This document shows, piece by piece, positions 1 through 64,000 of a stretch of DNA of 64,000 bases. How positions within the stretch are numbered: position 1 is the first letter of the stretch; the number at the start of each line of letters is the position of its first letter. The translations under genes and the position numbers were made by a program. Source of the DNA: Candidatus Woesearchaeota archaeon (GTDB taxonomy: Archaea; Nanobdellota; Nanobdellia; Woesearchaeales; UBA9642); contig BPGB01000007.1 of assembly GCA_026002815.1 (NCBI GenBank), positions 20,354-84,353 on the forward strand, read 5' to 3'. A model generated the notes under the pieces. The model made no database searches, was not told the origin of the DNA, and saw only the letters and a list, made by a program, of their open reading frames with translations.

Positions 1-611
1 CTACCAGAAATAGAATTTATCAAAGTATTCTTAATCAATTCTATACCATTCTCATCCCAAACAGAGATTAGAACATCACCAGCAACAACTATTTGCTTTG
101 GTTTTATTTTCTCTCTTATATTTTTTTCTAGAACGGACGCTATTTTTTCATCAATAACGGATTTAAGTTCGAGATTACCATTTATAACGTCATCAAACGC
201 TTGATACAAATAAAAATATTGTGTTAATAATTTATCAGCAACATCATGGTATAGCTGCTCTACTGGAATCTTTAATTCGTGTGCTGTCAATTCTATTATT
301 TTTTCAGCCCTAGTCTCCTGTTTTACTTCATCAGATTTTTGCCTCCTCTGACCTTCAGTAACCCTTCTTAAAGACAAATCAATATACCCTCTTTCCTTGT
401 TAACATTAAGAACCTTACATATTATGACTTTTCCTTCTACAACATAATCTCTTATATTTCTTATCCTTCCAGGGGCAATTTCAGAAATTGTTATCATACC
501 CTGCTTATTATACTCATGAATATTAACAAAAATAGAATTATGCTGTATGTTCGTTACAGTACACATTACCAAATCTGAAGGTTCAGGATATCCATCACGA
601 GTTATAAGCAT
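1..611 (-). CDS. eif2a: Translation initiation factor aIF2 subunit alpha (C-terminus outside window)
   Basis: Alpha subunit of the aIF2 heterotrimer that brings initiator Met-tRNA to the small ribosomal subunit. About 203 residues are visible. The N-terminus (MLITRDGYPEPSDLV) opens an S1-type OB domain containing EYNKQGMITISEIAPGRIRNI and the DLSLRRVT block typical of IF2-alpha, followed by the helical domain with ELTAHELKIPVEQLYHD. The family is about 260-270 residues long, so only the C-terminal domain is missing, cut by the left window edge. The ATG overlaps the S27e stop codon by one base, indicating translational coupling. The L44e-S27e-aIF2-alpha order is conserved in archaea. Confidence 0.95.
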   Translation of the reverse strand, partial: MLITRDGYPEPSDLVMCTVTNIQHNSIFVNIHEYNKQGMITISEIAPGRIRNIRDYVVEGKVIICKVLNVNKERGYIDLSLRRVTEGQRRQKSDEVKQETRAEKIIELTAHELKIPVEQLYHDVADKLLTQYFYLYQAFDDVINGNLELKSVIDEKIASVLEKNIREKIKPKQIVVAGDVLISVWDENGIELIKNTLINSISG

Positions 612-796
612 TATTCAAGCACCTCAAGCACTCTTGCCCTTATTTTTGCCTTGCCGCCCGTAGGACTAGCAAGTAATCTTCCACAAACCAGGCATGGAAC
701 TTGAGAAGCTGATTTTCCAAATAATATCTGCTCATTCTTGCATTTTGGACATCTTACTTTAATAAACTTTGAAGTTGTTTCCCTTATCTTTGCCAT
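611..796 (-). CDS. rps27e: 30S ribosomal protein S27e
   Basis: A 61-residue zinc-ribbon protein of the small ribosomal subunit. The four cysteines are at C16/C19 (CPKC) and C35/C38 (CLVC), as in S27e, and the basic C-terminus is typical. Its stop codon overlaps the aIF2-alpha start by one base. About 216 bases without a gene separate it from L44e upstream, so it may also have its own promoter. Confidence 0.95.
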   Translation of the reverse strand: MAKIRETTSKFIKVRCPKCKNEQILFGKSASQVPCLVCGRLLASPTGGKAKIRARVLEVLE

Positions 797-1012
797 TTTA
801 TCCTCTTAATTTTACATTTCAAAAAAATCTTATAAAAATACTAAATACGCTACTCAAATAAAGTACTAAGCAAATTTAAAATCACAGTATAAAACATAAT
901 ATATATGCACAATATAATATACATATACGCTGCAAAATATTATTCTAATAATAATATTATTAATAAATTGTTAATTTAATAATTAATGGATTAATTTATA
1001 TTTCTTGTTAGG

Positions 1013-1330
1013 TTATATTAATTCTACTTTTTTAGCTCTTTTGCCTTTACTCTGATTATGCTGTTTGCCACAAACTTTACAAGTATATCTTAAATCTGTT
1101 TTTTTAGTAAGCTTCTTTCCAGACATCTTTCTTGAGCCTATTGGAGGTCTTGAAAATCTTCCTTGATTACCATGCCCCCTCCAAGAACCCCTTAATCTTA
1201 ACCTAATTTTTGAAGATCTGGACTGAGTATGAACAGAACCTTGCCCTTTCTTTTTTGACTGTGTAACAGTATGCTCTGTATGTTTCTTACAATACGGACA
1301 ATGTCTCTTTACGGCTTTTGGAAGTTTCAT
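1013..1330 (-). CDS. rpl44e: 50S ribosomal protein L44e
   Basis: A 105-residue zinc-binding protein of the large subunit near the E site. It starts MKLPKAVKRHCPYCKKHTEH and has cysteine pairs C11/C14 and C84/C87 flanking a very basic central region (RLRLRGSWRGHGNQGRFSRP), as in the family. The start has an upstream AGAGGAAAGGTG Shine-Dalgarno-like stretch. It is the first gene of the L44e-S27e-aIF2-alpha cluster and has a clear TATA motif about 90 bases upstream. Confidence 0.95.
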   Translation of the reverse strand: MKLPKAVKRHCPYCKKHTEHTVTQSKKKGQGSVHTQSRSSKIRLRLRGSWRGHGNQGRFSRPPIGSRKMSGKKLTKKTDLRYTCKVCGKQHNQSKGKRAKKVELI

Positions 1331-1384
1331 TTTTTACACCTTTCCTCTAAAAATGATATTAATAATTATGCACTAACATTACAC

Positions 1385-1430
1385 GAAAATAGTTATTCTC
1401 GGAGAAAATAAGGGGTATTTATAAATATTT
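1385..1430 (-). promoter_or_regulatory. Promoter of the L44e-S27e-aIF2-alpha cluster
   Basis: On the minus strand an AAATATTTATAAATA box A occupies about 1416-1430. It predicts a transcript start near 1390 and a 5' leader of about 60 bases with a Shine-Dalgarno motif before L44e. The whole 1331-1663 intergenic stretch is otherwise A+T-rich with nothing else recognisable except the upstream region of the divergent PHP gene. Confidence 0.6.
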
Positions 1431-1663
1431 TGTTTAATTTGAAAAACAAGATAACTAATAATAAAAAAATAAAAACACTAAAAAAGCAATCTAAAAAAGC
1501 AAATAAGTATAAGAAATAAAAATTAATAAAATATTTAAAAGTAATCATTAGTAATAATAAGTATCAAATAATTAGTGAAGATAAGTATTAATTAGTAACA
1601 ATAATTATAAATCTATGGATTTACAAAAAACCTATTAAAAATAACAAAAAAGGTTTAAGAAAT

Positions 1664-2773
1664 ATGGACTATTTAAAAAGAGTAATAAATGAAGAAGAAG
1701 CAAAAAATCTTATGACGCAAGGATACTTGGCAATGGATCCTCATTGTCATACTTCTTTTTCTTATGATGTCCCTGATGTTAAAGAAACCTCTCCGGAACA
1801 AGTTGTAAGAAAGCAGAAAAACAAGAGATTAATTCCGGTAATAACAGATCATGATACACTAAAAGGATACCTCGATGCTAGGAGAAAATTTAACAATATA
1901 GTTCCAGCAGTAGAAATTAGAATAAAACCTGAAAAGGCAAAATTACTCGATTACAAACCAAATACGTTACATATAAACGTTTATGGCTTAAATAAAGAAC
2001 AATATGAAATATTAAACAATATTGCGAATGTAAAAAAAGATCTCGACTTATTTATTGAATTCTTAAAACAGGAAGACTTAGAATGGACATATAATCATCC
2101 TTTCTGGCATGAGAAAAAAGAAAAATTAATCTGGAGAGCAATTCCTGGATTAATTAAAAACTATTTTGATGTTATAGAATTAAATGCAAGTATGACGAAA
2201 AGCATCAATAACTTAACAATTAATCTCGCACAAAAATTTGATAAAGGAATAGTTGCTTCATCTGATTCTCATACAGGAAATCCGGGAACAGCATATGTTA
2301 TAGCAGAAGGAAAAAATTTCAAAGAATTTTGGAGTAACATAAAAGAAAGACAAATGTATGTGGTTAGAAGCGATATAAACGCATTTACAGCTGTAAAAGA
2401 AGCAAGTTTAATGATAAGAAACATATTCAAATCAAATAATAATCCTCAAAAAGATAAAATATTCAGATCATCTATTGGTATAAGACCAATTGATATTATA
2501 GCAAATGAAGTAACCTCTGGTTGGTTAAAAAATAAACATATAATAAAAAAGGCTCTCGAAGTGAGCATGCAAGCAATCAATTATGGAGCAGGACCTATAC
2601 TTGCTTGGAAATATTACTTAAGAAAAAATAATAATCTTGCTAATCGGTTAGAAAAAAGGATTGAAAGTATGGCTTTAAAAATGAATAACATGAAATATCG
2701 CGTGAAAAATAATATTAAACGAACGATTAGGGAAGATAAAATTATTAATAATGTTAAGGCAAAGAAATATTAA
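1664..2773 (+). CDS. PHP-domain metal-dependent phosphoesterase
   Basis: A 369-residue protein of the PHP (polymerase and histidinol phosphatase) family, predicted to be a metal-dependent phosphoesterase. Metal-site motifs are visible: HCH at H27/H29, TDHD at residues 61-64, E84, NHPFWH in the middle and SSDSHT later. A C-terminal extension of about 120 residues, rich in Lys/Asn and partly helical, is not part of the PHP core and is unrecognised. The gene stands alone, divergent from L44e. The physiological substrate cannot be inferred; a nucleic-acid or small phosphoester substrate is possible. Confidence 0.8.
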   Translation: MDYLKRVINEEEAKNLMTQGYLAMDPHCHTSFSYDVPDVKETSPEQVVRKQKNKRLIPVITDHDTLKGYLDARRKFNNIVPAVEIRIKPEKAKLLDYKPNTLHINVYGLNKEQYEILNNIANVKKDLDLFIEFLKQEDLEWTYNHPFWHEKKEKLIWRAIPGLIKNYFDVIELNASMTKSINNLTINLAQKFDKGIVASSDSHTGNPGTAYVIAEGKNFKEFWSNIKERQMYVVRSDINAFTAVKEASLMIRNIFKSNNNPQKDKIFRSSIGIRPIDIIANEVTSGWLKNKHIIKKALEVSMQAINYGAGPILAWKYYLRKNNNLANRLEKRIESMALKMNNMKYRVKNNIKRTIREDKIINNVKAKKY

Positions 2774-2853
2774 AAAAATAAATATTATTCTAGAGAAATT
2801 ATGATTATTATTCTAAAAAATGATAAGTGTTATTTTTTAATGAAACAATAACA

Positions 2854-3505
2854 TTATGCTTTATTAATTAATATTATTAATTTTGCTCTGTTCTCATTTC
2901 CCTCTGCATAATTCTTTTCTATCAATATTCTTGCAAGATAATATGGCATAGAAGCAATATCTTGTTCATCAAAAGGACCATAAGTATCTAGTTCTGGTCC
3001 TAAAAATCTAGGAACAGGTTTTAATATTCTTATTGAAACAATTTTTTCCGGGTCAATAGTTTTTTGTTTCTCCTCTCTTTTTGAGAAATCTATTTTTTTC
3101 TGCGAATGGAGGCTTATGATTTAAGACATTTTCCAATATGCTTGCCTTGTATTTTGAAAATAGAAGAACTAAATTTTCAAACATTATTTTTTCTTCATCC
3201 AATAATATGCTTGTATTAATAATATCGGAACCAGTTTTTACTTTGTAAAGCGCTAAGTTTATTATCTTTCGTTCTCTTCGTTCATATATTTCTTGTAGTA
3301 TCCTTTTTATATTATTTACCTGTATTCTGGTAAATTCTCTCTCTGAGGGAGGAGTGTTGACCCCTAATATAATAGCGTCTTTCTGTTTCAAATATTCTAC
3401 TACTTTCTTATAAAAATCCTTTTCTAATGCCTGTAATTCTTCTCTGCTCTTTTCATATCTTAATATATCGAATAATAAATCATAACTAATTGCTAAATCA
3501 GACAT
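2854..3505 (-). CDS. gins51: GINS complex subunit Gins51, single-base frameshift
   Basis: A subunit of the archaeal GINS complex, which with MCM and GAN/RecJ forms the replicative helicase assembly. The N-terminal A-domain (SYDLLFDILRYEKSREELQ, later ALEKDFYKKVVEYLK) lies in one frame up to about 3093. The C-terminal B-domain (VPRFLGPELDTYGPFDEQD) continues in another frame and ends at 2854. Removing one base from a run of seven T (3093-3099, plus strand) restores a continuous protein of about 217 residues, normal for Gins51. The A-then-B domain order identifies Gins51 rather than Gins23. The break is probably an assembly error. Confidence 0.8.
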
Positions 3506-3728
3506 TTTAACCCCTTTGATAGAAATTATTAATAATTTTATAAATGTTGCTAAATTTTAAAAATAAACAAAATAAAAAATAAACAAAATAAATAAGTTAG
3601 ATAATAGATAACAATTTAATATTAACAATTCAATATTAACAATTTAAATAATAACATATTTAATCAAAATAAGTTTAATAATAACATATTGAAGCATATA
3701 CTATCTACATATAATTACTTTTATGATA

Positions 3729-5414
3729 TTACTTTTTCCCAAATAATCTCTTTATAAATGAATCTATTGATTTGATTATTTTTTCTAAAAAATCTTCTTT
3801 TTTCTCTTTTCCTTTAGAATTTTGAGTATCTTCCAAATTTTGACTTAAACCAGGAGGTGTTTCTTGAGGAAGCTGACTATTTTCATCTGAATATTGCTCA
3901 TTAGTTATGTTATTTTTTTGCTCTATACTTTGATCTGCTGATGTTTCGTTGCTCTGTGTATTATTTTCAGCATTAGAATTATGGATTGTTTTAGGTTCTC
4001 TTCCACGTATATCTATTATCTTTTTTAAAGTAAATTTTTGTTCTTGGAAATTCGTGGTCCGATAAACTCCTGAAAGTATAATGTATAAGTCATCATCCCC
4101 ATCAGGTATTCTAAAAGTATCGTTGTAGAGCAGTATTTCCTTTCCGGGAGATATACTGTTAAAGGTCCAATAATTATCTAAAGGAAGCAAATGAGCATAA
4201 ACATACAGATACTGTTGCTTTTCATCAGTATTTTTTAAATAAGCAATCAATGATATCGTATCATTTGGATCAGCAACTTCCTTATCAGTTATTAAAAAAG
4301 GCACCAAAGGATTTAAAGAAACATTATATGTTTTATTACTTCTATGCGTAAAGATATTATTATTAGCAATTATTGTGGCATCCAGTATTATTGGAAAAAC
4401 CCCTATTTTAGAACTTTCAATTGATATGCTAAAATTCTTAGTTTCTAATGGGCCAATTAATCCATCATACTTATAAACATATGAATATTGATAGTTTCCC
4501 TGCGCATTGTTATTTTCTTGAATTTTATTTTCATACTTAACCAGACCATAATAATCCTTAACCTGTTCATTCATTATTGAAATATTAACTTTTAAAGGAG
4601 TTTCATAAAGGTTTGCCACACTGACAGTATAGGTAGATATTTCCCCTAGAGTGCTTGATGTTGACTGAGATAAAGATTCTGTTAATTCATAAGGGATTTT
4701 TACTGAAGAAGTTATGGTCTTAAACTCTTTTATTACATTATTATCATAGGTGTAAGTATAATTCATATTCCAACTAAAATTTTTATATCCTAGATATGTT
4801 ATTGTATAATATATTGTCTTTTCTTCTCCAGCTTTTAATTTTATATTAGCATTTATTTTATTTATACTTATTGTACAATCTACGCAATTACTAATTAAGA
4901 AATCATAAGGTAATACTTCCTGATACTTAACCACTGTTTCCCTGTTTCCATTGTTCTTAAATCTTAAATCTATTACTTTTGGCCTATTGTATTCTAATTC
5001 TATTGATTCGTTTCTTTCAAACACTATTTCTGGAGTATAATAATATATTTTAATAATCATTGAAGGTTCTAATACTCTTCCTATCCAGGTAAAATTTTTT
5101 TCCCAATTATAATAACTGTCTTCGAAACAATATTCGTAATAATCTATTTTTTTGCATTTGCCCTTATTAACTTTAAACAACACATTATTCCCTTGAAATA
5201 TTACTGCCGAATAATTATTCCAATAACTGCCGTCTGAATCTGTTCCTATTATAAATAAGGTTTTATTGTTTATTGTTATATTATCTCCAGTAAAATATTC
5301 TCCGCTTATTATCGGGTCTAAAGAATAAACTAAATAGGAATTTAAGATGATTAATAAAAAAAATATCTTAATAGATACAAAAGTAATAGATAAAAAATTA
5401 AAATATTTTTGCAT
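3729..5414 (-). CDS. Secreted cell-surface protein of unknown function
   Basis: 561 residues. An N-terminal hydrophobic segment (about residues 13-31) looks like a signal peptide or anchor. It is followed by beta-rich regions with many N-x-S/T sequons (potential N-glycosylation) and internal stretches resembling Ig-like/NEW3-type extracellular repeats. The last 90 residues are low-complexity Asn/Gln/Ser/Glu followed by a basic amphipathic end (FIKRLFGKK). Two cysteine pairs near the N-terminal half may form disulfides. It lies downstream of the S-layer gene on the same strand, suggesting a role at the cell envelope. No precise family was recognised. Confidence 0.6.
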   Translation of the reverse strand: MQKYFNFLSITFVSIKIFFLLIILNSYLVYSLDPIISGEYFTGDNITINNKTLFIIGTDSDGSYWNNYSAVIFQGNNVLFKVNKGKCKKIDYYEYCFEDSYYNWEKNFTWIGRVLEPSMIIKIYYYTPEIVFERNESIELEYNRPKVIDLRFKNNGNRETVVKYQEVLPYDFLISNCVDCTISINKINANIKLKAGEEKTIYYTITYLGYKNFSWNMNYTYTYDNNVIKEFKTITSSVKIPYELTESLSQSTSSTLGEISTYTVSVANLYETPLKVNISIMNEQVKDYYGLVKYENKIQENNNAQGNYQYSYVYKYDGLIGPLETKNFSISIESSKIGVFPIILDATIIANNNIFTHRSNKTYNVSLNPLVPFLITDKEVADPNDTISLIAYLKNTDEKQQYLYVYAHLLPLDNYWTFNSISPGKEILLYNDTFRIPDGDDDLYIILSGVYRTTNFQEQKFTLKKIIDIRGREPKTIHNSNAENNTQSNETSADQSIEQKNNITNEQYSDENSQLPQETPPGLSQNLEDTQNSKGKEKKEDFLEKIIKSIDSFIKRLFGKK

Positions 5415-5543
5415 AATATTTATTTAATACATATAATTAATAAATTTTTTGTTTACAAGAGAGATTTAATAATTAGTAAATACTATTTGTTTATAGAAAC
5501 AATCACATAATCCATTTCAAGTCGTATTCTAAAAAGAAAGTAG

Positions 5544-5562
5544 AAAAAAAAGTTAAAAAAAA
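5544..5562 (-). terminator. T-tract terminator after the S-layer gene
   Basis: Ten bases after the S-layer stop codon the transcript strand carries a first run of eight T (5555-5562) and, after three bases, a second run of eight T (5544-5551). Archaeal termination occurs at U-rich tracts, so this double tract fits a strong terminator for a highly expressed gene. It would insulate the S-layer gene from the surface-protein gene downstream. Confidence 0.6.
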
Positions 5563-5571
5563 TTATTTAAC

Positions 5572-7950
5572 TTAGTTTATTCTTGTTACGGACAAGCTGT
5601 TCAAGTTTGTTGTTATTACTTCAAGCTCAGTTCCACTGAATGCATAGTCCTTATAATTTGCTAGGACTCTTGATGCACCTTGTGTATCTTTACCTGAGTA
5701 ACCTGCAACCAACAATGCGTTCTTGTCGCTGAACAACTTGATCATTGCCTTTCCTTCAGTGAATCCTGCTGCACAATCTTGTGGATTACCCATTAATTGT
5801 GCTGCGATTGTGTTTGCACATGGTCCACCTACTACAATGTATGGCTTTGATCCAAGTGTTGCTTCACTGTCCAATATTGCCATTCCTACGCTTATTGGAT
5901 TCAATGCAACTGCACTTCCACCACTTGTTGATGTTACTGTCACTGTACTATCTACTGGCATCAAGAACATATCATATGTTACTTCTTCTGCTGGGACATA
6001 TGCTCTTACATACTTGTATGGTGCATCGTTTTGGTCTGCTACTACATATGTTCCGAATTGTGTTAAGTAGTAATCTGTATCGTCGTCATCACCAAGATCT
6101 GATCCTGCTCCTGATGCAGTAACGCTATATGCGTTATCGCTTCCTCCTACCCAAGTATATTGCATATAGAATGTTGTTGCTGTGCTTGAATCGTCGTCAT
6201 CTTGTGCATCTTCATCCACAAGGAATCTTCCTGTATCTGCAGTTAATGCACTATAATTACCTGCATTCACATAGGCACTACCATTCCAATATTGCAATGT
6301 TAATTGTGCGCCTGCATTAGTGTAGATTCTTGTCGCATTATTATTTGCTACGCTTGAACCAACACAAGTTCCACTATTATCATCTAAACTGAATGATACA
6401 TTTGATGAATCACTTGTTTGTACTGGATACAATGCAACCTTGCTGTCAAGAACCTTACACTTAGTCACTGTATATGTTCTATCGAATGATAAATCCTTCA
6501 CAGATACTTCAAAGTTATCACTTGCAACATTATTACCATCCTTTACTCTTACTACTTGCAATACATGAGTTACTGCCTTATCTGGGTCACCATCATATTC
6601 AGTATACAAGAATATGTCATCCTTTTGCAAGTTAGTTAATGTTGCTCCCTCAAACAAGTCTGTTGCTGAAGTTCCATTATTCTCAACTAGTGTAAAAGTT
6701 GATTCCTTGCTTGCTCCTCTTGGAGTAAATACTAAATCAAGCTTCTTTCCTGATTGCGTCAATTCTATTAATTCCTTTCCTTCCATTAAATCTTCAGCTC
6801 CTACAAAGTGGAACTTGAAAGAACCAAACAATGGATCTACATAGTCCTTTCCTGGAAGGATGTATTCTACTTCATTATCTGCATCTCTTGGAGTTACTCT
6901 AAATTGTATATAATCAATATTAGTCCAATTATTGTTATTGTTAGTTGATACTTCTACTTCATCCAATACCTTTCCTGATAATTTAACCTCTCCAGTAACT
7001 GTATCTAATTCTAATTTGTTGCTTCCAATGAACAATTGAACCTTTACATCATCTCCGCCAATGTTGCTTACAAATACATCTTTAATATATACTGGTAAGC
7101 CTCCGATTGTCTTTGAGTCTCCTTCCTTAACAGTTCTTGTATCTGAACCTATTCTCAATATTGCTGTTGATTGATCAGAGTTTCCTCCTAATACTTCAAC
7201 TGTATAGTCCATTCCATTATAGCTGATTGTTTTTGTTTCTCCTTTTCCAATCACTAAAGTTGTATCTGAACCATACAATACTAATACATCATCGCTATTT
7301 TTGTTTTTCTGATCAAATGTAAATACTCTTCCAAGCAATTCTATTGTTTCACCATTAACAAAATCTTCTGCACTCCATGTATCTTCGAAGTCAACATATA
7401 CATCATAGAAGTGAGTTGTTACTCCATCTCCTAAATTATAGTAAACTATTGGTTTGCTATATTCATCATTCAAATCATTGTTATTTACATTTGCTGAAAC
7501 CGTTGGCGTACCTGTTCCTGTTGGCAATCTTATCTCTACATCATAATTATATTCTGAACCATCATCTGCTTCAACTGTTCCTGACTTTAACAATTCTGGC
7601 AAATCTCCATCATCAACTACAGGATTAACATCTCCTAAAGTAGATCCTAGAACTAAATCTTTACTTTCTGCGAACTTATAACCATCTTCTGCTACTGCAC
7701 TGCTTCCGCCAGTTGTTGTGCTTACTGGAACGCTTGATACTCTTTGCAATGATGCTGCAATATCCATTGCTCCTAATGTATCAATTGCTTGTGAGTTCTC
7801 TCCTATGACTATCTTTCCAACAAATACTCCATTTTGTACAAATGGTGCTGGATAGTCTGCCAATGTTGCTGCATAAGCTGCTGCGCCTGTTCCTAAAAGC
7901 ATTGTTGCGCCAACACCTAATGCCACTATTTTCTTTATTGTTTTATTCAT
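5572..7950 (-). CDS. S-layer protein
   Basis: 792-residue major surface-layer protein. The signal peptide (MNKTIKKIVALGVGATMLLG) ends in an AYA motif near residue 27. The mature N-terminus has DYPAPFVQNGVFVGKIVIGE and an AMDIAASLQ motif, recalling the N-terminal domain of methanococcal-type S-layer proteins. The rest is Asp/Thr/Ser-rich, beta-prone and low in Lys, with no C-terminal transmembrane anchor. Codon use is visibly less ATA-biased than in neighbouring genes, as expected for very high expression. It has a strong GGAGGTG Shine-Dalgarno 7 bases before the ATG, a long structured leader and a double T-tract after the stop. Several open frames lie antisense to it and are artefacts. Confidence 0.88.
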   Translation of the reverse strand: MNKTIKKIVALGVGATMLLGTGAAAYAATLADYPAPFVQNGVFVGKIVIGENSQAIDTLGAMDIAASLQRVSSVPVSTTTGGSSAVAEDGYKFAESKDLVLGSTLGDVNPVVDDGDLPELLKSGTVEADDGSEYNYDVEIRLPTGTGTPTVSANVNNNDLNDEYSKPIVYYNLGDGVTTHFYDVYVDFEDTWSAEDFVNGETIELLGRVFTFDQKNKNSDDVLVLYGSDTTLVIGKGETKTISYNGMDYTVEVLGGNSDQSTAILRIGSDTRTVKEGDSKTIGGLPVYIKDVFVSNIGGDDVKVQLFIGSNKLELDTVTGEVKLSGKVLDEVEVSTNNNNNWTNIDYIQFRVTPRDADNEVEYILPGKDYVDPLFGSFKFHFVGAEDLMEGKELIELTQSGKKLDLVFTPRGASKESTFTLVENNGTSATDLFEGATLTNLQKDDIFLYTEYDGDPDKAVTHVLQVVRVKDGNNVASDNFEVSVKDLSFDRTYTVTKCKVLDSKVALYPVQTSDSSNVSFSLDDNSGTCVGSSVANNNATRIYTNAGAQLTLQYWNGSAYVNAGNYSALTADTGRFLVDEDAQDDDDSSTATTFYMQYTWVGGSDNAYSVTASGAGSDLGDDDDTDYYLTQFGTYVVADQNDAPYKYVRAYVPAEEVTYDMFLMPVDSTVTVTSTSGGSAVALNPISVGMAILDSEATLGSKPYIVVGGPCANTIAAQLMGNPQDCAAGFTEGKAMIKLFSDKNALLVAGYSGKDTQGASRVLANYKDYAFSGTELEVITTNLNSLSVTRIN

Positions 7951-8104
7951 TCTTAAAACACCTCCATGTGTTTTCTAAGCTTGCATTTTGTTTTCTTTCA
8001 TATGTAAAGTTTACGCTATATTACCATTGCTAGTAATATATTTTATGCCCTTACATATGACAAAATACAATTTTACATATAGTAAATTAAATTATTTATA
8101 AATT
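7951..8104 (-). promoter_or_regulatory. S-layer promoter and structured 5' leader
   Basis: A box A motif (AAATTTATAAATAATTT on the minus strand, core 8095-8104) predicts a start near 8070 and a leader of about 120 bases, unusually long here. Within it a 9-bp inverted repeat (CATATGTAA at 7999-8007, TTACATATG at 8051-8059) encloses a second 7-bp inverted repeat (ATATTAC 8018-8024, GTAATAT 8033-8039). A second TATA-like stretch overlaps the inner repeat region. The nested repeats could be an mRNA stability hairpin or an operator. Confidence 0.55.
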
Positions 8105-8212
8105 TTTTGATAGCCTTGATAAACATAAAACAATGATTCTGAGTTTTAAGCCCTATAAACATAAAATTCAACACTTTCAGGATTTCATAACTCAATAATG
8201 ATTAATCTCTAA

Positions 8213-8228
8213 AATGATAAAAATCATT
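8213..8228. repeat. Perfect 6-bp inverted repeat in the S-layer/AbiEi intergenic region
   Basis: AATGAT-AAAA-ATCATT forms a perfect hairpin with a four-base loop. It lies between the divergent S-layer promoter and the AbiEi-like regulator, about 90 bases before the latter's start. It could be an operator for that regulator; nothing else supports a function. Two copies of ATAAACATAAAA also lie in this stretch (near 8121 and 8155). Confidence 0.4.
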
Positions 8229-8315
8229 AAAATTTTATACCAAATTAAATTAAATAGTAATCATAAATAGTTATTAATCAAAAAAAATATAAATAAAGGA
8301 TGCTTTTCAAATAAA

Positions 8316-9107
8316 ATGAACAAAATCTATCGAAAAATGTACATCCAAAAGGCATTTACCCTTAATGAAGCAAACAAAATAATAAAAAACAGGCAAGTAT
8401 GCAAAAACACATTAAATAGGTTAATAGCACAAAACCTTATAAAAAGATTACGAAAAAACCTATATTATATAATGCCATTAGATAATCCGGAATTTGAACC
8501 TGATAAGATACACATAGCAACAAAACTAAGAAACGATGCAATAATATGCAACGCTTCTGCATTACAAATACAAGGAATACCACTAGAAGATAAAAATGTA
8601 ACATTTTACTCAAAGCATAATGCAAAAATAATAATAAACAAAATAACCTACAATATAATTAAAAATAAATACAATTTTGGAATAAAAAAAATAGAATACA
8701 ACACAGGATACATGAATATAGAAATAAGCATAACAGATTTTGAAAGAACAATAATAGACTGCATAAGAACAAGAACCATAACCATAGAACAAATGATAAA
8801 CATACTAAAAAATCCTAAAATAACCATAGAAGTAACAAAAATAATAAACTATCTTGAAAAATACAAGAAACCAATACTATATAATAAAATAGGCTTAATA
8901 CTAGACATAACAAAGCCATACATCAAAGCAAAAGAAGAAGATACAGAAGTAATAAGAAAGAAATTAAGCAAAAAAATATTCTACGCAAGAGAAAAAGGAA
9001 TAAAGCTAATAAGACCAAGGTATAAGTATTATAAAAAATGGAATATTATGATACCAGATAACATATATAATATCATAAACTCAACATTACAAAAAACAAC
9101 AGTATAA
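8316..9107 (+). CDS. AbiEi-like winged-helix antitoxin/transcriptional regulator without a partner toxin
   Basis: 263 residues. The N-terminal ~50 residues form a winged helix (FTLNEANKII, NTLNRLIAQNLIKRLRK, then YYIM), followed by the AbiEi-type alpha/beta domain with a DFERTIIDCIR motif. This matches the COG5340 family of type IV antitoxins and related regulators. Known AbiEi partners are followed by an AbiEii nucleotidyltransferase; here the next gene is a tRNA, so no toxin is present. Codon use is extreme, with nearly all Ile as ATA/ATT. It may act as a stand-alone repressor. Confidence 0.65.
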   Translation: MNKIYRKMYIQKAFTLNEANKIIKNRQVCKNTLNRLIAQNLIKRLRKNLYYIMPLDNPEFEPDKIHIATKLRNDAIICNASALQIQGIPLEDKNVTFYSKHNAKIIINKITYNIIKNKYNFGIKKIEYNTGYMNIEISITDFERTIIDCIRTRTITIEQMINILKNPKITIEVTKIINYLEKYKKPILYNKIGLILDITKPYIKAKEEDTEVIRKKLSKKIFYAREKGIKLIRPRYKYYKKWNIMIPDNIYNIINSTLQKTTV

Positions 9108-9252
9108 AAAATAGTTTAAACTAAAGTTTAACCAAACGAAAACAAAATAATTTAAATAAATAATTTAAATGTTAAATTAATTTAAATAGAAGTTAGATAA
9201 GCATATATAAAACAAACATTTAAATAATAAAAAATAAAACTCTAGTTCTACT

Positions 9253-9336
9253 GCGGGGATGGCAGAGTGGTCAAATGCGGCAGGCTTAGGACCTGTTCCC
9301 TTAGTGGGTTCGTGGGTTCGAATCCTACTCCCCGCA
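9253..9336 (+). tRNA. tRNA-Leu (TAG)
   Basis: 84-nt class II tRNA. The acceptor stem GCGGGGA pairs with TCCCCGC and the discriminator is A. The anticodon stem GCAGG/CCTGT encloses CTTAGGA, giving anticodon TAG. An extended variable arm (TCCCTTAGTGGGTTC region) and a GGTTCGAATCC T-arm complete it. No intron and no encoded CCA. Confidence 0.95.
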
Positions 9337-9540
9337 TGATTAATAGATTTTAAAAAGAAGAAAAAACATTTATAAGAAAACAGAAAAGCAATAAAAAAAA
9401 TAATAAATTACTAAATAATAAATTACTCATAGAAATAATACGATAAATTCAAAAAAAGATAAAATAATAAACAAAATATTTATAAACACTTATTTAATCC
9501 CCATAGAATATTTGATTGTTGTTTTAAACGGAGGAATAAA

Positions 9541-9765
9541 ATGGACCCAACAAGACCGATAGATGCATTAAACAGTGCAAGAAACAAGAAAGTAATAATA
9601 GAATTAAAAAATGGCAGACAATATGTAGGAACACTAAAAGCATTTGACATACATATAAACTGCGTTCTTGAAAATGCGGAAGAAAGAGTTGATGGAGAAG
9701 TAAAAAGAAAAGTGGGTTCAATATTTATAAGAGGGGATACAATAACAATATTAACAACAGAATAA
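9541..9765 (+). CDS. Sm-like archaeal protein (SmAP/LSm)
   Basis: 74-residue Sm-fold RNA-binding protein that forms ring oligomers on U-rich RNA. The Sm1 motif (KKVIIELKNGRQYVGTLKAFD, then HINCVLENAEE) and the Sm2 motif (IFIRGDTITILTT) are intact. The start follows a GGAGG Shine-Dalgarno motif (AACGGAGGAATAAAATG) and a TATA motif lies about 60 bases upstream. L37e follows, a linkage seen across archaea. Confidence 0.93.
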   Translation: MDPTRPIDALNSARNKKVIIELKNGRQYVGTLKAFDIHINCVLENAEERVDGEVKRKVGSIFIRGDTITILTTE

Positions 9766-9901
9766 AATACAATTATTATAAAAGGAAATGCAACATATTA
9801 TAAAAGGTAAATAATATCCAACAAAAAAATAAATAAGCAAATAAAAAATCTAATAATAAAAAGGACGAATAAAAAAACAATAAATACATTTAAGGTAAAA
9901 A

Positions 9902-10075
9902 ATGACAAAAGGAACAGCATCAATGGGTAAAAAATCTGGTGGTAAAAACCATATCTATTGCAGAAGATGTGGCAAGCATTCAATGAATATAAGCACTAAA
10001 GTATGTAGTTCATGTGGTTATGGTAAAAGCACAAAATTAAGATCATATAACTGGAAGAGACCAAGTAAGAGGTAA
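9902..10075 (+). CDS. rpl37e: 50S ribosomal protein L37e
   Basis: 57-residue zinc-ribbon ribosomal protein starting MTKGTASMGKKSGGKNHIYC. The CRRCG and CSSCG knuckles and the C-terminal YNWKRPSKR match the family. Only five bases separate its stop from the S8e start, so the two are co-transcribed. Confidence 0.95.
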   Translation: MTKGTASMGKKSGGKNHIYCRRCGKHSMNISTKVCSSCGYGKSTKLRSYNWKRPSKR

Positions 10076-10080
10076 AAAAA

Positions 10081-10470
10081 ATGGTTATTATTCAAAGTAA
10101 ATCAAAAAGAAAACCTTCAGGAGCAAGATATAAAGCTAAAATAATAAAAAAAAGACAATCATTAATTGGAAGACAACCAGCATATACAAAAATCGGAGAA
10201 AAAAGAATACAAAAAATAAGAACAAGAGGCGGCGGGCAAAAAAATAGGGCGTTATTAATTAATAAGGTCAACCTCTATGATCCAACAACAAAAAAGCATT
10301 ATGTTGCAGAAATAAAGAATGTTATTGATAATACTGCAGATAAGAACTTCATAAGAAGAAAAATAATGACAAAAGGCGCAATAATAGAAACATCTATGGG
10401 CAATGCAAAAATAACAAACAGGCCGGGTCAAGATGGAATAATAAATGCTATTTTAATACAAAAACAATAA
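10081..10470 (+). CDS. rps8e: 30S ribosomal protein S8e
   Basis: 129-residue small-subunit protein. Family signatures include the N-terminal SKRKPSGARYK, the RTRGGGQKNRALL block, and the C-terminal MTKGAIIETSMGNAKITNRP with GQDGIINAILI. Length is typical. It is co-transcribed with L37e. The gene is followed by about 165 A+T-rich bases before the next gene. Confidence 0.95.
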   Translation: MVIIQSKSKRKPSGARYKAKIIKKRQSLIGRQPAYTKIGEKRIQKIRTRGGGQKNRALLINKVNLYDPTTKKHYVAEIKNVIDNTADKNFIRRKIMTKGAIIETSMGNAKITNRPGQDGIINAILIQKQ

Positions 10471-10636
10471 TTCTATTTTTGCTTTTCATTCAAAATTTGT
10501 TATCAATACATACTAATGTTATTATTAATGATTCTCATATTACCAAATAACCTATTTATATTAACAAATCATTTTTAAAATATTTAATCTTACTAATTTA
10601 ACAAAATATTTAAAACAGAGAACATATTTAATTTAT

Positions 10637-11041
10637 ATGAGATTTGTAAGAATAACCATAATAAGCGCTGAAAAACCGGAAAGAGACAATCTTAATAAGG
10701 AGTTACAATACCTAGGAGAATCATTAGGATTATTCTCAGAAAGAGATAAGGATAAGAGTTGTTTTAGAATATTCATTGTTCTTGTAAAAGCATTAAAAAC
10801 ACAAACTAAACTAACAAGCGATGAAATAGCAGAACAAACAAATCTAAGCAGAGGAACGGTAATTCACCATTTAACAAGGCTAATGGATGCCGGAATAGTT
10901 GTAAGCCAAAAAAATTACTATATGCTAGCAGTAGATAATATAGAAGAACTTGTTGAATTAGCAAAAAAGAATATACTTAAAACATTGGAAAATCTCAAGA
11001 ACATAGCGAAAAACATAGATAAAAAATTGGAATTAAAATAA
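10637..11041 (+). CDS. Winged-helix transcriptional regulator (ArsR-like)
   Basis: 134 residues with a central winged helix: residues ~50-90 contain SDEIAEQTNLSRGTVIHHLT followed by RLMDAGIVV and a YYML wing. The C-terminal 40 residues form a Lys/Glu-rich helix, probably for dimerisation. A TATA-like TATTTAAAA lies about 30 bases upstream and the ATG is near the expected start, so the mRNA is probably leaderless. The target is unknown. It points convergently at RpoK. Confidence 0.7.
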   Translation: MRFVRITIISAEKPERDNLNKELQYLGESLGLFSERDKDKSCFRIFIVLVKALKTQTKLTSDEIAEQTNLSRGTVIHHLTRLMDAGIVVSQKNYYMLAVDNIEELVELAKKNILKTLENLKNIAKNIDKKLELK

Positions 11042-11163
11042 TCAAATAGAATTAATAATTAAGTATACTTAAAAAAATAATTAATTATAATTAAAAAAAT
11101 TTAAGTATAGTTAAAAAATAATTAATATCAAAGTATTTTGTATTTCTAAATTATTTATCTTCT

Positions 11164-11391
11164 TTATTTATCTTCTGCCCTTTTAACGCTTAAAGGTATA
11201 ACGCCTGCTTCAAACTCCAACTTAGCAATCTCTAAAGGATCATATTTTAACTCTTCTAATTTTTTAGGGGTCAATTTAATAAGTATAGGCGCACCCATGC
11301 TTATTTGCATACTTCTAGCACCTATAATTCTTGCTTTCTCATATTTTGTAAGCCTGTCCTTTTCAAGTTTTAATTCTACCATAGTACTCAC
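11164..11391 (-). CDS. rpoK: DNA-directed RNA polymerase subunit K
   Basis: 75-residue RpoK (eukaryotic Rpb6 homologue), which stabilises the polymerase clamp. The signature [19 protein letters not shown] is intact, followed by LIKL and the [19 protein letters not shown] segment. The ATG follows GGTGAG by a few bases and lies seven bases beyond the Rrp42 stop, so RpoK is the last gene of the exosome operon. In many archaea L37Ae and RpoP occupy this place. Confidence 0.93.
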
Positions 11392-11397
11392 CCGGAT

Positions 11398-12186
11398 TTA
11401 AGAGTTCTTTATAAGTTTTCTTATTTCAGAAGCCTTATTGATTGCTATACTAATCATTTTATCTATATCTTCGGTTGTTAAGGGATTATCGCCGCCTTTT
11501 TGAAGCGCACATAATGATCCATCTTCAAGAGAAGTAACTGTTAATCTAGAATCCGCAGCTTCCTGCTCCAATTCCGTAGGATCAACAATATAATTATTAC
11601 CGAGTTTTAAAACAGTTACTGCAACAGGTATTTTACTGAAAGGTATTCTCTCATCTGTTTTTATCTTATAATTTACTTTTTCATTCTCATATTTTGGAAA
11701 TCGCGCATTTAATATTGCTGCAACAGCCGCGATAGAACCTACATCTATAAGATTACCATCATCATTTAATGGAGCAATATCCACATTTATGGCCCAAACT
11801 TTCTCCCCAGAAGAGATACACAATTTAGTATTATCAATGCTTTTACTCTCTCTTATGCCTCTATCTATTACTCTTGCAACTTCTATCGCAGTATTATCGG
11901 GAGGGCCCGCTTCATATTTTGGGTTACTTAAAGGATAAAGCTCAGCACCAACCATTAATATTCCTTCATCAGGAGTGTCTGGAAAAGGTTTATCGACAGA
12001 CATTTTAACCCCTGCAATAACTTCTGTATTGCCACATCTTACATATGCTGAACCTTCTGCTGTTTCTATAATACCTGTTTTTATCTCTATGTCTCTAAAC
12101 TCTTCTTTCGACCTATTATCATATCTTATGCCTTTATCGAGGCATTCAATAATATGTTTCTTTGTATCATAATCCATTTTAACCAT
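11398..12186 (-). CDS. rrp42: Exosome complex subunit Rrp42
   Basis: 262-residue RNase PH-fold subunit. Together with Rrp41 it forms the hexameric ring of the archaeal 3'-5' exosome; Rrp42 is the non-catalytic partner that positions RNA. Recognisable blocks are RYDNRSKEEFRDIEIKTGII, AYVRCGNTEVIAGVK, ARVIDRGIRESKSID and the C-terminal DPTELEQEAADSRLTV. Its start may be the inner M4 (MDYDTKK). It lies about 100 bases downstream of Rrp41 on the same strand. Confidence 0.94.
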   Translation of the reverse strand: MVKMDYDTKKHIIECLDKGIRYDNRSKEEFRDIEIKTGIIETAEGSAYVRCGNTEVIAGVKMSVDKPFPDTPDEGILMVGAELYPLSNPKYEAGPPDNTAIEVARVIDRGIRESKSIDNTKLCISSGEKVWAINVDIAPLNDDGNLIDVGSIAAVAAILNARFPKYENEKVNYKIKTDERIPFSKIPVAVTVLKLGNNYIVDPTELEQEAADSRLTVTSLEDGSLCALQKGGDNPLTTEDIDKMISIAINKASEIRKLIKNS

Positions 12187-12283
12187 CCTCGTCTTTAATA
12201 ATCAATCTTTTAACAATTATTTTTTTATAATTATTTTTTGATTTTTTTGATAATTTTTTCAATATCACCTTTTTTTCAATATC

Positions 12284-13099
12284 TCAATCTATTATAGATT
12301 TATGATTTTTACTGTTTTCAGTTTTATCATTTTCTCTACTATTATATCTCCCATTATCGGTTTCAATGTCAATTTCTGAAATATCAGCATACTTATCTTT
12401 TAGTGCGTTACGTTGAATTTCAGAGATTTTCTTTATGACTTCCTTTGCTTTTCCTAATGCTATCATTAAATCTTCCTTTGATATTATACCATCCATTTGT
12501 AAAAGCGTAATTTCATTAGTGCTTGGTATCACTGCAACAGGTATATCAGCAACCTCTCTTGATTCTACCTCAATAAACTCTGGAAGATGTTCTTCTTCAT
12601 AGTTCAAATCAACTATTATTTGACCATCTGCTCTTCCAACAGCAACGGCTGCTACAATATCTTTCATTGGTATGCCTGCATCTGCAAGAGCCATCGCTGC
12701 TGCATTTATTCCACAACATCTAGAACCCGCATCCGTTTGTGGCAATTCTATGAAAACATCAACAACTGCGTTTGGAAAGTCATTAAGATCAACAACCGGC
12801 AATAATGCTTTTTCTGTAACCATAGATATTTCTTTACTCCTCCTAGAGGCACCAGGCCTAACTCTCTCTCCAGCCCCAGAAAAAGGCATCATATTATAAT
12901 TACATCTTAAAACACCTTTTTTTGGATCTTGCTGAAATTTTGGAAACATTTCTCTTGGACCATAAACAGCAGCATACGCTATTGTTTTTCCCATTCTAAA
13001 GTAAGCAGAACCATCGGCATTCTTTATAACACCTGCTTTTGCCTCAATAGGTCTAAGCTCATCAAATCCCCTCCCATCTATTCTCTTACTGTAAACCAT
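12284..13099 (-). CDS. rrp41: Exosome complex catalytic subunit Rrp41
   Basis: 271-residue catalytic RNase PH-fold subunit that performs phosphorolysis. Motifs include KRIDGRGFDELRPIEAKAGV, the RNA-binding ASRRSKEIS region, and QTDAGSRCCGINAAAMALAD with the phosphate-binding and catalytic region. I choose the ATG at 13099 because GGGTGAT precedes it and it begins the conserved MVYSKRIDGR; this start overlaps the Rrp4 stop by 14 bases. An upstream start would add seven residues. The C-terminal 35 residues are a charged, Asn/Lys-rich extension. Confidence 0.94.
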   Translation of the reverse strand: MVYSKRIDGRGFDELRPIEAKAGVIKNADGSAYFRMGKTIAYAAVYGPREMFPKFQQDPKKGVLRCNYNMMPFSGAGERVRPGASRRSKEISMVTEKALLPVVDLNDFPNAVVDVFIELPQTDAGSRCCGINAAAMALADAGIPMKDIVAAVAVGRADGQIIVDLNYEEEHLPEFIEVESREVADIPVAVIPSTNEITLLQMDGIISKEDLMIALGKAKEVIKKISEIQRNALKDKYADISEIDIETDNGRYNSRENDKTENSKNHKSIID

Positions 13100-13811
13100 T
13101 ATAATCACCCTTATCTTCAATAGTTAATTTTTTTCCTGTTTCCTTTTCAAGGAATTCTTTAATTCTCTCTGTTAATCCTGATAAATGACTTTCATTTTCT
13201 ATCTTTCTTATTGCCTGAACGGCTATGTTCTCTTTTTCAGGTTCTCCATCAACCCAAATCCATCCATTTTGCCCAACAATAATCCTGCAATCTGTTGCTT
13301 GTTTTATCATTGTAACCATAGAACCCTTCTTTCCTATAATTCTAGGAACCTTATGTGTATTCACAGAAATAATTCGCCCACCTTTTATCTTTCTTAAACC
13401 TTGATCTCTAACTGTTAAATCTACGAGGTTTTGGCTTGTCACATTTGTTATTTTGGCAACAACATAATCGTCAAGATCAAAATATCTTGTTAAATCCTCG
13501 TTTTTTTCTATAAATTCCGGTGTCTCTTTACTTGAGAGGACAGCAGTATATGGGCTGTTTATATCAATTCTCCAACCAGAAACTAATATATCTATAACTC
13601 TTCCTATAACTACATCGTTTCTTTTTGGAAGATATCTTCCCGCAAGTGGAATCGTTTTGACTACCTTCCCATCTATATGCACAAGACCCAACCTCGATGC
13701 TAAAATCTTGTGATTTAACCTATATGTTCCTTGCCCGGGTATAAAACCTAAGTCATCAGCTAGTATTTCACCAGGCACTACTACTGCTTTATCTTCTACT
13801 AATAATACCAT
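13086..13811 (-). CDS. rrp4: Exosome RNA-binding cap subunit Rrp4
   Basis: 241-residue cap protein of the exosome with N-terminal, S1 and KH domains. The PGEILADDLGFIPGQGTYRL N-domain, the S1 domain (VVIGRVIDILVSGWRIDINS) and the KH domain (VPRIIGKKGSMVTMIKQATD) are all present. It overlaps Rrp41 by 14 bases, so the two are translationally coupled within the Rrp4-Rrp41-Rrp42 unit. Confidence 0.94.
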   Translation of the reverse strand: MVLLVEDKAVVVPGEILADDLGFIPGQGTYRLNHKILASRLGLVHIDGKVVKTIPLAGRYLPKRNDVVIGRVIDILVSGWRIDINSPYTAVLSSKETPEFIEKNEDLTRYFDLDDYVVAKITNVTSQNLVDLTVRDQGLRKIKGGRIISVNTHKVPRIIGKKGSMVTMIKQATDCRIIVGQNGWIWVDGEPEKENIAVQAIRKIENESHLSGLTERIKEFLEKETGKKLTIEDKGDYNGLQ

Positions 13812-13926
13812 TTTATATCACCTTAAATTTTCTATTAATGCTAAATATTCTATTAATGCTAAATATAAAAATATCCTTATTAATTCAAATAGTATTATTA
13901 AGTTATTATTAATGTCACATAATGAA

Positions 13927-14682
13927 CTAATAAAACTTAATATCCTTATCTGATAATACTTTTATTTCTACTCCGCCGTGTGTTTTTTTACTTAAATCAT
14001 CAACTAAGTCAATATATAATCCTGCAGGTATTTCAATAATGCATGAGTAACATCCATCGCTTAACCATTCTTCTTTCATTACTCGACCATAATTGTGTAT
14101 GGTTTTAAAATACTTTTTTGCATACTTTTCTAACAAATGAATATGCAAATACTTGTTTTCTTGTTTTATTGGAATAATCTTTTTTAACTTTTTTAAAATG
14201 TCTTGAACTTGATCCTCTGCAGAAAGTTTATCATTAATTTTTATTTTACCCTCCTCAAGAGCATTTTCAAGTCTTATTATTGGATGTGGAAGATTATTCA
14301 TTGGATTTATCGTTGTTCTATGTATTATTTCCAAAATTTTACGTTTCTTTTCTTCTTGTTGTTGATGCCTATACTTTGAGCTAAATTGAAGTTCTCCCTT
14401 TCTGATAATAAATTCAGCTATTTCTTCTTCGTCTAAGGTTCCAAAAGTCATTTTCAGATCAGTCTTTGAACTAAATAACCCTTTTTTTGCATCCTCAAAA
14501 ATATGTTCTGCCATTAATACTTCTCTAACATCCGTTAGTAAACCTTGCCTAAATGCTACTGCTTTATCAGGATCTACTACTACTTCAAAACTCCTTCCAT
14601 TCTTCTTTAAACGAGCTACATTAATATGAATCTGTTCTGGGGCTAACTTCTTGTTAAATCTCATCCCTCCGAATCCTTTCAT
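13927..14682 (-). CDS. Ribosome maturation protein SBDS/Sdo1
   Basis: Archaeal SBDS homologue, which acts late in large-subunit maturation by releasing the anti-association factor aIF6. Recognisable regions are VARLKKNGRSFEVVVDPDKA and the ILEIIHRTTINPMNNLPHP motif of the SBDS family. The ATG at 14682 (MKGFGGM) is chosen because GGTGAT precedes it; an in-frame ATG ten codons earlier would lack a ribosome site. It sits between the proteasome alpha gene and the exosome genes, the conserved archaeal order. Confidence 0.92.
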   Translation of the reverse strand: MKGFGGMRFNKKLAPEQIHINVARLKKNGRSFEVVVDPDKAVAFRQGLLTDVREVLMAEHIFEDAKKGLFSSKTDLKMTFGTLDEEEIAEFIIRKGELQFSSKYRHQQQEEKKRKILEIIHRTTINPMNNLPHPIIRLENALEEGKIKINDKLSAEDQVQDILKKLKKIIPIKQENKYLHIHLLEKYAKKYFKTIHNYGRVMKEEWLSDGCYSCIIEIPAGLYIDLVDDLSKKTHGGVEIKVLSDKDIKFY

Positions 14683-14825
14683 TTTATCACCACGCGAATC
14701 ATAAGTATTCAATAATTAAAATTAATGTCATTGATTATTTTAAAACTAAATATTTAATAATGGGTATTTTGATACTGAATATACGTAATGACTATTTTTC
14801 ATACGGACTATGCCTTATTGTATTC

Positions 14826-15593
14826 TTATTGCTTCTTTTTTGAACCCTCCTTACTTCCAGATTCCATTGATGCTAACATCTTAGCAATTTTATCTTTAGG
14901 AATCTTTTGATACTCCCTTTTATCAACTGTTATAAATACACAATCAATTCTTTCAGCATCAAAACCATCACTTACACTTTTCTTCAACGCATATAATGCT
15001 AATTTCATTCCATCCTCTAAAGTCAACGTTTCCTTATATTCTTTTGTTAATATATTCTTTACTTCTACCTCTCCCTCTCCTATTGCTGTGGCTTTATACT
15101 GAAAATATATCCCTGTAGGATCGGTTTCGAAAAGCTTAACTCCCGTCTCATCAACACCTGCTATTAATAAAGAAACTCCAAAAGGTCTCAAACCACCTGA
15201 TTGAGTGCACATTTGCTTTAGATTTGCAATATCTCGTACTATTGTTAATACATCAATTGGACTATCAAAAGTAACCTTGTGCTCTTGTGCTTTTATTTGT
15301 GCTCTTTCTACTAATATTCTTGCATCGCTTAATATTCCCGCACCAGTCATTGCTATATGATCATCTACCTGCCATATCTTTTCAACTGATTCAGCGACTA
15401 TTAATTTATCAACTATCCTTTTATCTGTAAGTAATAAAACCCCATCTTTGCATATCATTCCTATTGCCGTAGATCCTTGCCGTACTGTCTTCTTTGCATA
15501 CTCTACCTGTAACAAACGTCCATCTGGACTAAACATAGTTATTGCCCTATCATATCCCATCATTTGATGTTGTAGTGGTTGTACTTCACTCAT
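14826..15593 (-). CDS. psmA: 20S proteasome subunit alpha
   Basis: 255-residue outer-ring subunit that gates the 20S proteasome and docks regulatory ATPases. The alpha signature YDRAITMFSPDGRLLQVEYA lies at residues 14-33. The family glycine/aspartate blocks (LLTDKRIVDKL, LRPFGVSLLIAG, TDPTGIYFQYKATAIG) follow. The C-terminal 15 residues are a Ser/Gly/Lys tail. GAGGTG precedes the start. The gene lies between Rnp2 and SBDS; the beta subunit is not in this window. Confidence 0.95.
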   Translation of the reverse strand: MSEVQPLQHQMMGYDRAITMFSPDGRLLQVEYAKKTVRQGSTAIGMICKDGVLLLTDKRIVDKLIVAESVEKIWQVDDHIAMTGAGILSDARILVERAQIKAQEHKVTFDSPIDVLTIVRDIANLKQMCTQSGGLRPFGVSLLIAGVDETGVKLFETDPTGIYFQYKATAIGEGEVEVKNILTKEYKETLTLEDGMKLALYALKKSVSDGFDAERIDCVFITVDKREYQKIPKDKIAKMLASMESGSKEGSKKKQ

Positions 15594-15670
15594 TTTTGCA
15601 CCTCGTAAAAAACAGATATTTTTCTAAAAAATGTATCTCATTTCTATAGTTATTATTTCTATATTTATAG

Positions 15671-16015
15671 CTAATTTATTATTTTATCCTTTGCTTTATT
15701 GATCATTCCTGAAACATATATACAATTAATATTAACATTTATATTTTCTATACTTATAATCATGCCTAAACATACTTTGATTTTATCAACATACTTATTA
15801 TTTACTCTAATTATTCCTTTATTGTTTTTTTCATTATACACTACATTCATAATTCCAGCTTTTCCTGCTTCAAAAACACCTAATAAGTTATTACATTCTT
15901 CGATAATTTTATCCCAGACATGATTAATTTTTTTATCTGCCTTTAGCTCATAAACGACATACCTTTGCCTTTCTTTAAGTGTTGGCAGAAGCGTTTTTTG
16001 TTTTTTCTGATTCAT
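15671..16015 (-). CDS. rnp2: Ribonuclease P protein component 2 (Pop5)
   Basis: About 114 residues of the Pop5/Rnp2 protein of archaeal RNase P, which processes pre-tRNA 5' ends. The diagnostic LLPTLKERQRYVVYEL opening, the NLLGVFEAGKAGIMNVVYN block and the IIRVNNKYVDKIKVCLG stretch are intact. The ATG at 16015 (MNQKKQK) is preferred. A longer in-frame start at 16099 would add 28 residues absent from the family and would lie before the predicted transcript start. It heads the superoperon Rnp2-PsmA-SBDS-Rrp4-Rrp41-Rrp42. Confidence 0.88.
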   Translation of the reverse strand: MNQKKQKTLLPTLKERQRYVVYELKADKKINHVWDKIIEECNNLLGVFEAGKAGIMNVVYNEKNNKGIIRVNNKYVDKIKVCLGMIISIENINVNINCIYVSGMINKAKDKIIN

Positions 16016-16115
16016 CTTGTTTTTTTGGTAAAATGCCAGAACTGGTATAGCACATATACCAAAATCTCCTCTTGCCTCGCTTTTGAAAGAGAAAGTCAAT
16101 TTCTTTATAAATATT
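16016..16115 (-). promoter_or_regulatory. Superoperon promoter and short leader with inverted repeat
   Basis: The minus strand carries an AAATATTTATAAAG box A at about 16104-16115, predicting a transcript start near 16080 and a leader of about 65 bases. In this leader GGTATA-TGTGC-TATACC (16044-16060) forms a 6-bp hairpin. The leader also happens to be an open frame continuous with Rnp2. Beyond the box A, 16116-16372 is A+T-rich with short duplications (TATATAGAAGCAATA twice near 16258-16290) and the promoter of the divergent membrane protein. Confidence 0.45.
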
Positions 16116-16372
16116 TCGAATATAGAGAAATTATTTAGTATATATTAAAAAATTATTCAGTATATATTATAGAAATTGCTTAATATAAATTAGTTTTAGT
16201 ATATATTTATTATAATATTTATTATATATAGAATATTATATGTATTAATATTTATTATATAGAAGCAATAATATAGATTATATAGAAGCAATAAAAAAAA
16301 CAAATTATCACAATATATAATGCATATAAAAATATGAAAAAACATTTAAATACAATAACAATAAAATAACCT

Positions 16373-17149
16373 ATGATAGGAACAATTATATCATTATTAA
16401 TTATTGTTTTATGTGTATTACTAATATTAAAAGTTCTTAAAGGGATAATAATTTTTAAAATAGCATTCAAACTATTATCCATTATAACAATCGCGCTTCT
16501 CATTATACTAATAATAGCTACCTACTATATTATAAAAGATGCTAATGATTTTAGAAAAAATTTTTTAGAAGAAAAAAACATTATTGCATTGTTTAATGAA
16601 AAAACACAAGAAATAACTGTTGCATTTGAGGTAAACAATAAAACATATCAACAAGTAAAAGATTTAAATTTCATAAGAGACAGTTATAAAAAGTATGAAT
16701 TTAGCAACATAGATGATGATTATTATAAAATATTCTTAATAAAAACTTCCGCTCTTGATTATTTAAATAGTATTAAACTTCAGGAAATAGAAACAACGCT
16801 CACTGGTCAAGAATTAAAAAGAATACTAGAAAGTGATACGCCTATAAATGAATATAAACAAATTATAAAAGAATATGAAACAAGAATACGCAATGACAAA
16901 AGCAATACTATGAAAAATATAAATAACAGAGACATTGATTTATCTGATGAGGAATTCAAAGAATATCTTTTTAGCTACTTAATTACTGAATTATTTTATC
17001 CTAAAAATATTAAAATATTAATCGCTAATATAAAAGCAGACAACATATTGGTATATGAAAACACAATATTTTTTAAAAGCATAAGGTTTATTCCAGAAAT
17101 ATTTGTCAATGATATAATAAAAAAAGGCAACAATACCGTTTTTTCATAA
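16373..17149 (+). CDS. Membrane-anchored protein of unknown function
   Basis: 258 residues, not recognised. Two adjacent hydrophobic segments (about residues 3-20 and 25-52) form an N-terminal hairpin or anchor. The rest is soluble, charged and predicted largely helical, with no metal or nucleotide motif visible. A TATA-like ACATTTAAATAC lies about 25-30 bases before the ATG, so the transcript is probably leaderless. It is the first gene of a set of three same-strand genes ending in LspA. Confidence 0.5.
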   Translation: MIGTIISLLIIVLCVLLILKVLKGIIIFKIAFKLLSIITIALLIILIIATYYIIKDANDFRKNFLEEKNIIALFNEKTQEITVAFEVNNKTYQQVKDLNFIRDSYKKYEFSNIDDDYYKIFLIKTSALDYLNSIKLQEIETTLTGQELKRILESDTPINEYKQIIKEYETRIRNDKSNTMKNINNRDIDLSDEEFKEYLFSYLITELFYPKNIKILIANIKADNILVYENTIFFKSIRFIPEIFVNDIIKKGNNTVFS

Positions 17150-17171
17150 TTTTATAAAAAAGAGGTGATGC

Positions 17172-17540
17172 ATGGGTATATTTAATCTATTTAAAAAGAA
17201 AGAACCTGAAATGGATATAGATTCAACATTAGGATTAAACACTCAACACCCATTTGAAATGCCAGAATCAAATTTAATGAATAACCCTTCTAAAAGTTTT
17301 GATAATCAAGGATATGGTGGTTTTGGACAAACCTTTCAAGAACAACCGATATTAAACCAAACATCCAACTCAATGTCACAATCATTTCAAAACCCGGGAG
17401 ATTTACAAAAAGACATACAAATACTCTCATTAAAATTAGATGCTATCAAAGCAGAGCTTGATAGTATAAATCAAAGGATAAAAAATATAGAGTCGATAGC
17501 AGAGAAAGAACAATCTCAGCAAATGAAAAAATGGTATTAA
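17172..17540 (+). CDS. Small protein with C-terminal coiled coil, unknown function
   Basis: 122 residues. The basic N-terminus ([15 protein letters not shown]) is followed by a Gln/Asn/Ser/Phe-rich low-complexity middle and a C-terminal heptad-like helix (residues ~80-115, [20 protein letters not shown]). Similar layouts occur in uncharacterised DPANN proteins; no function can be assigned. GAGGTGATGC precedes the ATG. Its stop codon overlaps the LspA start by ten bases, suggesting translational coupling. Confidence 0.55.
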
Positions 17541-18094
17541 AAAATAAAAAAAACAACAATCTTAAAAAAAATAATATAAAAAATAAGAAGACAACAAAAA
17601 ATAATACAACAATTTCTAAGGAAAATCTTATAGAATATCCGACTATTTCTGGTTACTATTATATAATCATATTTCTTATATTAATAATATTAGACAGAAT
17701 AACAAAAATATGGGCAATAACGCTCTCTGGAAATAAAAAAATTGATATCGGAATAGTTGAGTTTATTTATATAACTAACACAGGAGCAGGGTTTAGCATT
17801 TTAGAAAATCAAAACACATTGTTATCATGGATAGCGGTTATTGCAATAGGCCTATTAATATATTTCTATGATAAATTTCCAAAAGCTGGTTTCTTAATGA
17901 TATTATCTGGAATAATAGGGAACCTTATTGATAGAATATTATATGGGTATGTTATAGATTTTATTAATTTAAAATTTTGGCCGGTATTTAATATGGCTGA
18001 TTCTTTAATATTCATAGGGGTTTTTTATACAATAATATATTGGATAATTAATGATAGATCAAACAAAAAAAACAAAAAATCTAAAAAAAGGTAA
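17531..18094 (+). CDS. lspA: Lipoprotein signal peptidase (LspA family)
   Basis: 187 residues. Four hydrophobic segments and the two catalytic aspartates of signal peptidase II are visible: D134 in GNLIDRIL and D157 in NMADSLIF, with the conserved TNTGAGFS block at residues 82-89. The first ~40 residues are a Lys/Asn-rich cytoplasmic extension not found in bacterial LspA. In bacteria the enzyme cleaves prolipoproteins after lipidation. LspA is unusual in archaea, and no lipid transferase gene (lgt) is visible nearby, so the substrate is uncertain. It overlaps the preceding gene by ten bases. Confidence 0.85.
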
Positions 18095-18202
18095 AAAATA
18101 ATTAATACTTCTAAAAGATAATTAATACTTCTGGAATCATAAATAATAGGAACCATAACTAAATAATCTTAAAAGTTAAGGGAACAAAAATAAATCAATT
18201 AA

Positions 18203-18275
18203 ATATTCAGAATAACATATTAATTTTCAGAATAATATAATAAATTTTCAGAATAACATAATTAAATGTTCAGAA
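18203..18275. repeat. Short degenerate tandem repeat at the end of aIF1A
   Basis: Four copies of TTCAGAAT (CAG at 18208, 18228, 18249 and 18271) recur with spacings of 20, 21 and 22 bases and similar A+T-rich fillers such as AACATATTAATTT. The last copy includes the stop codon of aIF1A. It lies between the convergent LspA and aIF1A genes and may come from repeated slippage of the gene's 3' end. Confidence 0.6.
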
Positions 18276-18623
18276 TTCCTCTAAATCTTGAAGATTGTCG
18301 AGATAACCGTTATTTTTAAGCCAATTGACCTGTGTTGGTCTATATTTAAAAACAATATCTCCTTTTTCATCACCATCAAATTCCCATGGTTCTATCAATA
18401 AAACATCGTTTTCCCTAACCCATAGTTTTCTTTTCAATCTACCGGGTATCCTGCAATTTCGGGTTTTACCATCTAGACATCTCACCTTGCATCTACTTCC
18501 ACCTAACCTTTGCTCTAATATTCCTATAACCTCTCTTCCTTTTGGAACTCTAACTCTTACAAACTCCTCTTCATTGTTCTCTTCGTTATTATTCTCTTTT
18601 TCAATATCATCTTCAAATGCCAT
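18270..18623 (-). CDS. eif1A: Translation initiation factor aIF1A
   Basis: 117-residue OB-fold initiation factor that binds the ribosomal A site. The OB core ([20 protein letters not shown], then [20 protein letters not shown]) and the C-terminal [11 protein letters not shown] are typical. An acidic Asn/Glu tract opens the protein ([17 protein letters not shown]). The ATG at 18623 is chosen: a TTTTTAAAG box lies about 30 bases upstream, implying a leaderless mRNA, and a further upstream ATG adds 16 non-conserved residues. Confidence 0.93.
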
Positions 18624-18825
18624 CGCTCTGGAAAATGTCGAATACTTTAAAAACTTTATTATTAAATACAATTAATTATATTAAGATTCATTAAAATTTA
18701 TCACGACTCCTCACAATTTAGCAGAGAATTAAGCGATTAAATTTAATAATAGTATATTCAATAATATTAGAAAATTAATAATATTAAAAAACTAATATTT
18801 TTAAATAAAGAAATTATCCTAAAAC

Positions 18826-19335
18826 ATGATGAAAAGAAAAAATAATAATACTTTGGATTATTCAATTCCTATTAGTAAAGAAGAAGCAAGTTTTTGGAAA
18901 AGAACTTTAGCTTTCTTATTTGACATAATGATAATCAATATTATTATTGCTTGGCCATTCCAATCAATATTTATGAAATACGCTCTCACGGATATATCCA
19001 TTGATTCAATAATTCCAGCTAAATTATATCTAACTATAATAATTATATTCCTGTTAGCATTGCTTTATTTTACATTTCTAGAATACTACATTGAACAAAC
19101 TCCGGGTCAAATCATGATGAACATAAAAAGTATTTCTATTGATGGAAAGATGACTTTTTGGAAAGCATTGTTCAGAAATATATTTATACTACCTTTTTTT
19201 CCTTTTTACATTCTTTGGATTATTGAACCATTATATTTAGCATTTTACAATCAAAGATTGCTTGAAAAATGGACTGGTACAAAGACTATCAATATACATC
19301 ATAATATTAAATATAATCTAAAAAAAGTTGAATAA
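18826..19335 (+). CDS. RDD-family membrane protein
   Basis: 169 residues with the RDD-family layout: FWKRTLAFLFDIMIINIII at residues ~24-42 (the Arg and Asp of the RDD signature), a central hydrophobic segment, TPGQIMMNIKSI and a KALFRNIF motif. Three hydrophobic segments are visible. Function of the family is unclear; transport has been proposed. SppA follows 37 bases downstream on the same strand. Confidence 0.75.
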   Translation: MMKRKNNNTLDYSIPISKEEASFWKRTLAFLFDIMIINIIIAWPFQSIFMKYALTDISIDSIIPAKLYLTIIIIFLLALLYFTFLEYYIEQTPGQIMMNIKSISIDGKMTFWKALFRNIFILPFFPFYILWIIEPLYLAFYNQRLLEKWTGTKTINIHHNIKYNLKKVE

Positions 19336-19372
19336 TTTACAACATGAAAACTAATTATTAAAAGGTGAAACT

Positions 19373-20290
19373 ATGAAACAGGATAAAAAAAAACTATTGA
19401 TTATGTTCACAATATTAGCGTCTTTGTTATTTTTTAGTATGATAATATCAAGAGTAATAGACTCTGACGATGACATTTATCAATATAATACAGCAATAAT
19501 ATCAATAAGAGGCCCCATAACGATAGATCCTGATTCAGGATTATTTTCTGAAACTACAACAAGTTCAACAGAGGTTATTGGTCTCATAGATAAAACGACA
19601 AAAAACCCAAACGTTAAAGCAATAATATTTGAGATAAACAGTCCTGGCGGTTCACCTGTAGCAACTGATGAAATAGCGACAAAGATAAAAGAATTAAAAG
19701 AAAAGAATATAACAACTGTTGCATGGGTTAGAGAATCAGGCCTTTCTGGTGCATATTGGATTGCAAGCGCCACTGAACATATAGTTGCTAATAGAATGAG
19801 CGTTGTTGGTTCTATTGGTGTTTTTGGTTCATATATAGAATGGTATGGTTTAATGAATAAATATAATGTAACTTATAAAAGACTTGTAGCAGGAGAATAT
19901 AAGGACACAGGCATACCTTATAGGCCGTTGAGTGAAAAAGAAGAACTATACATTCAAACAAAACTTGATAAGTTACATGATTATTTCATAAGAGCAGTGG
20001 CAGAAAACAGGAATATGAGTTACTCAGAAGTGAAACTTCTTGCTACGGGAGAAATATTCTTAGGAGCAGAAGCTATAGATAATAAACTAGTTGATGAATT
20101 AGGCTCAGAAAAAGAAGTTCTAAAATATGTTGAATCAATAATAAAGGAAAAAGCAATAACTAAGACTATTTCAACAAAAAAATCTTTTATAGAACGATTA
20201 ATGGAAGCAATGAACAAGAATTCTTTTTACATTGGTCAGGGAATAGGGCAGTCATTAATAAAAAACGATGGAATAAAAATAACAACTTAG
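19373..20290 (+). CDS. sppA: Signal peptide peptidase SppA (short form)
   Basis: 305-residue membrane-bound serine protease of family S49 that degrades cleaved signal peptides or membrane proteins. One N-terminal transmembrane segment (residues ~8-26). The fold signature EINSPGGSPVATDE, nucleophile S125 in GLSGAYWIASA, the SVVGSIGVFG motif and general base K177 in GEYKDTG form the expected Ser-Lys dyad. AAAGGTG precedes the ATG. It lies in a short run with an RDD protein and near LspA, an envelope-quality context. Confidence 0.93.
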   Translation: MKQDKKKLLIMFTILASLLFFSMIISRVIDSDDDIYQYNTAIISIRGPITIDPDSGLFSETTTSSTEVIGLIDKTTKNPNVKAIIFEINSPGGSPVATDEIATKIKELKEKNITTVAWVRESGLSGAYWIASATEHIVANRMSVVGSIGVFGSYIEWYGLMNKYNVTYKRLVAGEYKDTGIPYRPLSEKEELYIQTKLDKLHDYFIRAVAENRNMSYSEVKLLATGEIFLGAEAIDNKLVDELGSEKEVLKYVESIIKEKAITKTISTKKSFIERLMEAMNKNSFYIGQGIGQSLIKNDGIKITT

Positions 20291-20430
20291 TAAAAAAGTA
20301 ATAACAATTTAATAAAAATATGATTGAATACTTTCAGTTAAACATGTTTTAAAACAAAAGCAATAACCTATACAATATTAAAAAAATAACCTCTTAAGGA
20401 AAAATTAAAAAATTTAAAATAAAAGCGCAA

Positions 20431-20658
20431 ATGACATTAAAAGATTCATTGAAAGAATTAGAAATAAAAGAAAAGATTAATTTAAAGAGAGAGGTAAAAA
20501 AGGAATTAACAAAAATAAAGAAAGAAAAAAAATACAAATGTATAATATGTATGGAAGAATCAGATTATTATCTTAAAGGAACAAACGATTACTATTGTAA
20601 AAAATGTGCATTAGAACACTTCTCTAATCTTGGACATCTAAAAAAGATTAGAAGATAA
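20431..20658 (+). CDS. Small zinc-binding protein, unknown function
   Basis: 75 residues. A Lys/Glu-rich helix of about 37 residues is followed by a probable zinc-binding treble clef: CIIC at residues ~44-47, then YYCKKCALEHF about 20 residues later. The arrangement resembles the 76-residue protein at 61299-61529 (CILC then YCKQH). No function recognised. It is a single gene with about 140 A+T-rich bases on either side. Confidence 0.6.
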   Translation: MTLKDSLKELEIKEKINLKREVKKELTKIKKEKKYKCIICMEESDYYLKGTNDYYCKKCALEHFSNLGHLKKIRR

Positions 20659-20792
20659 AAAATATAGAAGATAAGTCAATATAGAAATAAAATATATAAA
20701 ACAAAATATATAAAATAAAAATATTAAATACTTAAAAGATAATAAAAAATTAAAATTCTACATATAATAAAATATACCTATAATAAAATAAT

Positions 20793-22703
20793 CTATATAT
20801 ATGGTACATCCTCATCGGATTTTATACCATAAATAATCACATAATTCCATAAAAATCTTCTCTTTCTTAGAACATGTACTGAAAATCCTGCACTTCTAAA
20901 TATTTTTTCTATTTCCTTATTATCGCTTAACCATTTAACGTTTGGAATGAACCAGAAAAAATCAACATATTCTACCATACATATCTTTCCATGCCTCGGA
21001 AGAATTTTATTTATCTCCTTCAAAACCTTTTTTATATCTTGAACATAACTTAACATTCCAACCGAGAACACCATATCTACATTCTTTATACTAGGGTGTA
21101 TCCTATTAACTTGATGCTCATCATGTATTATTTCCACATTTTCAAATTTTCTTCTTCTAAGTCTTTTCTTAAGTATTTCGATATTATTTCTGCTAAAATC
21201 TGTTGCAATTACTTTCCCTCTTGGACCTACCGCTTCTGCCAAGTGCAACGTTAAAGTACCTACTCCAGAGCCATATTCAAGAATTATTTTATCTTCCATA
21301 TCCTCAAAGTATGACAATAATTCTCTGCGAAACTTTTTTGGAAAGTTAAAATTTTCAAAAAGCAATTCTAAGTTTGAAAAGAAATCTGCTATTTTATTAA
21401 CACTTTCAGGATCATAATAAACTATTAGTATTAAAAATATAGGTATACCAAACAATATCAAACTTAATCCTACTTTTAATAGGTTAATGCTATTATAATT
21501 GTTTAATGACCACAACACAACGACAGAGATATATATTAAAGAAACAATAACAGGACCTATTTTTCCAAACCACACCTTAAATGGACGCGGGTGATTAGGA
21601 TTCTTAAATCTCAATACAGTGACAGACATAATAACAGTTATATACATTAGAAGCGCCAGTGGAACCAATAGGCTCAATAAATAAGTGTAACTTCCAAAAC
21701 CGATAATTATCACTCCAATACTTACTAATGATTGAAAGAGTATAGCCTTGTAAGGTGTCTGATATTTTGGATGTATCTCTGATAATTGCTCTATAAAAAA
21801 TTTATCCCTGGCTAATCCTAATAATAGTCTTGGACTACCAATCAATCCTCCGGCCGCCGAACCTATTAATGCTAATGCTATTCCTATGCTTACGATTCCT
21901 GAAATCTGGCTATTGAAAAGTCTAGATGTAAATTCTGATATTGGTGTGCTTATTGAAGATAATTCTTGCCAAGGGATCACTCCAAGCATTATTGTAGCTA
22001 ACAATATTCCGAATATGCTCACAAAAACACTGCTAAAAAGTAATGCTTTAGGTATTATCTTTTCCGGATTCTTCGTTTCCTCAGCCATGAACGTTGCATT
22101 TTCCCATCCAAAAAACGTCTCAACTATAAAGAATATCGCAACTAGTATCATAATTTTTGGAGTTGAAAAGAAAGGAATATAGTTATCAACATTTAACTTT
22201 GTTAAGCCGAATATTATAAAACTTAATAATAACACTATTATTATTGTAGCAAATATTCCAAGCATTGCTGCAATCCTATTTGTTCCCAAATAAGCGAAAT
22301 AATTAAGTAGAAGTATTATTCCAATTGATAAAAAAATTTTTATATCTGACCCAACTGTTGTGGGTAATACATAATCTAACGCAGCAACTATTAATAAAGA
22401 ATTCATTATGTTTATAACAATCCAAGATGTCCATCCTATTAAAAAACTTATTAATCCCTTACCATAAGCCTGTTTGGTAAACTCATATATTCCTCCTGCG
22501 CTAGGATACATACTTGTTAGTTCTCCGAAGCATGAACCTACATAAATTGTTAATAATGAAAGTATTATCCATGATAATATTGATGCATTACCTGCTATTT
22601 GTGCAGCAATAGATATTCCGAAGAATAATCCTGTACCTATCATTGCCGTTATTGTTATAGAAAAAACAGTCCAAAATCCTAGATTCCTCTTTAATTCTGC
22701 CAT
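20793..22703 (-). CDS. APC-family amino acid permease fused to a SAM-dependent methyltransferase
   Basis: 636 residues with two domains. Residues 1-~430 form an APC-superfamily permease with about twelve transmembrane segments, including GFWTVFSITITAMIGTGLFF, the PSAGGIYEFTKQAYG block and WENATFMAEETKNPEKIIPK. Residues ~444-636 form a class I methyltransferase with motif I EYGSGVGTLTLHLAE at about 476, motif II VIATDFS, a MVFSVGMLSYVQD region and an ICMVEYVDF strand. The reading frame is continuous with no frameshift hint, so the fusion looks real. The methyltransferase would be cytoplasmic. Substrates are unknown. Confidence 0.85.
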   Translation of the reverse strand: MAELKRNLGFWTVFSITITAMIGTGLFFGISIAAQIAGNASILSWIILSLLTIYVGSCFGELTSMYPSAGGIYEFTKQAYGKGLISFLIGWTSWIVINIMNSLLIVAALDYVLPTTVGSDIKIFLSIGIILLLNYFAYLGTNRIAAMLGIFATIIIVLLLSFIIFGLTKLNVDNYIPFFSTPKIMILVAIFFIVETFFGWENATFMAEETKNPEKIIPKALLFSSVFVSIFGILLATIMLGVIPWQELSSISTPISEFTSRLFNSQISGIVSIGIALALIGSAAGGLIGSPRLLLGLARDKFFIEQLSEIHPKYQTPYKAILFQSLVSIGVIIIGFGSYTYLLSLLVPLALLMYITVIMSVTVLRFKNPNHPRPFKVWFGKIGPVIVSLIYISVVVLWSLNNYNSINLLKVGLSLILFGIPIFLILIVYYDPESVNKIADFFSNLELLFENFNFPKKFRRELLSYFEDMEDKIILEYGSGVGTLTLHLAEAVGPRGKVIATDFSRNNIEILKKRLRRRKFENVEIIHDEHQVNRIHPSIKNVDMVFSVGMLSYVQDIKKVLKEINKILPRHGKICMVEYVDFFWFIPNVKWLSDNKEIEKIFRSAGFSVHVLRKRRFLWNYVIIYGIKSDEDVPYI

Positions 22704-22824
22704 TCTATTTTTAATTTTAATTCATTATAAATTAATTTAAAAACAACAACTCATAATAAAAATATTAGTATTATTTTAATAGTAGTAATAAATATTTTAA
22801 TATGATTGATTAAATAATAATGAT

Positions 22825-23136
22825 ATGGCTCAAAAAACAATAAAAAAAATAACAAAGAAAACAACAAATAAATCATTTAAAAAGAAAAAACTTAAAGAAA
22901 ATAAGTCTAAGCCAACTAGTAAGCAAGAAACAAAAGCACTATTTGACAAACGATTATTTGAAAAGACGCCAGCAACAGATTATGATAAGATATTCGAAGA
23001 AAAACTTGCAGAACAATACAGATTATTTAGAAATCTAAAAGAGCACAGCTTACAAACTAAAAAGTTTGTTAGAATACTGGTCGTATTACTCTTGCTGATA
23101 TTATTGTCAATTTTACTAATAAGTTTTTCATCATAA
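22825..23136 (+). CDS. Small C-terminally anchored membrane protein, unknown function
   Basis: 103 residues. The first ~45 are very Lys/Thr-rich, the middle contains a charged helix (FEEKLAEQYRLFRNLKEHSL) and the last ~22 residues form a single transmembrane segment (VRILVVLLLLILLSILLISF). This is a tail-anchored layout with the basic part in the cytoplasm. A TTTTAATATG/ATTAAATAATAATG stretch near the start suggests a leaderless transcript. No family recognised. Confidence 0.5.
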   Translation: MAQKTIKKITKKTTNKSFKKKKLKENKSKPTSKQETKALFDKRLFEKTPATDYDKIFEEKLAEQYRLFRNLKEHSLQTKKFVRILVVLLLLILLSILLISFSS

Positions 23137-23208
23137 AATTATATTATAGAAAACAAGATAAAAACTGGTGTTATTTCTTCTAAGTAAATCTGTAAAAAAG
23201 AAATAAAA

Positions 23209-23634
23209 CTAAATCAAAAACAATAATGAATAAGAAACAATAAAACCTAGAACTATACCCGCAATAACCTGCTTAAAAGTATGCCCATTAACTACTTCTA
23301 TGGTTTGTTGATTTGATTTCTCAAGCAGAATATTTAATTTTTCAGCTTGAATACCTACATTCCGTCTAAGAATAAATGCGTCAGATACAATTATTAAAGA
23401 AAAAACCATACTTACAAAAAAAGCACTTGAAAATCCCTCCTTAAAATAAACTGAAAATGTTATTGCAGAAACCACAGCACTATGACTCGAAGGCATCCCT
23501 CCGTTCTTTAAACCTTCTTTAAAACTGAAAGTTCTTGATTTAAAATAAAACAAAAAACTCTTAATTAACACAGACATAATCCAAGATATTATGAATGATA
23601 AAAAATAGTAACTTAATAAAAAATCATCAAACAT
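23209..23634 (-). CDS. DUF212 / divergent PAP2-family membrane protein
   Basis: 141 residues with four hydrophobic segments. GGMPSSHSAVVSAITF, SDAFILRRNVGIQAEKLN and EVVNGHTFKQVIAGIVLG are hallmarks of the DUF212 (divergent PAP2) family. The SSHS and GHT motifs match phosphatase motifs, but enzymatic activity of this family is not well established. It is divergent from a putative non-coding RNA and the Dph2 C-terminal gene. Confidence 0.88.
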   Translation of the reverse strand: MFDDFLLSYYFLSFIISWIMSVLIKSFLFYFKSRTFSFKEGLKNGGMPSSHSAVVSAITFSVYFKEGFSSAFFVSMVFSLIIVSDAFILRRNVGIQAEKLNILLEKSNQQTIEVVNGHTFKQVIAGIVLGFIVSYSLLFLI

Positions 23635-23689
23635 ATTACAAATAATACACTATTCATTTATAAATATTTTTAATGATATGAGGTATGTT

Positions 23690-23775
23690 GAAGGGGTGTT
23701 GAAAAAGCTTTGCAGCCAAATCTGAGTTTTTTCAAGAAACGTGCTATTTGAAAAATAGACTTCACTATACTGACA
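23690..23775 (+). ncRNA. Candidate structured small RNA
   Basis: A non-coding island between DUF212 and the Dph2 fragment. A TTTATAAATATTTTT box (23657-23671) predicts a start near 23685-23690. Downstream lies a hairpin with an 8-bp stem (TTGAAAAA 23699-23706 with TTTTTCAA 23728-23735) whose loop holds a GCT/AGC mini-stem. A second hairpin (CTATTT 23744-23749, AAATAG 23753-23758) follows. G+C content exceeds the surrounding spacer. CUGA and ACA triplets occur, but neither a C/D nor an H/ACA guide can be completed convincingly. Confidence 0.35.
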
Positions 23776-23884
23776 CAATAATTCTTCTAATAAAAAACAC
23801 TAAAAAATACAAAAAAACAAATATAAAAAAATCAATTACATATAAATCAAATAATTTTTAAATAAAAAAACAATACGAGAATAT

Positions 23885-24616
23885 ATGAATGACAAAAAAT
23901 ATGATGTTTTATTAATACCTGGAAAATATAAAAAAAGAATAATAATCCCTAGTAAAATACTAAAAGAATTGCCTAATAAGCTAATGCTTTTTTCTTCAAT
24001 ACAATTTCTACATCAATTATCAGATATACAAAAACAATTGGAATCACAAGGCAAAACGATAATTACATCTAAGTCAAGAAACTACCTATATGAAGGATTA
24101 ATAACAGATAAAGGACAGCTTCTTGGATGTAATATGGAAAAATTTACAGCAAAAGTAGAATTTGATGCATTTCTTTACATAGGCGACGGTGTCTTTCATC
24201 CAAAAGCCCTTCTTGTAAACAATGAAAAAAATGTATACTGTTACGATCCTAAGATAGAAAAATTATCTGTCCTTGATAAAAAAATACATTTAGAATATTC
24301 AAAAAGAATAAAAGGTTCCAAACTAAAATTTTTGAATTCAAAAAACATCGGAATATTAATGACAACAAAAATAGGACAAGGAAGCCCTAAGAGAGCAATG
24401 ATGTTAAAAGAGAAAATAATGCAAAAATGGCCTGATAAGAAGATATTCTTATTCTACGCAAATGAGATAAATTTCTCTGAACTTGAAAACTTTAATTTTA
24501 TAGATATATACATTAATGTTGCCTGTTCTAGAATTGGTCATGATGATTTCTCAAGAAGCGAAAAAACAATAATAAATATTTCAGATGTGGAATCGCTAAT
24601 AAAAGAATTTCAATAA
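23885..24616 (+). CDS. dph2: Diphthamide synthase Dph2, domains 2 and 3 (split gene)
   Basis: 243 residues matching the second and third domains of archaeal Dph2, the radical-SAM-like enzyme that transfers 3-amino-3-carboxypropyl to a histidine of EF2. Recognisable blocks are FSSIQFLHQLSDIQK, QLLGCNMEKF with C82, YIGDGVFHPKALLV, GILMTTKIGQGSPKRA and INVACSRIGHDDFS with C214. These are two of the three cysteines that bind the Fe-S cluster. Domain 1 with the first cysteine is missing here and is found at 63229-63495. A TATA-like ATTTTTAAAT lies about 30 bases before the ATG, so the mRNA is probably leaderless. Confidence 0.85.
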   Translation: MNDKKYDVLLIPGKYKKRIIIPSKILKELPNKLMLFSSIQFLHQLSDIQKQLESQGKTIITSKSRNYLYEGLITDKGQLLGCNMEKFTAKVEFDAFLYIGDGVFHPKALLVNNEKNVYCYDPKIEKLSVLDKKIHLEYSKRIKGSKLKFLNSKNIGILMTTKIGQGSPKRAMMLKEKIMQKWPDKKIFLFYANEINFSELENFNFIDIYINVACSRIGHDDFSRSEKTIINISDVESLIKEFQ

Positions 24617-24743
24617 TAAAATATCTTTAATAATGAACATTAATAGTATATATAATAAGAAATAATTTAATAAAAACTAATAATGTAATAATAACTAATA
24701 ATTTAATATAAATGTTAAAATACAATCATTTAATAAATCAAAT

Positions 24744-25247
24744 TTAATTAATAGATAATAACTCATGAAATTCCTTATAAACAGAGATCCCATATTTTTT
24801 CAAATATTCTTCCAATTTAACAGTAAATAAGTGATGCTTGTCCTTGGTCAAAACTATTGAACGAGTACGTATTGCCGTTGCTATCAAAACACCATCAGAC
24901 ATATCTTTTACATCATTTAAAAGTTCAGGGTCTGTATCAAATATAAAAGACCTCTCTTTATCTAATTCCCCCGGAGTTACATTTACATCTATTATTGTTA
25001 TAGGATATCTTTTCAAAAATTTTCTCGCATACTCTCTTACTCTCTCATCAATAGAATGTTCCTTAAATAGAAACTCTTGAACATTAAAACTAGTCATTGC
25101 AACATTCCAAGAAATCATTAACTCCCTTAATTTTTTCTCATTTTTATTTTGAAAAGTATGTATGAAAAAACAAGTATCTAATAATACTTGATTATTTGAT
25201 AAATCATAAATACCTTTATGTGGTAAAACCTCAAATAGTTCTCTCAT
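24744..25247 (-). CDS. PIN-domain ribonuclease
   Basis: 167 residues of the PIN nuclease fold. Acidic positions are visible in VLLDTCFF (D), SFNVQEFL (E), MSDGVLIATA (D) and VLTKDKHHLF (D), the usual four-carboxylate site. No antitoxin gene lies beside it; instead it follows Cbf5 and LysS on the same strand with a 63-base gap. It may be a housekeeping RNA-processing nuclease rather than a toxin. The first ~18 residues precede the PIN core. Confidence 0.75.
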   Translation of the reverse strand: MRELFEVLPHKGIYDLSNNQVLLDTCFFIHTFQNKNEKKLRELMISWNVAMTSFNVQEFLFKEHSIDERVREYARKFLKRYPITIIDVNVTPGELDKERSFIFDTDPELLNDVKDMSDGVLIATAIRTRSIVLTKDKHHLFTVKLEEYLKKYGISVYKEFHELLSIN

Positions 25248-25310
25248 TTAAATCACGTCATTGTTTTAATTAATTGAACAGTAAGCATTGTAATTGCTAA
25301 ATATTATTTA

Positions 25311-26321
25311 CTAAATATTATAATCAATTTTATCAATTCTAGGATATAAATCAGGATTCATAAAAACTTGTTCAGTTTTTACAACTATTCCTTTTTCATC
25401 TCTTAATATTTGCTCCGCGTTCATCAACGATTTTCCAACCAATATTAATTCTTCTTTAAGAGTCATTACTGCAACAACATCATCTTTGATAATTGACCTT
25501 TCAAAACGTACAATTCCGGGTATTTTTAAAAATGCGCCATGACATAAACTATTTACTGTTGTATCCATAACATATATTTTCTTTAAATGATTTATACCTG
25601 TCTCGGGAGGCATTAGTATTTTTCTCAAATAAGAATCGTCATTCTCATTTTTATAATAATAATATGCATCCTTTAAATCAGTTAATGTCGTTAGATTCGA
25701 TTCATTAAACGGTCCGGCTTTTGTTCTTCTTAATTCAACCATGTGCGCATTAGTGCCTAGTAATAATCCAAAATCATGAACCCACTTTCTTATATATGTT
25801 CCTGCCTGTGTTCCTATTCTGAATAAAACATCTCTTCCTTGAATATCTATTATATCAACATAATAAACAGTCCTTTCTCTAATTTCTCTTTTTACTGCTG
25901 ACTTAACAGGCGGAAGTTGTTTAAGTTTTCCAGTAAATTTTTTCATCTCATATATGATCTTATTCCTATCAACATCATCATGTATATGCATTAAACAAAC
26001 ATATTCTTTTCCTGCAGTTAATAACCATTGCATTATTCTTGTTGCTTTGTTTAATCCTATAGGAAGAACCCCTGTTACTCCTGGATCTAATGTTCCAGAA
26101 TGCCCCGCCTTTTCTCTCTCAAGGATATCCTTTACTAGCGCTGAAACTTGATGACTTGTTATCCCAGAAGGTTTATCAATATTTAGTATTGAATAATTAA
26201 GTAACTCTTCGGTACTTCTTTCCTCTGGACGTTTGCCAAATCTTCCTGATGAAGAATAATCTTTCTTGACAACTAGTTCCCTGTCAAGTTTCTCAAAAGG
26301 AAGATGATTCTCTGCTTTCAT
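25311..26321 (-). CDS. cbf5: tRNA/rRNA pseudouridine synthase Cbf5
   Basis: 336-residue catalytic subunit of archaeal H/ACA RNPs. The N-terminal extension is followed by the TruB-like domain (ILNIDKPSGITSHQVSALVK), the catalytic motif HSGTLDPGVTGVLP with D79, and RIGTQAGTYIRKWVHDFG. A C-terminal PUA domain (HGAFLKIPGIVRFERSIIKD and MTLKEELILVG) ends the protein. It lies 36 bases downstream of LysS and upstream of the PIN gene. The Gar1, Nop10 and L7Ae partners are not in the window. Confidence 0.95.
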   Translation of the reverse strand: MKAENHLPFEKLDRELVVKKDYSSSGRFGKRPEERSTEELLNYSILNIDKPSGITSHQVSALVKDILEREKAGHSGTLDPGVTGVLPIGLNKATRIMQWLLTAGKEYVCLMHIHDDVDRNKIIYEMKKFTGKLKQLPPVKSAVKREIRERTVYYVDIIDIQGRDVLFRIGTQAGTYIRKWVHDFGLLLGTNAHMVELRRTKAGPFNESNLTTLTDLKDAYYYYKNENDDSYLRKILMPPETGINHLKKIYVMDTTVNSLCHGAFLKIPGIVRFERSIIKDDVVAVMTLKEELILVGKSLMNAEQILRDEKGIVVKTEQVFMNPDLYPRIDKIDYNI

Positions 26322-26357
26322 TTCAGTAACAACTCGCAGGGCGGTTTTAATTCTTTT

Positions 26358-27890
26358 TCATTTTTCCCCTTTTTGGAGTGTCTCTTCGTGCAACTTCATT
26401 GTTGGAAAAAGTATTACGTCTCTTATTGATAACGCATTAGTAAATAACATTATCATTCTATCAATACCTAAACCTAATCCTCCAGTAGGCGGGAAACCGT
26501 AATCTATTGCCTTACAAAAATCTTCATCCATAGGATTAGCATCTTGAATTCCGGCCCTTAATTCTTTTGCCTGTTGTTCAAGAAGATATCGCTGTCTTAT
26601 TGGATCGTTCAATTCTGAATATGCATTTCCTATTTCCCAACCATTTATGTATGGTTCAAATCGTTCTATTAATTCTGGATTTTGCCTATGTAATCTGCAT
26701 AATGGAGTCGTTTCCTTTGGGTGATCTATTACAAATGTTGGTTGTATTAACTTGTCTTCTACTATCTTAAATAATTGATTTATTAATAAGCCCCTGCTCA
26801 TGTCTTGTCTATAATTAATCTTGTTTTCCTCAAGAAGCTTTTTTATCTCGTCATTTGATAATTTATTAACATCTATGCCTGAGTATTCTAATAGTGCATC
26901 GTTCATGGTTATTCTCTTCCAAGGTTTTTTTAAATCTATCTCCTTATTGTTATAAACTATTTTAGTTGTTCCTAAGACTTTTAATGCAACATAATTATAA
27001 ATATCTTCTACTAAGTCCATTATGTCATTATAATCTGCATAAGCCCAGTATGCTTCTAAAAGAGTAAACTCGGGATTATGACTTGTATCTATTGATTCGT
27101 TCCTAAAGACCTTTCCCATCTCGTATACTTTTTCATAACCGCCAACTATTAATCTTTTAAGATATAATTCTAAAGAAATTCTTAAATATGCCTTCATATT
27201 TAGATCATTATAATGCGTTGTGAATGGTTTCGCTGCAGCACCGCCATATATTGGTTGTATTATAGGATTTTCTACTTCCATAAAACCTTTATTATCTAAG
27301 AACTCTCTTATTGCTTTAATTATTCTAGTCCTCATCATAAATCTTTTTTTTGAGGATTCATCCATTATTAAATCAAGATATCTTTGACGATACTTTATTT
27401 CTGTATCCTGCAGTCCATGATATTTTTCCGGCAAAGGCCTTATTGCTTTTGACAGAACTTCTAATTCAAAAACATTTATTGTTAATTCTCCAGTTCTTGT
27501 TTTAAATATTTTTCCTCTTACACCTATAATGTCACCCAAATCTAAGAGTTTCAGATCTTCATAGTTTGGATATTCTTTTTCATTAAAATATAATTGTATC
27601 TTATCATCAGTATCTGATATTTGCATAAATGTTACTTTTCCCATTCTTCTTAAAGCCATAATTCTTCCTGCGGTTACTGCTATGTCTTCTGTATGTTCTT
27701 CTGGTTTCAAATAATCATATTTATCATGCAATTCTTTGTTAGAATTCTTTTTCTCAAAACGATAGGGAAAAACATACTTTTCCTTTAGTTCTTCTAGCTT
27801 TCTTATCCTTTCTGCTATCAAATGATTTTCTTTTTCCAATCGAATTTTTACATAATTTAACTCTTTTTCTTCATCCACAATATCTTTCAT
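26358..27890 (-). CDS. lysS: Lysyl-tRNA synthetase, class II
   Basis: 510 residues. An N-terminal OB-fold anticodon-binding domain (AGRIMALRRMGKVTFMQISD) is followed by the class II core: motif 1 near RTRIIKAIREFLDNKGFMEV, motif 2 with VFRNESIDTSHNPEFTLLEA and motif 3 with GLGLGIDRMIMLFTN. Many archaea use a class I LysRS, so the class II form is lineage-informative. The gene appears first in a LysS-Cbf5-PIN run. No frameshift is seen. Confidence 0.95.
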   Translation of the reverse strand: MKDIVDEEKELNYVKIRLEKENHLIAERIRKLEELKEKYVFPYRFEKKNSNKELHDKYDYLKPEEHTEDIAVTAGRIMALRRMGKVTFMQISDTDDKIQLYFNEKEYPNYEDLKLLDLGDIIGVRGKIFKTRTGELTINVFELEVLSKAIRPLPEKYHGLQDTEIKYRQRYLDLIMDESSKKRFMMRTRIIKAIREFLDNKGFMEVENPIIQPIYGGAAAKPFTTHYNDLNMKAYLRISLELYLKRLIVGGYEKVYEMGKVFRNESIDTSHNPEFTLLEAYWAYADYNDIMDLVEDIYNYVALKVLGTTKIVYNNKEIDLKKPWKRITMNDALLEYSGIDVNKLSNDEIKKLLEENKINYRQDMSRGLLINQLFKIVEDKLIQPTFVIDHPKETTPLCRLHRQNPELIERFEPYINGWEIGNAYSELNDPIRQRYLLEQQAKELRAGIQDANPMDEDFCKAIDYGFPPTGGLGLGIDRMIMLFTNALSIRDVILFPTMKLHEETLQKGEK

Positions 27891-28252
27891 GATTTTAATG
27901 ATTTTAATACATATATTTAAAAGTTTTGATATTTAATAATATTAAGCTAATATATTAATAAAGCTTCGGTATATTAAACCAAACAGGAATAAATAAAGGA
28001 ATAAATAAAATAGAATAATAATTGAAAAAAAGAATGATAAAAAAAATATTTTAACAAGTAATAATTAATAAGATATTTAATATAATACATTAAATAATTA
28101 AAAAAATATACATTAAAATAATAAGAATCATAATAGTATATTTATGAATAATAATATTATACTTATAATATTGCTTTATAATAATACTGCTTAATAGATT
28201 CTACAAAGTTATTTTAACATATAAATAAGTTAAAACAGTATAAATAGTTAAT
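27891..28252. other. A+T-rich spacer with no recognisable gene
   Basis: About 360 bases upstream of LysS. It contains many short duplications (for example ATAAATAAGTTAAAACAGTA next to ATAAATAGTTAATTTAACAT) and possible TATA motifs for the divergent directions. I see no coding frame with a ribosome site and no stable hairpin. Confidence 0.5.
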
Positions 28253-28396
28253 TTAACATATAAATAATTCATCTAATTCTTCTTTTGTTAGTTTTTCTTT
28301 ATTTAAAACTGCTATAACGGATTTTCTTTTATGAGTTTTATAATTTTCAATATCTTGCTCTTCATCAAATATATCTTCATCAAATATTTTCTCCAT
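28253..28396 (-). CDS. Small acidic protein, unknown function
   Basis: 47-residue open frame (MEKIFDEDIFDEEQDIENYK, then a basic stretch THKRKSVIAVLNKEK and LTKEELDELFIC). The start is preceded by GGGGGGTG at an ideal distance, a strong ribosome site that supports translation. The Lys/Glu helix near the end and the acidic start look protein-like. It lies about 235 bases downstream of the 24-residue microprotein gene on the same strand. No family is recognised. Confidence 0.5.
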   Translation of the reverse strand: MEKIFDEDIFDEEQDIENYKTHKRKSVIAVLNKEKLTKEELDELFIC

Positions 28397-28631
28397 TATA
28401 AACACCCCCCAAAGATATGATAATACATAATGAATTAGTATTAAATTATCATACTGAATTAGTATAATGAAAAATATAATAAGATATAATCAATTATTAA
28501 CAAAATGATTGATGATGCAATAATAAATGATGCAATGGTAAAAGATCAAAACTTTCTGAACATAACGCATTAATATAAATTGACAGTCGTAAATCACTCT
28601 TTCTCGAACAACATCACACTATATAATTAGC

Positions 28632-28706
28632 TCAATTTTCCTCCTGAACTGGTTCAGTATATTCATCCCAGTCCAAGTCCTCTTCGGTCCAAAAGTCTCT
28701 TATCAT
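28632..28706 (-). CDS. 24-residue MIxDFWTEE-family microprotein (copy 1)
   Basis: A very short gene encoding 24 residues: MIRDFWTEEDLDWDEY followed by TEPVQEEN. GGTGA lies six bases before the ATG. A second gene at 61526-61600 encodes a protein of identical length that starts MIKDFWTEEE. Across the shared first nine codons most nucleotide differences are synonymous, which argues for selection on the peptide. The product is strongly acidic with one or two tryptophans. Function unknown. Confidence 0.6.
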   Translation of the reverse strand: MIRDFWTEEDLDWDEYTEPVQEEN

Positions 28707-28844
28707 TTTATTCACCTAATCATAAACTATGAATATATGGTTTTATTAAACACAATTACACAACATAATAATTGATTAATATAAAATAAAAAACATACTA
28801 ATTAGTAAAACAATAAATATTAACATATAAACTAAATAATCAAG

Positions 28845-29010
28845 TAAAACGCTCTTTTTAGAGATATTTTTGCGCTCCATTGTAACGCTCCGAATGAAGA
28901 CGTAATTTCAAGGAGTCGCTCAAATTTCTAGAATATAATTCGCAATAATAAAAATTGCTAAAGTATTTTAAGTTTCACTCCCCATTCATAAAAATTTCAC
29001 ATACGACATT
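28845..29010 (-). ncRNA. Possible structured transcript in a 470-base spacer
   Basis: Within the gene-free stretch 28707-29172 this part has clearly higher G+C and contains GGAGCG and GAGCG repeats, a GCAAT/ATTGC hairpin near 28940-28957 and CTCT-AAAA-AGAG at 28852-28863 near its minus-strand end. An AATATTTAAATATTTAG box A at about 29024-29040 could start a minus-strand RNA near 29010. Open frames inside are only a few codons long. No RNA class is recognised; evidence is compositional only. Confidence 0.25.
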
Positions 29011-29172
29011 ATTATAAGTAAATCTAAATATTTAAATATTATTGTTGTCTATCATATTACTTGTAATAGATATAACAGAATTAATAAAACCACACTATAA
29101 AAAGTATACTAGGATATTTCTGAATAATTTAATATATTAATTTTCCAATTAAATCTAAAATGTTCAACAAAA

Positions 29173-29382
29173 TTAAATGTTATCATACCTTATTGTCATT
29201 ACTACAAAACCACCTATTAAGCATACAAAAGTAAGAAACCAAATCATGTAATCCATGCCTATTAATGCCTCGCTATCCAAAATCCCTACTAATTTAGAAA
29301 TACTAAAAAGTCCCATAACAAAAATTATGAAACCGATTATTCTTTCAAACCTCATGGGACGACGACCATAAAAACCATACAT
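29173..29382 (-). CDS. Two-segment small membrane protein, unknown function
   Basis: 69 residues with two hydrophobic segments (about residues 14-31 and 43-63), a short loop containing Asp/Glu and a basic N-terminus (MYGFYGRRPMRFER). This suggests a helical hairpin with both ends in the cytoplasm. No family recognised. It is separated from Pth2 by 180 A+T-rich bases. Confidence 0.5.
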   Translation of the reverse strand: MYGFYGRRPMRFERIIGFIIFVMGLFSISKLVGILDSEALIGMDYMIWFLTFVCLIGGFVVMTIRYDNI

Positions 29383-29564
29383 GTTTAAACCTCAAATTAT
29401 TTTAACTAAAAACAAACAAATTATTCAATAAACAAGTATTTAAATTTTATTGTTTTCATGAATTATTACTCAAATAATTTAACATATAAGATAATATAAG
29501 ATAATATATAAATACGCTTATAAGAGTTAATTATCTATAAATATTTACAATAATATATAAGCGT

Positions 29565-29906
29565 TTACAATATTTTTAAATTACCGGTCAGTTCATCAAT
29601 TTTTTCCTCTATATCTGGTCCTATTGCTAAACAAGTAGTAGTTCCAGGTTCTACTACAGTTAAACCCGCATCTGTTATTAAAGCTGTTGTTAAACCTCTT
29701 TTTTTTGCTTCTTTCTCAAAATGCAAAAGCTCTTCTAGATTCTTAACCTTCAGAATGATTTTTTTCATTCCTGCAAAACGCCAATTCTTAACTATTGAAG
29801 GTTTTGAACTAAGAACACCCTCAACACTAGCATGTGCGACTTGGGAAGCGAGTTTTCCTTTTGGCAATTTTAGGTCTGTTCTTACTAAAATAACTTGTTT
29901 TAACAT
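29565..29906 (-). CDS. pth2: Peptidyl-tRNA hydrolase Pth2
   Basis: 113-residue archaeal/eukaryotic-type enzyme that releases peptides from peptidyl-tRNA. The signature VRTDLKLPKGKLASQVAHAS is at residues 8-27, followed by KIILKVKNLEELL, the TTALITDAGLTVVEPGT block and TCLAIGPDIEEKID, all typical. Length is normal. The region 29907-30191 upstream (285 bases) is A+T-rich without features other than TATA-like motifs. Confidence 0.95.
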   Translation of the reverse strand: MLKQVILVRTDLKLPKGKLASQVAHASVEGVLSSKPSIVKNWRFAGMKKIILKVKNLEELLHFEKEAKKRGLTTALITDAGLTVVEPGTTTCLAIGPDIEEKIDELTGNLKIL

Positions 29907-30191
29907 AATATTAATTATTCTACTCTATTTAAAAAGATTATTAGAAAAAATAATAAAAAGTAAATAATAAACTAATAAGTATATAATAAAAAAAATTAAA
30001 TAATAAAATAAGCAAAAAAAGCAATAAAAAGTAAAAATAAAAGCAAAATAAGAGCGATAAAAAAGTAAAAATAATTATACTAAAAAACAATAGATTAATA
30101 GATCATTTAATAAATAAAATAAAAATAAATTATTTAATATTAAAAATAATAAACAATAAAATATTTATAGTAGGGCATTATTGTATAAATC

Positions 30192-30602
30192 ATGGCTAAT
30201 GTAAATTTATTTGTTATACTTTATGCATTTTTCACATGGATAATTCTAGCAATAATCGCATCTATTAACGGCTGGTTGAGAAATAAATTTTATAAAAAAA
30301 CACTTGGCGAATTAACAGCACATCAATTGAGCACAATAATCTTTTTAGGAATTATTTTCTTCGTAACATATTTTTTTGTTAAATGGGTTAAAATAACTAA
30401 TATTTTTGAATCATGGATTGTAGGATTCTTTTGGCTCATATTAACTATAGTTTTTGAATTCTTATTCGGACATTATGTTTGGAAACACCCATGGGGAAAA
30501 CTTCTCGAAGACTATAATATACTTAAGGGAAGGATATGGATTCTAGTCCTATTAGCATTATTGTTTGCACCATACTTAATATATAGCATACTTAATATAT
30601 AG
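30192..30602 (+). CDS. Multi-pass membrane protein, unknown function
   Basis: 136 residues with four hydrophobic segments (about 6-25, 47-65, 73-92 and 113-132). Conserved-looking loop residues include a HYVWKHPWGKL stretch. TATTTATAGTAGGGC lies about 30 bases upstream of the ATG, suggesting a leaderless transcript. The last ten codons and the stop lie in a perfect tandem duplication of 16 bp (30571-30602), so the present C-terminus (YLIYSILNI) was created by that duplication. Confidence 0.5.
   Translation: MANVNLFVILYAFFTWIILAIIASINGWLRNKFYKKTLGELTAHQLSTIIFLGIIFFVTYFFVKWVKITNIFESWIVGFFWLILTIVFEFLFGHYVWKHPWGKLLEDYNILKGRIWILVLLALLFAPYLIYSILNI
30571..30602. repeat. Perfect 16-bp tandem duplication ending at a stop codon
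   Basis: CATACTTAATATATAG occurs twice back to back (30571-30586 and 30587-30602). The last three bases of the second copy are the TAG stop of the membrane protein gene. The first copy is read in another frame, so the duplication changed the C-terminus by a few residues. Confidence 0.85.
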
Positions 30603-30698
30603 TTTTTAATATTATAGTTTAATAAAATAAAAATATAAAATGATAATAACGATTATGACAATAGATAAAACATAAAAGAAATAGAATAAAATAAGATT

Positions 30699-30968
30699 CT
30701 ATATAAAGAAAGTATTATCCATAAACTGATGATTTAACCAGGACTCTTCTGCTGGTTTTCTTAATATTGATAGTTCGTAGATTATCCGTATCATGCTTCC
30801 TATTGAGAGTATCATTATCAACCAATCCTCAAATTCTGCAGGAAGCCCTCTTATGCCGAATAAATTAACTTTCTTATTTAAACTCGCATATGCTAAAAAG
30901 AATATAAAAGCAAATATTATTAGCATTACTGTGTATAGAATTATTGTTCTTTTAAAACTTGAATTCAT
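30699..30968 (-). CDS. Two-segment membrane protein, unknown function
   Basis: 89 residues. Two hydrophobic segments (about 8-27 and 46-64) are separated by a loop with NKKVNLFGIRGLPAEFEDW. The C-terminus (AEESWLNHQFMDNTFFI) is soluble. No family recognised. Neighbours are equally obscure, so context gives no clue. Confidence 0.45.
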   Translation of the reverse strand: MNSSFKRTIILYTVMLIIFAFIFFLAYASLNKKVNLFGIRGLPAEFEDWLIMILSIGSMIRIIYELSILRKPAEESWLNHQFMDNTFFI

Positions 30969-31010
30969 ATTCCTACTATATAATGGTATTATTTAAAGTT
31001 TTCTAAAAAA

Positions 31011-31425
31011 TCAATCAATATCTAAAAATGAAATGTTGTTTCTTTCTATGAGTTTTCGAACTAATCTACTATATTTCTTGAATTCTGCCATAGAATTGTT
31101 AAAATAGAATTGCTTTGCTTCATCATTTATTCTTCTGAAACTAGAATATAATCCATTGTTTAAAGCAACTGCAGCAGCTGCTTTATAGTTCTTTTCATCT
31201 AAATAATTGTTTATATAAATTTCAGCTAAATCAATATGTTTTTTTTAGTTCAACTATTGTTTCTAGATCAGAATATGTGTTTGTTATTCTGTGTTTTTCT
31301 ATAGCAATTTTATATGCTTTCTCTAATTCCCTATCTTTTAAAAGTGTTTTTATTAAACTATCATATAATTTTATTTGTTCCTTCTTGCTATGTATTTCGT
31401 TATAATTTTTGTTGCTTGATTCCAT
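31011..31425 (-). CDS. Helical soluble protein, frameshifted, unknown function
   Basis: An N-terminal part (MESSNKNYNEIHSKKEQIKL) runs from 31425 to about 31246. Past a run of eight T on the plus strand (31239-31246) the frame changes; continuing there gives an intact tail (IDLAEIYINNYLDEKNYKAA, then AVALNNGLYSSFRRINDEAK) that ends at 31011. Together about 137 residues, helical and reminiscent of TPR-like repeats (AYKIAIEKHRI). The break is probably a homopolymer error. No function assigned. Confidence 0.5.
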
Positions 31426-31565
31426 AAAGTATAGAAAATTAGTAGTATTTATAAATTTTATTATTTGTAATCATTAAATAGTAACTACAAAAAGCAGCGA
31501 CTAATTATTTCGTTTTAGAACACATAAGTAAACAAAAATAGTATGAAAACAAAAAATCAAAATCA

Positions 31566-32303
31566 TCAGTATTCAAACAATCTCTTCTGATTACTATCAT
31601 ACTTTTCAAGATATTTAGGTGGATTTATTGATTTGAACTCGTAACCATATTCTTTCAACATCATTAGTGCATTGTCGCTTATTCTCGGAGCAGCTATTAT
31701 CCCTCTTACAGAAGATTCAGGAATTCCTTTTGACTTAACTAATTTATGTATATATCTATGAAGTTGACTTATTGCCTTAAAATCCGCAAAATCCCTCTTA
31801 CACTCTATTACTACTATCTTGCCATTAGCATCCGTCCCAAAAACATCTATAAAACCAAACCGTGTATGTTCCTCTCTACTAAATGGTTTAAAACCATCTT
31901 CTATTAAATAAGGATTGTAGTATATCATATCAGACATGTCTTTTTCAGAACCTGAAACAATAATATCCTTTGAATCTTCCAATAAGAAGCTCGAAACAAA
32001 ATAAATTCTATGAAACTTAATTTCCATGTAATCTTTCAAAAGAGTGTTTTTTGATTTCAAAAATATGCCTTCCGAATTTTCAACAATATTATGCTCAGTA
32101 TTTTCTTTCATATAATTAATAGGATTTACGCCGCTTGGCTGATGGACGAGCAACACCCTGTCCTGTTTTATAACTATAACTCTATCTCCTTGGGGAAGAT
32201 AACTTTCAACTTTTCCATGATACCATACTTCGCACTCTGTTGCTATAACAACAAGGTTTTTCTTTTCTAATAATTCTTTTACTCTTCCAATATATTCATT
32301 CAT
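31566..32303 (-). CDS. nucS: Endonuclease NucS
   Basis: 245-residue archaeal mismatch/branched-DNA endonuclease. The N-terminal dimerisation domain (ATECEVWYHGKVESYLPQGD, VLLVHQPSGVNPINYM) is followed by a RecB-like nuclease core with D153 (GFIDVFGTD), E167 and K169 (VVIECKRDFADF) and the QLHRYIHKL helix. The extreme C-terminus QKRLFEY resembles a PCNA-interacting peptide, as known for pyrococcal NucS. Confidence 0.94.
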   Translation of the reverse strand: MNEYIGRVKELLEKKNLVVIATECEVWYHGKVESYLPQGDRVIVIKQDRVLLVHQPSGVNPINYMKENTEHNIVENSEGIFLKSKNTLLKDYMEIKFHRIYFVSSFLLEDSKDIIVSGSEKDMSDMIYYNPYLIEDGFKPFSREEHTRFGFIDVFGTDANGKIVVIECKRDFADFKAISQLHRYIHKLVKSKGIPESSVRGIIAAPRISDNALMMLKEYGYEFKSINPPKYLEKYDSNQKRLFEY

Positions 32304-32404
32304 AAAATAAGCAAATATATTTTATATTATAAATTTAATCAGAAATATACTAAAAAAGCTAAAAAAAATAATATCACAAAAACATTTATAAAACAGAATG
32401 GTTT

Positions 32405-32470
32405 TCTTGCAATGCGAGATAAGACTGTGAAAGCAGGCTTATGCTGGAGAAAAAATTCTCCCTACACAAT
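32405..32470 (+). ncRNA. Candidate small RNA upstream of S15
   Basis: An ACATTTATAAAAC box A (32382-32394) predicts a start near 32408, far from the S15 ATG at 32618. The next ~60 bases can form two hairpins: ATAAG-A-CTG with CAG-G-CTTAT (32419-32442, loop TGAAAG) and GGAGAA-AAAA-TTCTCC (32446-32461), followed by CTACACAATAA. An ACA triplet after a stem recalls H/ACA guides, but spacing to a guide pocket is not right. It could instead be a structured part of a long S15 leader. The rest of 32304-32617 is A+T-rich. Confidence 0.35.
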
Positions 32471-32617
32471 AATACAATATACAATACAATATATACAATA
32501 ATATAATAAAAAAATAAAACATATAGATTTAATAAACAATATAGAATATTTAAAAAATAATATAAAAAAACAATAGAATATTTAAAAAAAATAATATAAA
32601 AAACAAACGAGGTTAAA

Positions 32618-33070
32618 ATGGCAAGGAGATATAGTGGTGCAAAGGGAAAATCAGGTTCAAAGAAACCTATTAAAAAAACAGTTCCATCATGGAATAGGTA
32701 TAGTCCTAAAGAAGTTGAAATGCTCATAATAAAACTTCATAAAGAAGGACATTCACCTTCAAAAATAGGATTACATCTTAGAGATGTTTATGGAATTCCA
32801 GATGTAAAAACATTATGTAAAAAATCTATAACCACGATATTAAAAGAGAAAAGATCATTAGACCCAATACCTGAAGATTTGATGGCTTTAATTAAGAAAC
32901 TCGTTCTAATAAAGAAACATTTAGAGGAAAACAAGCAAGATAAAGTCGCTCTCAGAGGCCTTCAGCTTACGGAATCAAAAATTCAGCGACTAATAAAATA
33001 TTATAAAAGAACAGGTAGACTTCCAAAAGATTGGAAATATGATATAAATAAAGCAAAACTATACATTTAA
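32618..33070 (+). CDS. rps15: 30S ribosomal protein S15
   Basis: 150-residue archaeal/eukaryotic-type S15 (S13e). The N-terminal MARRYSGAKGKSGSKKP and VPSWNRYSPKEVEMLI are followed by SPSKIGLHLRDVYGIPDVK and the RNA-binding core (LRGLQLTESKIQRLIKYYKR, then TGRLPKDWKYD). The ATG follows an ACGAGGTTAAA ribosome site. The ferredoxin gene follows 19 bases after the stop. Confidence 0.95.
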   Translation: MARRYSGAKGKSGSKKPIKKTVPSWNRYSPKEVEMLIIKLHKEGHSPSKIGLHLRDVYGIPDVKTLCKKSITTILKEKRSLDPIPEDLMALIKKLVLIKKHLEENKQDKVALRGLQLTESKIQRLIKYYKRTGRLPKDWKYDINKAKLYI

Positions 33071-33089
33071 ATTTTTTTATTTTTTTAAA

Positions 33090-33347
33090 ATGGCAAGAAT
33101 AATTCTAGAGGATAAAGAGAAATATATCCCTGATGATTCTGAATTGAGAGACGCTTGCGAAGAGTTGGGTGTTGAGTTCGGCTGTAAAAACGGATTTTGT
33201 AGAACATGTGAAGTTACTGTTCTAGAGGGATATGATAATCTTTCTCCATTAAGTGAGAACGAAGAATTCATAGGATTAATAAAACCAAGAAGATTGATGT
33301 GCCAATGCAAAATATTGAAAGGGACAGTAAAAATAAAGATAGAATAA
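33090..33347 (+). CDS. [2Fe-2S] ferredoxin
   Basis: 85-residue plant-type ferredoxin. Cluster ligands lie in GCKNGFCRTCEVTV (C-x4-C-x2-C) and in the final RRLMCQCKI. The beta-grasp fold context (MARIILEDKEKYIPDDSE) is normal for the family. It would carry electrons for an unidentified partner. It follows S15 closely, but this linkage probably has no functional meaning. Confidence 0.9.
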   Translation: MARIILEDKEKYIPDDSELRDACEELGVEFGCKNGFCRTCEVTVLEGYDNLSPLSENEEFIGLIKPRRLMCQCKILKGTVKIKIE

Positions 33348-33615
33348 AATCATAATATAAAAAACAACATAGACATAATATAAAAAAACTATTATTAAAT
33401 ATATTTTATATTTCAATAAATATTTCAATAAACACAATATTTCAATAAACACTAAAATATTAATAACTATTTTTACAAGACTACTCATTATAACAAACTA
33501 TTATTATATAATATAACAAAATATTAATATAATATAATAAAACGTTATAACAAAATATTCTTAATTTTGATTCATAACAAAAAATATTTAAATAACATAA
33601 TAAGTGCTTTTTTCC

Positions 33616-35076
33616 ATGGAAAAATATGATTCTTTTAAAGAGAATTTAAAAAAAGGTGCAGAAAAGTTTCTGAATATTCCAAAAAAAGAAACAATAAGAA
33701 TTATCGGTCATTTAGATGCTGATGGTATTTGTGCATCTTCTATAATAATAAACGCATTAACTAAACTAAATAGAAAATATACATTAACAATTTTGCCAAC
33801 TATAACTGATGAATCGTTAGAACAACTAAAATCAGAAAATGAAAAGTACTTTGTTTTTGTTGATTTAGGTTCTGGAAGTTTAGATAGTATTGGAAGAATA
33901 CTTTCAGAAAAGAATATTTTCATACTAGACCATCATCATCCGCAATCTACAACAATATATAATAATATAACGCAGATTAATCCTCATTTATTTAATATAG
34001 ATGGTTCAGATGAGATATCTGGTGCAGGAGTTGTGTTCTTATTTACTCAAGAATTGGTTGATAACTCTGAAATGTCAAGGATTGCAATAGTTGGTGCAAT
34101 AGGAGATATCCAAGAAAATAATGGTTTTAAAAAGCTCAACTCTGAGATTCTAAATATTGCAATAAACAAGAGATTAATTGAAGTTAAGAAAGGCCTTAAG
34201 TTTTTTGGTGTTCAAACAAAACCAATTCATAAACTTCTCCAATATAGTTCAGAAATAATAATACCTGATGTTACTGGTTCAGAATCTGGAGCAATAAAAT
34301 TTCTTCAACAAATTGGTATAAATCCTCAAACTAAGAAGGGATGGAAAAAAATTTCTGAATTAACAGATGATGAAAAGAAAAGACTTATCGCAGCAATTGT
34401 TATGAAGAGCAATAACTCAAAACCAGAGGATATTTTCACTAATAATTATTTGCTAATAGGAGAAAAAGAAGATAGCCCATTTAGGGATGCAAAAGAATTT
34501 GCTACACTTCTTAATAGTTGTGGAAGATTGAATAAAGCATCTATAGGAATAGGAGCGTGTCTTAACGATCCTAAAATGAAAAAGATGGCTATAGAAAATC
34601 TAACACAATATAGAAGAGAGATAGTCAATGCACTCAATTGGTATAAGGATAATGAACATTCTGATAAAATATTTCGTAAAAAGAATATTTTAATAATAAA
34701 TGCAGAGGAAGAAGTTCTTCCAACTATGATAGGCACTCTAGGGAGCATTTTATCAAAAAGCCAGGATATAGAAAAAAATACATTTATACTTTCCCTTGCA
34801 AGAAACTATGATAATACAACAAAAGTTTCACTAAGAATATCTGGAAAGCCGGAAAATATTAATTTAAAAGATGTTATTCAAAAGATTATTGAGGAATCAG
34901 GTAATGGAAGTTCTGGTGGTCATGCATTTGCCTCTGGAGCAGTTATTAGCACTGATTATGAGGAAAGATTTATAGAGTCCGCATTAAAAGTTCTTTCTGA
35001 ATTTAACTTTGAACTTATTAATGATTCTATTAAAGAAGACATGAATAATAAAACTGTTATTAATGAACAATTATAA
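33616..35076 (+). CDS. RecJ-like DHH-family exonuclease (GAN type)
   Basis: 486 residues. DHH motifs are intact: IIGHLDADGICASS, VFVDLGSGS, ILDHHHPQ, and IVGAIGDIQENNG. A DHHA1 domain with SGKPENINLKDVI and GSSGGHAFASGAVI ends the protein. Archaeal RecJ/GAN binds the GINS complex and trims nascent strands; a Gins51 gene is in this window. The ATG at 33616 is preferred over an in-frame GTG four codons earlier because a TATTTAAATAA box lies 28-30 bases upstream, implying a leaderless mRNA. Confidence 0.9.
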   Translation: MEKYDSFKENLKKGAEKFLNIPKKETIRIIGHLDADGICASSIIINALTKLNRKYTLTILPTITDESLEQLKSENEKYFVFVDLGSGSLDSIGRILSEKNIFILDHHHPQSTTIYNNITQINPHLFNIDGSDEISGAGVVFLFTQELVDNSEMSRIAIVGAIGDIQENNGFKKLNSEILNIAINKRLIEVKKGLKFFGVQTKPIHKLLQYSSEIIIPDVTGSESGAIKFLQQIGINPQTKKGWKKISELTDDEKKRLIAAIVMKSNNSKPEDIFTNNYLLIGEKEDSPFRDAKEFATLLNSCGRLNKASIGIGACLNDPKMKKMAIENLTQYRREIVNALNWYKDNEHSDKIFRKKNILIINAEEEVLPTMIGTLGSILSKSQDIEKNTFILSLARNYDNTTKVSLRISGKPENINLKDVIQKIIEESGNGSSGGHAFASGAVISTDYEERFIESALKVLSEFNFELINDSIKEDMNNKTVINEQL

Positions 35077-35328
35077 TATATAAATATATGAGTGTATAAA
35101 ACAATTATAGAATTTCAATTAATAACTATAGAATTCTAATTTATTAATCATAAAATCATAATATAACATTCGAATTTAAAAATTATCTAAATATTTTAAT
35201 CTAATAAGATGTTAGTCAAAGTATCTAATATTTTATTCTACTAATAGTTTATTCTAATATCACAATATAATATCTAACACATAGATAATATCTAACATCT
35301 TTACATAATATTAAGATAATATCTATCT

Positions 35329-35460
35329 TTATATAATATCTATCTTTATATAATATCTATCTTTATATAATATCTATCTTTATATAATATCTATCTTTAT
35401 ATAATATCTATCTTTATATAATATCTATCTTTATATAATATCTATCTTTATATAATATAA
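35329..35460. repeat. Eight tandem copies of a 17-bp TATA-like unit
   Basis: The unit TATCTATCTTTATATAA repeats eight times with essentially no divergence, followed by a degenerate partial copy. Every unit contains TTTATATAA, a good archaeal box A core on the plus strand, and also reads as a TATA-like string on the other strand. The array fills the 530-base spacer (35077-35607) upstream of a three-gene set with a signal peptidase. Homogeneity suggests recent expansion by slippage. Confidence 0.9.
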
Positions 35461-35607
35461 GATATATTTATATAATATCTTTTGTATTTACAAGGGTATT
35501 ATTTTGAAAGTTTAATAAATAAAAAGATATAATTATTACTTAAAAGTAACAAAAAAACGAAATATTTATAAATAAGCACATCTAACATCGTTCTTAGGGG
35601 GTTTAAT

Positions 35608-35730
35608 ATGTGTAAATGCCATAATAGTATTGATGAACATATAGAAAATACAATTACATATAACAGAAATAGTAATGCAAATTATGTTAGCAATCAACCA
35701 TACATAGGCAATACACAATATATGAAGTAA
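35608..35730 (+). CDS. 40-residue CKCH peptide, unknown function
   Basis: Short gene starting MCKCHNSIDEHIENTITYNR and ending YIGNTQYMK. AGGGGG lies eight bases before the ATG, a strong ribosome site. CKCH plus a later His (DEH) could bind a metal. One base separates its stop from the signal peptidase ATG, so the two are almost certainly co-translated. Too short to assign; it might also be a leader peptide controlling the downstream gene. Confidence 0.55.
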   Translation: MCKCHNSIDEHIENTITYNRNSNANYVSNQPYIGNTQYMK

Positions 35731-35731
35731 G

Positions 35732-36229
35732 ATGAAAATCGTTACAAAGCTATTACTTGCTGGATTAATATTTTTATTAGGGTTCTTAAGTAATAATATT
35801 TATGCAGATATTATTACACACTCGCAATCAGAACAACCTTTAAATGATGGAAGGACAGATGAAAAACCAAGTCCTAATGATTGGATTAAAGAAAATCAGA
35901 TATTAGTATATAGTAACCAAGTAATATTTGATATAAAAAATGCTGAGTGGTCAAAATTTACAGATACACATAGTATGGAACCAGTAATTTCAAGCAGGGC
36001 AAACGCAATTCAAATAAAACCAAAATCACCTGATGACATAATAGTAGGAGACATAATAAGTTATGAATCAGAATACACAGATGGAATAATAATACACAGG
36101 GTGATAGAAAAAAACATAGATGAAAAAGGTGTTTATTTCATAGCAAAAGGAGACAACAACCCACAACCAGATCCTGGAAAGATAAGATTCAACCAGATAA
36201 AGAGAGTTTTAGTAGCAATAGTATATTAG
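35732..36229 (+). CDS. Type I signal peptidase (S26B-like)
   Basis: 165-residue membrane-anchored signal peptidase. N-terminal transmembrane segment (residues ~5-24). Catalytic Ser81 is in THSMEPVIS, followed by VGDIISYES, catalytic His122 in IIHRVIE and Asp141 in FIAKGDNNPQPDP, the Ser/His/Asp arrangement of archaeal/ER-type enzymes. An unusual 50-residue spacer between the anchor and the catalytic core is rich in polar residues. It is second in a three-gene set with two micro-genes. It could process S-layer and other secreted precursors. Confidence 0.9.
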   Translation: MKIVTKLLLAGLIFLLGFLSNNIYADIITHSQSEQPLNDGRTDEKPSPNDWIKENQILVYSNQVIFDIKNAEWSKFTDTHSMEPVISSRANAIQIKPKSPDDIIVGDIISYESEYTDGIIIHRVIEKNIDEKGVYFIAKGDNNPQPDPGKIRFNQIKRVLVAIVY

Positions 36230-36237
36230 GTGATATT

Positions 36238-36339
36238 ATGGATTCTTTCATATTACGAAAAAAGGACATACCACAAATAGTCTATCTAGTGATAGTTTTC
36301 ATAATCATAATGACAACACTTTTCTTTGCATTAAAATAA
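36238..36339 (+). CDS. 33-residue single-pass membrane peptide
   Basis: Short gene: MDSFILRKKDIPQIVYLVIV, then a hydrophobic run to FFALK. It has one transmembrane segment of about 20 residues with the basic RKK near the N-terminus. GGTGAT lies five bases before the ATG. It starts eight bases after the signal peptidase stop and may be an accessory subunit; no relative is recognised. Confidence 0.55.
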   Translation: MDSFILRKKDIPQIVYLVIVFIIIMTTLFFALK

Positions 36340-36399
36340 TATTCACATTAGGATATCATTAAAATAAAACTTATAAATATAAGATATTTCTAGTATATC

Positions 36400-37320
36400 A
36401 TGATATTGAATGATGAGGATATTGACAAAGCTAAACTCGCTGGGAAGATTGCAGGTAAAGCGATCATTTATGGAAGAAAACTAATCAAGCCAGGAGTGAA
36501 GGTTGTTGATGTTCTTGACCAAATTGAAGATTTTATTCATCAGAATAATGGTAAGATTGCATTTCCTGCGCAAATTTCTATCAATGAGTTTGCTGCACAC
36601 TTCTGTCCATTAGAAGATGATGAAACAATTATCAAATCAACTGACATGGTTAAACTAGACTTAGGGGTTCACATTGATGGAATAATAGCCGATAATGCAA
36701 TTACGATAATTTTCAAGGAAGACAATGATAAATATGAAGAATTGAACACAATAAAGAAGGCATCTGAGGAAGCATTAAAGAATGCGATAGACATCATAAA
36801 ACCAGGCATCACTCTTGGAGAAATAGGATTAATGATTCAGGAAACAATTGCGAATTATGATTTAAGTCCAATAAAAAATCTCTCTGGACATGGGCTTGGA
36901 AAGTATTCTGTTCATGAACATCCAACAATACCTAACTTTAATACTAATGATAAAACTGAATTAAAAGAAAATCAAATTATTGCCATAGAACCATTTGCAA
37001 CAAACGGTTATGGAATGGTATTTGAAAGCAAAAACCCTACATTATTTTCCTTTTCTAAAAACAGGCCAGTAAGAAGCACTTATGCAAGAGAAATTCTTTC
37101 TGAGATAAAAAAATTTGAAAACCTTCCTTTTACTACAAGATGGCTTACTAAAAAGATTAATCCAGGAAAAGTAAAACTGGGATTAAACGAATTAAAAATT
37201 AATGGTATAATACATGAATATCCTCCTTTAATAGAATCGAAGAGAGGCATAGTAAGCCAAACAGAGCATACTGTTATTGTTAGAGATAAACCCGTAATAA
37301 CAACATTAATTGATGAATAA
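36400..37320 (+). CDS. map: Methionine aminopeptidase, type 2
   Basis: 306 residues removing N-terminal methionine. Metal ligands D87 (KLDLGVHIDG), D98 (IIADNAIT), His in LSGHGLGKY and Glu in AIEPFAT and SQTEHT are present. The type 2 insertion with GKIAFPAQISINEFAAHFCP at residues ~51-70 and the helical subdomain before the last strand are seen. ATATTTCTAGTATATCATG precedes the start; an ACTTATAAATATAAG box about 30 bases upstream implies a leaderless transcript. Confidence 0.95.
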   Translation: MILNDEDIDKAKLAGKIAGKAIIYGRKLIKPGVKVVDVLDQIEDFIHQNNGKIAFPAQISINEFAAHFCPLEDDETIIKSTDMVKLDLGVHIDGIIADNAITIIFKEDNDKYEELNTIKKASEEALKNAIDIIKPGITLGEIGLMIQETIANYDLSPIKNLSGHGLGKYSVHEHPTIPNFNTNDKTELKENQIIAIEPFATNGYGMVFESKNPTLFSFSKNRPVRSTYAREILSEIKKFENLPFTTRWLTKKINPGKVKLGLNELKINGIIHEYPPLIESKRGIVSQTEHTVIVRDKPVITTLIDE

Positions 37321-37408
37321 AACTTTCTTAAATGAGAAATATAAAATGAACATATAAACATGAATTATAATATTCCTATATAAAGTATAATATTCCTGTA
37401 TAAAAACT

Positions 37409-37600
37409 CTACATAAACCTAAACCTGTCTTCGAACTGCTTTTCTCCTAATCTTCTTATAATAATATACCCGCAGTTTTCACAAACAATCTTCTCATAAA
37501 CTATGTTTCTTTGGTTTATTAATTCTATATTGTTTCCATGCGGCTTTTTACAATTTGAACATATTTCCTCAAGGTGACTTTCTCTTATAACATGTGGCAT
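37409..37600 (-). CDS. Small zinc-ribbon protein, unknown function
   Basis: 63 residues with CSNCKKPHGNN and CENCGYIIIRR forming a likely zinc ribbon (residues ~16-19 and 40-43). The N-terminus MPHVIRESHLEEI is hydrophilic. Such isolated ribbons are common in archaea and often bind nucleic acids or serve as transcription-related adaptors; no specific family is recognised. Convergent with MAP2. About 290 A+T-rich bases follow to the next gene. Confidence 0.6.
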   Translation of the reverse strand: MPHVIRESHLEEICSNCKKPHGNNIELINQRNIVYEKIVCENCGYIIIRRLGEKQFEDRFRFM

Positions 37601-37891
37601 ACTGATTAAATGTTTTAATTATTTTTAAATGTTATTATAAAAAATAAATATTTTAATCATACATATTTTAATTATATATATTTTAATTATAAAAACCTTC
37701 ACAAAAAATTTAAAAATAGCAAATAATAGCTTTATCCAAATAAGTATATTTTGACACATTACTATATTATGATATGTTAATATTACATAATTATTAATGT
37801 TATTACAAAAGTATTTCAGAATCAAATACTTTAATAAAAATTAATTACTTTAAGAATGCCCTTATAATATAATATAAACCGTATATAAAAA

Positions 37892-38323
37892 ATGGTAAGA
37901 ATAATATCAAAATCAAAAAGATATATAGATGAACTAAAAGAATATTTTAATATAGAAGATGAAGTCGATTCTCATAAGATAAACAAGCTTTATTCCATAA
38001 GAGAAAAACTAATAAAAAGCAAAAACACACTTAATATATTAAGGATTATTTTTTTCTTGGCACTTTATGCATCATTATTATCAGGATTGACGAAAATTTT
38101 TAATCTTTTACCTTGGATATCAACATTCATAGATTTTGTTCTAACATTTTTAGGAATTTTAGGAACAACATTTTCAGTTATAATGATTCTTGTTTTAGGT
38201 CAATCTATAAGAAATTATGATAGGGATATTTCTACAATAGAAAGTCATATCTTATCTATATATGTAAAATATGATAAAACAGATAAAGAAAAATTTGATG
38301 GTCTGATGGATAAAATAAGATAA
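37892..38323 (+). CDS. Membrane protein with two segments, unknown function
   Basis: 143 residues. A charged N-terminal half (SKRYIDELKEYFNIEDEVDS) precedes two hydrophobic segments (about 50-72 and 80-105), followed by a charged helix. Not recognised. Its start lies about 30 bases after a TATA-like ATAATATAAACC stretch. The following 38324-38509 spacer is A+T-rich with short repeats. Confidence 0.45.
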   Translation: MVRIISKSKRYIDELKEYFNIEDEVDSHKINKLYSIREKLIKSKNTLNILRIIFFLALYASLLSGLTKIFNLLPWISTFIDFVLTFLGILGTTFSVIMILVLGQSIRNYDRDISTIESHILSIYVKYDKTDKEKFDGLMDKIR

Positions 38324-38509
38324 ATAAAATATTATAAAAAAATATAAAAATAATATAAAGACAAATAAGATATTATAAAATTAATATAAAATTAATATAT
38401 AAAAGCAATATAAAAAATAATCATGATAATCATAAAAATTAAGATTATTTAAGTGTTTTCTTTATTAAGTAATAAAAAAATATATAAATAAAGCGATTAT
38501 TTTTCAGCT

Positions 38510-39256
38510 ATGAAAAACTTGATTGCTTACAATAATAAATTAGAATCGATTATAAAGGACATTTCTAAAAACAATATTCCATTCGGAATGGACATAGACG
38601 ATGTAATATTAAAATTTAAAAATTATTTCAGAAACGGAATAAATGAACATTTCAATTTAAATCTCAACCAAGAGGACATAGTTAATTACAATGTTAATAC
38701 TATTCTTCCAATAAAAGATAAAGGATTCACAAGAAAAGATGTTTATGCTATGCTTAGAAAAATAGGTAATAGAGCAGAATTCACTAAACTATCAACTAAT
38801 GAGGGCGTAAATGAAATCATAGATTTACTCATAACATATCATGATAATAATTATGACAATTTTTTTATAATTACTTCAAGAAGCGAACAACTCTATGATG
38901 ATTTTAAAAATAAAACCTTAGAAAATCTTAGGTTCAATAAAATAAAATTCCACGAATATAATGTGATTTTTGATAAAGAAAAAGAGTATGTTGCGAAAGC
39001 ATTAGAATTGAAATTGTTCTTCGAAGACAATTTGGAAACGGCCCTCAAGATAATTAAAAAAAATATTCCAATAATAATGCCCTCTCATGAGTGGAATAAA
39101 AAAACTCCTAAGGATACTACTCTCCTAAGCCTTGATGATGTAAAATATAAACATGAACTAATAAACGAAATAGAATCATATTCCGGAAAATATTTTTTTA
39201 GAATAAATAATTTTAAAGAATTATTAGAATATTCAAATGATATTCTAAAAAGATAA
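38510..39256 (+). CDS. HAD-superfamily protein, 5'-nucleotidase-like
   Basis: 248 residues. HAD motif I is FGMDIDDVI with D28/D30, motif II is FIITSRSEQ and the late acidic motif is LFFEDNLETAL. The layout (DxDD, then an alpha-helical cap, then ITSR) resembles the cytosolic 5'(3')-deoxyribonucleotidase-like family. It may dephosphorylate a nucleotide. A TATATAAATAAAG box 25-30 bases upstream suggests a leaderless mRNA. Its 3' end is part of a ~23-base direct duplication running past the stop (39247-39297). Confidence 0.65.
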   Translation: MKNLIAYNNKLESIIKDISKNNIPFGMDIDDVILKFKNYFRNGINEHFNLNLNQEDIVNYNVNTILPIKDKGFTRKDVYAMLRKIGNRAEFTKLSTNEGVNEIIDLLITYHDNNYDNFFIITSRSEQLYDDFKNKTLENLRFNKIKFHEYNVIFDKEKEYVAKALELKLFFEDNLETALKIIKKNIPIIMPSHEWNKKTPKDTTLLSLDDVKYKHELINEIESYSGKYFFRINNFKELLEYSNDILKR

Positions 39257-39352
39257 AAGATAAAACTGAGAAAACTAAAAAGATAAAACTGAGAAAATAA
39301 AATATTAATAATGAATTTAATGCTAATTGAAAGCACTATTCTTAACTATAAA

Positions 39353-41902
39353 TTATTTTTTACTCTTCTTCTGCTCTATCTCTCTTAGAAAACGTTCTAT
39401 TGTTTTCACAACATTATCAGGTTGAGTCTTTAAAATATTTGCTGCTTTTTGCAACAACTTTTCATCATTCTCTTCGGTAATTTCATTAGATTGCAAAACA
39501 AAAACCTCATCAGAGTTTTTCTTAACTATTTTCTTCCATTTATCAAATAATTCCTGTACTCTTCCAGGTATCTGCTTTTTCTCACAATTAAGTAAAGACG
39601 AAATTCTTTCTAAAGTATTATCTTGATCTTTTTTCGTTTTTTCAGCCGCAAGGCCAGCAGTAAATTCTATTCTTACTACACCATCTTGTATTTTTGATGT
39701 TCTTAAAATTTTTATCTGCCCAACATCTCCGGTTATATCTAAGTGAGTTCCACCGCATGCTTCAACATCAAATCCAACTATCTCAACTATTCTTAATTCT
39801 CTTCCAGGAACTGCCCCTCCTTGATATAATCTAAAACCATATTTTAATTCAGCAACATTTCGTTTCATAAAAGTCTTATATACTGGAAGATTTTCCTTAA
39901 CTATCTTATTCGCTAATTCCTCTATTTCAGATATTTGTTTAGGAGTTAAATTCTCATAATGAGTTATGTCTAATCTTGCTTTTTCCAATGTTTTTGAAGC
40001 ACCCGCCTGCCACACGTGATTACCCAATATTTTTCTCGCTGCACCATTCAATATGTGTGTTGCTGTATGATGCTGTGCCAACTGTATTCTTCTATCTATA
40101 TCTATTCTTCCATATACTATTTGTTTTTCCTTAAAATCTACTTCTTTTAGAACGTGTATTATCGCCGTTCCCTGCTTAAAAACATCTATTACTTCACTTT
40201 TGTTTAGAGTTCCTATATCATGTAATTGTCCACCTGATGTTGGATAAAAAGCGGTCCTGTCTAGAATAACCTTATAATTATTTTCTTCTAAATCATGTAT
40301 TATTTTAAGAACAACTGCTTTAAAATCAACTAAATCATAATGATCAAAATATAATGCTTCTGTAGTGAGTCCATCAACATCGTAATGCTTCTCTTTTTTT
40401 GTAGCAGTTTTTATTTTCTCAACACTTGATTCCTGCTCGTGTTTCTCCGATACTAATGCATAAAAATTTTCAGGAACTTTTATTTCTAAACCACTAGACT
40501 TTGCTTCCTGTGATAGTTCAAATGGATCTATTCCGTTGCTATCGTATAATTCTATTAGTTTTTCTTTTGATAAGGTTTCGTTCTTTTTTATTATATTATT
40601 TATTATTGATTTTGTCCTTTCTTTATTCTCATAATACTTTTTCCTTTCATAATCTATTATCTCATAAACTTCATTTACTGATTCCTGCAATTCAGGAAAA
40701 ACAGGTTCAAGATATTGTGCATGAAGTCTTAAAACTTTTTTCATGTCTATATTCCAGTTGAATTTATCTATAAATGACATCATTCTTCTGAATATAACTC
40801 TCAAATTATAAAATCCGCCAACATTACTTGGTAGTCCTCCATCTGTTATAGCAAACAACAAAGCTCTAGAATGCTCTGCTATAGTATATATTCCAGTCAT
40901 TGGGAGTATTTTGCTTTTTAATTCTTCTGATGAAATACCAACCTTTTCAGATATAAATTCCCATGATTTTTCTATATTCAAAGTTTCATCTAAGTTAAGC
41001 ATTGAAGAATATGGTGCAAACTTTGAAAACAATTCTTTGTCAAAAAATGTTTTAGTAGTATCTATGAGATATTCTATAACTGTTGGAAATACAGCATCAT
41101 ATAAAGTGGGTGTTCCCTGACTAAACCATGCTATTCGCTCCATTCCTAATCCCATGTCTAATACTTTTATTTTTAGTTCTTTATCTCCTTCCTCTCTATG
41201 TTCATACATCATATATACTTGATTAAATAATTCTATGCCATTACTGAAGAATTCCATGCAGGGACCATAATTTCCGCCACCAGCCCATGCATCTTCGTGC
41301 AGAATTAACTCGTTTTTTTCTAATCCTACAACATCTATGACATACGAGTAAATGTCCATAAAGAATTGCTCTTGATCCCACTCATTAGGCTCAACGAATG
41401 CATGCTGTCCTATCATTACAAAACCTGTACAGTGACTTCCTGTTATTCCGACGTTATCTATATCTCCAAATCTTAAGCAGAATTGAGGTATCACTAATTT
41501 TTTTTGCTGGAGGTTCTACCTCTCCAGATATTACAAAAGGTTTGAAATGCGGCTATTGATGCTATAGTAAAATCTGTTGTTGGATTCCACTTAGAGACCA
41601 CTGGATACCTATTTACAACTGTATATCCCTTTTTCTCAAAATGTTCCTTATATTTATTCCATACTTCTATGTATGTCATTTTATTCCTTTTAGGATTCTT
41701 TTCAAATAAAGTAACTCCTCTCATGCACTCTGAATCTCCACAAACATCTCTCTTAATTATTGACCAGAAATATTTTTTACAAACAGTACATTGTTTGTCT
41801 TATAAAACCTTCTCTATCTAACGCTTTTACTGCGTAATATTTCTCGGGATTCTTACTAGCTATTATTTTGAATTCTTTTTTTAATTCCTTATCTGTTTTC
41901 AT
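39353..41902 (-). CDS. alaS: Alanyl-tRNA synthetase, broken by about three single-base shifts
   Basis: Archaeal AlaRS of about 850 residues. The intact large part (from 41494 down) contains RFGDIDNVG, the EPNEWDQEQF stretch, the editing domain zinc site HHTATHILNGAAR and EACGGTHLDITGDVG, and the C-terminal helix. Upstream, the zinc site (QCTVCKKYFW, CGDSECMRG) and FEKKGYTVVNRYPVVS appear in other frames, with shifts near 41799, 41545 and 41503 (the last in a run of eight T on the plus strand). I annotate one gene from the ATG at 41902. The shifts look like assembly errors rather than decay because all motifs remain. Confidence 0.88.
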
Positions 41903-41947
41903 ATAATTAGTGATATAAAGAATTATTTAAAAAGTATTTGTTTTTAA

Positions 41948-42064
41948 TGGACGGGTCGGGATTTGAACCCGAAGCCTCTCCGATTCCGGTATATTACAAT
42001 ACTTATAATCAGTATAGCTAAAGTATAGCCAACGGAGCGTTATACCAGGTTTAACTACCCGCCC
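41948..42064 (-). tRNA. tRNA-Ala (GGC) with intron
   Basis: Acceptor GGGCGGG/CCCGTCC includes the G3:U70 pair that identifies tRNA-Ala, with discriminator A. D-stem GTTA/TAAC and T-arm TCGGG-TTCAAAT-CCCGA are normal. Anticodon stem CTCCG/CGGAG encloses TTGGC and, after about 43 bases (near 41985-42027), AT; anticodon GGC. The intron flanks can form TTGG/CCGG between three-base bulges, the BHB splice motif. It lies 45 bases upstream of AlaRS on the same strand. Confidence 0.92.
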
Positions 42065-42377
42065 GCATCATAAGAAAATAAGCATTATGTTTATAAAAGT
42101 TACGCAGTATTTTCTGAACATAATAAAGTATTGTTAATAAGTAATATCTTTAATAATAAAACACACATTTAATTTTAATAATAAAATACACTTTTAATGT
42201 TGCACTTTTTAATGTTGCAAACATTATTGCTTTAAACTCTTTAATATACAATCATTTTTGATAATAAAATTTTGAGCAAATTTGAACAGAAAATACTAAC
42301 AATTATTAATAAATTCATATAATATTGTATCATAAACTATTTAAATATATGATTATGTTCTAAGTATGGTGATGATT
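42065..42377. other. A+T-rich spacer with a short duplication
   Basis: 313 bases between tRNA-Ala and the next gene on the plus strand. TTTTAATGTTGCA occurs twice (near 42194 and 42209). A TATTTAAATATATG stretch at about 42338-42352 is the likely box A of the downstream gene. The upstream half should contain the promoter of tRNA-Ala/AlaRS, but no strong minus-strand box is obvious. Confidence 0.4.
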
Positions 42378-42662
42378 ATGTCTAAGAAAAATATTGAGAA
42401 AAAATCCGAAAAATCTAATTCTAATGAAAAAAAGAATATGGAATCAAGTAAAGAAGAACAAATAGGTTTTCATAAAGGAGCATTAAGCACACTAAGTAAG
42501 GAGAGAGCAGAATTAGCAAGATTATTGCAAATTGTTGAACAATTAATGCAAATGCATGTCGCAGCGCTTAATCAACTAGGGGTTGATTTAACAAAAGAGG
42601 TTCAACAAATGAAAGAAGAAAAGATTCAATCTAAGAAAAAGCCTATAGAAGAAGTTCTTTAA
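42378..42662 (+). CDS. Small helical protein, unknown function
   Basis: 94 residues from the ATG at 42378, preceded by GGTGATG; an in-frame ATG four codons upstream lacks a ribosome site. A Lys/Glu/Ser-rich N-terminus precedes a well-formed helix bundle segment (KGALSTLSKERAELARLLQI, VEQLMQMHVAALNQLGVDLT). The compositional change suggests a disordered tail plus a helical hairpin. Possibly a DNA- or RNA-associated oligomer; unrecognised. Confidence 0.55.
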   Translation: MSKKNIEKKSEKSNSNEKKNMESSKEEQIGFHKGALSTLSKERAELARLLQIVEQLMQMHVAALNQLGVDLTKEVQQMKEEKIQSKKKPIEEVL

Positions 42663-42770
42663 GCACTAAAAAACTTCTATAACACATGAAAAAATAATAT
42701 TTATACAATAATGGTATACAATAATAGATTTATATACAATAATAGATATTAAATACTATTGCTATTTAAG

Positions 42771-43343
42771 ATGAAAAAAAATAGATCGAAAAAATGGGGT
42801 ATAATATTTATTACTTTGCTTATATCATTATCTATGATACTGAGCATTTTCGCAATTGTCATAGATAATCAATCCACCCAACAAAAATATAATGGTTATA
42901 AATATATTATAACTAACGAAGGATATAAATTTAAAATAAACAAAACTATTTATACCTTCCAATTTCATCCTACACAACTTGAAAATATTAATATGAGTCA
43001 AGATTCTAAAAATATTCTATCAAACAGCATGGCTATAGTAATGCTTTTTAACCCAAATTCAACGCTCGATGATTTAACATATATAGATTATGCTAGATTT
43101 GATTTTCAGGAAAAGTCAGGAAAAACTGTGTATTTTGCAATAACAACTGAGTCAGATAAATACCTGCTTCCTGTTCTTAGTTGTGATAATGCTACAGCAG
43201 AAGTACCTTTTATTTTTTTCAATATAAGCACTGACACATCAATAGTAAATGAGGGAAATTGTATTATTCTTAATGCTAAACTAAGGGAAATACTTTCTGT
43301 TGAAGAGAGACTAACATATCAGATTCTGGGCATAATGAAATAA
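42771..43343 (+). CDS. Signal-anchored extracytoplasmic protein (paralogue A)
   Basis: 190 residues from the ATG at 42771. Basic N-terminus (MKKNRSKKWG), one transmembrane segment (~10-32), then a soluble domain with several N-x-S/T sequons. Two cysteines, in LSCDNATAEV and EGNCIILNAK, match those of the next gene, as does the end (LTYQILGIM). The pair probably forms a disulfide. Function unknown; both genes lie just upstream of a methyltransferase gene. Confidence 0.6.
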   Translation: MKKNRSKKWGIIFITLLISLSMILSIFAIVIDNQSTQQKYNGYKYIITNEGYKFKINKTIYTFQFHPTQLENINMSQDSKNILSNSMAIVMLFNPNSTLDDLTYIDYARFDFQEKSGKTVYFAITTESDKYLLPVLSCDNATAEVPFIFFNISTDTSIVNEGNCIILNAKLREILSVEERLTYQILGIMK

Positions 43344-43426
43344 ATAATTAAATAATAAAAATAAATATAAAAAAAATAGATACAAAAAAATAGATATAAA
43401 AAAATGTTGATCAAGAACCTGTAAAA

Positions 43427-44125
43427 ATGAGTAATAATAAAAAAGACAAAAAAGAAAAGAATAGATCCATACGAAACATAATAATGCTTTTGCTAATAAT
43501 AATTTTAATAATTTTAATCATAATATTTTTTCCAAAAATTGCAAAAAAAACAGATACAAATTCAGATCAATATCTTTATGGGGATAAAAAAGTAATATAC
43601 AATTATTACATATTTAATAAAAGAGAAGACAATATTTGGTATTTAGATTTATCAATTAAAAATAAGCCATATATAATACCGTTCTATTATACACCTTTTG
43701 ATGTTGAAAACATTTCTATAGATAACAACACAATCCCTACTCTAGCACTATTCAATAAAAGGAAAAATCCTAAAATTATGTACATATCAATAGATCCAAA
43801 TGGACATTCTAAAATTGCCGTAGCAGCATTTGAAATAAAAAGATTATTAGGAACAGATTATGATATATTCAATTTCGATGTAAGATATGGCACTCATTAT
43901 TTTTATGAATCAAATTCTACTCAATATCCTGTTGCTACATGTGAAAATGCGCGTCCTGATAGAATAATAATTATTATTAATGTTACAGGAGAAAATTCTA
44001 TAACAACAAAAAACAACTGCATAATTCTAAATGCATACGATTATAACGAAACAGTAAGAGTTGCAGATGCCTTCTCCTACAGGATACTTGGGATAATTAA
44101 CGAATTAACTATAAAAAGAATATAA
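43427..44125 (+). CDS. Signal-anchored extracytoplasmic protein (paralogue B)
   Basis: 232 residues. Lys-rich N-terminus and a single transmembrane segment (~16-36, ending KIAKKT), then a soluble domain. Shared with the preceding gene: a FYYTPFDVENIS block (versus FHPTQLENIN), TCENARPDR, NNCIILNAYDYN and FSYRILGI. The level of divergence indicates an old tandem duplication. The stop is one base from the ATG of the methyltransferase gene, so those two are co-translated. Confidence 0.6.
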   Translation: MSNNKKDKKEKNRSIRNIIMLLLIIILIILIIIFFPKIAKKTDTNSDQYLYGDKKVIYNYYIFNKREDNIWYLDLSIKNKPYIIPFYYTPFDVENISIDNNTIPTLALFNKRKNPKIMYISIDPNGHSKIAVAAFEIKRLLGTDYDIFNFDVRYGTHYFYESNSTQYPVATCENARPDRIIIIINVTGENSITTKNNCIILNAYDYNETVRVADAFSYRILGIINELTIKRI

Positions 44126-44126
44126 A

Positions 44127-44723
44127 ATGGAACATTACTTCAGCGAAAAACCCACATCAACTCCAAAAAAACATAGGTTTAAAACAAGGATTAGGAATCA
44201 TGATATAATAATAGATTCAAGTTCTGGAATTTTCTCAGTCAAGGAGATAGACTTTGGGACGCGGTTACTAATTGAGAATGCCAAAATTAATGGAAAAGAA
44301 GTTCTTGATTTAGGATGTGGTTATGGAATAATAGGCATAGCAATTAAAAAGATGAATCCTGATATAAATATTACTATGATAGATATTAATGAGAGGGCAA
44401 TAAGTGCAACAAAAAAAAATTGCGAATCAAATAATGTTGAAGCAACAATACTGAAATCAGATATTTTCTCCAATCCTCAACTTAGAAATAAAAATTTTGA
44501 TACTATAATCACAAATCCTCCATTTAGTGCTGGAAAAAAGGTTTGCTTTAAATTTATAGAAGAAAGTTCTAAACACCTTAACAAAGGCGGATTATTTGAA
44601 TTAGTCGCACCACATAATAAAGGAGGGGAAAGCCTGAAAAAGAAGATGATTGAAATTTTCGGTAATGCTGGAGAACTCGTAAAAAAAGCTGGTTTCAGAG
44701 TTTATATTAGTTTAAAAAAATAA
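44127..44723 (+). CDS. RsmC-like class I methyltransferase
   Basis: 198 residues. N-terminal HYFSEKPTSTPKKHRFKTRI precedes motif I (EVLDLGCGYGIIGIAIKK) at ~60-78, an acidic residue in TMIDINERA, and motif IV TNPPFSAGKK. The NPPF motif indicates amino-group methylation. The arrangement resembles RsmC-like guanine N2-methyltransferases acting on rRNA or tRNA. It starts one base after the preceding gene's stop. Confidence 0.85.
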   Translation: MEHYFSEKPTSTPKKHRFKTRIRNHDIIIDSSSGIFSVKEIDFGTRLLIENAKINGKEVLDLGCGYGIIGIAIKKMNPDINITMIDINERAISATKKNCESNNVEATILKSDIFSNPQLRNKNFDTIITNPPFSAGKKVCFKFIEESSKHLNKGGLFELVAPHNKGGESLKKKMIEIFGNAGELVKKAGFRVYISLKK

Positions 44724-44854
44724 TTATTACAACAAGACCTATTAAATATGACTTATTGAATATATTATTAATTATAACTATATTAATTATAAACATTAAG
44801 TATGAATATTAAGTATAATTTATTTTATTTACATAATTTTTTATTTAAATAAGT

Positions 44855-45223
44855 TTATAATTCTAATATATTACCTTTCTCATCTACATCCACGAATCTT
44901 ATTCCATATCCTAATTTAATAACCGCAGAGATAGTGGCCATATGAATTTTTCCTGACCCAAAATAAATATTAATAGCGATGTCTAAATCTGTTATTTTAT
45001 CTTTTGCTAATTGCGACTTTAATTCATTAAATAACGCAATACTCAAATTTTTCAAATCAAGAGAAGGTACCAATAATAAAGAAACTTTCTGTTCAGGCTT
45101 TATTAAATTGACATCTATAGTATAATCGTGTTCACTTATGATATATACATTATCGAAGTGACTGATTATATTATATAATTTTTCTTGGTTTTCTTTTCCT
45201 AAACAAATTATTAAGTGAGACAT
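44855..45223 (-). CDS. Small Rossmann-like protein, unknown function
   Basis: 122 residues. Starts MSHLIICLGKENQEKLYNII, ends with IYFGSGKIHMATISAVIKLG and YGIRFVDVDEKGNI. The N-terminal strand, the glycine-rich late motif and the final strand recall the sensor fold of CARF-type proteins (N-terminal strand-loop and late GSGKIHMATISA). No effector domain, CRISPR array or cas gene is nearby. The resemblance is by eye only. It is convergent with the methyltransferase gene. Confidence 0.45.
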   Translation of the reverse strand: MSHLIICLGKENQEKLYNIISHFDNVYIISEHDYTIDVNLIKPEQKVSLLLVPSLDLKNLSIALFNELKSQLAKDKITDLDIAINIYFGSGKIHMATISAVIKLGYGIRFVDVDEKGNILEL

Positions 45224-45316
45224 AATTTAAATTAGCACTTAATGTTTAAAAAATTTTATTTATTTTTTCAATATTATATAAAATATTATATAAAATAATA
45301 ATATACAATTTCAAAA

Positions 45317-46051
45317 TTATTTGCAATTGCAACCGCCGCCGCAGCAACCCTCATCCTCAAAAGTTTGGTCTTCACAGTCACAATCACAATCTTCATCACA
45401 ACCACAATCCTCTTCTGAGTTATTATGAGAATGCCTATGATCAAGGTAATGATTATGCTCATGAGTATGTTCAGAATTATTATGTTCATGAGTGTGTTCA
45501 TGATCATGTTCATGATTATGCCCATGATGATTATGCGAGCCTTCATAATCATCATAATTAGTAGATATTTCTTTTATAGTAATGTCAAAGGTTAAATCTT
45601 TCCCAGCAAGAGGATGATTTAGATCTAGAAATATATCAGAATCGGTAATAGATTGTACTTTAGCAGGTATTTGTTGTCCTATTGGTGTCTGCATTATTAA
45701 AAATCCACCTTCTTTTATTTGTTTTCTCATATCTTCTGGAATCTTATCTAATGGAACTTTATGTATTAAGTCAGGATTTATGTCTCCATAAGCGTCTTCT
45801 TTTTTAACTTTAAATCTTTTTGATTCATTGATTTTCATTCCAATAACTGCATCATCGAATCCTTTTATTACTTGGCCACTTCCTACAACAAAAGATATTG
45901 GGCCATTATTTTTTGAACTATCAAACTCTTCTCCATCATCTAATGAACCAGTATATTCTACTGATATGAAATGTCCTGCTTCAACAACTACTGGTGTGTC
46001 ATTATCTTTTTTGTTCTTTTCTTCATTATTTTTATCGTTTTTTTTCATCAT
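45317..46051 (-). CDS. SlyD-like FKBP prolyl isomerase with His/Cys-rich tail
   Basis: 244 residues. A Lys/Asn/Asp N-terminus precedes an FKBP core (VEYTGSLDDGEEFDSSKNNG, VGSGQVIKGFDDAVIGMKIN) with an inserted chaperone flap (DINPDLIHKVPLDKIPEDMR) and NHPLAGKDLTFDITI as in SlyD. The last ~70 residues are an extreme metal-binding tail: repeated HEH and HNH pairs followed by clustered CGCDEDCDCDCED and GCCGGGCNCK. SlyD tails in bacteria bind nickel; this one adds many cysteines. GGTGAT precedes the ATG. Confidence 0.92.
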   Translation of the reverse strand: MMKKNDKNNEEKNKKDNDTPVVVEAGHFISVEYTGSLDDGEEFDSSKNNGPISFVVGSGQVIKGFDDAVIGMKINESKRFKVKKEDAYGDINPDLIHKVPLDKIPEDMRKQIKEGGFLIMQTPIGQQIPAKVQSITDSDIFLDLNHPLAGKDLTFDITIKEISTNYDDYEGSHNHHGHNHEHDHEHTHEHNNSEHTHEHNHYLDHRHSHNNSEEDCGCDEDCDCDCEDQTFEDEGCCGGGCNCK

Positions 46052-46270
46052 TTATCACCTTTTATACACTATTTAAGGTATATACTATTTAACAATTTTT
46101 TTATTGTCAAATTACAATACAACATAAAAATATCTTTATTCTCAAAATGTAACGCTTAAAAAAATTATTAATCAAAAAAATAAATAATATAAAAATAAAT
46201 AACATATTCAATGATAAAATAAATCTAAAATAAATAAAATAAATCTAAAATAATAGATATATGACAAGAA

Positions 46271-46708
46271 TTACTTTCTCGCTTTCTCTATCTTTCCTCG
46301 CAACAATGCGTCTAAAGACTGACCATTAACCTTTATTACTTGCCATCTTATTCCTGATAAATCTCCCTTTGTTTTTCCCTGCCTTCCACCTATACATTCT
46401 ATAACAACTTCATCATGCTCATCAATAAGTTTTATTGCACCATCTCCAGGCGCGAATGCGGTAACTTGCTTTCCATTCTTAATTAACTGTACTCTTACAC
46501 ATTTTCTCATTGCAGAATTTGGTTGCTTTGCTTCTATTTGAGTCTTCTCTAGAACTATTCCAGAAGCTTGTGATGCACCTTCCAATGGATCTGATCTTTT
46601 CTTATATTGAGTAACTCTTTTTACGAACCACTTATCATTATATCTAAATTTTTTTCTCCTTTTTGACAATTTTTTTGCTGAATTCAATCCTGTTGATTTT
46701 TTCGCCAT
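46271..46708 (-). CDS. rps12: 30S ribosomal protein S12
   Basis: 145 residues from the ATG at 46708, with GGAGGAAAA before it. Typical S12 motifs: [20 protein letters not shown] and [20 protein letters not shown], then [12 protein letters not shown]. It is the last gene visible of the RNA polymerase operon (RpoH-B''-B'-A'-A''-L30e-NusA-S12). S7 and elongation factor genes that often follow are not present here; the next gene is the FKBP. Confidence 0.95.
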
Positions 46709-46767
46709 TTTTTCCTCCAAAAATAATTTATATTTTAAAACATTTTTTGATATATAGTTATATAAAA

Positions 46768-47184
46768 TTAAACAACTTTTATTTCTTCTATATCAAAATA
46801 CTTTTTAACTATGCTCTCATAAATTCTAAGATTTTGAGCTTTCGCTCCAATTATTAATCCTTTAGTCTTTTTATCCTCGTCCTTTATTGTCACTATTTTT
46901 CCATCTAGAGTTACGCTATCAACTCTGTAGGGATATAATAAGTTTGTTATAAATTTTATCAAATCATTACTGAACTCAACTATTTTTATCTTCTTTTTAA
47001 GCATTGACTCTATTTTTTTTAAATTCTCAAGATTTTTCCCTAGAGCCTTAAACATATCTCCTTCAAAAACTATAAATGTTAACAGTTCTTTCATGTAAAA
47101 AGCATCCTTAACTCTTGCTTTTGTGATATTCTCAAATAAGTTTATTGTTTTTATGAGGTCTACATCATAAGTTTGCTTGTTCAT
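46768..47184 (-). CDS. nusA: Archaeal NusA-like KH protein
   Basis: 138-residue two-KH transcription factor related to NusA. A KH-like first domain contains [20 protein letters not shown]. The second has [20 protein letters not shown] and [20 protein letters not shown], with GxxG-type loop GAKAQN. The position between L30e and S12 matches the conserved archaeal order. Confidence 0.9.
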
Positions 47185-47270
47185 CTGAATAACCTTATTA
47201 AATATTATTTAAATTATTAAATGCTTAAGCAAATTAATGCATAATTTAACACTCTTCTACCTTAACTCTC

Positions 47271-47531
47271 CTACTTTAACAACCCAAGCATTGCTATATT
47301 GAAAGGCTTCTTGCATATTGCTCCTAATTCATCATTTGGTAATTTTGTTTCAAGGATCTCAAATCCAGATATTTTGGAATACTTTTTAAGATCCTTAAAT
47401 ACATCTTCAGAGCAATTAGATGCAACATAAACTTTTGCTATAAGACCTTTTCTTATATTCTTTAATGTTTCATCCGTTCCAATAATTATCTTTCCTGCCG
47501 CCAAATTTTTTCTTATCTCTTCTTCATACAT
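47271..47531 (-). CDS. rpl30e: 50S ribosomal protein L30e
   Basis: 86-residue member of the L7Ae/L30e RNA-binding family. AAGKIIIGTDETLKNIRKGL, AKVYVASNCSEDVFKDLKKY and DELGAICKKPFNIAMLGLLK are typical, including the glycine at the kink-turn interface. AAGGTAGGT precedes the ATG. It lies between RpoA'' and NusA, the conserved place of L30e in this operon. Confidence 0.92.
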   Translation of the reverse strand: MYEEEIRKNLAAGKIIIGTDETLKNIRKGLIAKVYVASNCSEDVFKDLKKYSKISGFEILETKLPNDELGAICKKPFNIAMLGLLK

Positions 47532-47652
47532 TTTTACCTACCTTTGTTTTATGATTTTATTGCACAAATTAAAACTGTTAAGCAACATGTAGTTTATTAC
47601 ATTTATTTCATAATTACATTTATTTCATTATGTTACTTTTATTAAATTTATA

Positions 47653-48819
47653 TTATTCTGATTTTTTACCTTTTTTTACAGGTTTAACTATTAGTTTCGG
47701 TATTCCAGTACCAACTGGGACAATCTGATTTATCATCACGTTTTCTATTACTGATCTTAAATTATCAACTTCACCATTTATGCTAGCATTAATTATATGC
47801 TTTATTGGAGTTTCAAATGAGGCTCTCGCTAAAACAGATGGTTTTTCTTTTACAATACCATACCTATTAACTCCTAGAACAGTCCCAGAAGTAGTCATTA
47901 TGTCTGCAATAAGCAGTATATGCCTTAAATCAACATTTAAACCTTGTTCATCAATAACCTTTGCAACTTCCGATATTATAGCATTTCTTGCTGCTTCTAT
48001 TCCTAAAACTTGTTCTATTTCAAATATGTCGTTTGTTATTGTCTTGTCTGGATTTACAAATTCTAACTTAAATATGTCTTTAAGGTTTGAACCGGAAGTT
48101 ACTATAATATATTCATCTCCCTTCTTTACTGGAAGCACTTGATGTATGCCCTTTATACCATTAATATACACATCCTGTAATTTTTCTTTTAATTTATATA
48201 TATTGTTTAAATCATCTTCCTTACTAGTTGATTTTATTAACAATATGTTTTCTGCTTCCTTACTTGGCTTAAAAGTATATCCTTTTGAAAATGTTTTCTC
48301 AAGATTTTTTATTATCTGAGAAACTTTCATATTAATACGATCAAGTTTTACTTCATCTAGGATAACAGTCATTTGAGATTCTGCAACATCTATAGATATT
48401 TCTTTAATATACTCTTTTAATGTTGTTTCTTTTATTGATTCAGCAATCTTCTTTATGTCTTTTCCTTCACTATAAGGTTTTTTAAGATAAATATGCATCA
48501 TTTTTGTACTTATGTCTGCACGCCCATCTAATACCTCTATTATTCTTGGTAATCCGGTCGTTACATTCATTTCTGATACTCCTGCAAAATGGAATGTATT
48601 AAGAGTCATCTGTGTTGATGGTTCTCCAATTGATTCTGCCGCAACCAATCCTACTGATTCACCTGGTTCTGCCAATGAATTAATATACTCCTCATATACT
48701 GCTTCAAATATTTTTTTTAGTTTTGTATCAGATACTTTTTCTGGAAGATTATCTTTTATATCCTGTAATATTTTCTCAGGAAGTTTGTTCTCATATTCTT
48801 TGAATATTTTGTTATCCAT
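47653..48819 (-). CDS. rpoA2: DNA-directed RNA polymerase subunit A''
   Basis: 388-residue C-terminal part of the largest subunit. Signatures EPGESVGLVAAESIGEPSTQ and MTLNTFHFAGVSEMNVTTGL (trigger-loop and bridge-helix region), VDLRHILLIADIMTTSGTVL and SVLARASFETPIKHIINASI are intact. GGGGT precedes the ATG. The 166-base gap to RpoA' contains only A+T-rich sequence. The split of A into A' and A'' is universal in archaea. Confidence 0.97.
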   Translation of the reverse strand: MDNKIFKEYENKLPEKILQDIKDNLPEKVSDTKLKKIFEAVYEEYINSLAEPGESVGLVAAESIGEPSTQMTLNTFHFAGVSEMNVTTGLPRIIEVLDGRADISTKMMHIYLKKPYSEGKDIKKIAESIKETTLKEYIKEISIDVAESQMTVILDEVKLDRINMKVSQIIKNLEKTFSKGYTFKPSKEAENILLIKSTSKEDDLNNIYKLKEKLQDVYINGIKGIHQVLPVKKGDEYIIVTSGSNLKDIFKLEFVNPDKTITNDIFEIEQVLGIEAARNAIISEVAKVIDEQGLNVDLRHILLIADIMTTSGTVLGVNRYGIVKEKPSVLARASFETPIKHIINASINGEVDNLRSVIENVMINQIVPVGTGIPKLIVKPVKKGKKSE

Positions 48820-48985
48820 TTTTTTACCCCTTAATTAATTTTTTTGATTGATTTTTTAATTTTTAAAACATTAATAAACATTAATACTATCTTTTAATAG
48901 CTATTAATATTAGCCAGCAATGCTTATTAATTAATAATAAGCTTATTAATTAATAATATAAACTCTTTTTATTACTGCTTCCTTT

Positions 48986-51586
48986 TTAATTTTCTGACAT
49001 GACTGATTCTATTATTCTCTTAACATTTATTCTTCCATTCTCTGATTTTGTTACATCGACACCATCTTCCCCGTAAACAAATTGAATAATTTTATTACTT
49101 GCGTCTCTAACTGTAAAATCGTTACTTATTCTTAAATCCTGCATTGCATTTGCAAGTCTTCTATATAAATATCCTGATTTTGGAGTTCTTAATGCAGTAT
49201 CCATCAGGCTATCTCTTCCAGTCATGCTCATGAAAAATAATTCGTGAGGTTTTAAACCATCTTTAAACCCTTCTTTTATGAATCCTCTTGCTGCTGGTCC
49301 TAAGTCGTTCTTTTTGAAAACAGAGAGTGTTCTTTTACTGAATCCTTTACTTATTCTGCCTCCTCTCATTGATTGCTGACCTACACATGCGCTCATTTGT
49401 GCAAGGTTCAAAAGATTTCCTGCTCCTCCTGATTTTATCATTAACATTAATTCTGAATCTTTCTTTGCATTGTCTGCAGCGATCTTTCCAGACTTATTTC
49501 TTGCCTTGTTTAATTTTTCAAGAATCTTTAATTCTAATGTTTCCTTCATGCTTCTTCCTGGAAGTGTTTCAAGTCTTCCTTCATTATACTCTTTTATTAA
49601 TTGTTCAACCTCTTGATACGTTTGTTCGAGTATTTGCATAACTTGTGCCTTTGTTTCTGGAGATATATCTATATCAGCAATTCCTGTTGTGAATCCAGTA
49701 TAAGATAATACTGCGTTTCCTAGTTTGAATATTTTTCCTAGAAAATCAGATGCAAAATCCGGACCATACTGTTTATAAATATTCCTTAAAAGTAATCCTT
49801 GTCCCTTTCCAAGATTAGCATTATCTAAAACACCTGATTTTAAAACGCCCTTTTCTATCCTAACTACTGCGTCTGGGTCTTCTTTATTTTCCTTGTAAAT
49901 CTTACTATATCCAATAAAATTAAAGTCTTTAGGCAATAATACGGATATAACATCTCTTCCTGAAACGATTTCCTTGTCAGGAAGTCTTGAATAATCAGTT
50001 ATTCCTATAGCCGAAAGCAAATCAATTGCTTCCTCTCTTGTTAATTTAAAGTTTTTCTCTGACAATATATACATTCCAGTTTGTGAATCTTTACTACATC
50101 CGATAATACTCAATCCATACCTTGGACTAATTATTTGTGTTGGTACATGCATTAATATCTCTGCTTCTGCTCTTGCCTCTTCTGTCTGTGGAATATGAAG
50201 ATTCATCTCATCTCCATCAAAATCTGCGTTGTATGGTTCACATACTGATGGATTAAGTCTAAATGTTAATCCTGGAAGAACTCGTACTTTATGACACATC
50301 ATGCTCATTCTATGCAAGCTTGGTTGCCTGTTAAAAACCGCAATATCGCCATCCATTAAGTGTCTCTCAACTATAAATCCTGGTTGTATCTCTTCAAGTA
50401 ATTGTTCTTTTGTTTCATTTGTTATCCTTTTTCTTTTTCCATCAGGTCTTATGACATAGTTTGCCCCAGGATAATTATCCGGACCCCTAGTGACAAATGC
50501 TTTCAAATAATCCATATTCCATTGAGTTACTCTTTCAGGAACTGTAAGTTTCATCGCAATAACTTTTGGTACTCCTACTTCATTTATTTCTAACCTAGGA
50601 TCAGGACTGATTACTGTTCTTGCTGAGAAATTCACTCTCTTTCCGGCTAGATTATGTCTTATCCTTCCCTCTTTACTTTTTATTCTGGAGGTTAATGTTT
50701 TCAATGGTTGACCGCTTCTATGCCTTGCTGGTGGCAATTGACTTACTTCATTATCAAAGAATGTTGTTATATGATATTGTAATAAATCCCATAAATCCTC
50801 TATAATTATCTCTGGCGCTCCAGCATTTATATTCTCGAATAATCTTTGATTAATCCTCACTATGTCTCCAAGCTTATGAGTTAAATCATCTTCGCTCCTC
50901 TCTCCTGATTCGAGAGTTATTGAGGGTCTCATTGTTACTGATGGAATGGGCATTACTGTTAAAATAGTCCACTCAGGTCTTAATGCATTAGGATTTATAC
51001 CGAATACTTTGAGATCCTCATCTGGGATTTTTTCAAGTCTCATTCTTATCTCTATAGGACTTAATTTTTTTTCATCCTCTAAAAATGTTGATGGTTTTTC
51101 CAAGGTTATTTTGAATTGTTTTGATTTACAATAAGGACATTGATTAATTGTTTTTAATTCAACAATCATTTCCTTGATTTTATCTCTTCTAGCAACTAAT
51201 CCTCCTTCTATTTCTGCTTGATCTAGATCAGTTAATGCTTTATCTATCCTTTGTTTAGGTATTAATATACGTCCACAATCCCTGCAAGTACATCTTAGTA
51301 AATCGTATATTAAGGAAACAAACTTTATGTGTATTACTGGTCTTGCCAATTCTATATATCCAAAATGTCCGGGGCATTCTTTTAATTTTCCGCCACACGT
51401 TTTACATTTCAATCCTGGATCTATTACTCCAAGTCTTATATCCATTAATCCACCATCTACAGGGTATCCTTCTTTATCATACAATTCTGGCGTAACTATT
51501 TTTGCGGAAGCCATTTCTTTTATGGCTTTAGGACTCATAAACCCGAATTCTATTTTGTCAATTTTTTTATGAACGTATTCATCCAT
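48986..51586 (-). CDS. rpoA1: DNA-directed RNA polymerase subunit A'
   Basis: 866 residues. N-terminal clamp with two zinc sites (CKTCGGKLKECPGHFGYIEL and CTCRDCGRILIPKQ), a further CPYCKSKQF pair, the catalytic magnesium motif NADFDGDEMNLHIPQ, and the RKLVNFSAR-type region (GKRVNFSARTVISPDP). The C-terminus includes GLKPHELFFMSMTGRDSLMD. Length and frame are intact, in contrast to the frameshifted RpoB''. GAGGGAAT precedes the ATG. Confidence 0.97.
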   Translation of the reverse strand: MDEYVHKKIDKIEFGFMSPKAIKEMASAKIVTPELYDKEGYPVDGGLMDIRLGVIDPGLKCKTCGGKLKECPGHFGYIELARPVIHIKFVSLIYDLLRCTCRDCGRILIPKQRIDKALTDLDQAEIEGGLVARRDKIKEMIVELKTINQCPYCKSKQFKITLEKPSTFLEDEKKLSPIEIRMRLEKIPDEDLKVFGINPNALRPEWTILTVMPIPSVTMRPSITLESGERSEDDLTHKLGDIVRINQRLFENINAGAPEIIIEDLWDLLQYHITTFFDNEVSQLPPARHRSGQPLKTLTSRIKSKEGRIRHNLAGKRVNFSARTVISPDPRLEINEVGVPKVIAMKLTVPERVTQWNMDYLKAFVTRGPDNYPGANYVIRPDGKRKRITNETKEQLLEEIQPGFIVERHLMDGDIAVFNRQPSLHRMSMMCHKVRVLPGLTFRLNPSVCEPYNADFDGDEMNLHIPQTEEARAEAEILMHVPTQIISPRYGLSIIGCSKDSQTGMYILSEKNFKLTREEAIDLLSAIGITDYSRLPDKEIVSGRDVISVLLPKDFNFIGYSKIYKENKEDPDAVVRIEKGVLKSGVLDNANLGKGQGLLLRNIYKQYGPDFASDFLGKIFKLGNAVLSYTGFTTGIADIDISPETKAQVMQILEQTYQEVEQLIKEYNEGRLETLPGRSMKETLELKILEKLNKARNKSGKIAADNAKKDSELMLMIKSGGAGNLLNLAQMSACVGQQSMRGGRISKGFSKRTLSVFKKNDLGPAARGFIKEGFKDGLKPHELFFMSMTGRDSLMDTALRTPKSGYLYRRLANAMQDLRISNDFTVRDASNKIIQFVYGEDGVDVTKSENGRINVKRIIESVMSEN

Positions 51587-51681
51587 TTTTATTCCCTCAT
51601 ATAGCTTATTATATAACTTATTTTCTTGTTAATTTTTTCTAATTAATCTTAAATCTCTTCTCTTTGTATTATTTTTTTGTA

Positions 51682-53493
51682 TTATACATTTTCGTATTCT
51701 GATTTCAAAACCATTCTTGGATAAACCCCGAAACTTCTTAGTTCATCCATAAATAATTTGAATGCATAACTTAGTTCAATGTTGTTTATCTCTACATTAT
51801 CTCCACATATTGGACAATACGACTTGTTTTTTCTTGAATCATAAATTGCTATTAGTCCACATTTCTCACATACAGGAACAACAGTCTTATCTGAATCGAA
51901 TCGTTCCTTTAAAAGAAGGCTTGCACCATGTGCGATGAAAGTGTCCTTCTCCATCTCTCCAAGTCTTAGGCCACCTTCTTTTGCTCTTCCTTCAGTAGGT
52001 TGCCTTGTAAGCAATTGTATTGGTCCTCTTGCCCTTGAATGTATTTTATTTGCTACCATATGCTTTAATCTTTGATAATACATGTTTCCAATGTAAATCC
52101 TTACGGAATATTGTCTTCCTGTTATTGGATTATAGAGTATTTCTGTACCATCTTCTCTGAAACCTAAATTCTCTAATGCTTTTCTTAATGCCTCTTCCGG
52201 TTCTGAATCAAATGCAGTTCCATCAACATATCTTCCTTCTAATGCACCAACTTTTCCTGCAAGCATTTCTATTAAGTGAGCAACAGTCATTCTTTTTGGT
52301 AATCCGTGAGGATTGAACAAAATATCTGGTCTCATTCCAGTTTCTGAAAAAGGAATATCCTGTTCTGGAACAACCAATCCAATAACTCCTTTTTGTCCAT
52401 GTCTTGATATAAACTTATCTCCTATTTCTGGAATTCTATTCTCTCTTAATCTCACTTGTATTAACCTATTTCCCTCCTCATTCTCTGATAATAGTACTAA
52501 GTCTACTATTCCTTTTTCTCCATGCTCTAATGTCATTGAGGATTCTCTTCTTATATTTCCTGTTAAATTATATTCATCTGTACTGTTCAAAAATCTTGGA
52601 GGACTGGTTTTTCCAATAATTACATCCCCCTCTTGAACTTTTGATTCGGCAGAAACTATACCATCTTCTTCTAAGAATCTATAATCTTTTTCTGTTCTAT
52701 ATCCTTTAACGTCCTTGTTTGGTATGCATATTTCATCCATTAAACCACCGGGATATCTTAATTCTTCAGAAATGACTGGCCTATAATATGTACTTCTACC
52801 TAAACCCCTGTCTATTGAACCCCTATTTATAACTACTGCATCATCCATATTATATCCCTCGTAAGGCATTATAGCAATAACTACATTTTGTCCTGATGGA
52901 TGCAAATGATAATCAGAAACATCATGCATTAATGTTTTAACAACAGGAACTTGAGGATAGTGAAGCAAATTGACATCCATATCTATTCTTGCAAAATAAT
53001 TTGCTGCATAGAAACCTACTGCCTGTTTTTGATTTTTTGAACCCTGGGATAGTCTTACTCCTTGATTATATTGTCCAAAGGGTATTAAACTAGTGCATAA
53101 TCCTAAAATGTCTAATGGACTTATCTCTAAATGTGTATGATCGGCCGTTAATTCATTTTCATAAAAAGCTACGTATGCATTCTCTTCTTCTGTTGGATCA
53201 AGATATTCTATTATTCCCTCTTTTATAAGATCTGACCATGATAGTTCATTTTTCTGAAGCTTTTCTATGTGTTGTTGAGTTAATGTACTTTTTCCATCCT
53301 TAACAACTATTAATGGTCTTATTGTTCTTCCTTTTGAAGTTTCAACATAAACTTCATCGGTTTCATCATTATATAATACATTTACTTCTAATGGAATTTT
53401 ACCGGATCTCCTTTGACTTATTATGTTATCAGCGAATTTTTTTCCATCATTAACCGTTCCAACAAATCTGTTATCAATGAATACATCAGTCAT
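51682..53493 (-). CDS. rpoB1: DNA-directed RNA polymerase subunit B'
   Basis: 603 residues forming the C-terminal half of the second-largest subunit. NVVIAIMPYEGYNMDDAVVI, GDKFISRHGQKGVIGLVVP, LFNPHGLPKRMTVAHLIEML, a zinc site (CEKCGLIAIYDSRKNKSYCP with CGDNVE) and AYAFKLF-like YAFKLFMDELRSF are intact. The ATG at 53493 follows GAGGTGA and lies six bases before the RpoB'' stop codon end, so the two are coupled. Splitting of B into B' and B'' is typical of part of the Euryarchaeota and DPANN. Confidence 0.96.
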   Translation of the reverse strand: MTDVFIDNRFVGTVNDGKKFADNIISQRRSGKIPLEVNVLYNDETDEVYVETSKGRTIRPLIVVKDGKSTLTQQHIEKLQKNELSWSDLIKEGIIEYLDPTEEENAYVAFYENELTADHTHLEISPLDILGLCTSLIPFGQYNQGVRLSQGSKNQKQAVGFYAANYFARIDMDVNLLHYPQVPVVKTLMHDVSDYHLHPSGQNVVIAIMPYEGYNMDDAVVINRGSIDRGLGRSTYYRPVISEELRYPGGLMDEICIPNKDVKGYRTEKDYRFLEEDGIVSAESKVQEGDVIIGKTSPPRFLNSTDEYNLTGNIRRESSMTLEHGEKGIVDLVLLSENEEGNRLIQVRLRENRIPEIGDKFISRHGQKGVIGLVVPEQDIPFSETGMRPDILFNPHGLPKRMTVAHLIEMLAGKVGALEGRYVDGTAFDSEPEEALRKALENLGFREDGTEILYNPITGRQYSVRIYIGNMYYQRLKHMVANKIHSRARGPIQLLTRQPTEGRAKEGGLRLGEMEKDTFIAHGASLLLKERFDSDKTVVPVCEKCGLIAIYDSRKNKSYCPICGDNVEINNIELSYAFKLFMDELRSFGVYPRMVLKSEYENV

Positions 53494-53498
53494 TTTTT

Positions 53499-54997
53499 TC
53501 ACCTCATTGGCCCTTCGCGAACTTCTAGGCCTAAGGCCTTGAGATTTTTTAATAATTCAGTTTCATCTATCTCATGAGTTATGCTAGTTAATAGTGCAAG
53601 ATTTTTTCTTAAACCAATATTTGTTCCTTCAGGAGTTTCTGCAGGGCATAATCTTCCAAGCTGTGTTGCATGCAGTGTTCTTGCCTCAAAATTTTCTTGA
53701 CTTGCACTCAAAGGGCTTACTACTCTTTGAAGAGTTGATTGTACATTTAAGAAATTTAGTCTCTCCATCCTTTGACTTATTCCTTTTCTACCACCAACCC
53801 ATGATCCTGTTGCCATGCTACTATAGATTCTTTGCGTTAATAGTTTATCTCTTATAATAACCTTAAGATTAGGAAATTTTCCTCTTTTTACTATTCTCTG
53901 AAAATTATATAACATATCTCCAATTAATATCTTAAGATTTGCTCTTACTAAGTCTCCAAGTAAGTCTCCAGACATTTTTAGCCTTTTATTCATATAATGA
54001 TCCCTATCATCTACAGGAAGAACATCATTATATACTAAGACGTATTTTTTCATGAATTTACATAAATTTTGGGCCTTTGCTATTCTGTCTTTTTTTTCTA
54101 GGCCTATATGCGGAAGAAGATATTTATCAAGTATTTCTCTTGTTCTCTCCATCCTTATCTCTTTTGTCTGCATTATTCCTATTTTCTTTGCAATATAATC
54201 TACTGCATCATCTTCAGTCTTTATATCAACAAACTCGTATAGGTTTATGAATAATTCAGAACTTTCATGTAAATCTACATATCGCATTATTTCTTCATCT
54301 TTTACTAGACCTAATGCTTTTATTATAACTATTATTGGTATCCTCTTTACTCTAGTGAATGATAAGTATATCATTCCATCTTTTAGTTTTTCTATTAAGT
54401 GAGGTATCTTGTAAGAACCCCTTTCTGAGAATATTTTTCCTTCATACTTTGTGACTCCTGATGTTGAATCTGTTACTATGAATTTGTTTGCTGCCAAATC
54501 TTCTATTTTTACGAGTACTTTTTCTGTCCCATTAATTATGAAGTATCCTCCTGGATCATCGGGCATCCTCGCCATGCTCTATAAGTTCTTCTCTTGATAA
54601 GCCGTATAAATGACAATATTTTGATTTAAGCATTATTGGTATGCTTCCTATTTGTGTTTTGAACGATTCTCTTTGAACACCATTAATATGAGAACTTATT
54701 TCTATGAATATTGGTGCTGAATATGATAATTTTCTTAGTCTTGCTTCGTTAGGGAATATGTATCTCTTCGCACCATCTGCCTCTGTTATTATCAGGTCTT
54801 GTTATGCTTATTTTGTCTAATATTATCTTATATTCTTCTACATTACTAGGTATTATTGTTGGTTCAATAACCTTATTTTCCTCTATTATTCTCTGCAATT
54901 CAACATCTATAAAATCATTAAAACTCTTAATGTCTGCAGCAATCATGCTTTGTTCCTCAAAATATTTTCTTATTAATAATTTTGAATACTCAGTCAT
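53499..54997 (-). CDS. rpoB2: DNA-directed RNA polymerase subunit B'', two single-base shifts
   Basis: About 498 residues when two shifts are repaired. The start MTEYSKLLIRKYFEEQSMIA follows AGGTGA (ATG at 54997). The frame breaks near 54788 within KISITRP and again at an extra base near 54564 in the GED-PDDPGG region. Between them the correct frame reads EADGAKRYIFPNEARLRKLS and KSKYCHLYGLSREELIE. The remainder (PGGYFIINGTEKVLVKIEDL, RLCPAETPEGTNIGLRKNLA) is intact. As this is an essential gene with all motifs kept, I take the breaks as assembly errors. Confidence 0.92.
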
Positions 54998-55140
54998 TTT
55001 TTTCACCTTGTCCTGTTGACTTTATTGCCTCATGCTTTATAATATAATTTTATTTTAGCCTTTTTTAGTACTTATTTTAATCTTTTAATTTTATTTTATG
55101 ACTTTTTTATCCTTGTTTGTATCCTGTTTTTTCTCATTGT

Positions 55141-55404
55141 TTATATTTCAATGACTACTCTGTAAAAAACAGCTTTGCCAGATGTTGGACTTTCTCTTGT
55201 TATTTTTATCAAATCACCCGGCTTTACATCTAAATTATATAATGCTGCGTCATTAATATTTATCTTTGGAAAATCTTTTAAATCTGAAGAATACTTTTGC
55301 AGTATCATCTTCTTTTCTGATTCGGAGCATTTTTCATGCTTTGGAACAAGAATATGGTTTTTTATTTCTAATTTTTCTGAACTTTTTTTCTTTTTCCTTG
55401 CCAT
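55141..55404 (-). CDS. rpoH: DNA-directed RNA polymerase subunit H
   Basis: 87 residues (Rpb5 C-terminal homologue). After a Lys-rich start (MARKKKKSSEKLEIK) come NHILVPKHEKCSESEKKMIL, DFPKININDAALYNLDVKPG and the final DLIKITRESPTSGKAVFYRV, all family hallmarks. The ATG at 55404 follows AGGTGTGA; a longer in-frame start adds 18 non-conserved residues. It is the first gene of the polymerase operon, with tRNA-Lys 76 bases upstream on the same strand. Confidence 0.94.
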   Translation of the reverse strand: MARKKKKSSEKLEIKNHILVPKHEKCSESEKKMILQKYSSDLKDFPKININDAALYNLDVKPGDLIKITRESPTSGKAVFYRVVIEI

Positions 55405-55479
55405 TTTCACACCTTTAATACTCATATGAAAAATATAATACCTGAACAAGAGATACAATTTTTCTCTTGTTCATCCTTA

Positions 55480-55569
55480 CGGGTCGGACGAGATTCGAAC
55501 TCGCGGCCAATGCATCTCTCCAGCGTATGCTTAAAAGTGCATTGCTCTACCAGGCTGAGCTACCGACCC
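55480..55569 (-). tRNA. tRNA-Lys (TTT) with short intron
   Basis: Acceptor GGGTCGG/CCGACCC, discriminator G. D-stem GCTC/GAGC, T-arm CGAG-TTCGAAT-CTCG. Anticodon stem ATGCA/TGCAT encloses CTTTTA and, after about 16 bases, A; anticodon TTT. The intron can form CTTT/GGAG with three-base bulges and an AGC/GCT inner stem, a BHB splice motif at the canonical 37/38 site. Confidence 0.92.
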
Positions 55570-55722
55570 AGAGAATCGATAATTCAAAAAATTTAACCTA
55601 AAAGGCCATTAACTTTAATTATTATATTATTTTATTACTTGATTAAAGTCATTCTGTAATTTATTGCGATTTTTACGAACTATTCTTTCACAAATTATTT
55701 TTTGACCTTTTATTTTTTTAAA

Positions 55723-55817
55723 CGCCCTGGCCGGGATTTGAACCCGGGTCGAAGCCTTTCTATGTCAGATAAATTGACTCGACAGGGCTTCATGATAGGC
55801 CGCTACACTACCAAGGC
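55723..55817 (-). tRNA. tRNA-Asp (GTC) with intron
   Basis: Acceptor GCCTTGG/CCAGGGC with one G-T pair, discriminator G. T-arm CCGGG-TTCAAAT-CCCGG. Anticodon stem GAAGCC/GGCTTC encloses CTGTCG and, after about 22 bases, A; anticodon GTC. TGTC/GACA with a GTCA/TGAC inner stem gives a BHB-like splice structure at 37/38. Confidence 0.9.
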
Positions 55818-56087
55818 ATTTTAAAAACACATTCTTTTTAGGAATGCATTCTGATGACTATATTGAATTTTTTCATACATTCAGATATAGCATCGCATTT
55901 TGAATATTCCTCGTGAGCCATATGCTCAGTCTCAATATTTTTAATGCGTAGATAAGAGGCAACATTATATTACTAAGCAATTGTTATGGGAAAAAAGGTT
56001 TATTTAAAAACATTTCGGAATTTAAGCATTATTTTAGTATACACAATAGAAAATATTTATAAATTAATTGCTTTTTTCCAATTATGT

Positions 56088-56225
56088 CCCCTCATAGCTC
56101 AATGGTTAGAGCGTTCGGCTGTAGAAAACATTTGACTATGCCTTTGGCAATGAATGAAAAATGTTCAGCCGTCACCGAAAGGTTCCCGGTTCGAGATTTA
56201 TTTGACGAAAATCTGGGTGAGGGGA
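56088..56225 (+). tRNA. tRNA-Tyr (GTA) with two introns
   Basis: 138 bases. Acceptor CCCCTCA/TGAGGGG, discriminator A; D-stem GCTC/GAGC. Anticodon stem TTCGG/CCGAA encloses CTGTAG... with anticodon GTA. The first intron of ~48 bases after position 37 forms GGCTG/CAGCC and AACATTT/AAATGTT. T-stem CCCGG/CTGGG encloses 23 bases rather than seven. Removing about 16 bases (GATTTATTTGACGAAA) leaves TTCGAAT, a normal T-loop. An AATATTTATAAATT box A lies ~30 bases upstream. Confidence 0.88.
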
Positions 56226-56441
56226 TTACAAATAATAAAGTAACAAAAATTCTAAAAAAAAGTTTAAAATATACTAATAAGGATCCAATTATAGAATATA
56301 CTTTCTAATTATAATATAAAATAGGTAATTATAAGATATAAAATAAGACATAAATAATATAAGATATAAAATAAGACATAAAATAGAATATAATAAGTAA
56401 TAAGTAAATATTAAATCAATTGTAAAAGTATAAAATAAGTA

Positions 56442-57884
56442 TTATTCTTCAGAGAGTGATTGATGACTCTTATGTGTTAATACTACTTTGTTACTTAAAT
56501 AACTCCTTTCACCTGATGCTGTATGAAACTTTATTTTTGATGCTGGTAGAGATATATTACCAACAATATTCAACCCAGATTTAATCTTATAAACTATTAA
56601 TCTTTCCTCGTAAGGGTCCAATACCTCTATGTTCCAATTTAATAAATTGTGTGTCTTATCACCTGACAACATTTTTGTTGGTTTCAAACTTCCAAGCATT
56701 GACTCTTCCTCTAAAGTCATTAGTTTAGGATACTTGTCTATTAATTTTATATTTCTTATTGTCTTTCCTGATCTATTCTTTATGTGAAGTTTTACTTTTA
56801 CATCAGTAACACCATGTTCTGATGAGGAAACAATTTTTGCACTTTTAAACAATATTACTGGGCTTCTGAAAATATAATAACTTATTACTAAAATAATAAC
56901 TATTATTATAAACAAAACTAGCGGAGTATAATTAGTTATTACCTCTATTTTTACAGTTTCTCTAGGCTTCAAAGGAACATTCCACACAATATAAGATTTT
57001 CCATTATAATTTTCTTTTTCATACTTTGCAGAACTTTTAGTAAATAATCTTTGAAAATAATTCTTCTCAATCCTAACTTGTTTTATAACTTCAGAATTTC
57101 CATCATTATATAATATTATTTTTTCTTTTGTTCTAAATAATTCTTTTATCTTTGTCTGCTCTATTTTTATATCGCCATACTCTTTTATAACTAATTGCTT
57201 GCTTGATTGGCTTATTGTCTTGTTGTTATAGATTAAAAATATATTTATAGGATAAATTCCTGGTTTTTGTAATGGATTCATATCTACAAATACTACCTGG
57301 TTTGTTTTTTCCTCTAATGGGCCTAATGATGTAACATATGTTTTAGAAAATAATTCAGAATCTACAATGATAAATAATTCCGTAAGATTTAATGGATTCC
57401 TATTTCTAATGTAAACCTCTAAACTTACCGGCTCTCTAGGATCTACAGAATCTGGGAGCCGTACTTCCATTGCAACACTAGGAACATATTCTTTAGGAGT
57501 ATAATTTGAAGGCTTTATATAAACATAAAAGTTTTCAACAACAAAGTATTCATCAGACAAAGACTTTATAGTTACAGGGACTAATTGTGGACCATAAAGC
57601 TTAGGATCCATTGGAGTTATCTCAAGAATAACTGTATTATTCGACAATGGAAGGGACTGAATTATTGAAGGACTTATATCCCAAAATGCGCTTATTGTAT
57701 AGATTTGATATCTGTCTTCATAAGCATTATTGTTATAAATATTTAAAAGATAATATGCTGATTGATTATTTAATATTGTATCATTTATTTTCTCATAAGT
57801 ATAAGAAAAAGGAATTGCATAAGCAAAATTCATGGACAAACATATTAATAGAAATACAATTATTATTATAGTTTTTTTCATCAT
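56442..57884 (-). CDS. Membrane-anchored protein with Ig-like domains, unknown function
   Basis: 480 residues from the ATG at 57884, preceded by GGTGAG. A signal peptide is followed by an extracytoplasmic part of ~300 residues with beta-rich Ig/NEW3-like segments (VPSVAMEVRLPDSVDPREPV, SLEVYIRNRNPLNLTELFII). One transmembrane segment (about 327-345 counted from the longest frame) is followed by ~140 residues also resembling an Ig-like/DUF11 domain (IKNRSGKTIRNIKLIDKYPK). If the signal peptide is cleaved, that last domain would face the cytoplasm, which is odd. Unrecognised. Confidence 0.55.
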   Translation of the reverse strand: MMKKTIIIIVFLLICLSMNFAYAIPFSYTYEKINDTILNNQSAYYLLNIYNNNAYEDRYQIYTISAFWDISPSIIQSLPLSNNTVILEITPMDPKLYGPQLVPVTIKSLSDEYFVVENFYVYIKPSNYTPKEYVPSVAMEVRLPDSVDPREPVSLEVYIRNRNPLNLTELFIIVDSELFSKTYVTSLGPLEEKTNQVVFVDMNPLQKPGIYPINIFLIYNNKTISQSSKQLVIKEYGDIKIEQTKIKELFRTKEKIILYNDGNSEVIKQVRIEKNYFQRLFTKSSAKYEKENYNGKSYIVWNVPLKPRETVKIEVITNYTPLVLFIIIVIILVISYYIFRSPVILFKSAKIVSSSEHGVTDVKVKLHIKNRSGKTIRNIKLIDKYPKLMTLEEESMLGSLKPTKMLSGDKTHNLLNWNIEVLDPYEERLIVYKIKSGLNIVGNISLPASKIKFHTASGERSYLSNKVVLTHKSHQSLSEE

Positions 57885-58162
57885 CCTCACCATTAAAAAC
57901 ATATTTTAAACAGTTCAATAATAAAATCAGCATATTGAATTTATATACTTTTTGGTTATTAAAATAATTCATATAAATTGAAGATTAATTACACACAGTA
58001 TAATTGTCTTAATAATAATTAAATTAATAATAATTAAATCATAGAATTAGCCCAAGAAAATCTAATATACAGCCAAAATGTAATAAAAATAAGAGTAATA
58101 AGAATAACAGTAATAACAATAACATAGAATATGATAGAATAAAATATTAATATCATATACTA

Positions 58163-58236
58163 TGGGGCTATCCGGATTTGAACCGGAATCGCGAGGTCCC
58201 AAACCTCGAAGGCTAGCCAAGTTACCCCATAACCCC
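58163..58236 (-). tRNA. tRNA-Pro (TGG)
   Basis: 74-nt tRNA. Acceptor GGGGTTA/TAGCCCC, discriminator A. Anticodon stem CGAGG/CCTCG encloses TTTGGGA, giving anticodon TGG. T-arm TCCGG-TTCAAAT-CCGGA. No intron and no encoded CCA. The flanking spacers (57903-58162 and 58237-58496) are A+T-rich without features. Confidence 0.95.
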
Positions 58237-58496
58237 ATTAGCTTCTCTTATTAGCATCAGTTATCAAGTATTTTTAACATAAAAAGTATAATATAAAGCT
58301 TTGACTTTGCAAAACCTGTCAAATATTTAAATATTACGAAAAAAATTATGCAAAAGATTTATAAATAATATATGCATTACAATGCTTTAATTTAATAATA
58401 TAAAAGTAACAATTATACAATAATTATTAAAGTATTAATAATAGAAAATATACAAGTTAGAAAATATTAATATAAAGGTCGGAATTAAGGTGTAAA

Positions 58497-58658
58497 ATGG
58501 CTAAAAAACAGGAAAAATATGATGTGGATGATATAATTGTTTTAGATGAAAAGAAGAAAGATGATGATTACGATCTAGGCAGGGATGAATTAGATGTAGG
58601 ATTCGATGATGATGAATTTAATTTTGAAGAAATGGAATTTGATGATGGTGGAGATTAA
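58497..58658 (+). CDS. 53-residue acidic protein, unknown function
   Basis: MAKKQEKYDVDDIIVLDEKK followed by a region dominated by Asp/Glu (DDDEFNFEEMEFDDGGD at the end). Net charge is strongly negative. AAGGTG precedes the ATG at an ideal distance, supporting translation. The stop lies two bases from the stop of topoisomerase I on the other strand, so the genes converge with no spacer. It could be a disordered nucleic-acid mimic or chaperone tail, but nothing proves it. Confidence 0.55.
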   Translation: MAKKQEKYDVDDIIVLDEKKKDDDYDLGRDELDVGFDDDEFNFEEMEFDDGGD

Positions 58659-58660
58659 AA

Positions 58661-60928
58661 TTATTTAAGGTCTGCTTCTTTTTTCTTTTCTGAATTTCTA
58701 AAGTATTCTCTTCTCTTTTCGACCTCTGCTTTTTCTGCATCATCTTTTGGTATCTTTTCAGTATACCTGCATTTTGGAAAACCTGAACATCCAAGAAACT
58801 GTCCATATACGCTTTTTCTTACCACTAATGGTTTCCCACATTTTGGACAAGTAACCTCTGTTTTTCCAGTTTCTATTGCTTTTATTTCTTTAAGAACTTT
58901 TTTGTCATTTGTTTTCTTGCTTGGGCATTCTGGATTTATGCATAATTCTCTAGTATTTTTACCTGCTAGTACTTTTACAATTGGAAACTTACATTGTTCG
59001 CAAATTTTATCTGTTGATTTTTATTTTATATCCTGGCATATTTAGTATTGTTTTGCATTCTTCATTATCACATGCTATGAATTTCCTTTTTAATTTTCTA
59101 GAATAAATCATTTTTAAGGTTCCTTGTTCGCATTTTGGACATTTTCCAACATAACTTTCTGTTTCTAAATGTTGTTTATAAGTTTGAGTGAGTTTCTTTT
59201 CCTATGCTTTTCTCATTTTTCTTAAATTTTTCAAGTATTTTTATTAATGCTTTTTCCGCTTCTTTCAAAACTTTTTCCTCTGTTAATTTCTTCTCCCTTA
59301 TTCTTTCCATTTCTATTTCAAAATGTCTTGTTAATTTTTTCATCAAGAATTTCTGGAGCGAACTTTTCTAATGTTTCAACTGTTTGCATTCCTAGTTCTG
59401 TTGCCTCTATTGACTCATTTTTTATATAATTCCTCTCGTATAGTGAATCTATTATTGATGCTCTTGTTGCTTTTGTTCCTAGATTCCTTTTTTCTAATTC
59501 TTTTATTATTGATGCTGGCGTATATCTTTTTGGTGGTTGAGTCTGCTTATCATGTTTTATTACTTCTTTGATTATGAATAGGTCATTATTTTTACATTTT
59601 GGCAGTTCTTTTTCTTCTAACTGAACATATGGCTTATATAATTCATGCCAGCCAGCTATTTTTGTTCTTGTCCCTTTTGTAATGAATATTTCTGATTCTA
59701 TGTCTATGTATATAGTTATTGTTTCTCTTTTTGCATCATCTCCGAAACATGCCAGGAATCTTTTTACTATTAAATCATATATTTTTGCATTCTTTTCTGA
59801 TAACTTAGGTATAATTCCTGTTGGATATATTGCGGGATGTGCTGGATCTGTTTTTTTACCTTCAGAAGGTTTTAATGCTTGTTTTTTTAATAAATCCTTT
59901 GCACTAATATCATATTTTGATAATTGTTCTATTACTTTTCTAAAATTAATGTTGGGCAATTTTTGAGAGGAAGTCCTTGGGTAAGATATATATCCAGAAC
60001 TGTAAAGATCTTGTGCGATATCCAATGTTTGTTTTGGTTTTATGCCGAATACTCTGTATGCCTCTGTTTGTAGTGTTGTTAAATCAAACGGGTATGGTGC
60101 TTTTTTGTGTCGTTTCTGTTGATTGAACTCTTGTTATTTTTCCATTTTTTCCTTGAATTTTCTTTAATATTTCCTTTGCTTCTTTTTCATCTTTGAATCG
60201 TTCCTTTTGATGCCATGCTTCAATCTCTGTATCTTTCAGCATACCTTTTACCGATAACTCCCAGTAGGGTTCTGGTTTAAACGCGTTTATTTCTTTCTCT
60301 CTATCGACTATTAATTTTAATGCTGGTCCTTGGACTCTTCCAGAACTTAATATTTTGAACATTCCTGCATTTTTTATAGCGTTTGTTAACGCCCTGGATA
60401 AGTTTATTCCATACATCCAGTCTAAGAAATGTCTTGTTTCTCCGGCATATGCTTGACCCCAATCAAGAGTCTTTGAATTTATTTTTATATGCCTCAATTA
60501 TATCTTGTTTTGTTAATGTTGAAAATTTCATTCTTGCAGCATCTTTCTGCTTACATATGAATCTTATTACGTTAAGTCCTATCACTTCTCCCTCTATATC
60601 GTAATCTGTTGCTACAGTATATTCTTTTGCTTCTTTTGATAATTTTTTTAATGCTGTGAGGTATTTTTTTGAGAAATCGTTTTTTATAACTTCATAGTTT
60701 GGTTTCCACTCAAGTTCAAAAACAGGATACTTGAACGATTTTTCTTTTTCAGCAACTGTATATAAGTGTCCTACCGCACATCCTACTAGTATATTCTTAT
60801 TATTATGTTGATATCTTATAATATGGTACGCTATTTATTGATTCCTTAACTATTTTTCCTTCTGCTAATGCTTGTGCAATCATCTTTGCAGCATTTGGTT
60901 TTTCTGTAATTATGAGTTCATATGTCAT
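58661..60928 (-). CDS. topA: DNA topoisomerase I (type IA), multiple single-base shifts
   Basis: About 755 residues when repaired. The TOPRIM start (MTYELIITEKPNAAKMIAQA), ATDYDIEGEVIGLNVIRFIC, RALTNAIKNAGMFKILSSGR, active-site GYISYPRTSS and C-terminal zinc fingers (VTCPKCGKPLVVRKSVYGQF, GCSGFPKCRYTE) are all recognisable. The frame changes about six times (near 60835, 60490, 60103, 59337, 59200 and 59030), two of them in T6 runs. No domain is missing. This density exceeds that of any other gene here and may reflect poor local coverage; pseudogenisation is possible but less likely. Confidence 0.85.
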
Positions 60929-61298
60929 TTTCTCGACGTAAAAATCTTGTTTCATCAATTATTTTTTTTATAGAAACGATTAATTACTATATAAAAATTT
61001 CCTTTTGATGAAAAATTTTTTTAATTTTATCGACGAGAAGAAGTATTAAAAAAAGAATTTTATAAAATTCATAAATTCATGAAAAATGTGTTTATAACAT
61101 AAAAATCAAATAAGTATAAATAATCGTATATCAAAATAAGTATAATTAAAATTTAATTATGTAATAATAAATGATTATATATTAATTATATTAATTATAT
61201 TAATTAATTATATAATATTATAGATGATGTGCTTTGTTGTAAAAATTATAAGTATACTGACATTTTATATGAAATATTTTTTTATAATAAATAACTTT
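60929..61298. other. Gene-free A+T-rich spacer
   Basis: 370 bases between topoisomerase I and the small zinc protein gene. Sequence is dominated by ATTAATTATATTAATT-type strings. No coding frame with a ribosome site, hairpin or repeat array stands out. It holds at least one TATA-like motif for topoisomerase I, at about 60961-60985 on the minus strand. Confidence 0.5.
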
Positions 61299-61529
61299 TT
61301 ATATGAAGTATTTTATATCTTTTCCGATAGCTATTGCGTACAATAGATGTTGTTTGCAGTATTCACTCCCTATTATTCTTTTTGATGGCATCACTGGTTG
61401 CTGTGTTTCACATAATATACAAGGATACTCAGAGTTTGATGATTCCTCTATTGTTTTTTTAAGATTCCATCTTGTTTTATCATCAAGTTTTCCCTCACTA
61501 TTCTGAGACACAAGCATGTCGATATTCAT
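61299..61529 (-). CDS. Small zinc-binding protein coupled to a microprotein
   Basis: 76 residues. A Ser/Glu/Lys-rich N-terminus precedes a probable zinc-binding unit: CILC at residues 37-40 and SEYCKQHLLYA about 20 residues later (Cys and His). Its ATG overlaps the stop of the 24-residue microprotein gene by four bases (ATGA), a translational-coupling arrangement. The layout resembles the 75-residue protein at 20431-20658. Function unknown. Confidence 0.6.
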   Translation of the reverse strand: MNIDMLVSQNSEGKLDDKTRWNLKKTIEESSNSEYPCILCETQQPVMPSKRIIGSEYCKQHLLYAIAIGKDIKYFI

Positions 61530-61600
61530 TTAATTTCCTCCAAAACTATCTCTTCTTTGTATTCTTCATATTCTTCTTCAGTCCAAAAATCCTTTATCAT
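61526..61600 (-). CDS. 24-residue MIxDFWTEE-family microprotein (copy 2)
   Basis: Encodes MIKDFWTEEEYEEYKEEIVL then EEIK, identical in length to the microprotein at 28632-28706 and sharing MI[K/R]DFWTEE. GGAGAT precedes the ATG. A nine-codon frame (ATG ATT ACA... to TGA) ends on the microprotein ATG with its own GGAGAT site, so three short cistrons are overlapped in series. Unknown function; the C-terminal half is Glu-rich and helical. Confidence 0.65.
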   Translation of the reverse strand: MIKDFWTEEEYEEYKEEIVLEEIK

Positions 61601-61792
61601 TTTTTCATCTCCTTTTCTGTAATCATTTTCTTTATCTCCTCAGTATTTTCTTTGTATACCTTTTTTTACATATTTAATAAATAGATATATATGTATTATA
61701 GATGTATATTAATTAATTATTTTTGACAAAAAACATATCATATAGTTGTATATAGATTAAACTTTTTAAATACCTTATAATTTTCTATTAAA

Positions 61793-62642
61793 ATGTTAGA
61801 CACTCAAACGACTAAGAAGATAATTGATTTTGTTTATATAAAACCACGTTCCATACAAGAAATAGCACAGCATATTCAAAAGAATTGGCGTACTGCTGAT
61901 GCATACGTAGATAAAATAATCAAAGAACAAGGCTTATTAGCTACTAGAGTATTTAGAGAAGGAACAAGAGGAGCATTAAAAATTGTGTTCTGGAACAATA
62001 TTGAAAAAATTCATAGTTCTGAATTCCAGGAAAGATTGTTCAAAAGAATAGAAAACGCTAAACGTAAAAATGATTTCAGTCCTTTTGACATTTACCAATA
62101 CGTCTCAGAGGACAAGAGATATGCATTCTTAGAAGAACAGACAGAAGACACTATTACTCCAAAACAAAACCTTGTTGGCGCACTGAGAAGTGCTGAAAGA
62201 CAATTAATGATCTTTTCTGGAAATTTATCATGGGTTTAATGCTACTCAGGGAAAAACAAAAATAATAAATATTTTCGAAGAATTGGCAGATAGAAATGTT
62301 AGTATAAAGATTTTATGCTGTGTTGACCTAGAAAGCATAGAAAATATTAATAAGATGCTTGAAATAAATTATAAGCTTAAGAAAGAAATGATTGAGATAA
62401 GGCACGCCGAACAACCCTTTAGAGCATTTATTGTTGACAACAAGTTTGCCCGCTTTAAAGAAAATAGACAAAACGATAAAAAAAACAGATACATATTTTA
62501 TGAAATAACTGACGAAGAATGGATTGAATGGACACAAAAAGTTTTCTGGAATATTTTTAGGACCTCAATAAAAGCAGAAAAGAGAATAAAGGATATAGAA
62601 ACTATAGAAAAAATAAAAAATATCGATAGAAAAAATAGATAA
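61793..62642 (+). CDS. TrmB-like transcriptional regulator with PLD-like domain, one shift
   Basis: About 283 residues across one frame break at 62232-62234 (one G too many). The N-terminal winged helix (KPRSIQEIAQHIQKNWRTAD, YVDKIIKEQGLLATRVF) is followed by a helical linker and, beyond the break, a phospholipase-D-like half as in TrmB-type regulators (LVGALRSAERQLMIFSGNLS, later RNVSIKILCCVD and EIRHAEQPFRAFIVDNKFAR). The catalytic HKD motif is absent, as usual in TrmB. Target unknown. Confidence 0.65.
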
Positions 62643-62736
62643 AGGTAATAATAATAAATAGAAACAATACAAAAAAAATAACAAAAGAGAAAAAGAACAG
62701 AAAAATATTTAAATAATTTAATAATTTCATAAACAA

Positions 62737-63129
62737 ATGTTAGAAACTAAAATTTCAGGATGCGCAATAATAAATGATGAAAAAATACTTTTATTGCATA
62801 AAAAGAAAAAAAATTATTACGAATTTCCAGGCGGGAAGATAGAATTAGGAGAGAACAGAAGAGGAACAGCCAAACGGGAAACAAAAGAAGAAATTGGCTG
62901 TGTCGTTGATTTAAGGGAATACTTTGGACCATATATCTTTAATAATAATGGCGTAAAAATAAGTCATGTATATATTGCAGAGATAATCTCTGGAACGCCT
63001 AAAATAATCGAAAGAAAAAAATTTGATAAAATAAAATATATACCAATAAGAAAATATCATAAGTATAAGCTTGCACCAAATGTTAAAATGTTCCTTAAAG
63101 AATACCTTAATTATATTAAAGAAATATAA
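62737..63129 (+). CDS. NUDIX hydrolase
   Basis: 130 residues with a complete Nudix box: G33-x5-E39-x7-REUxEExG (GKIELGENRRGTAK then RETKEEIG at 47-54). The upstream EFPGGK and the strand IINDEKILLLHKKK are typical. Substrate is likely a nucleoside diphosphate derivative; family cannot be narrowed. It ends ~100 bases before the Dph2 N-terminal gene on the other strand. Confidence 0.9.
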   Translation: MLETKISGCAIINDEKILLLHKKKKNYYEFPGGKIELGENRRGTAKRETKEEIGCVVDLREYFGPYIFNNNGVKISHVYIAEIISGTPKIIERKKFDKIKYIPIRKYHKYKLAPNVKMFLKEYLNYIKEI

Positions 63130-63228
63130 TAAATAATAAAATATAGTATTATTATAAGTATCATATTTTTATAGGCAGTATATTTAATAGGTAAATATTA
63201 TACTGATACATTCATATCATATGATAGT

Positions 63229-63495
63229 TCAATGACCAAACTGAATTAACATGTCAATGTCATTGTCTTTACTGTTTAACAATTCTGGAATATCACACTT
63301 CCCATAGCAAGAATTTAACCAGAAGAATATTTCTGGAGCATCCTCTTTCATCTCTTTTTGTATGTACTCCTGTATCTCTATAGCTCTAGGTTTTAATCCT
63401 TCGCCCAATTGTATTAGAATTTTTTTTGATTTGCGCTTCTTTATTTCCTGCACTACTTTGTCAAGCTCAAGATCATAATCCTGATTTATCATCAT
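63229..63495 (-). CDS. dph2: Diphthamide synthase Dph2, domain 1 (split gene)
   Basis: 88 residues matching the first domain of archaeal Dph2: KKILIQLGEGLKPRAIEIQE, then SCYGKCDIPELL with C67 (the first Fe-S ligand, in the family YGxCD motif) and DMLIQFGH ending at the domain boundary where full-length Dph2 continues GHS. It stops with TGA there and 100 bases later meets the NUDIX gene on the other strand, so there is no room for the rest. The missing part is at 23885-24616. The ATG overlaps the S3Ae stop by four bases (ATGA). Confidence 0.85.
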   Translation of the reverse strand: MMINQDYDLELDKVVQEIKKRKSKKILIQLGEGLKPRAIEIQEYIQKEMKEDAPEIFFWLNSCYGKCDIPELLNSKDNDIDMLIQFGH

Positions 63496-64000
63496 TCTTC
63501 CCTTTCGGAACCATCATTTTCAGAATCTTCTGTGTATTCTTCTGAATCCTCTCCTGATTGATCTGATTCCGAGTATTGATCTTCAGAATCAATAATTTCA
63601 TCAGGTTGCTCTTTATTTTTCTTAGAATTTTTCTCTTGCAATTCTGACTCTTCTGTTTTTCCCTCTTTTTCTGCTCTTTCAATTGCTTAATCTTAAGAAT
63701 TTCTTCTTCCTCTATGCTTTCCTTTTTCTTCTTCATTTCCAAATGCATCATTCTTATCTCAAATGTTCTTAGAGGATATGTCTTATGAAGCAAATCTTTT
63801 ACATCCTTCTGAAATTTTCCAGCAACTAAATCATTTATTAATTGCTCAAAACTTATTTTGTTTATTAATTCCTTGCAAGCTGCCTACAATCTTTTATTAA
63901 AGCAGAACGCACTGAACCCTTTGTTAGACTATTTGTTATCATTAAAGGCTTTATTCTTACTAATTTTTCATCTGATGTTCTTACTACAAAGCTGTCGCTC
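63492..64000 (-). CDS. rps3ae: 30S ribosomal protein S3Ae (N-terminus outside window), two shifts
   Basis: C-terminal ~170 residues of S3Ae. SDSFVVRTSDEKLVRIKPLM, the NSLTKGSVRSALIKDC helix, FEQLINDLVAGKFQKDVKD and HKTYPLRTFEIRMMHLEM match the family. The frame breaks near 63870 and again near 63685. Repairing the second gives a long acidic tail (SEDQYSESDQSGEDSEEY...) ending at 63492, which is unusual for S3Ae. The right part lies beyond the window. Confidence 0.85.

Follow-up and report, generated by a model that had tools for sequence, protein, structure and literature searches.

Introduction

Can a single iron-sulfur enzyme be put together from two separately encoded polypeptides? This question is raised by a short gene close to a contig end of Candidatus Woesearchaeota archaeon (assembly GCA_026002815.1, contig BPGB01000007.1, positions 20,354-84,353, forward strand). 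The window, i.e. the whole stretch of 64,000 nt that was analysed, ends where this contig (C7) ends. The corresponding genome (G000) is a draft of 1.70 Mb in 26 contigs, 82% complete and with 5.8% contamination.

The iron-sulfur enzyme Dph2 catalyses the first step in the diphthamide modification of elongation factor 2 (EF-2); in archaea, SAM is cleaved to an ACP radical, which is transferred to a histidine of EF-2. In solved archaeal Dph2 the three cluster cysteines are found on one chain, whereas here the cluster would need two polypeptides. Two genes encode Dph2 pieces of 88 and 243 aa, and these very probably assemble after translation into one Dph2, which would bind a single 4Fe-4S cluster. 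This would represent a natural split enzyme, kept over most of an archaeal class and swapped out as a unit. As it could be produced in two parts, the way the cluster is assembled and what domain 1 contributes would be open to direct testing.

The N-terminal piece and its surroundings

The features at the contig end are as follows.

63229..63495, minus strand: dph2 N-terminal piece (N-piece), 88 aa, domain 1 up to the FGH motif, with putative cluster cysteine C67 (GKCD)
62737..63129, plus strand: ORF from the ORF list opposing the N-piece, presumably NUDIX-like from its motif; it shuts off any dph2 continuation
63473..64000 (approximate), minus strand: ribosomal protein S3Ae upstream of the N-piece, frame-disrupted and cut by the contig end; match below the family cut-off
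63492..63495, minus strand: ATGA, read from the sequence, in which the N-piece start overlaps the stop of the S3Ae acidic-tail frame

The N-piece ORF extends on the minus strand from an ATG at 63495 to a TGA stop at 63229, and its C-terminus reads ...DMLIQFGH. It matches TIGR00322 (NCBIfam) with 58.8 bits (cut-off 35) over profile positions 1-79 and PF01866 with 28.9 bits, under the Pfam cut-off of 33.2. On the TIGR03682 profile it occupies positions 2-61 of 308, and by sequence it matches 6bxm in the PDB (E 4e-9). The preliminary description of an 88-residue N-terminal Dph2 piece with a GxCD cysteine and an FGH end is therefore that of a real ORF, with profile and PDB matches. Its statement that the rest of Dph2 cannot follow is likewise correct, as only 99 bases separate the N-piece stop from the plus-strand ORF and no dph2 remainder is found downstream. 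Chance occurrence of the ORF is excluded because 88 database homologues exist and 52 N-pieces share the same end point.

The S3Ae match is the only one found in G000. S3Ae precedes the N-piece here and in two relatives (G001 and G002), in both of which it is intact in one frame. The position behind S3Ae, emphasized earlier, is thus right for these three genomes but not general: within the stretch fetched, S3Ae is present in 8 of 52 N-piece loci, and the linkage is local. The ATGA overlap had been read as proof of separate expression. This argument falls away, as S3Ae is frameshifted in the present assembly and the overlap holds in only one of its two frames. The frame break beneath the overlap is likely a sequencing error. 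The start of the N-piece is roughly 0.5 kb away from the end of the contig.

In this genome, three core genes are each spread over adjacent frames, namely S3Ae (63473-64000), topoisomerase I (59318-60958), and EF-2 (G000:C4:85365-87510). Indel errors in this assembly are suggested because S3Ae is whole in G001 and G002, a topoisomerase frame of at least 667 residues is present in G001, and, in a close set of 60 genomes that includes G000, 54 have an EF-2 scoring above the curated cut-off.

The C-terminal piece and the cluster cysteines

The remainder of Dph2 is encoded by an intact ORF about 39 kb from the N-piece, on the opposite strand.

23885..24616, plus strand: dph2 C-terminal piece (C-piece), 243 aa, last strand of domain 1 plus domains 2 and 3, with putative cluster cysteines C82 and C214

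The C-piece matches PF01866 with 128 bits (profile 82-293) and TIGR00322 with 131.5 bits (cut-off 35). It occupies positions 73-297 of 308 on the TIGR03682 profile, the cut-off of which (202.8) is reached by neither piece alone. By sequence, it matches solved Dph2 chains with E-values of 1e-22 to 4e-17. A search of the whole draft returned the N-piece and the C-piece as the only Dph2 matches. A complete dph2 elsewhere in the genome had been named beforehand as the observation that would speak against the split; none was found on searching this 82% complete draft. With respect to archaeal Dph2 (arCOG04112, TIGR03682; PF01866), the two pieces together show homology along the family profile, and the three domains lie not on one polypeptide but in two genes on opposite strands. 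The arrangement also resembles the split-gene enzymes of Nanoarchaeota in that the halves are apart, relatives share a common split site, and the draft yielded no full copy.

In the sequence alignments, C67 of the N-piece and C82 and C214 of the C-piece stand opposite positions 95, 199, and 323 of the 3lzc chain. After subtraction of a constant offset of 36, these positions correspond to Cys59, Cys163, and Cys287 of Pyrococcus Dph2, which are the cluster ligands of PhDph2 according to PMC11048331. The three cysteines thus appear equivalent to the PhDph2 ligands, with one on the 88-aa piece and two on the 243-aa piece, as the preliminary description had supposed in dividing the Fe-S ligands over two polypeptides. 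All three are invariant in alignments of close relatives (65 and 64 sequences). Moreover, the G, C, and D of GxCD are kept in 52 of 52 genomes, and a cysteine four residues upstream is not kept.

Split site and predicted fold

Across the split region, one-gene Dph2 proteins of the same phylum (15 compared) read like FGHAPFxKxDFPILYVEARY. The N-pieces end after FGH and a short tail, and the C-pieces mostly begin at the matching point, typically with MKxLFIEAxY. Judging from these alignments, the cut is at one loop after FGH inside domain 1 and not at a domain border. The strand following the loop, which is ILYVEARY-like in one-gene proteins, opens the C-piece (YDVLLIPGKY in this genome), and the first residues of the C-piece align as the last strand of domain 1. 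The N-piece had been considered to be exactly domain 1; it is indeed the N-terminal part of that domain, but the last strand of the domain sits on the C-piece.

AF2 models the N-piece (pLDDT 77) with three helices and three strands, and in the model of the isolated C-piece the first 22 residues are without strand or helix. Compared with solved Dph2 chains, the two models correspond to complementary portions, the N-piece fold match being weak. On assembly, the opening strand of the C-piece would be added to the three-stranded sheet of the N-piece, with strand pairing across the two chains. The chains would be held together by the completion of one domain, and the usual Dph2 homodimer would become a dimer of two-chain units. 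Such a Dph2 unit would carry out the first diphthamide step on EF-2.

Distribution among relatives

The search for the same split in relatives, which include Candidatus Woesearchaeota archaeon UBA12459, was successful. In the close set of 60 genomes, both pieces occur in 47, one-gene Dph2 in one, the N-piece only in six, and the C-piece only in six. One of the latter (G027) has an N-piece profile match in the phylum-wide search. The two-piece genomes comprise 46 with separate matches, two of them having a C-piece broken at contig ends, and one (G035) with an in-frame pair and one stop. GxCD is present in every one of the 52 N-pieces fetched (from G000 and 51 relatives), and all of them terminate shortly behind [FWY]GH: 51 carry no more than 11 additional residues and one carries 36. 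Additionally, a database search with a length window admitting only proteins of about 48-154 aa gave 88 N-piece homologues of 79-149 aa.

In the phylum sample, a Dph2 match is present in 272 of 279 genomes. Among these are 24 with one-gene Dph2, 4 with both pieces in one frame and a stop between, 210 others with at least two matches, and 34 with a single piece; for the 210, one N-piece and one C-piece were confirmed among the matches listed or fetched. The N-piece profile matches 255 of the 279 genomes, including the 24 one-gene genomes. The split is thus common to the group and probably of long standing, and it does not make for a new kind of enzyme. One relative (G004) carries two different C-pieces (L020 on G004:C17 and L146 on G004:C16) and one N-piece match.

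Pathway and conservation

Within the genus, the protein sequences of both pieces are conserved, with pN values of 0.13-0.19 for the N-piece and 0.21-0.24 for the C-piece against pS of 0.73-0.88, i.e. with synonymous sites near saturation. The remaining pathway is also widespread in the close set, Dph5 being present in 56 of 60 genomes and a Dph6-family protein in 52 of 60. The target loop LHED(A/S/T)IHRG is found in 31 of 31 EF-2 loci (G000 and the 30 relatives whose loci were returned). The genome of the window itself possesses the rest of the pathway together with a modifiable EF-2, as it encodes Dph5, a Dph6-family protein, and EF-2 in two frames with LHEDAIHRG. In many relatives (e.g. G004:C8, G009:C5, and G016:C8) the Dph6-family domain lies in open frames of about 600-790 residues, compared with 231 residues in G000, and may be fused to another part.

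Adjacent pairs

In five relatives (G105, G097, G106, G079, and G035) the N-piece and the C-piece share a reading frame that is interrupted by one stop, which is TAA or TAG depending on the genome. A possible start (ATG or GTG) follows this stop within a codon or two, and purine-rich codons precede the stop. A sample of 19 relatives was picked for neighbouring halves; their stops are TAA, TAG, or TGA, and the N-piece ends in GW in 15 of the 19. The C-piece start chosen by script is at most 10 bases from the N-piece stop in 9 of the 19. For G035, G106, and G079, a start right after the stop was passed over by the script; for the remaining genomes, the picked start is 14 to 1168 bases away, except in G015, where the pick is not a start codon. 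The tight pairs (L055, L149, L150, L185, L188, L191, L192, and others) combine a GW end, purine-rich codons, and a C-piece start a few bases on. Their N-piece tail reads as if it served as a ribosome-binding site, and the arrangement looks like coupled re-initiation rather than a recoded stop.

Comparison with known Dph2 enzymes

The preliminary description had proposed a new arrangement for this enzyme. However, split Dph2 is already in print. Table 1 of Podar et al. (2013) gives diphthamide synthase DPH2 of the nanoarchaeon Nst1 as split into genes Nst 222 and 440 (PMC3655853), which resembles the present case in having two separate genes in a member of the Nanoarchaeota. In comparison with that table entry, the present analysis assigns the cut to the domain 1 loop behind FGH and traces the pieces through 279 genomes. 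A passage of the review by Dombrowski et al. (2019), citing Narrowe et al. (2018), reports split Dph1/2 in some Parvarchaeota, Pacearchaeota, Woesearchaeota, and Altiarchaeota (PMC6349945), i.e. the same phenomenon in the same lineage. The present analysis adds the placement of the split site, the counts, and the replacement pattern, with no claim that these are unpublished.

The Dph2 homodimer of Pyrococcus horikoshii (3lzc, 3lzd, 6bxk, and 6bxl) has its cysteines at aligning positions and is matched by both pieces in sequence. It consists of one chain, whereas domain 1 is here divided between two. The yeast Dph1-Dph2 heterodimer also forms one diphthamide enzyme from two gene products; as described in PMC11048331, each yeast subunit has its own cluster, whereas the ligands of one cluster would here come from two chains.

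Since the N-piece of the window lies under the Pfam cut-off and 6 of the 88 N-piece homologues are named just hypothetical protein by NCBI, diphthamide gene counts in surveys of DPANN archaea can go wrong. Many other homologues are named Dph1/Dph2-like by JGI.

Alternative explanations

A single enzyme with its cluster held by two polypeptides is likely because the split is found in relatives, the cut falls inside domain 1, and Dph5, the Dph6-family protein, and the EF-2 loop are retained. Confidence is slightly lowered by the single-piece genomes and the weak fold match of the N-piece. Given that the frames of S3Ae, EF-2, and topoisomerase I are interrupted and that the N-piece lies near the contig end, a mis-join or indel errors in the draft might have parted one gene. 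Such an artefact is exceedingly improbable: relatives share the split on independent contigs, all 52 N-pieces end alike, 88 database proteins have a length of 79-149 aa, and the two pieces are separate frames in G015, a one-contig genome with a completeness rating of 100%. It is also very unlikely that the N-piece is a decaying pseudogene and that diphthamide has been lost or is made otherwise. The sub-threshold Pfam score of the window N-piece and the 34 of 279 genomes with one piece only would fit such decay, but pN is low against nearly saturated pS, GxCD is invariant in 52 genomes, and Dph5, the Dph6-family protein, and the EF-2 loop are kept in most or all genomes examined.

An unlikely explanation, though one to be taken more seriously, is that the enzyme consists of the C-piece only, with a two-cysteine cluster site or a further ligand from elsewhere, and that the N-piece has a separate role, e.g. 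a ribosomal one. This would agree with the S3Ae linkage in this genus and with the six C-piece-only genomes, although G027 among them has an N-piece match in the profile search. However, the linkage is confined to 8 of 52 loci, and the ligand cysteine is kept in every N-piece fetched. Furthermore, 23 of the 24 one-gene genomes are without any other Dph2 match and lack N-piece and C-piece alike, which is unexpected for a separate role and is as expected if the two halves together equal one Dph2. Production of a full-length chain, by stop readthrough in the adjacent pairs or by joining in trans, is hardly credible. The five in-frame pairs with a single stop speak for it, but they have a possible start codon right after the stop and purine-rich codons before it, as for a ribosome-binding site, and their stop codon differs between TAA and TAG. 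In the window, moreover, the pieces lie 39 kb apart on opposite strands.

Proposed evolution and replacement of the split enzyme

An N-piece match is present in 231 of the 255 genomes that are not of the one-gene type, and the association between one-gene Dph2 and N-piece gives a Fisher p of 1e-19, in which the kinship of genomes is ignored. Seven families (f21, f60, f80, f83, f85, f92, and f96) hold both states, their one-gene members being without separate halves; in family f84, the sole member not of the one-gene type (G221) is without any Dph2 match.

In a quick tree of the N + C sequence (64 rows), 15 one-gene rows fall on one side of a branch with a support of 98, and 9 adjacent-type rows are held together with 99. 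For the C-region, a quick tree of 85 rows was built with three solved Dph2 chains as outgroup, two long-branch rows having been dropped. There, 68 split rows group with a support of 99 and 14 one-gene rows with 99, and the root has a support of 84. This tree needs one change between the one-gene and split states. The one-gene copies of this order (G031, G087, G112, and G149) nest among copies of other orders, and lateral replacement is suggested as the source of one-gene Dph2 in this order. Following the tree, one early gene fission in the group would have been succeeded by separation of the halves and, in some lineages, by later replacement with one-gene Dph2.

With moderate confidence, a fuller scenario can be proposed, in which a single ancient fission in a Rossmann-like domain gave rise to an obligate two-chain Dph2 over most of the class. 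Domain 1 would receive its last strand from the C-chain, and the cluster would form only when the chains meet, thereby gating diphthamide synthesis. Exit from this state would occur by gain of a one-gene Dph2 and loss of both halves, with G112 caught while carrying all three genes.

On contig G112:C1, the one-gene Dph2 and both halves (L153, L154, and L181) occur together, and the halves keep the cluster cysteines. Additionally, G003, from the window's own genus, carries an adjacent-type pair (L093) that groups with other families in the tree, and this pair may have moved laterally as a unit.
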